Source: Methylothermaceae bacterium (GTDB lineage Bacteria; Pseudomonadota; Gammaproteobacteria; Methylococcales; Methylothermaceae). Taken from it: a DNA stretch of 40,834 bases. The DNA is taken from contig JALSIB010000049.1 of the NCBI GenBank assembly GCA_026981855.1, positions 1 through 40,834 of the forward strand, written 5' to 3'. A model generated the notes under the pieces. That model was not told the origin of the DNA, searched no databases, and saw nothing but the letters and a program-made list of their open reading frames with translations. Below are positions 1 through 40,834 of this stretch, piece after piece. Numbering within the stretch: the stretch's first letter is position 1; each line of letters begins with the position of its first letter. A program made the translations under genes and the position numbers.

Positions 1-140
1 CAATGGGTTATTGCTATACACATTTTACCCGATCAGGAACCCCGATCCTCTCGTTTTGAACCCCTTTTTATCCGTATATCAATGCCTTGCGCTGACCGCT
101 TGGGAAAATTGGGGAGACACTAGGCAATCCCAAGCCAGGA

Positions 141-998
141 TCAGTCAATGACTTGCGTGACTTCCCTCAACTTCCTGAATACGCAATCAGGTTCGACCTC
201 CCGGCAACGGGGATCTGTTTCCCGCAAACGCAACGAACGGGCATCGCCGGCGAACAAACCGGTGCGAAACCCTGTCTGCCCGGCCGGCCAGAGATCGTTC
301 AGGCAATCGTTGCCAAGATACAATACCTGCCGCGGCCCGATTCCCCGCGCCCGCAAGCGGGCCGCCGCCAGCTCGAACAGGCGCCTGGACGGCTTGGCCT
401 CCCCCACCCGCCAGGAAAAGATGCAGCAATCGGAAGAAAACCCCAGTTCGTCCAGGGACCGGTCGAGAAAAGCGGGAAAGAGCAAGGGGGTGAAAAACTG
501 GGCGTTGGAAATCACCCCCAGCAACAACCCTTTCCGCCTCAGGCCGGCCAAAAGCGCCGCCAGCCCCGGCATGGGCCAGACGGGGTTGACCCGAAGCTCG
601 TACTCGAGGGCCAGAAGGCGCAGGGTGGCGGAAGAGACGGAAAACGCCAGGCGTTCCAGGACGGTTTTCCATATCTCGACGATATCCACCTCCGGATATT
701 CGATTCCCAGCGCCCGTTTTCGCGCATGTTCCGCTTCGATGGCCTCCGTCAGCAACGCGGCGCCGCCCTTGGGCGGCAACCCCACCGCCTCCATGGCCGC
801 GCGGAAGGCCCGGTCCCCGTCGATGGCCAACCCCACGCCGATGTCGCCGGCGGCGGAAACGAACAAAGTTCCGTAGATATCGAACAAGACCGCCCGAATG
901 TCTTTCAACTCCGGCAATCGCGCCTCCATTTCCGTGGGCAGGGGGTCGAGCGGCCTGGAGCGCTCACGAATCCGTCGAAGCAGTTCGGTATCGTTCAT
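141..998 (-). CDS. HAD-superfamily hydrolase (haloacid dehalogenase-like)
   Basis: A 285-residue cytosolic HAD protein. Motif I is DIYGT with the nucleophile at Asp40; motif II is the GVISNA stretch near residue 165; the conserved Lys is in GEAKPSRRLFE; motif IV is GNDCLNDLWPA. In HAD phosphatases the residue two after the nucleophile is normally Asp, but here it is Tyr, the pattern known from 2-haloacid dehalogenases, so phosphatase chemistry is not assured. The start ATG overlaps the TGA of the upstream glycosyltransferase (ATGA), which implies translational coupling and a shared pathway. Substrate unknown. The superfamily call is firm; the reaction is inference. Confidence 0.85.
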   Translation of the reverse strand: MNDTELLRRIRERSRPLDPLPTEMEARLPELKDIRAVLFDIYGTLFVSAAGDIGVGLAIDGDRAFRAAMEAVGLPPKGGAALLTEAIEAEHARKRALGIEYPEVDIVEIWKTVLERLAFSVSSATLRLLALEYELRVNPVWPMPGLAALLAGLRRKGLLLGVISNAQFFTPLLFPAFLDRSLDELGFSSDCCIFSWRVGEAKPSRRLFELAAARLRARGIGPRQVLYLGNDCLNDLWPAGQTGFRTGLFAGDARSLRLRETDPRCREVEPDCVFRKLREVTQVID

Positions 999-2425
999 AG
1001 ACGCAACAAATGAAGTCGTTCGGGTTGAAGAAAGCTGTGCAGCATCCGGCCGCTTTCCAGGGCTTCCACAGGCCCCGGGGAGAAGTCCAGCAAACGTTCA
1101 TAGATCTCCTCCAACCGCCTGCCATAGAGACGGTCGTCGAAGGTTTCGGCAACGATGCCGCGATTGCGGTCCACCACGGCGGGCAGGGGAACCTGCAGAA
1201 CCTGCGAAAATTCCTCGCGCGCCGCGTGAGAACCCGCCAGACGGCGGATCACCTCCGCCTGCAAAGGCTCGTCGAGACGGCCGAAATCGACCCGCCCTTC
1301 CCGCACCCATGCCGCCCACGCCCGCCGCAGACACGCCGCATCGGGAGAAGGAAGCCCGTAAAGCGCATACAGGCTTTCGAGTCCCTGACTGATTTTCGCA
1401 AGCAAGGTGCGCTCTCCAAGCCACTCGACCGGAATCTCCAAACGGGGATACAACGCGCCCAGATCGAGCCCCGCAGCGGTGAAATCGGTGGTGATTTCGG
1501 GCAGGTCACGACCGGTCACCGGACGCCCCAGCAGCCACGGCTCGAGAAAAGCCATGCCGAAACCTTCGGCGATGCTGGTCGTGAGCAGACAATGGGCCGA
1601 TCGCATCAATGCCGGAAAAGCCGTACCGCTGCGGGCCGCAAGATCGAAACTCAGAGGCAGATTCAATTCTCCGGCCAACCGCACCCACCCTTGATAGGCG
1701 GCCTGTTCCCGGGGATTCTCCGGCGCCAGGGAAGTGGCGAAGTGATCCTCGGGACCGGCCAGGGCGGCCCAAAGCAACAATTCGCCAATGTTCTTGCGCC
1801 GGATCGCCCGGGTGGGATACAGCCACAACCGCCACGGCCAGACAGGCGCCTCCTCCCCATCCCCCGGCAGGAAAACCGGGTTGGGAAGCCAGTGGAGACG
1901 GTCTTCCGCCACGCCCGCCCCGGCCAGGAAACCCAGATCGCGGCCGTTGAGGACCGCGTAATGGACATGCGGCGCCTGGGGATACAGACAGCGGTCGAAA
2001 TCCTCGGCCGGCAGATGGGAACGCAGCCGCCGGTAATTGTAGGAACGGCAGTCTTCGGGAAAGTCGTGGATTTGCAGCAACAGGTGCCTGCCCTGCCCGG
2101 CCCAGCCCGCCACCACCTGGGGCAAAGCCAGATTCTTCCCCAGATGATGGTTATGAATGTGCCACAGATCCGGTTCCCGGCCGAAATGCCGCGTCGCCGC
2201 CGTGATCAACGCTGCTTCAAGCCGGCCGGGATCGGCGGGCGGCTTTTCCTCGTCGTAGGCCAGTTCCTCGACCCCGACGACCGGCGCCGGGAACCCCGCC
2301 GGCGGCTCGCCGCTGGCGAGCACCACCACTCGATGGCCCGCCGCCTGCAAAAGCCGCGCCGCATGCTCGATCACCCGGGTGACGCCGCCGACACGGAGGT
2401 GATAATGTACGATGGCTGAATACAA
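995..2425 (-). CDS. GT-B glycosyltransferase (family 4-like)
   Basis: 476 residues with a GT-B fold signature. The N-terminal Rossmann half opens with HYHLRVGGVTRVIEHA, where a Gly-Gly loop binds the acceptor or sugar nucleotide in GT4 enzymes. The C-terminal half has YPTRAIRRKN (residues about 203-212) and the E-x7-E region EGFGMAFLEPW (287-297) that contacts the nucleotide sugar. The likely role is transfer of a sugar to a small or lipid acceptor in the cytosol; donor and acceptor cannot be read. The start is TTG: in-frame stops lie about 25 bases upstream and no ATG or GTG fits. It overlaps the HAD gene by 4 bases and is divergent from a second glycosyltransferase. Confidence 0.85.
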   Translation of the reverse strand: MYSAIVHYHLRVGGVTRVIEHAARLLQAAGHRVVVLASGEPPAGFPAPVVGVEELAYDEEKPPADPGRLEAALITAATRHFGREPDLWHIHNHHLGKNLALPQVVAGWAGQGRHLLLQIHDFPEDCRSYNYRRLRSHLPAEDFDRCLYPQAPHVHYAVLNGRDLGFLAGAGVAEDRLHWLPNPVFLPGDGEEAPVWPWRLWLYPTRAIRRKNIGELLLWAALAGPEDHFATSLAPENPREQAAYQGWVRLAGELNLPLSFDLAARSGTAFPALMRSAHCLLTTSIAEGFGMAFLEPWLLGRPVTGRDLPEITTDFTAAGLDLGALYPRLEIPVEWLGERTLLAKISQGLESLYALYGLPSPDAACLRRAWAAWVREGRVDFGRLDEPLQAEVIRRLAGSHAAREEFSQVLQVPLPAVVDRNRGIVAETFDDRLYGRRLEEIYERLLDFSPGPVEALESGRMLHSFLQPERLHLLRL

Positions 2426-2524
2426 GACGAACCCACTGCAAGCAAAAGATCATTATGCCCCCACGGGAGCGGTAAATAAAACCCCGGCCGCCTTGGGAAT
2501 ACTGTCTCGCCCGTCAGTCCCGGC

Positions 2525-2530
2525 TATAAT
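2525..2530 (+). promoter_or_regulatory. candidate -10 box for the rightward glycosyltransferase
   Basis: A perfect TATAAT lies 42 bases before the ATG at 2573 in the divergent intergenic region. The -35 at 17-base spacing (CTGTCT) is poor, so the promoter call is tentative. Confidence 0.4.
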
Positions 2531-2572
2531 TGAAGCACCTGCTCAAAACCATTCCATCAAGCTGACTCTGCC

Positions 2573-3832
2573 ATGCCTGAAAACATCGGTTTCGTATCCA
2601 CCCGGTTCGCCGGCACCGACGGGGTTTCTCTGGAATCGGCCAAATGGGCCGAAGTCCTGTGGGAGGACGAACACATCAGTTTCTGGTATGGCGGCGTACT
2701 GGACCGGGCTCCGGAAATCAGCCTGTGTGTGCCCGAAGCCTATTTCGGCCATCCGGACAACGAGTGGATCAACCGCCGGCTATGGGGGCATACCCGCAGG
2801 CCCAGGGAAGTCAGCGCCAAGGTTCGCGACCTCGCCGGATACTTGAAAGACACGCTCTATCAATTCGTGGAGCGTTTCGACATCACCCGGCTGGTGGTGG
2901 AAAACGCCCTCACCATTCCCATGCACGTTCCCCTGGGCGTCGCCATCATCGAATTTCTGATGGAAACCGAACTGCCCACCATCTGCCATCACCACGATTT
3001 TTATTGGGAACGCACCCGGTTTCAGATCTCTCCCATCGCCGATTATCTGGAGATGGCCTTCCCGCCCCGCCTGCCGGCCATGCAGCACGTGGTCATCAAC
3101 CAGGCGGCCCGGGATGAACTGGCGTGGCGCAAGGGGCTGTCCTCGATCCTGATTCCCAACGTGCTCGACTTCGACACCCCCCCCAGGGGCATCGACGACT
3201 ACAACGCCGATCTGAGGCAGGAACTGGGCCTGGCCGAGGACGACATCCTGGTGTTGCAGCCCACCCGGGTGGTTCCCAGAAAAGGCATCGAACACGCCAT
3301 CACCTTGTTGCGCATGCTGGGCGATTCACGCTGCAAGTTGATTCTGTCCCATGGCGTGGGAGACGAAGGCCACGAGTATTTTCAGCGCATTCTCGAGCTG
3401 GGGGAAGACGAAGGCGTGGACATCCGCTATGTCGGCGACAGGGTGGACGAGCAGCGCCACCGCGACGACCGGGGACGGAAAATCTATACCCTGGAGGATC
3501 TCTACCCCCACGCGGATCTGGTCACCTATCCCAGCCTCTACGAAGGATTCGGCAATGCTTTTCTGGAAGCCATCTATTTCCGCCGCCCGCTGATGATCAA
3601 CCGTTATTCCGTCTACGCCCGCGACATCGAGCCCAAAGGCTTCCACCTTCCCACCATGGACGGATTCGTGGACAGGAACGTGGTGGAGGAAGTGCGCCGG
3701 GTACTCGGCGACCCCGACTACCGGACCCGGATGGTGGAGCACAATTTCGCCCTGGCGCGGGAATACTACAACTATCCGGTCCTGCGTTACGGGCTGCAAA
3801 CCCTGCTGAGCAACATCATTCACGCCATGTGA
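2573..3832 (+). CDS. GT-B glycosyltransferase (group 1 / GT4)
   Basis: 419 residues. The C-terminal domain carries LQPTRVVPRKGIEHA (about 228-242), a typical donor-binding loop with Arg and Lys, and SLYEGFGNAFLEA (321-333), the GT4 E-x7-E motif. The N-terminal half contains HHHDFYWERTRF, a conserved-looking acceptor-side stretch. It probably transfers a sugar from a nucleotide donor to a small acceptor. It is divergent from the other glycosyltransferase and HAD hydrolase, and the three genes plausibly build one glycoside such as a compatible solute. That product is inference; no residue fixes it. The protein ends 11 bases before the convergent speD stop. Confidence 0.85.
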   Translation: MPENIGFVSTRFAGTDGVSLESAKWAEVLWEDEHISFWYGGVLDRAPEISLCVPEAYFGHPDNEWINRRLWGHTRRPREVSAKVRDLAGYLKDTLYQFVERFDITRLVVENALTIPMHVPLGVAIIEFLMETELPTICHHHDFYWERTRFQISPIADYLEMAFPPRLPAMQHVVINQAARDELAWRKGLSSILIPNVLDFDTPPRGIDDYNADLRQELGLAEDDILVLQPTRVVPRKGIEHAITLLRMLGDSRCKLILSHGVGDEGHEYFQRILELGEDEGVDIRYVGDRVDEQRHRDDRGRKIYTLEDLYPHADLVTYPSLYEGFGNAFLEAIYFRRPLMINRYSVYARDIEPKGFHLPTMDGFVDRNVVEEVRRVLGDPDYRTRMVEHNFALAREYYNYPVLRYGLQTLLSNIIHAM

Positions 3833-3843
3833 GCCGGGCGGGA

Positions 3844-4629
3844 TCAAAGCCCGTAATTCCTGCCATAGAAGATTTCGGCCATCTCCTGCCGGACCTTTGT
3901 TTGCACTACCTCACGCTCGGTTTCTGTCAGCAAGACGTCGTCGGGGGCGAACAGATAGTCGTCCAGGCTGAACTCCTTGAGCATCATCTTGGTGTGAAAG
4001 ATGTTCTCCTGATAGATGTTCACGTCGATCATCTGGTAACGATCCTTGGTGTCGTCGGCGATGAAATTCTGGATCGAGGTGATGTCGTGATCGATGAACA
4101 GTTTGCGGCCGCTGACATCCCGGGTGAACCCGCGCACCCGGTAATCCATGATGACGATATCGGATTCGAAACTGTGGATCAGATAGTTGAGCGCCTTGAG
4201 GGGCGAAATCTTGCCACAGGTGGCGACATCGATATCGGCCCGGAAGGTGCTGATGCCTTCGTGGGGATGGCTTTCCGGATAGGTGTGAACGGTGATATGA
4301 CTTTTGTCCAGATGGGCCAGCACGGTTTCCGGCAACGGACCGGGGGATTCGTTATTGCACAGGGTGCCGCTGACCGCGTCTTCGGAAATCAGCATGGTGA
4401 CGCTGGCGCCCTGGGGGTCGTAATCCTGATGGGCGATATTGAGAATATGGGCGCCGATGATGTTCGCCACGTCGGTCAGAATCTTGGTCAGGCGCTCGGC
4501 ATTGTAGGCTTCGTCGATATACTCGATGTAGTGTTGCTGGTTCTGCGGACTGGTGTAGCAGATATCGTAAATGTTGAAACTCAGACTCTTGGTCAGATTG
4601 TTGAAGCCATGCAGTTTCAGTTTTTCCAT
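3844..4629 (-). CDS. speD: S-adenosylmethionine decarboxylase proenzyme
   Basis: 261 residues, close to the E. coli enzyme (264). It decarboxylates S-adenosylmethionine to give the aminopropyl donor for spermidine. The self-processing site is [16 protein letters not shown]: cleavage before Ser110 gives the pyruvoyl cofactor on the alpha chain. [20 protein letters not shown] and [11 protein letters not shown] also match the E. coli-type class. An OsmC-family gene lies immediately upstream on the same strand, a pairing seen near crp/vfr in other gammaproteobacteria. No spermidine synthase gene is visible in the window. Confidence 0.97.
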
Positions 4630-4663
4630 CGGCCCGGGATACCCTCTGTTTCCACGCGAAAAT

Positions 4664-5086
4664 CTAATCGCCGCAAGCGGCGATCTCGTAACTGTGCCCG
4701 ATCTGCGCCGCCTTGCCGAGCATGATCGAGGCCGAACAATATTTCTCCGCCGAAAGCCGCACGGCTCTTTGTACCGCCGCCTCGTCCAACCCCCGTCCGG
4801 AGACGACGAAATGGAGATGGATGCGGGTGAACACCTTGGGCACCGTCTCCGAGCGCTCCGCGGTCACCTTGACTTCACAATCGGCCACAGGTTGCCTGGA
4901 TTTTTTCAGAATGTGGACCACATCGAAAGCGGAACAGCTGCCGACGCCCAAAAGCAGGAGCTCCATCGGACGCACACCCAGATTACGCCCCCCATGCTCC
5001 GGTGGTCCGTCGATCACCACACCGTGTCCACTGCCGGACTCGCCGAGAAACAAGACATCTTCGACCCATTTGACCCGTGCCTGCAT
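4664..5086 (-). CDS. OsmC-family protein (YhfA-like)
   Basis: 140 residues in the OsmC/Ohr fold. The two redox cysteines are present: one in [14 protein letters not shown], the other in [11 protein letters not shown], matching peroxidase-type OsmC proteins and the YhfA branch. The start was set at ATG 5086, not the longer frame to 5137, because GAGGAG sits 9 bases upstream and MQARVKW fits the family N-terminus, while the extra 17 residues look unrelated. It lies about 34 bases upstream of speD on the same strand and is probably co-transcribed. Substrate peroxide is not deducible. Confidence 0.88.
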
Positions 5087-5359
5087 GGCGCGTCGCTCCT
5101 CACAAATTAAAAAAGCGCTTAAAAATAACACAAACAAACCTTTTCCTGTAGCGATTCACGGTCGATTTCCAGGGCGATCGCACGAACCGCTTCCCCCCTC
5201 TCCCAAAGAGAGAGGCTTCAAGGTCTTGCAAGATCGGGGTTGAACGGGAAAGCCGGGGTCATACGATTGACCTGGGTCGACTTCCTGTTTTCGCCACCTT
5301 GTCTTTTAACGGCCGCCTGAGTAACATGGCAGCCTTTGTGAACACAGGTACGACAAGGC

Positions 5360-6238
5360 ATGATCCAAGGTAGCATCGTAGCGTTGGTCACTCCCATGGA
5401 GCCGGACGGCAGTCTCAATGAAACCGCCCTGCGGGAACTGGTGGACTGGCACCTCGAGCAAGGCACCGACGCCATCGTGGCGGTGGGCACCACCGGCGAA
5501 TCGGCCACGCTCGATGCCGGGGAGCATTGCCAGGTCGTTCGCTGGGTGGTGGAACAAGCCGCGGGCCGGGTGCCGGTCATTGCCGGGACCGGTTCCAATT
5601 GCACCCGCGAGGCCATCGAATTGACCCGCGAGGCGCAATCTGCAGGCGCCGACGCCTGCCTTCTGGTCACTCCTTATTACAATAAACCCACCCAGGAAGG
5701 GCTTTACCGGCATTACCGCACCATCGCCGAAGCTGTGGCGATACCGCAAATCCTGTACAACGTGCCCGGCCGGACCGCCTGCGACCTGCTTCCCCAAACC
5801 GTCGCCAGACTCGCCGCCATCGACAACATCGTCGGCATCAAGGAGGCTTCGGGCGACACCCCGGCAAGAGCGAGGGAGATCCGGAAGTTGTGCGGACGGG
5901 ATTTCCCCGTCTATTCCGGAGACGACGCCACCGCCTGCCAGGTCTGCCTGGAAGGCGGGGCCGGCGTGATCTCGGTCACCGCCAATGTCGCACCCCGTCT
6001 GATGCACCAAATGATCGCCGCCGCGCGCGCCGGTGAGCGGGAACAGGCGCTTTCCCTCGACGCCCGGCTGGCGGCGCTGCATCGGGATCTGTTCATCGAA
6101 TCCAACCCCATTCCCGTCAAATGGGCGCTTCATGCCATGGGCCGGATCCCTTCGGGCATCCGTTTGCCGCTGACCTGGCTGGAGGCGGCCCACCAGCCCC
6201 GCGTCGAGGCGGCCATGGACCGCGCCGGCATCCGCTGA
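5360..6238 (+). CDS. dapA: 4-hydroxy-tetrahydrodipicolinate synthase
   Basis: 292 residues, the same length as the E. coli enzyme. It condenses pyruvate with aspartate semialdehyde, the first committed step of lysine and meso-diaminopimelate synthesis. The Schiff-base Lys161 is in GIKEASGD, Tyr133 in LYNVPGRTACD, and Thr44-Thr45 in VGTTGES. The TIM-barrel order is intact. AAGGC lies just before the ATG. The BamC-like lipoprotein gene begins 8 bases after the stop, the arrangement known from E. coli dapA-nlpB. The 273-base region before it (5087-5359) holds a CCTCTC/GAGAGG inverted repeat without a T run and no gene I can support. Confidence 0.97.
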   Translation: MIQGSIVALVTPMEPDGSLNETALRELVDWHLEQGTDAIVAVGTTGESATLDAGEHCQVVRWVVEQAAGRVPVIAGTGSNCTREAIELTREAQSAGADACLLVTPYYNKPTQEGLYRHYRTIAEAVAIPQILYNVPGRTACDLLPQTVARLAAIDNIVGIKEASGDTPARAREIRKLCGRDFPVYSGDDATACQVCLEGGAGVISVTANVAPRLMHQMIAAARAGEREQALSLDARLAALHRDLFIESNPIPVKWALHAMGRIPSGIRLPLTWLEAAHQPRVEAAMDRAGIR

Positions 6239-6246
6239 CCGGCGCG

Positions 6247-6837
6247 ATGCAGATATCTTCCCGGCTCCTGTTGCTCGCTGTCCTGGGAATGCACGGTTGC
6301 GCCTGGCTCATCCCGGACCGGGAGAAGGAATACCTGAGCGTTCAGCCCTTGCCCCCTCTCAAGCTGCCGCCGGATCTCCTCGAAACCCACCCCCCTTCCC
6401 TGGAAGAGATCAAGCCGCCCGCCGCCATTCCCTCCAAGGCACCCTCCGTTCCGCTCACCGGGGTGACGGACACCTCCGCTCCCTACATCGATCTGCCGCA
6501 TCCTTTTCCCCGGGCATGGAGCAAAGTGCTCAAGGCGCTCAACCAACAGGCCGTCGAGATCACCGAAATGGACGCGGACAGGGGATTGATAGACATCATC
6601 CACAGCAGTACCGGGCAAGAACTCGGCCAGGACCAGGGACTGTGGGAAGATCTGCTCTACTTCTTCACCGGGAAAGGCAAACTGCACGAACGGGCATATC
6701 AGCTTCTGTTGGTACCTGTCGCAGATCACACCCGGCTCTTCATTCTCGATGAAAAGGGCGATCCCGTCGATGACCCTCAATCCCTGCAACTGCTGCAGGA
6801 TCTCAAGAAAACGCTGGCATCCCGGAACGACTCATGA
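6247..6837 (+). CDS. bamC: BamC/NlpB-like outer-membrane assembly lipoprotein
   Basis: 196 residues. A short signal peptide ends at the lipobox LGMHGC, with Cys18 the likely lipidated residue. A Pro-rich unstructured stretch follows (about 30-75), like the region of BamC that wraps BamD, and then one helix-grip-like domain containing [17 protein letters not shown] and GLIDIIH. E. coli BamC has 344 residues and two such domains, so this is a short form. The family call rests on these features and on its place directly after dapA. The start at 6247 was chosen because upstream in-frame codons overlap dapA. Its TGA overlaps the purL ATG. Confidence 0.75.
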
Positions 6838-9800
6838 CCCTACTGCTGCAACTTCCAGGCCCCTGTGCCCTGCCCGCCTTCCGCCGGGCCAAGCTCCTTC
6901 AGGAACTTCGACCCGCCCTCCCGGAAATTTCGGGCATCGCCGCCCGCTACGTCCACTATCTGGAGTGCCGGCGTTCCCTGACGCCCCGGGAACGGCAGCG
7001 GCTGGAAAGGCTGCTGGCTTATGGCCCCTGCGCCGAACCTGCCAGCGGAGAGCATTTCTGGGTTCTGCCGCGCCCCGGCACCATTTCCCCCTGGTCGAGC
7101 AAGGCCACCGACATCCTTCATATCTGTGGCCTGGAAGTGGTGGAGCGGATCGAACGGGGAATCGAATACTGCATCACCTCCACGGCCCCTCTGGCGGGCC
7201 GGCGCCAGCGGCTCCTCCCTCTCTACGACCGCATGACCCAGGTTCTGCTGGCGGAAGGCGAAACCGCCGATATTTTCCGTCACCGCCCCCCCACCCCCCT
7301 CACCACCGTCCCGTTACGGGAAAAAGGCGAGGAAGCGCTGAGGCAGGCGAACGTGGCGCTTGGACTGGCCTTGTCGGATGATGAAATCGATTACCTGGCG
7401 AAGCGGTTCGGCGAGTTGGGCCGCGATCCCACCGATACCGAATTGATGATGTTCGCCCAGGCCAATTCCGAGCACTGCCGCCACAAGATCTTCAACGCCC
7501 GCTGGATCATCGACGGCAAACCCCAGGACGCCTCCCTGTTCCAGATGATCCGCAACACCGCCGAACGAAGCCCTGAAGGCATCCTTTCGGCCTACAAGGA
7601 CAACGCCGCGGTCATGGAAGGGCCGCGGACGCAGGTTTTTCTCCGCGGCCCCGATCACCTGTGGCGATACCGGCGGGAACCGGCCCATATTCTGATGAAG
7701 GTGGAAACCCACAATCATCCCACCGCCATTTCCCCCGACCCGGGCGCCGCCACCGGCGCCGGCGGGGAAATCCGCGACGAGGGCGCCACCGGCCGCGGCG
7801 GTTATCCCAAGGCCGGACTGACGGGCTTCTCCGTCTCTCACCTGCGAATCCCCGGCTTCACCCAACCGTGGGAACAGGAAGATCCGGGCAAACCGGGGCG
7901 TATCGTCTCCAGCCTGGACATCATGCTGGAGGGCCCCATCGGCGCCGCCGCCTTCAACAACGAATTCGGCCGCCCCAATCTGGCCGGCTACTTTCGCACC
8001 TTCGACCAACCCGTTCCGGGAAGCCGGGGCAGGCAGTGGCGCGGCTACCACAAACCCATCATGCTGGCGGGCGGCATGGGCAACATCCGCGGCGAACACA
8101 TCGAGAAGCGGGAGATTCCCCCGGGAGCGCTGATCATCGTTCTCGGCGGTCCGGCCATGCTGATCGGCCTGGGCGGCGGCGCCGCCTCCTCCCAGGCTTC
8201 CGGAGAATCGGCCGAGGAACTGGATTTCGCCTCAGTGCAACGCGCCAACCCGGAGATGGAAAGACGCTGTCAGGAAGTGATCGAACACTGCCGCGCCCTG
8301 GGCGACGACAACCCGATCCTGTCGGTGCATGATGTCGGCGCCGGCGGCTTGTCCAACGCGGTGCCGGAAATCATTCACGATTGGTCGCGGGGCGGCAAGT
8401 TCGAGCTGCGTCAGATCCCCTGCGCCGACAGCGGCATGTCACCGATGCAGATTTGGTGCAACGAGTCCCAGGAACGCTACGTGGTCGCCATCCGCCCCGA
8501 GTCCCTGCCCCTGTTCGAATCCTTGTGCGAACGCGAACGCTGCCCTCACGCCGTGATCGGATGCGCCACCGGCAAGGAGATCCTGCGGCTCCACGACAAA
8601 TTCTTCGACCAGGGCGAAACCGGTGCGGGAGCGCCCCGACCGGGCTACCCGGTGGACATACCCATGGATCTGCTGTTCGGCAAGGCGCCGCGGATGCTGC
8701 GCGACGTCAGCCGCCGCCCCGCCCCCGTCCCGGCATTCGATCCTGGCGCCATCGACTGGCACGATGCCGTCTCGCGGGTGTTGCGCTTTCCCGCCGTGGG
8801 GTCGAAAAGCTTTCTCATCACCATCGGCGACCGCTCGATCACCGGCCTGGTCGCCCGTGACCAGATGGTGGGGCCCTGGCAGGTTCCGGTCAGCGATGTC
8901 GCCGTCACCGCTTCCGGCTTTCAGAGCCACAGCGGCGAAGCCATGGCGATGGGGGAACGGACCCCCGTGGCGCTGATCGACGCGCCCGCCGCCGGCCGCA
9001 TGGCGGTGGGGGAAGCGCTCACCAATCTGGCCGCCGCCTCCATCCGCGATCTGGGCCAGGTCAAGCTGTCCGCCAACTGGATGGCCGCCTGTGGACAGCC
9101 CGGAGAAGACGCCGCCCTGTACGACACCGTCAAGGCGATCGGCATGGAACTCTGCCCGGCGCTTGGCATCGCCATTCCCGTGGGCAAGGATTCCCTGTCG
9201 ATGAAAACGGTGTGGAAAGAGGGGGAAGACCAAAAAATCATGACCGCGCCGGTTTCGTTGATCGTGTCCGCTTTCGCGCCGGTCACGGACATCCGCCGCA
9301 CCCTGACCCCGCAACTGGCGCGCGACCCCGACACCCTGCTGATCCTCCTCGACCTGGGCCGGGGGCGAAACCGCCTGGGCGGCTCGGCGCTGGCCCAGGT
9401 CCACAACGCGCTGATTCCCCAAGGCGACGAATCGGCGCCGGATTTCGACGATCCGCAGCTGTTCAAATCATTCTTCACGGCCATTCAGGAACTCAACGGG
9501 CGGGATCTTCTGCTGGCCTATCACGACCGCTCCGACGGCGGACTCCTGACCACCCTGTGTGAAATGGCCTTCGCCGGGCGTTGCGGTCTCGCCATCGATC
9601 TCACAGCCGTGGGTAACGACCCCCTGTCCGCCCTGTTCAGCGAGGAACTGGGGGCGGTGATCCAGATCCGCAACCAGGACCGGGAAACCGTTCGGGGGCT
9701 GCTTGCGGCGAACGGACTGGACGCTTTCAGCCACGAACTGGGCAGCCCCCGCCCCGACTCGCAAATCCACTTCAGCCACCAGGGACGGCGACTGTTGACG

Positions 9801-10754
9801 GCCAGCCGGGCCCGGCTGCAGGAATGGTGGTCTGAAACCAGCCACAGGATCCAATCCCTGCGTGACAACCCCCAATGCGCCCGGCAGGAATTCGACGCCA
9901 TCGCCGACGACGCCGATCCCGGGCTGCATGCGCGATTGAGTTTCGACCCTGGCGAAGACATCACCGCAGCGTTCATACATAGCCGCAAACCCAAGGTGGC
10001 CATCTTGCGCGAGCAGGGAATCAACGGCCACGTGGAAATGGCCGCCGCCTTCGACAAGGCGGGCTTCGAGGCAGTGGACGTCCACATGAGCGACATTCTG
10101 ACAGGCCGCCGAACCTTGGAGACGTTCCAGGGGCTCGCCGCCTGCGGCGGTTTCTCCTATGGCGATGTCCTGGGCGCCGGTGCCGGCTGGGCGGCATCGA
10201 TTCTGTTCAACGAGCGGGCGAGGGAGGCCTTCGAAACGTTCTTCCACCGCAGCGACACCTTCGGCCTCGGTGTCTGCAACGGCTGTCAAATGCTCGCCCA
10301 GCTGAAGGAATTGATTCCAGGCGCGGCGCACTGGCCCCGCTTCGGCCGCAATCTGTCGGAACAGTTCGAGGCGCGCTTGTCGCTGGTGGAGATCCTGCCC
10401 TCCCCCTCGATCCTGCTGACGGGGATGGAAGGCTCGATACTGCCGGTGGCGGTGGCCCATGGGGAAGGACGGGCGCAATTCACCGAAGCGGCGCCGGAAG
10501 ACCCGGCCCTGATTTCACTTCGATACGTGGATCATTACGGGCAACCCACGGAAACCTACCCCTTCAACCCCAACGGTTCGCCAAGGGGGGTGACCGGCCT
10601 CACCAACCGCGACGGCCGCTTCACCATCATGATGCCCCATCCGGAACGCTGCTTCCGCAGGGTGCAACATTCCTGGCATCCGGCCGATTGGGGAGAGGAA
10701 GGCCCCTGGCTGCGGATGTTCCGCAACGCCAGGGCCTGGGTGGAAAGCAGCTAG
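6834..10754 (+). CDS. purL: phosphoribosylformylglycinamidine synthase
   Basis: 1306 residues, the large single-chain form typical of gammaproteobacteria. It converts FGAR, glutamine and ATP to FGAM in purine synthesis. Order: N-terminal PurS-like domain; linker; ATP-binding synthetase halves with [25 protein letters not shown] and [19 protein letters not shown]; second half with GKDSLSMKT and [17 protein letters not shown]-terminal class I glutaminase with nucleophile Cys in [10 protein letters not shown], then HGEGRAQF and the catalytic-triad region MPHPERCFR. The ATG overlaps the bamC-like stop (ATGA), so it is translated as the third gene of a dapA operon. Confidence 0.98.
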
Positions 10755-10756
10755 AC

Positions 10757-10790
10757 CCGGTCCGGGACCCCCGCCCCCCGGGGGAGCAGA
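10757..10790. terminator. GC-rich inverted repeat between convergent genes
   Basis: Between the purL stop and the convergent oxidase stop lie CCCGG-T-CCGGG and CCCCC(7 nt)GGGGG. They could act as a bidirectional terminator, but there is no T run on either side, so the call is weak. Confidence 0.25.
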
Positions 10791-10810
10791 CGCCCCAATC
10801 GGCCCGCCCT

Positions 10811-12574
10811 TCAGACCACCTTGAAATTCCTCATCATCTCGCCGTCCTCGTGCTCAAGGTTGTGGCAATGATAGAGAAACAGCCCCTTGTATTTGTCGAA
10901 CGGCTTGATGAGGGTAATACGTTCTCCCGGCATGGCCAGTACGGTGTCCTGATAGCCCTCGTCCACGAAACCGTCCTTGACGGTTTCATACCCTTCGGCG
11001 CTACCATGCATGCCCCCCGTTTCCGGCGCTTGGCGCCTGACGATCTGGAAGTAATGGCCGTGAAGATGGATGGGGTGAACCATGGCCATCATCATCGCCA
11101 TGTTCATGCCTCCCATGCCTCCCATGCCTCCCATGGGGGAGGATGCGGTGCCGGATTCCTGGTGTCCATCCTCCATCTCCATACCCCCATGGGCATGGAA
11201 GATTTCCATCAAATGGGTGGTATTGACCTTGAAGGTTTCGATCGGCAAGGCGCCATGCATCTCGAACACCTCGCCATTGAGGGTGAACATGCGGCCTCGA
11301 TTGCCGATGGCGATGGGACGGGGTTTGCCCGGATTCACCGTATCCTCCGGCCCTAACCGCTTAAGTTTCCGTAACCTGGCGGGCAGTTCCGAAGTTTCAC
11401 GGGCTTTCCGGCTCACGCGGAAACGGGCGATGGTGAAACGGCTGCCCTGGGGAATGTGACGGGCCATTATACCCATAGGCCCCATCCCCCCCATCATGCC
11501 CCGGGGGCCACCCATCATGCCTCTGCCGCCAGCCCCCATGCCACCGGGTCCCATTCCACCGCGGCTTCCTCCGGCGCCGTGCATCCGTTCATACATGGGG
11601 GGCATGATGCCCCGGTACTCGAGGCTCTCGAGCACGACCTCCCTGCCTTGGGCAGGCCGGAAGTCTTTCCAGATCTCATACCGCTCACCCGGGCCGATCA
11701 TCAGGTAAGGGCGCGTCACCGGGCGCTCCAGCAGCCCTCCATCGGTGGCGATCACGGTGATCGGCTCACCATCGCTCCAGGCCAGTTTGTAGATGCGGGA
11801 GTTGGAGCCATTGAGTACCCGGAAGCGATACGACCGCCCCGCCACGTCCATGGCGAAATCGGGCCGTCCATTGACCACGATTCGCTCCCCCAGAAAACCC
11901 AGCATGGCGACAGGCCCCCGGCGGGCATAAAGAAGCTGATTGTTCTCGGTGAAAGTCCGGTCCTGAAGCACCAAAGGCACGTCATACTCGCCGCGCGGCA
12001 AAGGCAGCGCCCGCTCCTCTTCGTCTTCGACGACGATTAGGCCGGCAAGGCCGGCGTAAGCCTGGGCACCCGTCACCATATTGGTGTGGGGGTGGTACCA
12101 GTTGGTGCTGGCCCGGTTTTCCACGGTGAATTCGTAAACATAGCTCTGTCCCGGGTCGATGGCCTGACTGGGGTGGCCATCGGCTTCGAAAGGCACATGC
12201 ATCCCGTGCCAATGGGTGATGAACTTCTGGGGCAGTCCATTATGCAGCCGAATCCGCACCCGCTGTCCGCTCCGGAACTTCAGGATCGGTCCCAGATAGG
12301 TGTTTTTCAGTGGCAGCACCGCATCGGGACTTCCCTTCACCACCCGACCGTCATAGCGCCACACCCGGGTGGCAGGCCCCGGCAGGATCCGGGCCTGGCC
12401 CGGGCTTGCCACCAGATCAATCTCCACATCGGGGAAAAATGCCGACGTGGCTTCCCTGCCCTTTCCCCCAAACACTTTCTTTTTGAGCACGACGGGGAAA
12501 ACCGGGGAAGCGGCGAGGGAGGCACCGGCCGCCATGATCAGCCTGCGCCTTTTCAGATCGATATCGTCTTTCAT
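10811..12574 (-). CDS. Tat-exported multicopper oxidase, Met-rich (CueO/CopA-like), copy 1
   Basis: 587 residues. A twin-arginine leader (LKRRRLIMAAGASLAA) points to folded export to the periplasm. All four copper-ligand motifs are visible: HWHGMH (121-126), WYHPHT (159-164), HPIHLHGH (500-507), and HCHNLEHEDGEM (569-580) with Cys570 for the type 1 site. Two Met/Gly-rich segments (about 331-371 and 464-498) resemble the Met-rich substrate-copper region of CueO/CopA, so cuprous oxidase activity and copper tolerance are likely. The start was moved to ATG 12574, where the leader aligns with its paralog upstream. It lies 35 bases after copy 2 and is probably co-transcribed. Confidence 0.92.
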   Translation of the reverse strand: MKDDIDLKRRRLIMAAGASLAASPVFPVVLKKKVFGGKGREATSAFFPDVEIDLVASPGQARILPGPATRVWRYDGRVVKGSPDAVLPLKNTYLGPILKFRSGQRVRIRLHNGLPQKFITHWHGMHVPFEADGHPSQAIDPGQSYVYEFTVENRASTNWYHPHTNMVTGAQAYAGLAGLIVVEDEEERALPLPRGEYDVPLVLQDRTFTENNQLLYARRGPVAMLGFLGERIVVNGRPDFAMDVAGRSYRFRVLNGSNSRIYKLAWSDGEPITVIATDGGLLERPVTRPYLMIGPGERYEIWKDFRPAQGREVVLESLEYRGIMPPMYERMHGAGGSRGGMGPGGMGAGGRGMMGGPRGMMGGMGPMGIMARHIPQGSRFTIARFRVSRKARETSELPARLRKLKRLGPEDTVNPGKPRPIAIGNRGRMFTLNGEVFEMHGALPIETFKVNTTHLMEIFHAHGGMEMEDGHQESGTASSPMGGMGGMGGMNMAMMMAMVHPIHLHGHYFQIVRRQAPETGGMHGSAEGYETVKDGFVDEGYQDTVLAMPGERITLIKPFDKYKGLFLYHCHNLEHEDGEMMRNFKVV

Positions 12575-12609
12575 TCGGTCAACCTCGGTGAAAGTCCATA
12601 CGATGGGAT

Positions 12610-14388
12610 TCAAACCACCTTGAAATTGCGCATCATCCCCGCATTTTCGTGCTCGAGATTATGGCAGTGATACAAAAACAGCCCTTTATAGTCGGGAAAA
12701 GGCTTGATCAACCGGATTCGCTCGCCGGGCATCACTAGAACCGTTTCCTGATATCCCTCATCCACGAATCCATCCTTGACGGTTTCGTAACCCTCGGCCC
12801 CGTGTTCGCTGTCTCCATGGGGGGCGATCCGTTCGGCGATCTGGAAATAAGCGCCGTGGAGGTGAATCGGGTGGGCCATGGCCAACATCATTGCCAGATT
12901 CATGTTCCCCATCCCGGTCATACCGGAACCCTCTTCATCGGAATGGCCGTCATTCATTTTCATTTCGCCATGGGCGTGGAAAATCTCCAGCAGATGGAGG
13001 GTGTTGACGGGAAATGTTTCGATCTTCGAAGCACCGGTCATCTCGAACAGGTGGCCATTGAGGGTAAAGTTGCGCCCCTGATTGCCCAGCGCGATGGGTC
13101 TGGGCTGGTTCGGATTGACGGTTTCCTCGAGGCGGTAGCGCGGTATGGAACGCAAACGATCAGGCAGCGGCTGGTTCTCTTTCGACTTTTTATTCACCCG
13201 GAAACGCACCAGTTCCATCCGGCTGCCCTGGGGAAGATGACGTGAAAGGATCGCCATGGGGCCCATGCCACCCATCCCGCCCATGCCTTCAGATCCCATC
13301 ATCCCCATGCCGCGCCGGGAACCTCCCATCCTGCCCATGCCGCCACCCATCAGCTGACGCATCCTGTCACGCATGCCGCCACTCCCAAGCGCGTTCTCAT
13401 AAGGAGGCGGCATCGTTCCCTTGAATTCCCGGCTCTCGAGCACCACCTCACGCCCCCTGGCACCCCTGAAGTCACGCCAGATTTCATAACGCTCGCCAGG
13501 CGAGATCATCAAATAGGGGCGGATCACCGGACGTTCCAGCAACCCCCCATCGGTGCCGATCACGGTCACCGGCTCACCATCGCTCCAGGCGAGTTTGAAA
13601 ATCCGGGCGTTGGAGCCATTCAGGATCCGGAACCGGTAGGAGCGGTCCGCCACCTCCAGGGCGAGATCCGGTTTGCCGTTGACCACGATCCGTTCACCGA
13701 GAAAACCCAGGATGGAAAGCGGCCCACGGTGATCGTAAAGCAACTGGTTGTCGGGGGTGAAGGTCCGGTCTTGCAGAATCAAGGGAAGATCGAATTCTCC
13801 CCGGGGAAGGGGCAGCGCCCGTTCCTCATCGTCCTCCACGATGACGAGCCCCGCCAACCCGGCGTAGGCCTGCGCCGCGGTGGCATGATGGGTATGGGGA
13901 TGGAACCAGTTGGTGCTGGCCCGGTTCCTGACCTCGAATTCATAAACATAAGTCCCGCCGGGGCCCACTTCGTAACTGGGATGGCCATCGGCCTCGAACG
14001 GCACGTGCATCCCGTGCCAGTGGATGATGTGATTCTGCGGGAGCCGGTTTTTCATCCACACCCGAACCCGCTGGCCGGTCCTGAATCTCAGGATGGGACC
14101 GAGGTAATTGTCCGGCAGGGTGACCACAGAAGCCGGATCGCCTTTCAGCACTTTACCCTCGTAGCGCCAGACCTGGGTCTGGCGGCCTTGCAGAATCGGA
14201 ACCCGGGCCACCGAGGCCGTCAATTCGATTTCCACATCCGGCGCGAATGCCGCCGTGGCCTGCCGGCCTTTACGCTTGAAAGCCTCTTTCTTGAGGATAA
14301 TGGGAAACGAAGGTGTGGAAACCAGGGCCGCCCCAAGCCCCATGGTCTGCAACACCCGGCGACGCTTCAGATTGATTTTATCGTTCAT
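12610..14388 (-). CDS. Tat-exported multicopper oxidase, Met-rich (CueO/CopA-like), copy 2
   Basis: 592 residues and clearly a paralog of the next gene along its whole length. Twin-arginine leader LKRRRVLQTMG; copper motifs HWHGMH (123-128), WFHPHTHH (161-168), HPIHLHGAYF, and HCHNLEHENAGMM near the C-terminus. The Met/Gly-rich insert around 350-390 differs in sequence and length from that of copy 1, and a short Met-rich run precedes the third motif. ATG 14388 was chosen over the longer frame because GAGAGG lies just upstream and the leader then matches copy 1. As first gene of the pair it should carry the promoter. Likely role: periplasmic Cu(I) oxidation. Confidence 0.92.
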   Translation of the reverse strand: MNDKINLKRRRVLQTMGLGAALVSTPSFPIILKKEAFKRKGRQATAAFAPDVEIELTASVARVPILQGRQTQVWRYEGKVLKGDPASVVTLPDNYLGPILRFRTGQRVRVWMKNRLPQNHIIHWHGMHVPFEADGHPSYEVGPGGTYVYEFEVRNRASTNWFHPHTHHATAAQAYAGLAGLVIVEDDEERALPLPRGEFDLPLILQDRTFTPDNQLLYDHRGPLSILGFLGERIVVNGKPDLALEVADRSYRFRILNGSNARIFKLAWSDGEPVTVIGTDGGLLERPVIRPYLMISPGERYEIWRDFRGARGREVVLESREFKGTMPPPYENALGSGGMRDRMRQLMGGGMGRMGGSRRGMGMMGSEGMGGMGGMGPMAILSRHLPQGSRMELVRFRVNKKSKENQPLPDRLRSIPRYRLEETVNPNQPRPIALGNQGRNFTLNGHLFEMTGASKIETFPVNTLHLLEIFHAHGEMKMNDGHSDEEGSGMTGMGNMNLAMMLAMAHPIHLHGAYFQIAERIAPHGDSEHGAEGYETVKDGFVDEGYQETVLVMPGERIRLIKPFPDYKGLFLYHCHNLEHENAGMMRNFKVV

Positions 14389-14431
14389 AACCTCTCTCCC
14401 CCTGACACCTTTCGACAACTGCCAGGAATAA

Positions 14432-14447
14432 ATAAGTATATTCTTAT
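14432..14447. promoter_or_regulatory. 16-bp inverted repeat upstream of the oxidase pair
   Basis: Perfect 5-bp arms ATAAG and CTTAT around TATATT lie 44 bases before the ATG at 14388 in an AT-rich stretch. It could be an operator or part of a promoter. It is not an obvious CueR or CopR site. The rest of 14389-14568 shows no gene. Confidence 0.3.
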
Positions 14448-14568
14448 GAAGCATAAACTAACAGCAGCCACGACCGATGGCAAGTCTTTTATGACCTGTT
14501 TTTGTTACAAATTAAACTTCAAGCGATTCGCAGCCCCCTGTTTCTTCTTTCCACGCCGGTTTCGGCCT

Positions 14569-16218
14569 TTACGATTGCCTCCCCCAGTCCCGGCAGGTTT
14601 CGATCAATGCCCGGGTCGAGGCATCGTGGTCCCCCATTTCTCCGCCTTCGAGCTCGGGGAGAATCACCTTGGCCAGCTGTTTCCCCAGCTCCACGCCCAT
14701 TTGATCGAAAGAATTGATGTGCCAGACGGCCCCCTGGACGAACACCTTGTGCTCGTACAAGGCCACCAGGCTGCCCAGAACCTTGGGCGTCAATTTCTCG
14801 AACAAGAACATGTTCGATGGCCGGTTCCCCGGAAACGTCTTGGCCGCCACCAGAATCGCCAGCTTTTCTTCCGGCAGATCGAGACCGGCCAGCTCCGCCC
14901 GCACCTCTTCCTCCGTTTTCCCCCTCATCAGGGCTTCCGCCTGGGCCAGGCAATTGGCCAACAGGATCTGATGATGTTCGCCGAAACGATGATGACTCTG
15001 TACCGCGGCCAGGAAATCGCAAGGAACCAGATGGGTGCCCTGATGCAATAACTGGAAGAAAGAATGTTGGCCATTGGTTCCGGGCTGGCCCCAGATGACC
15101 GGGCCGGTCTGATAGTTCACCTGAAGGCCGTCGAGGTCCACGCCCTTGCCGTTGCTTTCCATGTCGAGCTGCTGCAGATGTTCCGGGAAATGCCGCAGAT
15201 ACTGGTTATAAGGGAGCACGGCATGGGACCTCGCCCCCAGGAAATTGTTGTACCAGATCCCCAACAACCCCATGATCACGGGCACGTTGCGTGAAAAGGG
15301 GGCGGTGCGAAAATGCTCGTCCACTTCATAGGCCCCTTGCAGCAACTCCTCGAACCTATCCATTCCCACCGCCAGGGCGATGGACAGCCCGACCGCCGAC
15401 CAGAGCGAATAACGCCCGCCCACCCAATCCCAGAATTCGAACATATTGTCCGGATCGATGCCGAAAGCCTGCACCGCGTGACGATTGGTGGAAATGGCCA
15501 CGAAATGCCTGGCAATGGCGCGTTCGTCACCGCCGACCCCGGCCAACAGCCAATCCCGCGCCGAACGGGCGTTGGTCATGGTCTCCTGGGTGGTGAAGGT
15601 TTTGGACGCCACCAAAAACAGCGTGGTCTCCTGATTCAACCCCTTGAGGGTTTCAATGAGATCCGCCTCGTCGACATTGGCCACATAATGCACTTTGAGA
15701 TTGTCCTTGTGATAAGGCGTCAAAGCCGCTGTGACCATTCGGGGCCCAAGATCCGAGCCTCCAATCCCGATATTGACCACATCGGTCACCGCCCTGCCGC
15801 TGTGACCCAGCCACTCCCCACTACGAACCTGGCCGACGAAATGGCGCATCTTGTCGAGAACCCGGCGCACCTGAGGCATCACATCCCGCCCCTCCACGAA
15901 CACCGGCCGGTCGCCCCGATTACGCAAGGCAACGTGCAAGACGGCTCTGTCTTCGGTGTTGTTGATCTTGTCGCCATTGAACATGGCCTCGATGCGGGCC
16001 CGCAGACCACTTTGCTCGGCCAGTTGCAGCAGCTGGCCCATGGTCTTGTCCGTCACCAGGTTCTTGGAATAATCAAACAGGATATCAGCCACTTCCAGGG
16101 AAAAGCTCTGAAAACGACTGCCGTCTTGAGCGAACCAGTCCCGCATGTGACTGGCCGCAATCTCATGCCGGTGATTTTGTAGCGCCTGCCAAGCGGGAAG
16201 AGCGGTCGGCTGCGTCAT
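14569..16218 (-). CDS. pgi: glucose-6-phosphate isomerase
   Basis: 549 residues, the same length as E. coli Pgi. It interconverts glucose-6-phosphate and fructose-6-phosphate. Visible signatures are the phosphate-binding [26 protein letters not shown], the glutamate region near [30 protein letters not shown], and the C-terminal signature around [14 protein letters not shown]. No domain is missing. The start [10 protein letters not shown] gives the normal N-terminus. It stands alone on this strand, 180 bases from the oxidase pair, and is divergent from rsmI. Confidence 0.98.
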
Positions 16219-16355
16219 GGCACGGAACCCCCTGCGTCAGTGAAAACCGGGGAACAATGGTATACCATGGATGGTCTCAGGGAAACGCGGAAAACGAATT
16301 GTCACCGCGTTCCGGGTCACGGGATTTCATCCGGTTGAAACAATCCAGTGCTAAA

Positions 16356-16384
16356 TTGACGTCCACTTGGCATTCGGTGACAAT
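16356..16384 (+). promoter_or_regulatory. candidate promoter upstream of the small ORF and rsmI
   Basis: TTGACG, a 17-base spacer and GACAAT match a sigma-70 promoter at 5/6 and 4/6 positions. The surrounding 302-base gap (16219-16520) is AT-rich and must also hold the leftward pgi promoter; it has no other gene that I can support. A TATACT at 16429 is an alternative -10 without a good -35. Confidence 0.35.
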
Positions 16385-16520
16385 TTTTCATCGATCGTGT
16401 CGGGAATTTTTACATCGTTTTCTTCAGCTATACTTATCCCATTGAACTGGAAAGCAAAATCTTTCTGGCCCGCCCCTTGCTAAACTATTGATGTGGTTTT
16501 CATCCATGCAGGTATTTCCT

Positions 16521-16658
16521 ATGAAGCGTTTTTCCGGCTATCTGACCGTTTTCAAACTGTTGCTCGGTATCTACTGGCTCGTCATCCGTCAATGGCTCTA
16601 CCTGGGTTACCGCAGGCTTTTCCACCGCGGCGGACGGCGCGCCATGCCTGCATCCTGA
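16521..16658 (+). CDS. candidate small membrane peptide, 45 residues
   Basis: An ATG frame starts MKRFSGYLTVFKLLLGIYWL and ends MPAS. The middle (about residues 7-30) is strongly hydrophobic and the rest is Arg/Lys-rich, as in single-pass small membrane proteins. Its TGA directly abuts the rsmI ATG with no gap, which would couple the two genes. AGG lies 9 bases upstream. No homolog is recognised; it could be a chance frame, but the composition and the exact abutment make expression plausible. Confidence 0.4.
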   Translation: MKRFSGYLTVFKLLLGIYWLVIRQWLYLGYRRLFHRGGRRAMPAS

Positions 16659-17513
16659 ATGTCTTCGGCAACGGGTATTCTCTATGTCGTCGCCACACCG
16701 ATCGGCCACTTGGAGGACATCACGCTCAGAGCGCTCGACGTGCTCCGCCAGGTGGACCTGATCGCGGCCGAGGACACCAGACATTGCCGCACACTGCTGA
16801 CCCGTTACGACATCTCCACCGCCACCACGTCGCTGCACCAACACAATGAACGCGCCAAGACGCCGGCGCTCCTGAACCACCTCAGGCAGGGCCGGACACT
16901 GGCCCTGGTTTCCGACGCCGGCACCCCGCTGATCAGCGATCCGGGATATCCATTGATCTCGGCCGCCCTCGCAGAATCCATCCGCGTCATTCCCATCCCG
17001 GGCCCCTGTGCCGCCATCACCGCGCTCTCTGCGGCCGGATTGCCCACGGACCGGTTCGCTTTCGAAGGCTTCCCCCCCCGCCAGGCCGCGGCCCGTCGCC
17101 GCTTTTTCGAGACGCTCAGAGACGAACCGCGGACCCTGGTCTTTTATGAATCCAGTCACAGAATCGAAGCCTGCCTGCAGGATCTGGCCGCGACCTTTCC
17201 CCCGAAACGGCGGCTGGTTCTGGCGAAGGAACTCACCAAAGTCCACGAGTCGCTGATTTCCTCCAGGATCCAGGACGCACCCGCGATGCTGGAGCGGTCG
17301 GCGGATCTGAAAAAAGGCGAATTCGTGTTGATCGTGGAAGGCGCCCCACCCCCCAAGGGGGATGAGGTGAGTCCGGAGCACCGCCGCATCCTCCACCTCC
17401 TGTTGGCTGAATGCTCCCTGAAGACGGCGGTGTCGCTGGCCGAGAAAATCACGGGGGCACGGAAAAAGCCGCTGTACGCCGAGGCCCTGAGCTGGCAGGA
17501 ACGAAATTCCTGA
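16659..17513 (+). CDS. rsmI: 16S rRNA (cytidine1402-2'-O)-methyltransferase
   Basis: 284 residues. RsmI uses S-adenosylmethionine to methylate the ribose of C1402 in the 16S rRNA decoding centre. The N-terminus has LYVVATPIGHLEDITLRAL, then AAEDTRHCRTLL, LVSDAGTPLISDPGYPLI and IPGPCAAITALSAAGLPTD, the tetrapyrrole-methylase fold signatures of this family, followed by GFPPRQAAARRRFFE and YESSHRI. The C-terminal helical domain is complete. It precedes rnpB, and rsmI/yraL genes are often found beside rnpB or the mra cluster. Confidence 0.97.
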   Translation: MSSATGILYVVATPIGHLEDITLRALDVLRQVDLIAAEDTRHCRTLLTRYDISTATTSLHQHNERAKTPALLNHLRQGRTLALVSDAGTPLISDPGYPLISAALAESIRVIPIPGPCAAITALSAAGLPTDRFAFEGFPPRQAAARRRFFETLRDEPRTLVFYESSHRIEACLQDLAATFPPKRRLVLAKELTKVHESLISSRIQDAPAMLERSADLKKGEFVLIVEGAPPPKGDEVSPEHRRILHLLLAECSLKTAVSLAEKITGARKKPLYAEALSWQERNS

Positions 17514-17544
17514 AACTTTTCCTTGTTTTCTGGTTCAATATTCA

Positions 17545-17955
17545 GCGAGAGACGGCCGGGCAACCGCGCCCGCATGGCGGGTGAGGAAAGTCCGGGCTCC
17601 ACAGGGCAGGGTGCCAGGTAACGCCTGGGCATCGCGAGATGACGGAAAGTGCCACAGAAAACAAACCGCCGATGGTCTGGTCACCTCCTGCAGATGGCAG
17701 ACGCCATAAGCGGGTGTTCGCAGGTGACCCGGCACAGGCAAGGGTGAAACGGTGCGGTAAGAGCGCACCGCGCGGCTGGCAACAGTCCGCGGCACGGTAA
17801 ACCCCACCCGGAGCAAGATCAAATAGGGGAACCTGGAGCAATCCAGCGCGTGGCCCGCGCGCCGTTCCCGGGTAGATCGCTAAAGGCATGCGGCGACGCA
17901 TGTCTCAGACGAATGGTTGTCCTCGACAGAACCCGGCTTACAGGCCGTCTCTCCC
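17545..17955 (+). ncRNA. rnpB: RNase P RNA, bacterial type A
   Basis: The catalytic RNA that matures tRNA 5' ends. The 5' conserved region GAGGAAAGTCCGGGCTCC follows at about 17582, AAACCGCCGATGG and GGTAAGAGCGCACCGCG lie inside, and ACAGAACCCGGCTTA occurs near 17930. The terminal P1 helix is explicit: GAGAGACGGCC (17547-17557) pairs with GGCCGTCTCTC (17943-17953). The fragment GCAAGATCAAATAGGGGAACC matches the type A core. No T-run terminator follows; the true 3' end is probably just after P1. Confidence 0.97.
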
Positions 17956-18032
17956 CCTCATCGCCTCCTTTGTGATCTACACTTAAGGGGACTTTCGTTT
18001 CAGGTTTTCAACGCGTCCCAAGGAGTTTTCCC

Positions 18033-19700
18033 TTGCCCCTCACCCAGACAGAGGAATTGCGCCAGTGGCTGGCAGGCCGCCCCTGGTTGAATCTGGAAAA
18101 AACCGGCGCCGAGGTACAAAAGCAGCTGAGCATTCTAAGGCGGCTTCCCCTGAAACCCGCTCACAGAGCCGGGCTTCTCGAGCTGTACCATCCTTATCTG
18201 GTGGAGCTGACCGAGGCGCTCGAAAAAAACCTTCTCGATGCCGCCTTACCCTTGTCGCCCCAGGCAAGGGCATCCTCCAGGCTGTTGTTGGGGTTGTCCC
18301 TGTTGATGGTTTCCAACCTCAGCCAGGCTGTTTTCCCGCCGGATTTCAAGCCAGAGGGAAAGGCGCGAACGAGCAGCCGCCATGACCTCCTCCTCCGCAC
18401 GACCGACTGGCTGGCGCGGCTGGGACTCCACCAGGCCCAGATTTATCGCCCGCCGGGCGCCCGTTTCTGGAAAATCCTGTATCGGCTCTATGCGCTGACG
18501 GCCCCGGGTGGAGAGATGGAAAACGACGCACAGATTCAGGCCCAACTGGCGCGCATCCTCATCTTCAACCTTGCCACACCCCACAGATACCGGCCACGGG
18601 AGCTGAAACAAATCGATCTTCTCCTGCGCGACTTCTCTCACCTGGTCCAATTCCATCCCCGATCGACCACCGGAAAATACAAGGCCGTCTTTTTCTTCGA
18701 CCTGAATACGCCCGCTCCCCCCGCGCCCATCAAACTGTTGGGGCAGATTTCATCGCCGGAGACTTCGCCGGTCTTCGTGTTTCCTCAACGCTTGAGCAGG
18801 AAACTGTTGCAGTACGCCACCACACCGGGCATACGGGGAAATACCATACTGCCCGCACCGCAGGCCAAAAAGCTCGCCGTTCAGCTTGCCAGGCTGTTGA
18901 GCGCTCCCAAAAGACGCAGGTGGCGCCGCCTTGCGGAGGACAGAAACTGCCAATTGGTGGTGGGTCTCGGAAGGATCGTGGACACATTGGCGGTCCAGGG
19001 CAAGATGGCGGAGGGGCTGTTCGAAATGCTCCGGACAGAAAGGAAACTCCGGGAAATCGACGGCCTGTTCGATGGCCATTTCGAGCTCGTTCCCCTGGAA
19101 GAAGAAACGATGGCGCACTTCGCGGGCAAACATTTGTCGGAGACATCGGTCCATTGGATGCTGGCCGGCGACCGGCCGCAGGTTCCAACCACCGATATCT
19201 GGTCTGAAGACGGCCCCATACGGGAAAAGACTCAAACCCGGGAAAAATACCCCGGCCAGTTGGCGAATTCTTCCGCCCAAGGATACTGCCTGCTGTGGAT
19301 CGATCACACGCCGAACATCCTGCGGATCGGAGAGCCCGTGGGCATCCTTCACACCCAGGGCGAAATCGAGATCGGAACCGTGCGCTGGATGAAACAAGAC
19401 CCGGAACCGGCACTCAGCGTGGGACTGGAACTGCTCAGTTTCGCCGTCACGGGCGTGGTCGTCTATCCCCATATGGGAGAAATCCCCCGGGCAAACCAGA
19501 CCTGTGAGCTGGGCCTGTTGTTGCCGCCCCAGCCCGCCCTGAAAAAACCGGCATCCCTGCTGGTCTCGCCCGGTGGCTGGAAGACGGGCCAATGGGTAAG
19601 AGTCTATCGCGACAAAGCCTATTATGAGGTTTACAGTCTGAAACAACGGATCGACGCCACCCCGGCCTATGATCTGTTCTCGCTGGAAAAGATCAGCTGA
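18033..19700 (+). CDS. unrecognised protein with possible C-terminal PilZ-like domain
   Basis: 555 residues, not recognised. The N-terminal ~400 residues are largely helical with no signal peptide; one hydrophobic run (RLLLGLSLLMVSNLSQAVF) is short for a membrane span. Around residues 416-475, WIDHTPNILRIGEPVGIL followed by GTVRWMKQDPE and VGLELLS resembles a beta-barrel of the PilZ kind, which would suggest cyclic-di-GMP sensing, but the RxxxR motif is not clear. The start is TTG: AAGGAG stands 7 bases upstream and no ATG or GTG fits. Its last 8 bases overlap the convergent GIDE gene. Function unknown. Confidence 0.7.
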   Translation: MPLTQTEELRQWLAGRPWLNLEKTGAEVQKQLSILRRLPLKPAHRAGLLELYHPYLVELTEALEKNLLDAALPLSPQARASSRLLLGLSLLMVSNLSQAVFPPDFKPEGKARTSSRHDLLLRTTDWLARLGLHQAQIYRPPGARFWKILYRLYALTAPGGEMENDAQIQAQLARILIFNLATPHRYRPRELKQIDLLLRDFSHLVQFHPRSTTGKYKAVFFFDLNTPAPPAPIKLLGQISSPETSPVFVFPQRLSRKLLQYATTPGIRGNTILPAPQAKKLAVQLARLLSAPKRRRWRRLAEDRNCQLVVGLGRIVDTLAVQGKMAEGLFEMLRTERKLREIDGLFDGHFELVPLEEETMAHFAGKHLSETSVHWMLAGDRPQVPTTDIWSEDGPIREKTQTREKYPGQLANSSAQGYCLLWIDHTPNILRIGEPVGILHTQGEIEIGTVRWMKQDPEPALSVGLELLSFAVTGVVVYPHMGEIPRANQTCELGLLLPPQPALKKPASLLVSPGGWKTGQWVRVYRDKAYYEVYSLKQRIDATPAYDLFSLEKIS

Positions 19701-20619
19701 TGCGCTGTTGAACCGCCCAGGCGAGCGCGCCGCAACCCAGCACGAACAATCCCAGATACAGCATGGCATGGCGGCGGCATGCCGAGACCAAGGCGGGTTG
19801 CCCGCGGCTGGAAAGAATGAAAGGAAGCCCTCTCCCGGCGGGTTTTCGCAATACGTGAACCGCATCCCCCACCTTGTCCCTGACTTGATCGCGCAGCGCC
19901 TCCTTCTCCGCCTGCCGTCTGACGATTTCCCATTCACGCGGGTCGATCCGGCCATCCCGGTTGAGATCGAAACGGTGCAACAACTTCTCCGGCGCCCGCT
20001 TCCACTGCCGTAACAGTTCACGGGTTCTGTCGGCCAGCCCCTTCGCCCCCTCTCGCCGGGTCTCCAGCCAACCCAGCGCATACAAACGATCACCTGGTTC
20101 GATCAGACGTTCCCGGTAGCGATAGGGGCCGGTGAAATCACTGTGCCCTGGCGGGGTGTGATAAGGATAGCGCTCATGACCTCGCCAGGTCATCACATGA
20201 AGCGGGTGGATTTCCGCCCCCTCAGGATCGATCATACATCGCCCGGTACCATCCCCGAGAGCGAAAATCCCTTCGCTGCTTCCTTTCTCCACACTGACCC
20301 AGGAGGCGCGGCGGCCGTCACGATGCCAACGGGTTTCCAGGTGATCGATGGTGTAGTCGTACCAGACACACTCACGCCCGCTCAAGGGCGCGTAGACAGG
20401 CTCGCCGGGCAACGCCGCCGCCACTCCCTCGAGTTCCACGAACCCCTGGTGCGCCGACCGAATCCGGGAAGTCGGGGTGTCTTCGATCAGGCGACCGAGA
20501 CGAAGACGACCAAAGCCCCGGTAAAACCACCACGAGATCAGCAGCCCGGAGGCGGCCACCACACCCCAGAAGTACCAAGGGGAAGACTGGTCTATCCACT
20601 GCGACAGGGAATCGAACAT
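19693..20619 (-). CDS. GIDE-domain membrane protein with an EF-hand
   Basis: 308 residues. One membrane span near 14-33 and another near 285-302 bracket a soluble part. Residues about 55-190 read as a GIDE domain (SAHQGFVELEGVAAALPG, YAPLSGRECVWYDYTID, EPGDRLYALGWLE), the module of mitochondrial MULAN-type proteins; no RING finger is present. Residues 218-229 (DLNRDGRIDPRE) form a complete canonical EF-hand loop with Asp, Asn, Asp, Asp and Glu ligands, so calcium binding is predicted. The ATG overlaps the lemA stop by one base (TGATG). The LemA partner suggests a shared envelope function that is still undefined. Confidence 0.8.
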   Translation of the reverse strand: MFDSLSQWIDQSSPWYFWGVVAASGLLISWWFYRGFGRLRLGRLIEDTPTSRIRSAHQGFVELEGVAAALPGEPVYAPLSGRECVWYDYTIDHLETRWHRDGRRASWVSVEKGSSEGIFALGDGTGRCMIDPEGAEIHPLHVMTWRGHERYPYHTPPGHSDFTGPYRYRERLIEPGDRLYALGWLETRREGAKGLADRTRELLRQWKRAPEKLLHRFDLNRDGRIDPREWEIVRRQAEKEALRDQVRDKVGDAVHVLRKPAGRGLPFILSSRGQPALVSACRRHAMLYLGLFVLGCGALAWAVQQRIS

Positions 20620-21191
20620 CAACCGAACAGGGGCGCCAGATTGACGTCGCTTTTTTCCCCGGCCTCGAATTCGAGCAGTTTGCCGGGCTGAAAACCGAGC
20701 CAACGGGCAATCAGAATATCGGGAAACTGTTCGATCCGGACATTGTTCCGGTTGACCGCCGCATTGTAGAATTCGCGCCGGTCTGCGATCGCCTCCTCGA
20801 GCTGGCTGATCCGGCTCTCCAGATGCCGGAAGGACTGGTCCGCCTTGAGTTCGGGATAATTCTCCACCAGCGCGAACAGATTCATCAATCCTTGCCTCAG
20901 CTGACCCTCCGCCAACCCCAGTTTCCCCATATCCCCCTGTTGCTGGGCCTGGAAAACGCTGCTGCGGGCCTTCATCACCTTCTCCAGGGTCTCTTGCTCG
21001 AACTTCATATAGCGTTTGCACACCTCCACCAGTTTGGGCAATTCGTCGTGGCGCTGTTTGAGCAACACCTCGATATTGGACCAGGCCTGAGACAGCGCAT
21101 GTTTCAGGGAAACCAGCCGGTTGTAAATGACAACGCTGTAAACAAACAGGATAATGATCAAGGACAACAGGATCACCAGGAATATGAGCAT
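20619..21191 (-). CDS. lemA: LemA-family membrane protein
   Basis: 190 residues. One N-terminal membrane span (IFLVILLSLIIILFVYSVVI) is followed by the LemA signature YNRLVSLKHALSQAWSNIEV and QRHDELPKLVEVCKRYM, then ENYPELKADQSFRHLE and YNAAVNRNNVRIEQFPDIL. The body is an all-helical bundle predicted outside the membrane. The role of LemA is unclear in any bacterium. It is the first gene of a two-gene unit with the GIDE protein and is divergent from the carbonic anhydrase-like gene. Confidence 0.93.
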   Translation of the reverse strand: MLIFLVILLSLIIILFVYSVVIYNRLVSLKHALSQAWSNIEVLLKQRHDELPKLVEVCKRYMKFEQETLEKVMKARSSVFQAQQQGDMGKLGLAEGQLRQGLMNLFALVENYPELKADQSFRHLESRISQLEEAIADRREFYNAAVNRNNVRIEQFPDILIARWLGFQPGKLLEFEAGEKSDVNLAPLFG

Positions 21192-21369
21192 GGCTTACCC
21201 CCTATCACTTCTGTCAGAGGGGTCCGCGCCGGGCCTGAATTCACGGACGCATTCCGGTCCGGCGGACCCTTCCGGGCCCCTGAAAAAGCAAACCGATAGG
21301 TATTGATTGAGCATGGAATGTTCCTCGTTCTGACTGGTCTTTCAAGTATAGACTTTGGGGAGGCGAACC

Positions 21370-21900
21370 TTGAGCCGGATCACTTTCGAAGGCAACATGC
21401 CGCATCTGGGACAGCGGGTCTATATCGCCGAAACCGCCTTGTTGATCGGCGACGTGCATCTCGACGATGACGTCTCGATCTGGCCGGGGGTGGTGGCCCG
21501 CGGCGACATCCATCACATCCGCATCGGCAGCGGCAGCAACATTCAGGACGGTTGTATACTCCACGTGACCCACGACGGTCCTTTTTCACCGGGCGGGTTC
21601 CCCCTGAACGTGGGACAGCGAGTCACGGTGGGCCACCGCGCGGTCCTTCACGGCTGCCGGATCGGCGACCTGTGCCTGATCGGCATCGGCGCCATCGTCA
21701 TGGATGGCGCGATACTGGAAGACGAGATCATCCTCGCGGCAGGCGCTCTGGTGCCTCCCGGCAAACGTCTCGAAAGCGGTCATCTCTATATCGGCAGTCC
21801 CGCCCGCCAAAGCCGCCCCCTGAACGATGACGAGCGCCGCTTCCTGGCATATTCCGCCGATCATTACGTTCAATTGAAGAACCGCTACCTGAATCCATAG
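21370..21900 (+). CDS. gamma-class carbonic anhydrase-like protein (YrdA family)
   Basis: 176 residues of left-handed beta-helix hexapeptide repeats ending in a short helix. LHVTHDGPFSPGGFPLNVG and VGHRAVLHGCRIG supply the histidines that bind metal in the family; RGDIHHIRIG and NIQDGC match the trimer core; GSPARQSRPL matches the YrdA C-terminus. Whether it hydrates CO2 cannot be read; many members are inactive in vitro. Start: TTG 21370 follows GGGGAGG at good spacing, and the ATG at MPHLGQ is a weaker alternative. The ABC-F gene begins 4 bases after the stop. Confidence 0.9.
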   Translation: MSRITFEGNMPHLGQRVYIAETALLIGDVHLDDDVSIWPGVVARGDIHHIRIGSGSNIQDGCILHVTHDGPFSPGGFPLNVGQRVTVGHRAVLHGCRIGDLCLIGIGAIVMDGAILEDEIILAAGALVPPGKRLESGHLYIGSPARQSRPLNDDERRFLAYSADHYVQLKNRYLNP

Positions 21901-21904
21901 CGCC

Positions 21905-23791
21905 ATGCTCAGCTTTCAAGACGTCTCGCTGCGCCGCGGCACCCGGCTGCTGTTCGAACACGCCCAGTTCACCCTTCATCGCGGCGACAAAACAGGACTC
22001 GTCGGCGCCAACGGCACGGGCAAGACCAGTCTGTTCGGCCTGATCTGCGGGGAATTGACACCCGACAGCGGTCGGATCCAGCTGCCCCCGGAGCTAACGA
22101 TCGCCACCGTGGCCCAGCACATCACCGGCCTGGAAAAGCCGGCCCTGGAGTTCGTCCTGGACGGGGACCGGGAATTGCGCCGCATCGAAACCGAACTGCA
22201 CCAGGCCGACCGCAGAGGCGATGGAATCCGGCAGGCGGAACTCCATGCGAGGCTTGAAAACATCGGCGGTTATCGGGCCAAAGCCAAGGCTGCGCAATTG
22301 CTCGACGGACTGGGCTTTTCCCCCTCGGACATCGGCAAACCGGTGGGGGATTTTTCCGGCGGTTGGCGGATGCGTCTCAACCTGGCCCAGGCGCTGATGT
22401 GCCGCTCCGACCTCTTGCTGCTGGACGAACCCACCAACCACCTGGATCTCGATGCGGTGATCTGGCTCCAGGAATGGTTGAGTACCTACCCGGGAACCTT
22501 GATGTTGATCTCCCATGACCGGGATTTCCTCGACCAGGTCTGTGACCATATCCTTCATCTGGAACGGCAACGCATCAAGGCCTATCGCGGCAATTATTCC
22601 GCTTTCGAGCGGTTGCGCGCCCAGGCACTGGCCCAACAACAAGCCGCTTACAAAAAACAGCAACAGGAAAAGGACCGGCTGCTGCAATTCATCAACCGTT
22701 TCCGCGCCAAGGCGACCAAGGCCCGCCAGGCCCAAAGCCGGATCAAAACCCTGCAGCGGCTGGTGGAAAGCGCGCCGGCCCATGTGGACTCCCCCTTTCA
22801 TTTCCAGCTGCCCCGCCCCCGCCACCTCCCTTTTCCCCTGCTGCGGATCGAACGGGCCAGCCTGGGATATCCGGGCAAGACCATTTTGCGCGAGGTCGGC
22901 ATCACCCTCAATCCCGGTGACCGTCTGGGCCTGCTGGGGCCCAATGGCGCCGGAAAATCCACCCTGATCAAAACCCTGGCGGGCGAGTTGCCGCTGCTTG
23001 AGGGCAAGGCCGAATATGCCGAACGGCTCAACATCGGTTATTTCGCACAGCATCAGTTGGAACAACTGAAACCGGAGCTGACCGCGCTGGAGCATTTCCA
23101 GCAATGGGATCCCCAGGCCAGGGAGCAACCGCTGAGATCCTTCCTGGGCGGTTTCGGATTCAGCGCGGAACGCGCCACCACACCGGTCGCCACCTTCTCG
23201 GGAGGGGAAAAAGCCCGCCTGGTATTGGCCCTGCTGGTCTATCGAAAGCCCAATCTGCTGTTGCTGGACGAGCCCACCAACCACCTCGATATCGAAATGC
23301 GCCACGCCATCACGCTCGCCCTGCAGGATTATCCGGGCGCCCTGGTCCTGGTTTCCCACGACCGCCATCTGCTGCGAAGCGTGACCGATCAATGCTGGCT
23401 GGTGGCCGACGGACGTGCCGGCCCCTATCCAGGCGAGCTGGAAGATTACCGGCGCTGGTTACTGGAACTTCGCGCCCGCCCCATGGGCGGAAACAATGAA
23501 GCAGCCCCCCCTTCCAGAAAAGACAAGCGCCGGGAACAGGCCCGGCGCCGGGAATCCCTGCGCCCACTCAAAAAGGCGCTGGCCGAGGCCGAAAACGAAG
23601 TGACCAGATTGAGCCAGGCGAAAGCCGATCTGGAACGACAACTGGCCGACCCTTCGCTCTATCAGCCCGATGCAAAACACACCCTGCAACAGTTGCTGCT
23701 GGAGAAAGCGGAAATCGACCGCCGGCTTGCGCTGGCGGAAGAAGCGTGGATGGAAGCGGAAGAAAGATTGAACGACGCCGAACAGGCATGA
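21905..23791 (+). CDS. ABC-F family ATPase (YheS/Uup-like)
   Basis: 628 residues with two ABC domains and no membrane segment, as in ribosome-associated ABC-F proteins. Domain 1: Walker A GANGTGKTS, signature FSGGWRMRL, Walker B LLLLDEPTNHLDLD. The linker with AAYKKQQQEKDRLLQFINRF is the P-site tRNA interaction motif region. Domain 2: GPNGAGKST, FSGGEKARLVLALL, LLLLDEPTNHLDIE. A charged coiled-coil tail (about 545-628) is like that of YheS and Uup. The family acts on translating ribosomes; the exact member is uncertain. It follows the carbonic anhydrase-like gene in one transcript. Confidence 0.93.
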   Translation: MLSFQDVSLRRGTRLLFEHAQFTLHRGDKTGLVGANGTGKTSLFGLICGELTPDSGRIQLPPELTIATVAQHITGLEKPALEFVLDGDRELRRIETELHQADRRGDGIRQAELHARLENIGGYRAKAKAAQLLDGLGFSPSDIGKPVGDFSGGWRMRLNLAQALMCRSDLLLLDEPTNHLDLDAVIWLQEWLSTYPGTLMLISHDRDFLDQVCDHILHLERQRIKAYRGNYSAFERLRAQALAQQQAAYKKQQQEKDRLLQFINRFRAKATKARQAQSRIKTLQRLVESAPAHVDSPFHFQLPRPRHLPFPLLRIERASLGYPGKTILREVGITLNPGDRLGLLGPNGAGKSTLIKTLAGELPLLEGKAEYAERLNIGYFAQHQLEQLKPELTALEHFQQWDPQAREQPLRSFLGGFGFSAERATTPVATFSGGEKARLVLALLVYRKPNLLLLDEPTNHLDIEMRHAITLALQDYPGALVLVSHDRHLLRSVTDQCWLVADGRAGPYPGELEDYRRWLLELRARPMGGNNEAAPPSRKDKRREQARRRESLRPLKKALAEAENEVTRLSQAKADLERQLADPSLYQPDAKHTLQQLLLEKAEIDRRLALAEEAWMEAEERLNDAEQA

Positions 23792-23940
23792 GGAAAAACA
23801 AAAGCCTTCGCGCTCTGCTATGATCTGCGAATGCGATGCCATCTGTCCCGAACAGCGGCATCCAGCGCCGGAAACGAAAAGAACCCAAAAACCGATTCAT
23901 GATCAAAGGTTAAACATCACCCACGAGGAGGCGACCTCTC

Positions 23941-24384
23941 ATGCAACCCTATCGACACATTCTTCTGGCAGCCGACTTTTCAGAGCATGGTAAAGAAGTG
24001 GCCGATCACGCCAAAGATCTGGCCGAACGCTATCAGGCCAAATTGAGCGTGTTACACGTGGTGGACAACCTGCCGGTCACCGATTCGATCTATGGCCCCA
24101 TCATCCCCTTTGACGTCGATATCACCGAGCAGCTGCTCAAGGCATCGAAGGAAAAACTGGACGAGATCGGGGAAAGACTGGGAATACCCGGCAAGCGCCG
24201 TTGGGTGGAAGTGGGCAGCCCGAAAGTCGAAATCGTCCGGGTGGCTGAGGAAGAGGGGGTGGACCTGATCATCCTGGGATCCCACAGCCGCAAGGGCCTT
24301 GGAATTCTGCTTGGATCGACCGCCTCCAGCGTCATTCACCACGCCGGGTGTGACGTCCTGGCGGTACGCCTGAAGGAAGACTGA
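23941..24384 (+). CDS. universal stress protein (UspA superfamily)
   Basis: 147 residues in the Usp Rossmann-like fold. It opens YRHILLAADFSEHGKEVADHA and contains the ATP-binding signature G-x2-G-x9-G-S as GSHSRKGLGILLGSTAS near the C-terminus, so it belongs to the nucleotide-binding class. GAGGAGG lies 9 bases before the ATG, a strong ribosome site. Convergent with the CBS gene, whose stop is only 4 bases away. It may serve the same stress or energy response as the neighbouring PII-like and CBS proteins, but that is only context. Confidence 0.92.
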   Translation: MQPYRHILLAADFSEHGKEVADHAKDLAERYQAKLSVLHVVDNLPVTDSIYGPIIPFDVDITEQLLKASKEKLDEIGERLGIPGKRRWVEVGSPKVEIVRVAEEEGVDLIILGSHSRKGLGILLGSTASSVIHHAGCDVLAVRLKED

Positions 24385-24388
24385 GACG

Positions 24389-24805
24389 CTATTTCAACAG
24401 TTGATACAGGCCGTCGAGTACCAGCGAGTTGGGACTGACCATGCCTATCACCAGGCGGCCTTCCAGCACCGGCGCGCGAACCAGGCTGTAACGGGCGAAA
24501 AGCCGGGAACAATAGCGGATGTCCATGTCGGGATGGACCGAAATCACCGGCTTCTCCATCACTTCATAGACATTGACCCGGTCGGGCGAGCGGTCCCTGG
24601 CCAACACATGCCGGGCGATATCGCCGGAGGTGATGAGACCGTATTCGTCGTCCTCGTGACGCTTCTCCACCACCAGCACCGAGGTCTTGAGGCGCTTCAT
24701 CTTGTGCAAGGCCTCGTCGACGGTGGCGATGCCTTCGATGGTGCCGAAGTCGGTTCGCATGATGTCCCGCACCCGGATCACTCTTTTCTTCCGCTGCGCC
24801 ATCAA
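24389..24805 (-). CDS. CBS-domain protein
   Basis: 138 residues forming a Bateman pair. The first CBS repeat covers VRDIMRTDFGTIEGIATVDE to EYGLITSGDIARHV, the second NVYEVMEKPVISVHPDMDI to GMVSPNSLVLDGL. Such pairs bind adenine nucleotides and report energy state to partner proteins. The ATG overlaps the stop of the PII-like gene by 4 bases. Last gene of the DUF1538 operon, so it probably gates or tunes that membrane system; this is inference from context. Confidence 0.9.
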   Translation of the reverse strand: MMAQRKKRVIRVRDIMRTDFGTIEGIATVDEALHKMKRLKTSVLVVEKRHEDDEYGLITSGDIARHVLARDRSPDRVNVYEVMEKPVISVHPDMDIRYCSRLFARYSLVRAPVLEGRLVIGMVSPNSLVLDGLYQLLK

Positions 24806-25152
24806 ATCTCCTCCTCGATCAAGGGAACCAGTTTCTCCACTTGGTGCCTGACGCCCACGGCATCCTCCACATCGATCTGAAAGGCGATGCCGGTTCCCGG
24901 CGAATCGTCGAAATGGGCCGCCTTGGCGATCGCCTCCAGGATGATGCGGCTCAGGTGCTCCTCCACCAGCATCAATACGACATCGCGCTGGGTCTCCAGA
25001 GTCAGGCCCAAAAAAGTGCGGGGGCGCTGCATTCCCTCACCCCGGGCATTGGTGATGACCGTCGCCCCGGTGGCCCCGAACTCCCTGGCCGTTTTGAGCA
25101 CCAGGTCCGTCTTCTCGTCTTCCACGAAAACCACAATCAATTTGAAACGCAT
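24802..25152 (-). CDS. PII-like signalling protein
   Basis: 116 residues in a ferredoxin-like fold like GlnB/GlnK. FKLIVVFVEDEKTDLVLKTAREFGATGATV matches the PII start, and GEGMQRPRTFLGLTLE sits where the PII T-loop lies but lacks the uridylylated Tyr of GlnB. It starts 7 bases after the second DUF1538 gene and overlaps the CBS gene by 4. PII-like proteins next to transporters usually regulate them in response to nucleotides; that role is inferred here. Confidence 0.85.
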   Translation of the reverse strand: MRFKLIVVFVEDEKTDLVLKTAREFGATGATVITNARGEGMQRPRTFLGLTLETQRDVVLMLVEEHLSRIILEAIAKAAHFDDSPGTGIAFQIDVEDAVGVRHQVEKLVPLIEEEI

Positions 25153-25159
25153 AATTCAA

Positions 25160-25900
25160 TCATCCTCGCATGCGGCTGAACAAAGTGGCGACCTGGGCAT
25201 ATCCCAACACGGTCATGATGGGAAACAGGCTGGCGAAGGCGATCAGGCCGAAACCATCGAGCAACACATCGCGTCCCGGCACCGATCTGGCGAGCCCCAA
25301 CCCCAGGGCGGTCACCAGGGGAACGGTCACCGTGGAGGTCGTCACCCCACCGGAATCATAGGCCAGTCCTATGATCATAGACGGCGCGAAGAAGGTTTGA
25401 AACAACACCACAAGGTATCCCGAAAGAATGAAAAGGAACAACTCCCCCCCACTGACGATTCGATAAGCCCCCAAAGCGATACCAAACGCCACACCCACAG
25501 ACACCGCCAGCCGCAGCCCCCAGGCGTGAATGGCCCCGCCGGAGATTTCCTGGGCTTTCAAGGCAACCGCGATCAGGGAAGGCTCCGCCAGGGTGGTGGC
25601 GAAACCCAGACTGGCGGCAAACAGATAGACCCACAGATAGTCCATCATCACGGCCCCTTGGGGGGGAATGAAATCCGGCCCCGTCAGTTGCGCCGCCATC
25701 AGGTCGCCCAGGGGAAACAGGGCCATTTCCAGTCCCTCCAGGAACAAGGCCATGCCGATGATCACAAAAACCAGGCCACGCAACAGTCGATAGACGTTGG
25801 GCAGCGGCCGCCTGATCACCCAGAGCTGAAACACCAGAATGGTCCCGGCGATGGGGAGGATGTCGCGCAAGGAACCGAGCAACCCCCACAGCAGCTTCAC
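25160..25900 (-). CDS. DUF1538 integral membrane protein, second copy
   Basis: 246 residues and about six membrane spans. It shares with the upstream gene the signature [21 protein letters not shown] and the segment [16 protein letters not shown], both typical of DUF1538. The family looks like a transporter, but substrate and activity are unknown. Start: GTG 25900, overlapping the upstream TGA (GTGA); no ATG is in frame before the conserved [16 protein letters not shown]. Two copies, each about 240 residues, may form a heteromer equal to fused two-domain homologs elsewhere. Confidence 0.88.
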
Positions 25901-26601
25901 ATCGACACCATCCCGTAGATCATGACGAACATCATGGGTGTCAACGAGGCGAAGGCGATCAGGCCGAATCCATCCACCACCGGATTTCGTCCTTTGATGG
26001 AATGCGCCAGGCCGACCCCCAGGGCGGTCACCAGGGGAACGGTGATGGTGGAGGTGGTCACCCCACCGGAATCGTAGGCGATTCCAATGATTTCCGGCGG
26101 CGCGAACCCGGTGATCATCATCACGATGGCATATCCCACGATCATCAACCAATGCAGGGGCCAGCCCCTGACGATCCGCATCACCCCCACAACCAATGCC
26201 ACGCCCACCGCCAAAGCCACCGTCAACCGCAATCCCAGGGCATATTGCTGTCTCGCCTGATCCGTGGAAGCGATCACCCCTCCGCCGGAGGCCACCTGCG
26301 CCGCCTTGTCCGCCACCGCTATCAATGCGGGCTCTGCGATGGTGGTGGCAAATCCCAGGCAGAAAGCGAACGCCAGCAACCATGGAAGGCTGCCCTTGCG
26401 GGCAAAGGCATAGGCCATCGACTCCCCAAGGGGAAACAACGCCTGCTCCAGGCCGATGACGAAGAACGTCAACCCAAGCACGATCAGCAGCATTCCACCG
26501 ATCATATCCACCACGTTGGGAAGGGGCTCGCAGATGACCCCCAGCTGAAAGATCAACACCACAATCAGCACAGGGGCCAGATCGATACAGCTGGCGACCA
26601 A
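25897..26601 (-). CDS. DUF1538 integral membrane protein, first copy
   Basis: About 234 residues from the TTG at 26601, with several membrane spans, [19 protein letters not shown] and [21 protein letters not shown]. It is a paralog of the next gene. The start is unusual. GGAGG at 26633-26637 stands 7 bases before an in-frame ATC at 26625, and starting there gives an N-terminus almost the same length as the paralog, while TTG 26601 has no ribosome site. ATC initiation or a small frameshift near the start (ATG 26639 is out of frame) are both possible. First gene of the four-gene operon. Confidence 0.85.
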
Positions 26602-26666
26602 TTGACGCAGGAAGGAACGACCGATCGCAAAACCTCCATCATTGAAATCTGCCGCCGCAGACGAAA

Positions 26667-26688
26667 GCGCCCCGTCGAAACGGGGCGC
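26667..26688 (-). terminator. hairpin after the Met-rich coiled-coil gene
   Basis: Perfect 8-bp arms GCGCCCCG and CGGGGCGC around a 6-base loop lie 23 bases after the stop at 26711. On the minus strand the hairpin is followed by TTTCGTCTGC, a weak U run, so termination is probably partial. It separates this gene from the DUF1538 operon. Confidence 0.55.
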
Positions 26689-26710
26689 CGGGTAACCGCC
26701 GGAACCGGAG

Positions 26711-27286
26711 TCAGTGGGTTTCCTGCTCCTGCTCTTTCAGGACGTGATCCAGTTTTTGCTCGATCGAGGCCAAACGCTTGTGGGATTCCTTTTCCCTTTC
26801 CTCCAGAATGTGGTCGATTTCCTTGCCCATGTGTTTGAGGGACTGTTCGATGGCCTGAAGCTGCTGGTGGGACTCCTCCTCCCGCTCCTTGAGGATATGA
26901 CCGAGTTTCTCCTCGATCGCCGTCAGGCGCTCGTGCGCCTCTTTTTCTCCTTCCTTGAAGATATGATCGATTTCCTTCTGGGTATGATCCAGCTTTTTCT
27001 CCAAAGCGTCCAAACGGGCCAAGGTTTTCTGATGCATCTGCATGCACTGTTGCATCATCGGCATTCCCATGCCGCCTCCGCCCTGCCCTTGCTGCATCCC
27101 CATCATGCCTTTACCCTGCATTCCCATGCCACCTCCCTGCATCCCGCCTTCGGAAGATTGCATGGGACGGATCTTGAGCCGAACGTTTCCCACATCGCGC
27201 ATCTGCTCGCCGTCTTCACCTGCCCACGCGGCACCTGACAGGAAAAATGCGCAAACAGACGCAGTCAACCATGTTTTCTTGTACAT
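26711..27286 (-). CDS. exported Met/Gly-rich protein with tandem coiled-coil repeats
   Basis: 191 residues. Signal peptide [22 protein letters not shown], cleavage after Ala22. Residues 48-84 are Met/Gly/Gln-rich ([27 protein letters not shown]) with one Cys, a likely soft-metal site. Residues 89-190 are a coiled coil made of two 51-residue units (89-139 and 140-190), each a 29-residue plus a 22-residue segment; every segment carries the pattern L-x2-(I/L)-E-x2-L and ends in an acidic run, mostly followed by His. Start chosen at ATG 27286 with GAGGGAGAGG upstream. No homolog recognised. Copper binding in the periplasm is inference from composition. Confidence 0.8.
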
Positions 27287-27463
27287 AACCTCTCCCTCCT
27301 CGGTTCGTTTTCTTATCACGCCTCGCACGTCGAGGCGCTTGTGACGAGGCATCATCACCTCACCTTGGGCGACTCGCTCCATGAATCGAATCTTCTTCCG
27401 GCGAATCGGCCAACGCCTGGGCAGGCGCCGGCGATCGCCATTTCGTCCATCTTCCGGACTCAA

Positions 27464-27718
27464 TCATACCAGCTTGAAAAGTTCGGTGCGTCCATCCGTC
27501 TCGATGAGCAATTTTCCTTCCCGGGCGAGCCACCCCACCGCCCGCTGCACCTCCTTGGCGCTCAAGCCGGTGGCCGAAGCCAGCCTGGAAGGCGACGCCT
27601 CACCGGCCTCGTCGAGATATTGCCATATTTTTCCCGCCGCCAGGCCGATCTCTTCGCCGTGGGAGACCATCACCCCTTTGGAGAGTTTCGCCGCCGCTTT
27701 TTTACGCTTATCGTTCAC
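27464..27718 (-). CDS. winged-helix protein (DUF2582-like)
   Basis: 84 residues. After a Lys-rich start, IGLAAGKIWQYLDEAGEASPSRLASATGLSAKEVQRAVGWLAREGKL reads as a winged-helix fold, and the C-terminus ELFKLV fits DUF2582 proteins. DNA binding is plausible but unproven for that family. GTG 27718 with GGAGCAGG upstream is preferred to a TTG at 27739. It follows minE by 44 bases and may be the last gene of the min operon. Confidence 0.75.
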   Translation of the reverse strand: MNDKRKKAAAKLSKGVMVSHGEEIGLAAGKIWQYLDEAGEASPSRLASATGLSAKEVQRAVGWLAREGKLLIETDGRTELFKLV

Positions 27719-27762
27719 TTCGCCTGCTCCCCTTGTCAAATGATGAATGACTCAATTTCCCG

Positions 27763-28056
27763 TCACCCCGGTTGCACCCGCCCCGTATCGAACTTTTTAC
27801 CCGTCCCGTCATCGGGCAACACGATGTTGACTTCGAGAATCTCCCTCTCGTCATCCTGCTCCATCTGAATGCTGATCGCGTCATCGTCGACGTCGGCATA
27901 TTTACGGATAACAGCCAGCAACTCCTTCTGCATCTGGGGAAGATAGCTGGGCGCGCCCTGCATCTTGCGTTCATGGGCCACCAGTATCTGCAATCGCTCC
28001 TTGGCGACATGGGCGCTTTTGGGGCGGGTGGTGCGAAAGTAATCCAACAGTCCCAT
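27763..28056 (-). CDS. minE: cell division topological specificity factor MinE
   Basis: 97 residues. The N-terminal membrane-targeting and anti-MinCD part is GLLDYFRTTRPKSAHVAKERLQILVAHER; the topological domain follows with LPQMQKELLAVIRKY and LEVNIVLP. MinE stimulates the MinD ATPase and drives pole-to-pole oscillation. ATG 28056 was chosen, not the longer frame, because MGLLDYF is the normal start. It lies 4 bases after minD. Confidence 0.95.
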   Translation of the reverse strand: MGLLDYFRTTRPKSAHVAKERLQILVAHERKMQGAPSYLPQMQKELLAVIRKYADVDDDAISIQMEQDDEREILEVNIVLPDDGTGKKFDTGRVQPG

Positions 28057-28060
28057 CTTG

Positions 28061-28870
28061 CTACCCCCCGAACAAGCGGCCAAACAGGCCTTTCTTTTCA
28101 TGATGGATAAAGCGGTGGGGCAATTCCTCACCCAGGTAGCGGCTCACCGCATCCCGATAAGCCTGACCGGCATCGCTCTTTTCATCCAGCACCACGGGCA
28201 AACCCTCGTTGGAAGCCGTCAGCACCGCCTGAGATTCCGGAATGACCCCAAGCAGCGGCAGGGCCAGAATCTCCAACACATCGTCCACACTCAACATTTC
28301 ACCCTTTTCCACCCGCCTGGGCGAATAGCGGGTGAGCAACAAATGCTCCTTGATCGGCTCCTCGCCCAGTTCCGCCCGCCGCGACTTGCTGGCCAGAATC
28401 CCGATCATCCGGTCGGCGTCACGAACCGACGACACTTCCGGATTGCTGACCACGACTGCGTCATCGGCATAGTACATGGCAAGATAGGCGCCTTTTTCGA
28501 TGCCCGCCGGCGAATCGCAAATCACGTAATCGAAATCCCGGCTGAGCTCTTCCAGCACCCTGCCGACCCCTTCTTTCGACAGGGCCTCCTTGTCCCGGGT
28601 CTGGGAAGCCGGAAGGATATAAAGATTGTCGCAGCGTTTGTCGCGGATCAAGGCCTGACGGAGATTGGCTTCCTGGTTGATCACATTGATGAAATCATAA
28701 ACCACCCGGCGCTCGCACCCCATGATCAGGTCGAGGTTGCGCAGCCCCACGTCGAAATCGACCACGGAAGTCCTGTAACCCCGCAAGGCCAGCCCCATCG
28801 CCATGGCGGCGGCGGTAGTGGTTTTGCCCACGCCCCCCTTGCCAGAGGTGACCACGATAATTCTTGCCAC
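28061..28870 (-). CDS. minD: septum site-determining ATPase MinD
   Basis: 269 residues, as in E. coli (270). The deviant Walker A SGKGGVGKTTT carries both signature lysines (Lys11 and Lys16); DFDVGLRNLDLIMG and DSPAGIEKGA follow. The C-terminus KKGLFGRLFGG is the amphipathic membrane-targeting helix. MinD recruits MinC to the membrane to block FtsZ rings away from midcell. It sits between minC and minE in the usual order. Confidence 0.98.
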   Translation of the reverse strand: MARIIVVTSGKGGVGKTTTAAAMAMGLALRGYRTSVVDFDVGLRNLDLIMGCERRVVYDFINVINQEANLRQALIRDKRCDNLYILPASQTRDKEALSKEGVGRVLEELSRDFDYVICDSPAGIEKGAYLAMYYADDAVVVSNPEVSSVRDADRMIGILASKSRRAELGEEPIKEHLLLTRYSPRRVEKGEMLSVDDVLEILALPLLGVIPESQAVLTASNEGLPVVLDEKSDAGQAYRDAVSRYLGEELPHRFIHHEKKGLFGRLFGG

Positions 28871-28915
28871 TAATGTACCTCCCTCACTCTCACTGTATAT
28901 GGATGCCGGCCATGT

Positions 28916-29659
28916 TCAAAAAGCCTCGATGATCAGCGAAGTATCGCGCATGTAGATCTGAACCGACTTTCCCCGCACCGCTTCGTCCAAATCGTCGCTG
29001 ATGCGGTAATGACCCGCGATGGAAACCAGCTCCGCCTGCATGTCGCGGCAGAATATCCGGCACTCCCTGTCACCGCGCACACCCGCCAAGGCCCGCCCCC
29101 GCAAGGTGTTGTACACATGGATATGCCCGTCCGCCATGATTTCCGCCCCGTAGCCGACGGACGCCAGAACGATCAGATCCGTCCCTTTGGCATAAACCCT
29201 TTGACCGGAACGCACCGGCTGGGTGATCAGCATCGCATGGGCCGCCGCCGGCGGGGGCGCGGCAGATGCGGGCGGTTGAACGGAAGAAGGCTTGGGCTCG
29301 GATCTGGCCGGCCTGGCTTCGGCGATCGCGGTATCGGCCAGAGAGGCAAGGTGCAACGACAGCGCCGTTTTCCGCAGCGCCTCGCTCCCCCCCCTCAATC
29401 CCACGGGAATCATCTCCAACCGCCGCAGCGTTTTCACCAGCGGCTCGAGATCCACCTCCGCTCCCTCCGGCAGAAGCGACAAATCCACCACCACCGGCGC
29501 TCCACGGAAAAAATCCGGGGCCTGTTCGACCTTTTGCTGCAACTGGGTCGTCACGGCGGCCATGTCGGTATCGAGTAACCGAACGATGGGCAAGGTGACG
29601 GCACTGCCCTTGATCTCCACCGCCGTTTTTCGGTCAGGCCCGTTGGATTGCGTGGTCAT
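28916..29659 (-). CDS. minC: septum site-determining protein MinC
   Basis: 247 residues. The N-terminal FtsZ-inhibitory domain spans roughly 1-110 (AVEIKGSAVTLPIVRLLDTD and VVDLSLLP), followed by a Pro/Ala-rich linker (about 125-145). The C-terminal beta-helix contains GSVGYGAEIMADGHIHVYN-like sequence and GRALAGVRGD, the MinD-binding dimer domain. First gene of the min operon. The region upstream to 29799 must hold its promoter and that of thiC. Confidence 0.96.
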   Translation of the reverse strand: MTTQSNGPDRKTAVEIKGSAVTLPIVRLLDTDMAAVTTQLQQKVEQAPDFFRGAPVVVDLSLLPEGAEVDLEPLVKTLRRLEMIPVGLRGGSEALRKTALSLHLASLADTAIAEARPARSEPKPSSVQPPASAAPPPAAAHAMLITQPVRSGQRVYAKGTDLIVLASVGYGAEIMADGHIHVYNTLRGRALAGVRGDRECRIFCRDMQAELVSIAGHYRISDDLDEAVRGKSVQIYMRDTSLIIEAF

Positions 29660-29796
29660 GAAGAATGGTTTGGACCGGCAGGAAATGTGTATGCCATGAA
29701 TGATTTCTGGATTCTAGCACTACCCAAGCAACGGGGTAAACGCTTAATTTTCATTCCCCGGCGCTTGCAAAACCGGGATCGATGCTTTAGCTTTAG

Positions 29797-31782
<1,986 letters not shown>

Positions 31783-31895
31783 CTTTCACCGATGTTACAC
31801 ACTCACGGCCAATTATGAATGACCCACCAAAAAATTTTTACCTGTAACTCCCTTGTCAACGGAAAGTCAAAAGCTACCCGAGGGTGCTGGATTGG

Positions 31896-32886
31896 TCCCT
31901 TAACCGCCTACACGGCGGTACACTCTCCGCCCCGACCAGGCCGTAGGGTCCGGCACTTCTTAACCGCCTACACGGCGGTACACACACCCCGCCCAGCGCG
32001 GGGTTTTTTTGTACCTCTTCTTAACCGCCTACACGGCGGTACACACACCCCGCCCAGCGCGGGGTTTTTTTGTACCTCTTCTTAACCGCCTACACGGCGG
32101 TACACCACTCCGGCAGCCTGAGCTTGTTGCGGATGTACTTCTTAACCGCCTACACGGCGGTACACATCCACCCTCAAGGCCGATGAACGCGTTTTCCGCT
32201 TCTTAACCGCCTACACGGCGGTACACTCAGGAAATCAGCGTCAGCGTCAAAAATAATTCTTCTTAACCGCCTACACGGCGGTACACCTTGCGATGAAGCT
32301 GGTCCTCTATACCCTGTTCTTCTTAACCGCCTACACGGCGGTACACTACCAGGCGGAATTGGGGATGTTTCGGGCGCTCTTCTTAACCGCCTACACGGCG
32401 GTACACGGGGAGGCAGTCGGGGAGACTGAGGGGGGTTGCTTCTTAACCGCCTACACGGCGGTACACGCACTCCCCCAGGGCACTTTCATCTACAATATCT
32501 TCTTAACCGCCTACACGGCGGTACACGTCTGGGAAATCCGATCCGCTCTCTTTTTTGACTTCTTAACCGCCTACACGGCGGTACACTGTAGCGCCATTCC
32601 CTAACGCACCAACAGACGCTTCTTAACCGCCTACACGGCGGTACACATTGCAGCCCGCATCATCAATACCTCAAAAAACTTCTTAACCGCCTACACGGCG
32701 GTACACAACTTTCACAGCCCGTCAAAGCTGCCGCATAACTTCTTAACCGCCTACACGGCGGTACACCTCCCGCATACGCTCCGGCAAAGCGTATGCTACT
32801 TCTTAACCGCCTACACGGCGGTACACACTCGAAGGACGGATAGCTGAACTCGAAGGACCTTCTTAACCGCCTACACGGCGGTACAC
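31896..32886 (-). CRISPR. type I-F CRISPR array, 17 repeats and 16 spacers
   Basis: Repeats are 28 bp. On the crRNA (minus) strand they read GTGTACCGCCGTGTAGG then CGGTTAAGAAG, with hairpin ACCGCC-GTGTA-GGCGGT and predicted 5' handle TTAAGAAG, the I-F layout cut by Cas6f. Spacers are 32 nt, three of them 33, giving a 60-61 bp period. Repeat starts on the plus strand: 31896, 31956, 32017, 32078, 32138, 32199, 32259, then every 60 to 32859. The repeat at 31896 differs at its first three bases, marking the leader-distal end. The spacers at 31984-32016 and 32045-32077 are identical. The leader is on the right, beside cas1. Confidence 0.99.
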
Positions 32887-32991
32887 CGCGTCAAACTAAC
32901 ACTTATCACACAAATATCAATAGCTTACAGTTCGCCCTGTAAATTTAGGATCATTTACTCAAAAAATTATAATACATTGATTTATAAAAAA
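32887..32991 (-). promoter_or_regulatory. CRISPR leader with two IHF consensus sites
   Basis: This AT-rich 105-bp stretch between the newest repeat and the cas1 stop is the leader, given repeat orientation. Two exact matches to WATCAANNNNTTR occur: TATCAATAGCTTA at 32915-32927 (plus) and AATCAATGTATTA at 32970-32982 (minus). IHF bending of the leader is required for I-F spacer integration in characterised systems. A TATAAT on the minus strand overlaps the distal site; the pre-crRNA promoter is otherwise unclear. Confidence 0.75.
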
Positions 32992-33924
32992 TTATTTGGC
33001 CGCCTTCTCAAGTATCCCAAACAGATAATCTAACACATCAAGTCGTTGAGCCCTGTCGATCAATGCCGCACGGAACTCATTGTCCTTGGCCTTCTTCCTG
33101 CCATACTCGAAGGCGAGAGGCATGACGAGTCCATCCTTGACCAAATCCGCCACATCGAAAACGAGCGCCCCACGTCTCGTCTTGCCGTGCAACACCGGCA
33201 GTGAGTACGGAATACCAAGACCATGCAGGGCAACAGCCGCATAACCGTAGGCGATGTAGTTGCCATGATCCAGAAAGGAATTGACCGCCTCGGCAGGCGT
33301 TCCCTTCATACGTTTGCCTTCGATCCGTGAAAAACGGTCGACATGGTAATGTTGGGCAAGAACCGCATAAAGGCGCTTGGCCAAGTGAGCTTCCCTCGAG
33401 AGAAGCTCCTGCACATTCCGGGCCTGACCAAGCGAGTCAATGAGCGTATCGGACACCTGATCAGGCCAAGGCAACTGCTCTTTCTGCCAAACCTGACGAT
33501 TCCAGGTAATCCGCTCGCGGAGAAAAAAAGCCGCCATATCGAGCCGCCTTCCTTCATCCAGCCACATCCGCATCCATGCCTGGGCATACTCTGTCGGACG
33601 GTATTCATCCTGCGGCGTGATGAAAGCCAGGTCGAGCGCCCCAAACATGGGTGAACCACCGGAACCGCAAAATCCAATAACCACATTGGACTCGGCCAGC
33701 TTTCTCACCGCCGCATCGGTGATGGAGCTGCCTTTGCCCAACAATACCATCGCGGTGTTTTTGTCCGGAATGTTGACGACTTGAAGCAACTCACCACCGC
33801 CTTTCTCTGTCAGGTAAACCACCCGCTCGTCCTTTTGCACCACGCGCACATGCTCCAGATAAAACACGTTGGCACGCTTGGAAAGCATGACCGCGGCGGG
33901 ACGGCGTTCGCGCTTCGTCGACAT
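32992..33924 (-). CDS. cas1: Cas1 integrase, subtype I-F
   Basis: 310 residues from ATG 33924. Metal ligands match Cas1: Glu178 in SREAHLAKRLYAVLA, His246 in LPVLHGKTRRG, and Asp257/Asp260 in ALVFDVADLV. The N-terminal beta domain begins with SKRANVFYLEHVRVV, as in I-F Cas1. The ATG overlaps the cas6f TGA by one base (TGATG), with GGAGG 4 bases upstream; a GTG at 33927 is the alternative. Cas1 with Cas2-3 integrates new spacers. Its position, last in the csy operon and next to the array, is unusual: I-F loci normally place cas1 before cas2-3. Confidence 0.97.
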   Translation of the reverse strand: MSTKRERRPAAVMLSKRANVFYLEHVRVVQKDERVVYLTEKGGGELLQVVNIPDKNTAMVLLGKGSSITDAAVRKLAESNVVIGFCGSGGSPMFGALDLAFITPQDEYRPTEYAQAWMRMWLDEGRRLDMAAFFLRERITWNRQVWQKEQLPWPDQVSDTLIDSLGQARNVQELLSREAHLAKRLYAVLAQHYHVDRFSRIEGKRMKGTPAEAVNSFLDHGNYIAYGYAAVALHGLGIPYSLPVLHGKTRRGALVFDVADLVKDGLVMPLAFEYGRKKAKDNEFRAALIDRAQRLDVLDYLFGILEKAAK

Positions 33925-34499
33925 CACTCCTCCAAAATGATCGGCAAAGCCACGATGCTCGAACGCCGCGACAAACCGTAGGCATCAGGTCCCCCCTGCT
34001 CCACACAATCTACCACACAGCGTTCGATATGCAGCCAGAAGGTTCTCCCGGTGCTTCGACTCCTTACCCGCACGAACGGCAAAGCCTGGGATTGCGCCAA
34101 ACGTTTGCGCCGCAAGGTCGCTTGTTTCTCCTCATACTCAGGATTGCCCCGCCGTTTGGCGGACAGCCGTTTTCCAGGAATCCGGAAGCGCCGGTAACAT
34201 TCATACCCTGCCGGTGCTTCGGGAATGGGCTTCATACGCCTGAAAGCCACCAAATCGTCGATTCCCTCCCGATCCATCAAAGCATCCATTGCTTCCCCCA
34301 ACCTTTCCCCCTCTTCACCAAACACCCGGACAAGATCGCCCAGGCCAGGCAATACGAGCATCCGCGGGAAAGCGACCGCCAGCCGATGACCGCCGGCGAT
34401 CACTTCATGAAGATATCCCATGATACGCTCTGTCTTTTCTGGAAGCGGCATATTTCCATCCCGGCGCAGGCGCATATCGAAATAGCAGGTGGGAATCAT
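33924..34499 (-). CDS. cas6f: Cas6f (Csy4) crRNA endoribonuclease
   Basis: 191 residues, as expected for Csy4. It cleaves pre-crRNA after the repeat hairpin and stays bound to the 3' stem-loop. The catalytic His is His31 in GYLHEVIAGG, and RSRSTGRTFWLHI corresponds to the RSxSTG segment containing the active-site Ser. The Arg-rich helix FRIPGKRLSAKRRGN and LRRKRLAQSQALPF fits the hairpin-binding region. It overlaps csy3 by 4 bases (ATGA) and cas1 by 1. Confidence 0.96.
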   Translation of the reverse strand: MIPTCYFDMRLRRDGNMPLPEKTERIMGYLHEVIAGGHRLAVAFPRMLVLPGLGDLVRVFGEEGERLGEAMDALMDREGIDDLVAFRRMKPIPEAPAGYECYRRFRIPGKRLSAKRRGNPEYEEKQATLRRKRLAQSQALPFVRVRSRSTGRTFWLHIERCVVDCVEQGGPDAYGLSRRSSIVALPIILEE

Positions 34500-35581
34500 C
34501 CTGCCGCCTCCTTTTTCTTGGCTTTGTTTTTCCCTGAATCCTTGTCTTTCTCAGAGAAAACACCTCCACGCAAGAAGATCGCCAGGAGAAACATCGCCTC
34601 CGGGTTGAGCGTACCATTTCCGGGTTGCAGCGCATCCATCCGCCGCATGATCTCGAAAGCGGAATTGGCCCCCTTACGGTAAAAGTCGTTATCCTTGAGA
34701 GAAGCACCGTTTGGCTCAACCGGGATGGGATCGGGATCGGGCTCGTCCCGATACCAGGTATCGATAGTGCGGATGGCGTTACCGATTTTCTGATCCCGCA
34801 GCGCGGCGGTTCCCATCTCGATCATATCCGCACGGTAATGGGCAACATCCGCTGAATTCAGAATATTCCCCAACTCCCGGCGTCCGATCATATTGAGCTT
34901 GTAAAGCGGACGAGCAAATCCATCGGGTTTTTTGCCACCAGGATAGTTCTGAGAGGGAAAGACCTCCACGGCTCCCTGGAAACCGAATTCGATCCTTCCC
35001 TCGATTTCAAAACGCTGCGAGCTCAACCCCCGGATCGCCTCGGCGAAAGCCAGGGCAAGTTTGCGCTCGCTTTCCGTATAGTCGCCAAAGCGTTTAAGCT
35101 CGGGCACCGCCTTGGTTTCGACAAGGGTTTGCCCCTTGCTGGCTACTGTAATGCGGATCACTTGAGCCAGTATCCGGTTACGCCACAGCCAACGTCCGTT
35201 CAAGACGTTTCTGGCATAGCGGTGGCAAACTTCTTCCAGTTCTCCGGAATCGCGGAAACGCTCCACAAAGTCCAGGAAATGCTGTCTGAACGCCATGTCC
35301 GAAGTCGCAAACAAAGTTTCATCCAAGGGCACGAACCCCATGGAGAAACGCACCACGATACCCGTCGCATTCGGCGGTGTCTTGGCGGATTCGGTGATCT
35401 GCACGTTGGCAATCTCTGTGCCTTTATCAACACGCTTTCGTTCCTGGACGTTGATCGTGCCTCGAATCCCATGACGTACCACAGGAATAAAGCGTTCACC
35501 CTCCGGCGTAATCGCCCAAAACGGCGCGTCGGTACACAACACTCCACGCTGAAAGGAAAGAACCTCAGGCAGTTTGGTCAT
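34496..35581 (-). CDS. csy3: Cas7f (Csy3) backbone subunit
   Basis: 361 residues (342 in Pseudomonas). Six copies form the crRNA-binding backbone of the Csy surveillance complex. LPEVLSFQRGVLCTDAPFWA is a typical Csy3 start; HRYARNVLNGRWLWRN and FPSQNYPGGKKPDGFARPLY are conserved blocks. The C-terminal ~20 residues are Lys-rich (SEKDKDSGKNKAKKK) and look like an added tail. It overlaps cas6f by 4 bases and starts 9 bases after csy2. Confidence 0.96.
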   Translation of the reverse strand: MTKLPEVLSFQRGVLCTDAPFWAITPEGERFIPVVRHGIRGTINVQERKRVDKGTEIANVQITESAKTPPNATGIVVRFSMGFVPLDETLFATSDMAFRQHFLDFVERFRDSGELEEVCHRYARNVLNGRWLWRNRILAQVIRITVASKGQTLVETKAVPELKRFGDYTESERKLALAFAEAIRGLSSQRFEIEGRIEFGFQGAVEVFPSQNYPGGKKPDGFARPLYKLNMIGRRELGNILNSADVAHYRADMIEMGTAALRDQKIGNAIRTIDTWYRDEPDPDPIPVEPNGASLKDNDFYRKGANSAFEIMRRMDALQPGNGTLNPEAMFLLAIFLRGGVFSEKDKDSGKNKAKKKEAAG

Positions 35582-35590
35582 ACTTTTCTC

Positions 35591-36430
35591 CTATGCAGAT
35601 TGATGAACGACGAACAAACGATCATGCCTCCAGCGGTAACGCCACAGGGGAAGCGCCCCCCCTTCCTCGAGGCGTTGTCTGATTTTTCCCAAAGAGACAT
35701 AGCGGACCAGGCCGATGGCGTTGTCGGCATAAGCGTGCAACAATGTTTCGCCTGTCTTTGGATGCCTGCGAGTGCCTGACCTGGGCTCAAAAGACGAAAT
35801 CACCGAAAACCCAAGATTGACAGGAACCAGCCACTCACCTTCCCCACGAGTCAACACTGCCGTGATTGGGTCCATGCCCTGCTTTCGGCGCTGTTCGACC
35901 ACATCCATGGCCTCTTCGACCCAATAACCTCCGTGAATTCGGTGCAGAGCTTCCGCAAGCGTTTCATGCACACTTGGTTTCCCGAAGTGGGTAATCACCC
36001 CGCCTGCAAGGCGCAGATGGCGTAGTTGTCTTTCAACTTTGGCCATGTTGGGTGAAGTCACACGCAGCACGAGGGAAAGCTCGAGGTGCGAGGTCATGGT
36101 GGGCTGGATGGCCAAACCTTGAGGACGTTTATTGGTACTCGCGTAATCGGTGGTCGCTGAGCGTTCCCCGATCCAGGAAGCCCCCCGGAATTGGACTGGC
36201 GAAACATTGAGCCATGTCCGCTCTCGCCCCTCGCGTACCCACCAATCCATAATGGGTTCTGCCCGCTGATGGACGATACCTACCCCATCGACTAGGGTAT
36301 CCGAACGTTTCCCAAGCGCATGGGCTGCCATGACCGCGGCGAATACCGGAGCAGGTGCGTAAAGATAGGGCGCCTGCAGCATGTTGGCACGCTGCACGTG
36401 CAGATTGGGAATGACAAGGAAAACACTCAT
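35591..36430 (-). CDS. csy2: Cas5f (Csy2) subunit
   Basis: 279 residues, shorter than the ~327 of the Pseudomonas protein. Csy2 caps the crRNA 5' handle together with Csy1. Conserved parts are VIPNLHVQRANMLQAPYLY, VMAAHALGKR and GVGIVHQRAEP near the N-terminus, and the C-terminal ALPLWRYRWRHDRLF. Overlaps csy1 by 4 bases. The start MSVFLVIPN matches the family, so the shortness comes from internal loops and not from truncation. Confidence 0.95.
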   Translation of the reverse strand: MSVFLVIPNLHVQRANMLQAPYLYAPAPVFAAVMAAHALGKRSDTLVDGVGIVHQRAEPIMDWWVREGRERTWLNVSPVQFRGASWIGERSATTDYASTNKRPQGLAIQPTMTSHLELSLVLRVTSPNMAKVERQLRHLRLAGGVITHFGKPSVHETLAEALHRIHGGYWVEEAMDVVEQRRKQGMDPITAVLTRGEGEWLVPVNLGFSVISSFEPRSGTRRHPKTGETLLHAYADNAIGLVRYVSLGKIRQRLEEGGALPLWRYRWRHDRLFVVHQSA

Positions 36431-37758
36431 AGTAGTTCCTCCAGCAAGCCAGAGATCACCTTCGTAAGCCGTTGATGGTCAATATCCGCAAGTGCCAGCG
36501 TTTCGTCATTTCCAAAGCGGAAATCGTTAAGACGGTTTAGGATCTCCGTTGCCAATTGCCCCCCTGCCTCAATCTCCCAAACCCCGGTAATGACCGCCCG
36601 CGTCAATGGGTCTTTGGCGTTGAGAAACTCCAAACGCCAACCGTCCCCGGTTCGGAACGAATCATCGAGCAAGTCGCCATGTTCAGTGGCCAATTCGCAA
36701 ATCGCTTCGTGCTTCGCCCGCAAGGATGCGACTACCTGAACGATCAATGGTCGAAGCGCTCTCTTTTCCAGCTGACGCCCACGCAGGGTGTCCTCTTCAG
36801 TCCAACCGGGATGTTTTTGACGCCAGTCTCGATACAAGCGGACCAGATCGCGTTCAAGCCGAATCCGGACCTTGCCGTGGAGCACACCCAGCGACTCCCG
36901 TATCTCCCTGTCCACGGTTGGGACTTCAAAAAGCAATGGGGAACGGATGGCCTGAGTGTGAATCATGGTGTTCTGAGGATTGGCACCCCCCACAGGGAAG
37001 TTGTCTACGTTTACCCAGCTCGGTCTTTCGATACCTTCCACCTGTTCGGCAATCAGCTTGCACAATCCAGGAGAAGCAAGCGGCGTCAGCACGACATAAC
37101 CTTCGTCGCGGGGAACGGCGATCTGACGAAGACGGGGATCGACCCGATCAAGATGGCATAACTCGTAACCTGTCGTCTCCTGGATGCGCTGAAACGCCAT
37201 TCGAATCGTTGCCGCTTCTTCCTCCGGGAGGTTCGCTTTGGCCTGTCCATCGGATTGGACGACGGAAAGCAACGCTTGATAACGCCCTGTATTGTCGTTC
37301 TTGGTCTGGTCGAGAGGTATCTCAAAGCCATTGGCGATTAAGGTAGCGGCACACAGGTAGGGACTATCCATGCCTGCCAGCTTCCCTAAACGAACCCCGC
37401 CTTCCGCGGCGTTACTATGCACTGGCTTGGTGGTGAAATGGGCGGCGTATTCCGTGATGATTTGATTGACGCGAGTCTCGATAATCTCCTTGGATACCAA
37501 GGGTTGAATGGCCGCACGCGCCGCCTCGAGCAGTTCGTCGGCGTCAAGACGGGTATCCAGCCCCGCCAAAGCCTCTGCAAGGTCAGCCTCCCGTCCCCCG
37601 GCACATTTGAGCCGCCCCCCTATATCAGGATGCTTCCAAAGAAGCTTCATAACGACGGTCTTTTCGTCCTTTCTCAAGAGATTGAAATAATCCCTGGACG
37701 ACAGGCCAGCGAGTTTTCTCCAGGCCTCATATTTTTCCTTTAGTTGTTCCTGTGTCAT
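36427..37758 (-). CDS. csy1: Cas8f (Csy1) large subunit
   Basis: 443 residues, normal for Csy1. It recognises the PAM and, with Csy2, the 5' handle of the crRNA. Signatures are VGGANPQNTMIHTQAI (family GGxxPQN motif), LRPLIVQVVASLR, and the C-terminal helical domain ending VISGLLEELL. ATG 37758 was chosen: GGGAG lies 6 bases upstream, while the longer frame needs a TTG. First gene of the leftward operon csy1-csy2-csy3-cas6f-cas1, all overlapping or nearly so. Confidence 0.95.
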   Translation of the reverse strand: MTQEQLKEKYEAWRKLAGLSSRDYFNLLRKDEKTVVMKLLWKHPDIGGRLKCAGGREADLAEALAGLDTRLDADELLEAARAAIQPLVSKEIIETRVNQIITEYAAHFTTKPVHSNAAEGGVRLGKLAGMDSPYLCAATLIANGFEIPLDQTKNDNTGRYQALLSVVQSDGQAKANLPEEEAATIRMAFQRIQETTGYELCHLDRVDPRLRQIAVPRDEGYVVLTPLASPGLCKLIAEQVEGIERPSWVNVDNFPVGGANPQNTMIHTQAIRSPLLFEVPTVDREIRESLGVLHGKVRIRLERDLVRLYRDWRQKHPGWTEEDTLRGRQLEKRALRPLIVQVVASLRAKHEAICELATEHGDLLDDSFRTGDGWRLEFLNAKDPLTRAVITGVWEIEAGGQLATEILNRLNDFRFGNDETLALADIDHQRLTKVISGLLEELL

Positions 37759-37822
37759 GCCACGCTCCCATTCCAATTTTTGACTTATACTAAGCGCACT
37801 CCCAAATATAAGTAAATCCCAT

Positions 37823-37845
37823 ATAACGATTATTATGATCGTTAT
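37823..37845. promoter_or_regulatory. 23-bp palindrome in the divergent cas promoter region
   Basis: Perfect 8-bp arms ATAACGAT and ATCGTTAT flank TATTATG. It lies 65 bases upstream of csy1 and 28 bases upstream of the WYL gene, in AT-rich DNA unlike the flanking genes. A dimeric winged-helix WYL protein would bind such an inverted repeat, so this is the best candidate operator for control of both transcripts. Confidence 0.6.
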
Positions 37846-37873
37846 TATTTATTTAACTTTAAAATCAAACAAA

Positions 37874-38710
37874 ATGATTGAAAAAAACAAAAAAACACTA
37901 TTCGTACTTCGCCGGGCCTTCTGGATTGGTAGAACAACCAGCCACGACGTGGCCACGGCTTTCGATGTCTCCGAAGCCACGGCCAGGAGAATCCTGGCGC
38001 AGGCGGTCGATGCCTGCCCTCAGTGGCTGGAGCGCATAGGACGCAGCGGGGTGTTCCCGCGCCCTGGTATTCCGATCCCCAGGGAGGCTTCCGCCGACAC
38101 CATGCTGGAGTTGTTCGAACAGAATGTACCTTTTGAGACGTGCGGGCTACGCCCCGAAGAAGTGGGTATTATTCGTTCGTCTTATCCCCCACCCAGCCGT
38201 CCCGTACGCGGACTGGAAGTGATCCTGGAGGCACTCATCGTTATCCATGGAGGAGAGAAAAGGCGTCCGAGACCTTTGGAAATCTTCTACGTGGGAATGA
38301 AACGGGGCGACCAGGCACGCTGGCGTACGGTCTTCTGCAATGCCCTTGAATATGATGGGTGCAAGTGGTATCTCCTCGCCCAGGATCTCGATGAGCGCGA
38401 GAAAGCTTATCCCCAAAAGGTTTATGCCCTTTCCCGCATACTCGATGCACGTCGTTCGTCGAGACGTTTACCAAGAAATTTCAAGCCATCCTCAGTGATT
38501 GGAAGAAAAGTGGGATTACGCCTTTTCCTCGACGAGCATCTCACCGCAGATCAGCGGAAAGCCTTGGAAAACGAACTAGGCATGCAGGGCGGCAAGATTT
38601 TTCTTCCGGAATACGAGGTATTCGCTTTTCGGCGTAACTATTGCGGCGATACGGAAGGCATGCACCGCATCATTTGGCCTCCCGTGGCGGACTGGCGCGA
38701 GGAAAAGTAA
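37874..38710 (+). CDS. WYL-domain transcriptional regulator (BrxR/CapW-like)
   Basis: 278 residues. N-terminal winged helix with recognition helix in SHDVATAFDVSEATARRILAQ (about 23-43). The WYL core is in the middle: FYVGMKRGDQARWRT, then GCKWYLLAQDLDE with the Trp-Tyr-Leu triad, then KVYALSRILDARR. A C-terminal WCX-like part follows. Size and order fit BrxR/CapW repressors that guard defence loci and respond to a ligand bound by WYL. ATG 37874 was chosen because the earlier ATG at 37835 lies inside the palindrome. Its TAA shares one base with the cas2-3 ATG (TAATG), so it is coupled to the nuclease. Confidence 0.85.
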   Translation: MIEKNKKTLFVLRRAFWIGRTTSHDVATAFDVSEATARRILAQAVDACPQWLERIGRSGVFPRPGIPIPREASADTMLELFEQNVPFETCGLRPEEVGIIRSSYPPPSRPVRGLEVILEALIVIHGGEKRRPRPLEIFYVGMKRGDQARWRTVFCNALEYDGCKWYLLAQDLDEREKAYPQKVYALSRILDARRSSRRLPRNFKPSSVIGRKVGLRLFLDEHLTADQRKALENELGMQGGKIFLPEYEVFAFRRNYCGDTEGMHRIIWPPVADWREEK

Positions 38711-40725
38711 TGTTCATCACGATCGTATCTCACTCCGAGGGCAAGGCACGTCGCCGTGCTCATACGCTTATCGACCGCTATGCCACCCGCATCGGCGATA
38801 ATGTATGGACGACACCGATCACCAAGGAGGCGCTTACGGAACTCCTGCGCGCCTTACGACGCGGTGCAAGCCGGCGCACCGCCATCGCGGTGTACCGCAA
38901 CCGTGGTTACAGCCGCCAGGAACTCATTGCACTCATCGGTAACCGCAATCGCTACGATAAGTACGGACGCTTCGCCCTGGGAAGCTCACAAAAGCCCCGC
39001 CCCTGGCCCCTGGCCCTACGCCACATTGCCCTGCTGGCCGGGGCAGGCGGTCTTTCCCATGATCTTGGCAAGGCCAACCAGCGCTTCCAGGAAAAACTCC
39101 TGGACGCCACAAAACCTCAAAAGGATGCCATTCGCCACGAGTGGATTTCCGCCTGGTTGCTCGCTCACGGACAATTGGACGATGACGATGTCCTCCAAGC
39201 AGCCTGGCACGCTTTCGCGCGTGAGGGCCTGTACGAACTCAAGGATCACTGGTTGCCCTGGCAAGGGATGCGGAGCGGTTTGGATGCGCTACGCTTCTTG
39301 GTGGCCACCCATCACCGGCTGTTCGGCCCTGCCAGTAAAGCCAAAGGCGGCCTGCCTTCATTGGAGGCTTCCCGGCATGTGCAGCCAGAACTCGACAGCC
39401 GGAATGCCCGATGTGCGATCCCCGACAAGGAATGGGCCCAGTGGCGCAACCTGATCGGCAAGCTGCACCGCAAACTGAAACGTCTCGAAAACATCGGCCA
39501 TCGTGACCCCGAAGCCTATTGGACGGCCTGCGCCCTCATTGCGCGCGCCGCCCTCGTGCTGGCAGATCATGAGGTGTCGATGCGCGAATACCAAGGGAAG
39601 ACTGCTAGCCAGGTATTTGCCAATAGCAAAAGGAAGGAAGAAAAAGTCACCCGGACAATCACCAAAGCTGGTCGCAAAAAAACCCGCCCGGAAACGATCG
39701 AAAAATCCGTGGGCAATCAACCACTGACTTGGCACCTGCAAGAAGTCTCCAACGTGGCTGAAACTTATGTGCCACGTTTCTTTGCTCAAGATCTGCCCGC
39801 GCTCGATCTACTGCGCCTCGAAAGCCTGCTCACCCCTGCTGATCCCGATTCTCCTTTCGCCTGGCAGGATAAAGCCTGTGAATTTCTGCGGGGGGCGGAT
39901 CGACCTACCCTCGTCTTTAATGTCGCAGCCACAGGTTCGGGCAAAACCCGGGCAAACGCCAAGATGATCGCCGCTCTACGCGAGGGACAACCCGTACGTT
40001 TCACCGCCGCTTTCAATCTTCGCATCCTGACGTTGCAAACCCACCGGGCTTATCTCGATGAACTTGGTCTGGACGAAACCGAATGTGTCTGCGTCATCGG
40101 CGACGCACTCGCCAGGACTGTCTTCAACACCCTTGCCTGTGACGATGAGGAACAAATCGAGGAGGATGTGGAAACCACGGGCTTCGAAATGAGCGACCTA
40201 CCCCACTGGCTTATCGAGATGGATAAGAAACACAAGAAAAACGCCCGGAAACTGATCGGCCCGCCAGTGCTGGTCTCGACCGCGGATTATCTGGTGGCCT
40301 GCGGGGAGCCGGGGCGCCAGGCATACCACGCCATTGCCATGTTACGCGCAGCCAGCTCGGATCTGATTCTGGATGAAGCCGACTCCTTCGATGTCGATTC
40401 CCTGGTGGCTTTGCTGCGGACCATCACCATTTTTGCCATGTTCGGGCGTCATGTCGTGGTCTCGAGCGCCACCCTGGCCCCTCCTTTGGCCGAGGCGATT
40501 CACGCTACCTATCGCAACGGCATCCGCCTACGGGCAGCCCTATTCGATGAACCGGCTTATCAAGTCGTGGCTGTCAGCGATGGCCTCGATCCCGAAGCCT
40601 TGGATAGAGAAAATGCCGGGGAAGCCTTCCGCCGCTATTGTCACAAGATGAATCACCGGCAACAACCGGTGACCAAGCGCTTCGAAATTATCAAGACGCC
40701 GGAGATTCTGTTAGCGGAACAGTAA
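38710..40725 (+). CDS. cas3: Cas2-3 fusion (I-F), truncated after helicase motif III
   Basis: 671 residues against about 1,080 for I-F Cas2-3. Cas2 domain at 1-~95 (MFITIVSHSE, WTTPITKEAL). HD nuclease from ~100: GLSHDLGK (His117, Asp118), RHEW (His143), ATHHRL (His201-202), ADHE (Asp286-His287). Helicase first RecA half: Walker A ATGSGKT (407-413), DEAD box LILDEADSFD (552-561), motif III SSAT (585-588). The frame stops soon after, without motifs IV-VI and the C-terminal domain. The last five residues (LLAEQ) probably come from the inserted IS end. Interference should fail unless the rest is supplied; Cas2 might still support adaptation. Confidence 0.9.
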   Translation: MFITIVSHSEGKARRRAHTLIDRYATRIGDNVWTTPITKEALTELLRALRRGASRRTAIAVYRNRGYSRQELIALIGNRNRYDKYGRFALGSSQKPRPWPLALRHIALLAGAGGLSHDLGKANQRFQEKLLDATKPQKDAIRHEWISAWLLAHGQLDDDDVLQAAWHAFAREGLYELKDHWLPWQGMRSGLDALRFLVATHHRLFGPASKAKGGLPSLEASRHVQPELDSRNARCAIPDKEWAQWRNLIGKLHRKLKRLENIGHRDPEAYWTACALIARAALVLADHEVSMREYQGKTASQVFANSKRKEEKVTRTITKAGRKKTRPETIEKSVGNQPLTWHLQEVSNVAETYVPRFFAQDLPALDLLRLESLLTPADPDSPFAWQDKACEFLRGADRPTLVFNVAATGSGKTRANAKMIAALREGQPVRFTAAFNLRILTLQTHRAYLDELGLDETECVCVIGDALARTVFNTLACDDEEQIEEDVETTGFEMSDLPHWLIEMDKKHKKNARKLIGPPVLVSTADYLVACGEPGRQAYHAIAMLRAASSDLILDEADSFDVDSLVALLRTITIFAMFGRHVVVSSATLAPPLAEAIHATYRNGIRLRAALFDEPAYQVVAVSDGLDPEALDRENAGEAFRRYCHKMNHRQQPVTKRFEIIKTPEILLAEQ

Positions 40726-40834
40726 AAATGACCCACCCTGGAAACTGAAAGATGACCCGTCTTTCCGTAAGGTTACCGGCCGGAGATAACAGAGGAGGCC
40801 GGTATGATCACAGAGGAGAGATGTATGGAGATAC
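40709..40834 (+). mobile_element. left end of an IS21-family-like insertion sequence
   Basis: Starting with TGTTAGCGGAAC, the sequence carries two spaced copies of ATGACCC (40729 and 40752) separated by CTGGAAACTGAAAG, the multiple-repeat end structure known from IS21-family elements. A strong ribosome site and an ATG follow. The end position is inferred from the TGT and from where Cas3 similarity stops. The other end is outside the window. Confidence 0.6.
40804..40834 (+). CDS. start of a probable istA transposase (partial)
   Basis: The window ends ten codons into a frame reading MITEERCMEI, with AGGAGG at 40793-40798. N-termini of this kind are common in IstA transposases, but ten residues prove little; the call rests mainly on the repeats just upstream. 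Confidence 0.4.
   Translation, partial: MITEERCMEI

Follow-up and report, generated by a model that had tools for sequence, protein, structure and literature searches.

A BrxR/CapW-type WYL gene coupled to cas2-3 in a rearranged type I-F CRISPR-Cas lineage: a probable repressor in the place of a mini-CRISPR

The closest described relatives of the locus considered here are the type I-F1 systems (Csy; Yersinia/Pseudomonas type), with which it shares Cas1f, a Cas2-3 fusion, Csy1-Csy2-Csy3-Cas6f, 28-nt repeats and 32–33-nt spacers. The canonical I-F1 order is cas1, cas2-3, csy1-csy2-csy3-cas6f in one direction. In Acinetobacter, systems termed I-Fa (ATCC 19606, A. calcoaceticus) have been described with the gene set Cas1, Cas6, Csy3, Csy2 and Cas3, and the available part of that report gives csy1 as missing (PMC8825777); I-F2 has been reported in A. 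baumannii (PMC9428484). Among regulators of defence systems, CapW and BrxR, known from BREX, CBASS and other systems, repress until ssDNA is bound, according to the portion of the source at hand (PMC13373217), and 9c5g is a structure of CapW with ssDNA. CreR, a cas-regulating RNA made from a mini-CRISPR, is described for types I-B, I-E and V-A in the accessible text of one source (PMC13131331) and for type I in general in that of another (PMC12737573).

The window, a 40,834-nucleotide contig of a Methylothermaceae bacterium (JALSIB010000049.1), departs from the I-F1 order. A leftward operon, csy1-csy2-csy3-cas6f-cas1, reads into the CRISPR array, so that cas1 lies behind cas6f, whereas cas2-3 runs rightward on the opposite strand, facing csy1, with a WYL gene in between. 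Cas1f, Csy3 and Cas6f are assigned to their families with strong support, as is the Cas2 portion of Cas2-3. On the minus strand, cas1f (32992–33927) scores 361 bits against TIGR03637 (cut-off 150), cas6f (csy4; 33924–34499) is matched by PF09618 and TIGR02563, and csy3 (cas7f; 34496–35581) scores 208.8 bits against TIGR02566 (cut-off 157.55); this Csy3 falls in a clade separate from that of I-F1. The next two genes of the operon are divergent relative to I-F1. The csy2 product (cas5f; 35591–36430) matches the PADLOC Cas5f profile (1e-23) and exceeds its Pfam cut-off, but stays below that of NCBIfam (TIGR02565, 51.8 bits). The csy1 product (cas8f; 36427–37758, with the longest ORF starting at 37776) has no match in Pfam or NCBIfam and is recognised by a single PADLOC Cas8f profile (E value 2.4e-20); the csy1 profile built from the clade described below matches a solved Csy1 (1.5e-10). 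Since this divergent cas8f is matched by profile and is present throughout the clade, assignment to I-F2 (I-Fv), which has no Cas8f, is ruled out. So is assignment to the Tn7-like I-F3, with its cas8/5 fusion and neither cas1 nor cas2-3, since here csy1 and csy2 are separate and both cas1 and cas2-3 are present.

A divergent region of 115 bases (37759–37873), the presumed site of both promoters, separates csy1 from the WYL gene (37874–38710, plus strand; longest ORF from 37835). The latter is joined to cas2-3 (38710–40708, plus strand) through the sequence TAATG, in which the two genes overlap by 1 base and the cas2-3 ATG is at 38710. At the other end of the locus, the array (31896–32886, minus strand) consists of 16 exact 28-nt repeats and closes distally, on the left, with one degenerate copy; the AT-rich stretch between array and cas1 (32887–32991, minus strand) is, from its position and sequence, the presumed leader. 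One spacer occurs twice in tandem; it carries a terminator-like hairpin, and with up to 3 mismatches allowed no further copy of it turned up in the assembly. No match to the array was found in the phage collection, the sole collection searched with it.

The initial annotation had given this gene order, the strands and the 1-base overlap, all of which are upheld by profiles and coordinates; it had missed, however, that cas2-3 is incomplete. The cas2-3 ORF has about 666 codons, ends within the helicase part and spans positions 1–684 of the 1110 of TIGR02562, and because the protein is truncated it stays below the cut-off of that profile, while its Cas2 domain is recognised by PF21384 (1e-17). 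The last 126 bases of the contig (40709–40834) are the end of an inserted repeated element, 100% identical to the end of a second contig of the assembly (C27) and 98% identical to a copy lying 28 bases from the start of a third (C26). The ORF as originally drawn, to 40725, thus takes its final codons from this element, which is probably an insertion sequence. A search of the 60 contigs of the assembly did not turn up the missing C-terminal part of Cas2-3; the element has removed it or split it off, and target destruction has therefore probably been lost in this strain.

The layout is not a recent rearrangement private to this strain, the possibility that would have undone the initial annotation's case for a distinct arrangement. 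Fifty-eight loci form one supported clade in the Csy3 tree, with cas1 after cas6f in 45 of 48 and cas2-3 facing csy1 over a short shared region in 48 of 55, and the lineage is old and horizontally spread. The same annotation knew of no described I-F variant with this arrangement, but the layout lacking WYL is not new. A. calcoaceticus DSM 30006 and the A. baumannii plasmid p1DB053 share the layout of the window, although the Acinetobacter loci read are without WYL and several have mini-CRISPRs, and the related loci that were read do carry a divergent cas8f. Acinetobacter I-Fa systems thus appear to belong to the clade, their divergent csy1 having gone unrecognised. Nor is I-F order elsewhere as uniform as had been assumed, since it varies even among loci of canonical type (L103, L105 and L106). 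The clade proved rare when genomes were sampled without bias: 28 of 398 had Csy3, and of these only the window's own genome belongs to it. Seven low-scoring Csy3 loci from this sample had been predicted to belong to it, and none did: four have a csy2-like ORF of 650–709 aa (I-F3-like), one (L156) has the canonical order, one (L158) was seen in part only, and one (L159) reads csy1...cas6f-cas1-cas2-3, all on the same strand.

Within the clade, 20 loci have the WYL gene placed between csy1 and cas2-3, and 38 lack it. WYL and cas2-3 are −10 to +11 nt apart in 18 of 19 loci, and WYL divergence tracks that of Csy3 (r 0.82) and Cas2-3 (r 0.80). A WYL gene just ahead of cas2-3, as the initial annotation had it, is a persistent feature of roughly a third of the clade loci. 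Such regulators are not special to the rearranged layout, as WYL genes also lie upstream of cas1 in 5 of the 17 canonical I-F1 loci of the unbiased sample. The window protein alone gives weak matches (PADLOC, 1.3e-4; Pfam, 0.0041, under the cut-off); at the family level the WYL call is firm in both profile and fold comparisons. The family profile matches CapW (1.9e-17, aligning to residues 12–247 of 299) and BrxR (6.6e-13) in the PDB, and the predicted structure (pLDDT 88.8) has CapW and BrxR as its best folds, superposing on two CapW chains over 254–259 residues with Z scores of about 14 and rmsd 3.7–4.3. The winged helix, WYL domain and C-terminal extension that typify BrxR/CapW are all found in the window protein as modelled, which bears out its designation as a BrxR/CapW-type winged-helix WYL protein. 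Like these repressors it is coupled to a defence gene; unlike them, the partner is cas2-3 of type I-F.

We propose, with a probability of roughly 0.6, that the WYL protein represses its own operon, and probably the csy operon, in the place of a mini-CRISPR, in a strain whose Cas2-3 has been broken by an insertion. By analogy with CapW and BrxR, it would most likely be a protein repressor substituting for RNA-guided autorepression. Transcription of its own operon would be repressed and that of the divergent csy operon probably as well, so that levels of Cas2-3 and of the Csy complex would stay low until the WYL protein is released by a ligand, which, from what is reported for CapW, is probably single-stranded DNA. 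The initial annotation had placed cas2-3 under separate control; a WYL gene of its own does precede it on that strand, but at a shared divergent region of 115 bases the protein may act on both transcripts rather than on cas2-3 alone.

The WYL gene occupies a place held in many other I-F loci by a CreR-like mini-CRISPR. In many of the loci that lack WYL, the DNA upstream of csy1 holds a single spacer of 20–38 nt flanked by degenerate repeats; because of these lengths, a scan with a fixed spacing of 58–62 nt missed most of them. The spacer partly matches the locus's own csy1-upstream DNA, adjoining a CC PAM and sparing every sixth base, the signature of type I-F. Since the score by which loci were initially picked ignores positions 6, 12 and 18, the phase test was redone on 13 loci picked by their repeats alone, and the six-base pattern held. 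At the sequence level this argues strongly that it is the Csy complex which reads the mini-CRISPRs, and we infer that in these relatives the crRNA can steer the complex, through limited complementarity, to the csy1 upstream region and would thereby repress the cas promoter. Such elements resemble CreR in their degenerate repeats, single spacer and limited match upstream of their own cas genes, but differ from CreR as described in occurring in I-F and in showing the six-base pattern. The window itself has no mini-CRISPR: its csy1/WYL region holds no repeat-like element (best score 13–14, inside the shuffle range), and the best match of its 15 spacers, taken as self-guides, to that region is 10 of 19, which is not notable.

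Mini-CRISPRs with a spacer partly matching the upstream DNA were found in 20 of 51 clade loci, 11 of which carry neither device. In all, 86 loci were tested, with WYL in 25, a mini-CRISPR in 40, neither in 21 and both in none. It is possible, though we regard it as doubtful, that shared descent and gap length produce this alternation, with no functional substitution behind it. Shared descent does limit the exclusivity test, as independent switches number one pair on well-supported branches and seven on all branches; the intergenic gaps of WYL loci are short and would hardly accommodate a mini-CRISPR, and lack of space may therefore account for part of the exclusivity; and the loci with neither device point the same way. 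Against this, the pattern recurs on a separate branch, in canonical I-F1, where 35 loci comprise 5 with WYL, 20 with a mini-CRISPR and none with both.

Some WYL proteins, such as DriD and PafBC, can activate, and activator genes often share a transcript with their target. That the WYL protein activates the promoter of cas2-3, of csy or of both, and is itself switched on by ssDNA during DNA damage or infection, is accordingly conceivable but improbable. DriD and PafBC do appear among the fold matches, and the C-terminal domain of DriD alone fits the model better (2.6 over 86 and 6.2 over 141 residues) than whole chains, whose rmsd is 13 or more except for PafBC 6sj9 (8.3). Both rank below CapW and BrxR, however, which are the closest full-length relatives by profile and fold. 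Less probable still is a post-translational partner of Cas2-3 or the Csy complex, its coupling to cas2-3 serving stoichiometry. The tight spacing would suit such a role, and the available part of one source describes WYL1 as working with Cas13d in type VI-D (PMC9122588), but the helical N-terminal part aligns with the winged helix of the DNA-binding CapW and BrxR within a match that runs along the chain, and most clade loci do without the gene. That it is a defence-island passenger with no role in the locus is very improbable: defence islands often contain BrxR-like genes, according to the portion available of PMC9122601, and the family profile is matched somewhere in 68 of the 398 sampled genomes, but place, strand and coupling are identical in 20 loci and the distances track those of Csy3 and Cas2-3.

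Searches for an upstream inverted-repeat operator, as is typical of BrxR/CapW, brought none to the fore. A candidate inverted repeat in the window (37823–37845; 8-bp arms, 7-bp spacer) was equalled by 10 of 40 shuffles and is no better than chance. Among the 20 WYL loci only one (L094) had an inverted repeat that beat all 40 shuffles, as did L086, which has no WYL gene. A comparison of 17 WYL regions (the 20 minus the broken L067 and the near-duplicates L048 and L074) for k-mers and dyads in common revealed no operator, only words resembling ribosome-binding sites standing out, and a sigma-70 scan gave one weak site in the window, where chance alone would give 0.7, while L050 had none.

More broadly, and at somewhat less than even odds, the csy promoter may throughout type I-F be under one of two interchangeable devices, a mini-CRISPR crRNA or a WYL repressor. 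The former would sense Csy complex that is free and uninhibited, and thereby anti-CRISPRs, the latter ssDNA; lineages would move between RNA-guided and protein-guided control, the rearranged WYL-cas2-3 lineage being one outcome. The question addressed is how I-F nucleases, costly and dangerous to their own cell, are kept low yet responsive to phages and anti-CRISPRs, and WYL and mini-CRISPR, which occupy the same position, are two answers found in nature that lend themselves to testing. The results also suggest a divergent csy1 in the Acinetobacter systems regarded as csy1-less I-Fa or as I-F2; if so, their classification and use would change.

The window carries a genuine copy of a recurrent type I-F variant, but a broken one. 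Gene calls and profile searches support the positions assigned to its seven genes in the initial annotation. Cas1f, Csy3 and Cas6f have clear profile assignments; Csy1 and Csy2 are divergent, because Csy2 scores under its NCBIfam cut-off and Csy1 is matched by one PADLOC Cas8f profile only. Within TAATG, the stop codon of WYL overlaps the start codon of cas2-3 by 1 base (gap -1). The CRISPR array lies at 31896-32886, its repeats leftward like the csy operon, with a degenerate repeat at the end distal to cas1. Two neighbouring array spacers at 31984-32077 are identical (33 nt), with a terminator-like hairpin and T run, and no further copy of this spacer was found in the window's own assembly. 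The TPP riboswitch at 29798-29901 and the bacterial RNase P RNA at 17548-17956 are ordinary.

The initial annotation missed a break in cas2-3, the ORF of which covers only 684 of 1110 profile positions. The last 126 bases of the window, from 40709, recur at the very end of contig C27 and, 28 bases in, near the start of contig C26 of the same assembly, which is the mark of a repeated element where the assembly breaks; its ends suggest that the element may be of the IS21 type. Within this assembly (2.75 Mb, 60 contigs, 99.15% complete), no remainder of the gene was detected with a Cas3f profile or with the C-terminal 443 residues of a relative as query. The C-terminal half of the Cas2-3 helicase is lost or unassembled, so interference is probably off in this strain. 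On another contig of this genome, C40 (L009, L010, L132), Cas1 is matched less strongly and a Cas3-like sequence only weakly, a hint at a second CRISPR-Cas system.

To place the locus, a Csy3 alignment (the window and four plasmids) was scanned against 84,980 species genomes, giving 79 loci among the best 80 of 84 matches; the scan relied on two short Csy3 peptides and favours the clade of the window. Gene maps cover 84 sources, i.e., the scan loci, the four plasmids and the window. In the Csy3 tree, a quick one with several long branches and its root placed on the canonical rows, 58 loci (the window, L042-L097 and L109) group as a single clade, separate from 26 canonical loci (SH-aLRT 100). 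Within the clade, cas1 directly follows cas6f in 45 of the 48 loci with both genes, compared with 0 of 18 canonical loci with both, and cas2-3 is head to head with csy1 in 48 of the 55 clade loci where both of these genes are present. The layout is therefore clade-wide and not a rearrangement of this strain alone. Five clade loci (L054, L064, L065, L080 and L092) have cas2-3 ahead of csy1 on the same strand, L081 and L109 have yet another arrangement of these two genes, and in L085 cas1 adjoins cas2-3. In Photobacterium lutimaris (L089, 3-7597), a second cas1-cas2-3 pair lies beside a WYL-cas2-3/csy locus without cas1 behind cas6f. A further gene order, csy1 to cas6f followed by cas1 and cas2-3 on a single strand, is seen in the I-F-like locus L159.

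The initial annotation knew of no such described variant. As a kind, the layout by itself is known, apparently from Acinetobacter I-Fa; on the WYL-cas2-3 coupling we found no paper in the open-licence literature; in the excerpts of reviews with "WYL" beside I-F terms, WYL occurs only in reference lists or one figure key. In the portions available of the respective papers, the I-Fa cluster of ATCC 19606 is listed as Cas1, Cas6, Csy3, Csy2 and Cas3 with Csy1 called missing (PMC8825777), among 689 A. baumannii genomes positive for CRISPR, 197 are classed as I-F2 (PMC9428484), and I-Fa is present in 7 of 8 A. calcoaceticus genomes (PMC11035748). The rearranged layout with a 388-aa cas8f is present in A. 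calcoaceticus DSM 30006 (L077) and on an A. baumannii plasmid (L043), where cas8f is annotated only as hypothetical. A profile from 14 clade Cas8f proteins matches solved Csy1 proteins (best E value 1.5e-10); the PADLOC Cas8f models detect 14 of the 14, the Pfam Csy1 model 9 and NCBIfam 2. From these related loci, and not from the ATCC 19606 sequence itself, we infer that Acinetobacter I-Fa belongs to this lineage and has a csy1 that escaped notice.

According to the gene maps, 20 clade loci have a WYL gene in the interval from csy1 to cas2-3, encoded on the same strand as cas2-3; they include L048, whose covered sequence is without cas2-3. One more such locus is L126, from a viral collection. 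In L067 the gene is split over two frames. In 18 of 19 loci WYL and cas2-3 are -10 to +11 nt apart; the exception is L089, whose cas2-3 has an unsure start, its first 108 profile positions being unmatched. The WYL gene is co-inherited with the locus: across 18 loci its distances track those of Csy3 (r 0.82), Cas2-3 (0.80), Cas8f (0.82) and Csy2 (0.80), with 0 of 2000 permutations as high. The BrxR/CapW-type label of the initial annotation agrees with the family profile, which matches CapW (1.9e-17) and BrxR (6.6e-13) over nearly the whole chain, and with the predicted fold (pLDDT 88.8, pTM 0.66), which superposes on CapW 7tb6 (Z 14.0, rmsd 4.3 over 259 residues), CapW 9c5g (Z 13.9, rmsd 3.7 over 254) and BrxR 7qfz (Z 13.7, rmsd 4.0 over 245). 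No operator can be named, because the inverted repeat of the window is equalled by 10 of 40 shuffles, only L094 among the 20 WYL loci beats all its shuffles, and no motif is common to the WYL regions.

Many clade loci without WYL carry a mini-CRISPR in the csy1 upstream region. For all 13 units picked by repeat similarity alone, the spacer finds its best nearby CC-PAM match upstream of csy1 (12-18 matching positions out of 17-19, with a seed run of 5-12); elsewhere in the locus, despite 12 to 20 times more sites, the best match is 10-12, and in L042 near and far matches tie at 12. An automatic scan under a strict rule gave a score of at least 18 in 17 loci, 16 of them above all 30 shuffles; the L042 score was equalled by 2 of 30. 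WYL loci reached at most 13, and 0 of 52 cas2-3 coding windows reached 18 (highest 15). A relaxed rule, noisy in that shuffles score up to 24, adds L045, L056 (of which L125 is a viral-collection copy) and L057 at 18 or more. Under it L043 (18), the WYL locus L046 (18) and the viral L127 (19) and L128 (24) were left uncounted, having no convincing repeat. L085, which matches 16/19 by hand, is outside the count as well. The matched sites are presumed to be promoters from their position, a consensus scan of the window, L079 and L050 adding no evidence. In the Acinetobacter plasmid locus L044, a KilAC-domain ORF (6458-6775) lies between the matched site and csy1. Upstream of csy1, the Pseudomonas plasmid loci L045 and L096 are rich in degenerate repeats, and their covered sequence lacks cas1.

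Such units are possibly a general feature of I-F. Among 35 canonical I-F1 loci, restricted to those co-directional and complete in sequence, 20 have, in the interval from cas2-3 to csy1, a mini-CRISPR-like unit with a spacer that matches upstream DNA close by (L164, L165, L166, L168, L177, L179, L180 and 13 of L098-L124), 5 have WYL, 0 both and 10 neither. These units, scored on the first repeat and the seed alone, exceed all 30 of their own shuffles in 19 of 20 cases (exception L119). In L156, L163, L172, L173 and L175 the WYL gene lies upstream of cas1, on the same strand, about 40 to 730 nt off; three of the proteins have Pfam HTH_11, WYL and WCX, and the two with WYL only are the best scorers against the clade WYL family. 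The 17 of these loci that stem from an unbiased genome sample comprise 7 mini-CRISPR, 5 WYL, 0 both and 5 neither (Fisher 0.044); the other 18 came from the Csy3 peptide scan, many of them related Gilliamella. When the region upstream of cas1 was scored in 20 canonical loci, L105 reached 23; the score of 20 in L110 comes from a site that adjoins a repeat and is apparently an artefact. L105 is a canonical-type locus with cas1-cas2-3 divergent from csy1 and a self-matching mini-CRISPR-like unit (15/19, seed 8). Adding 51 clade loci (the 58 minus five same-strand loci, L066 without cas8f, and L081; still included are L109, which lacks the head-to-head order, and two loci with no cas2-3 in the sequence covered, L048 and L062) gives 86 loci, with 25 WYL, 40 mini-CRISPR, 0 both and 21 neither. 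The raw Fisher value for this alternation is 3e-9, related loci being non-independent and only 1 independent pair falling on well-supported branches.

In type I-F crRNA every sixth base is flipped out. With positions 6, 12 and 18 omitted, the 13 repeat-picked units have a mean best match of 12.62/15, versus 10.85-11.31 when any of the five remaining phases is omitted instead; with shuffled spacers the value is 8.6-8.8 whichever phase is taken. A larger comparison used 36 of 42 units (20 clade, 20 canonical, L085 and L105; the six dropped were mostly near-duplicates) and gave 13.25 versus 11.56-11.78, most units having been selected with a score blind to positions 6, 12 and 18. With all positions weighted alike, position 6 matches in 13 of the 36 and position 12 in 8, while the neighbours 5, 7, 11 and 13 match in 30 to 36. 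Plain duplication as the source of the match would not spare every sixth base. The six-base pairing pattern strongly indicates that mini-CRISPRs are read by the Csy complex, and the weakening of pairing beyond about position 17 fits Csy binding without full activation. The units have the same anatomy as CreR, named in I-B, I-E and V-A in an excerpt of one paper (PMC13131331) and for type I generally in part of another (PMC12737573).

CapW/BrxR is described as repressing until ssDNA is bound (PMC13373217). By analogy, the WYL protein would bind the 115-base divergent region, repress cas2-3 and probably csy, and dissociate on meeting ssDNA produced by infection, damage or the action of Cas3. Mini-CRISPR and WYL may be two means of holding the same promoter, the former sensing free Csy complex and the latter ssDNA. 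The coupling of WYL to cas2-3 and its alternation with a mini-CRISPR putatively read by Csy are the parts of this system that deserve pursuit.
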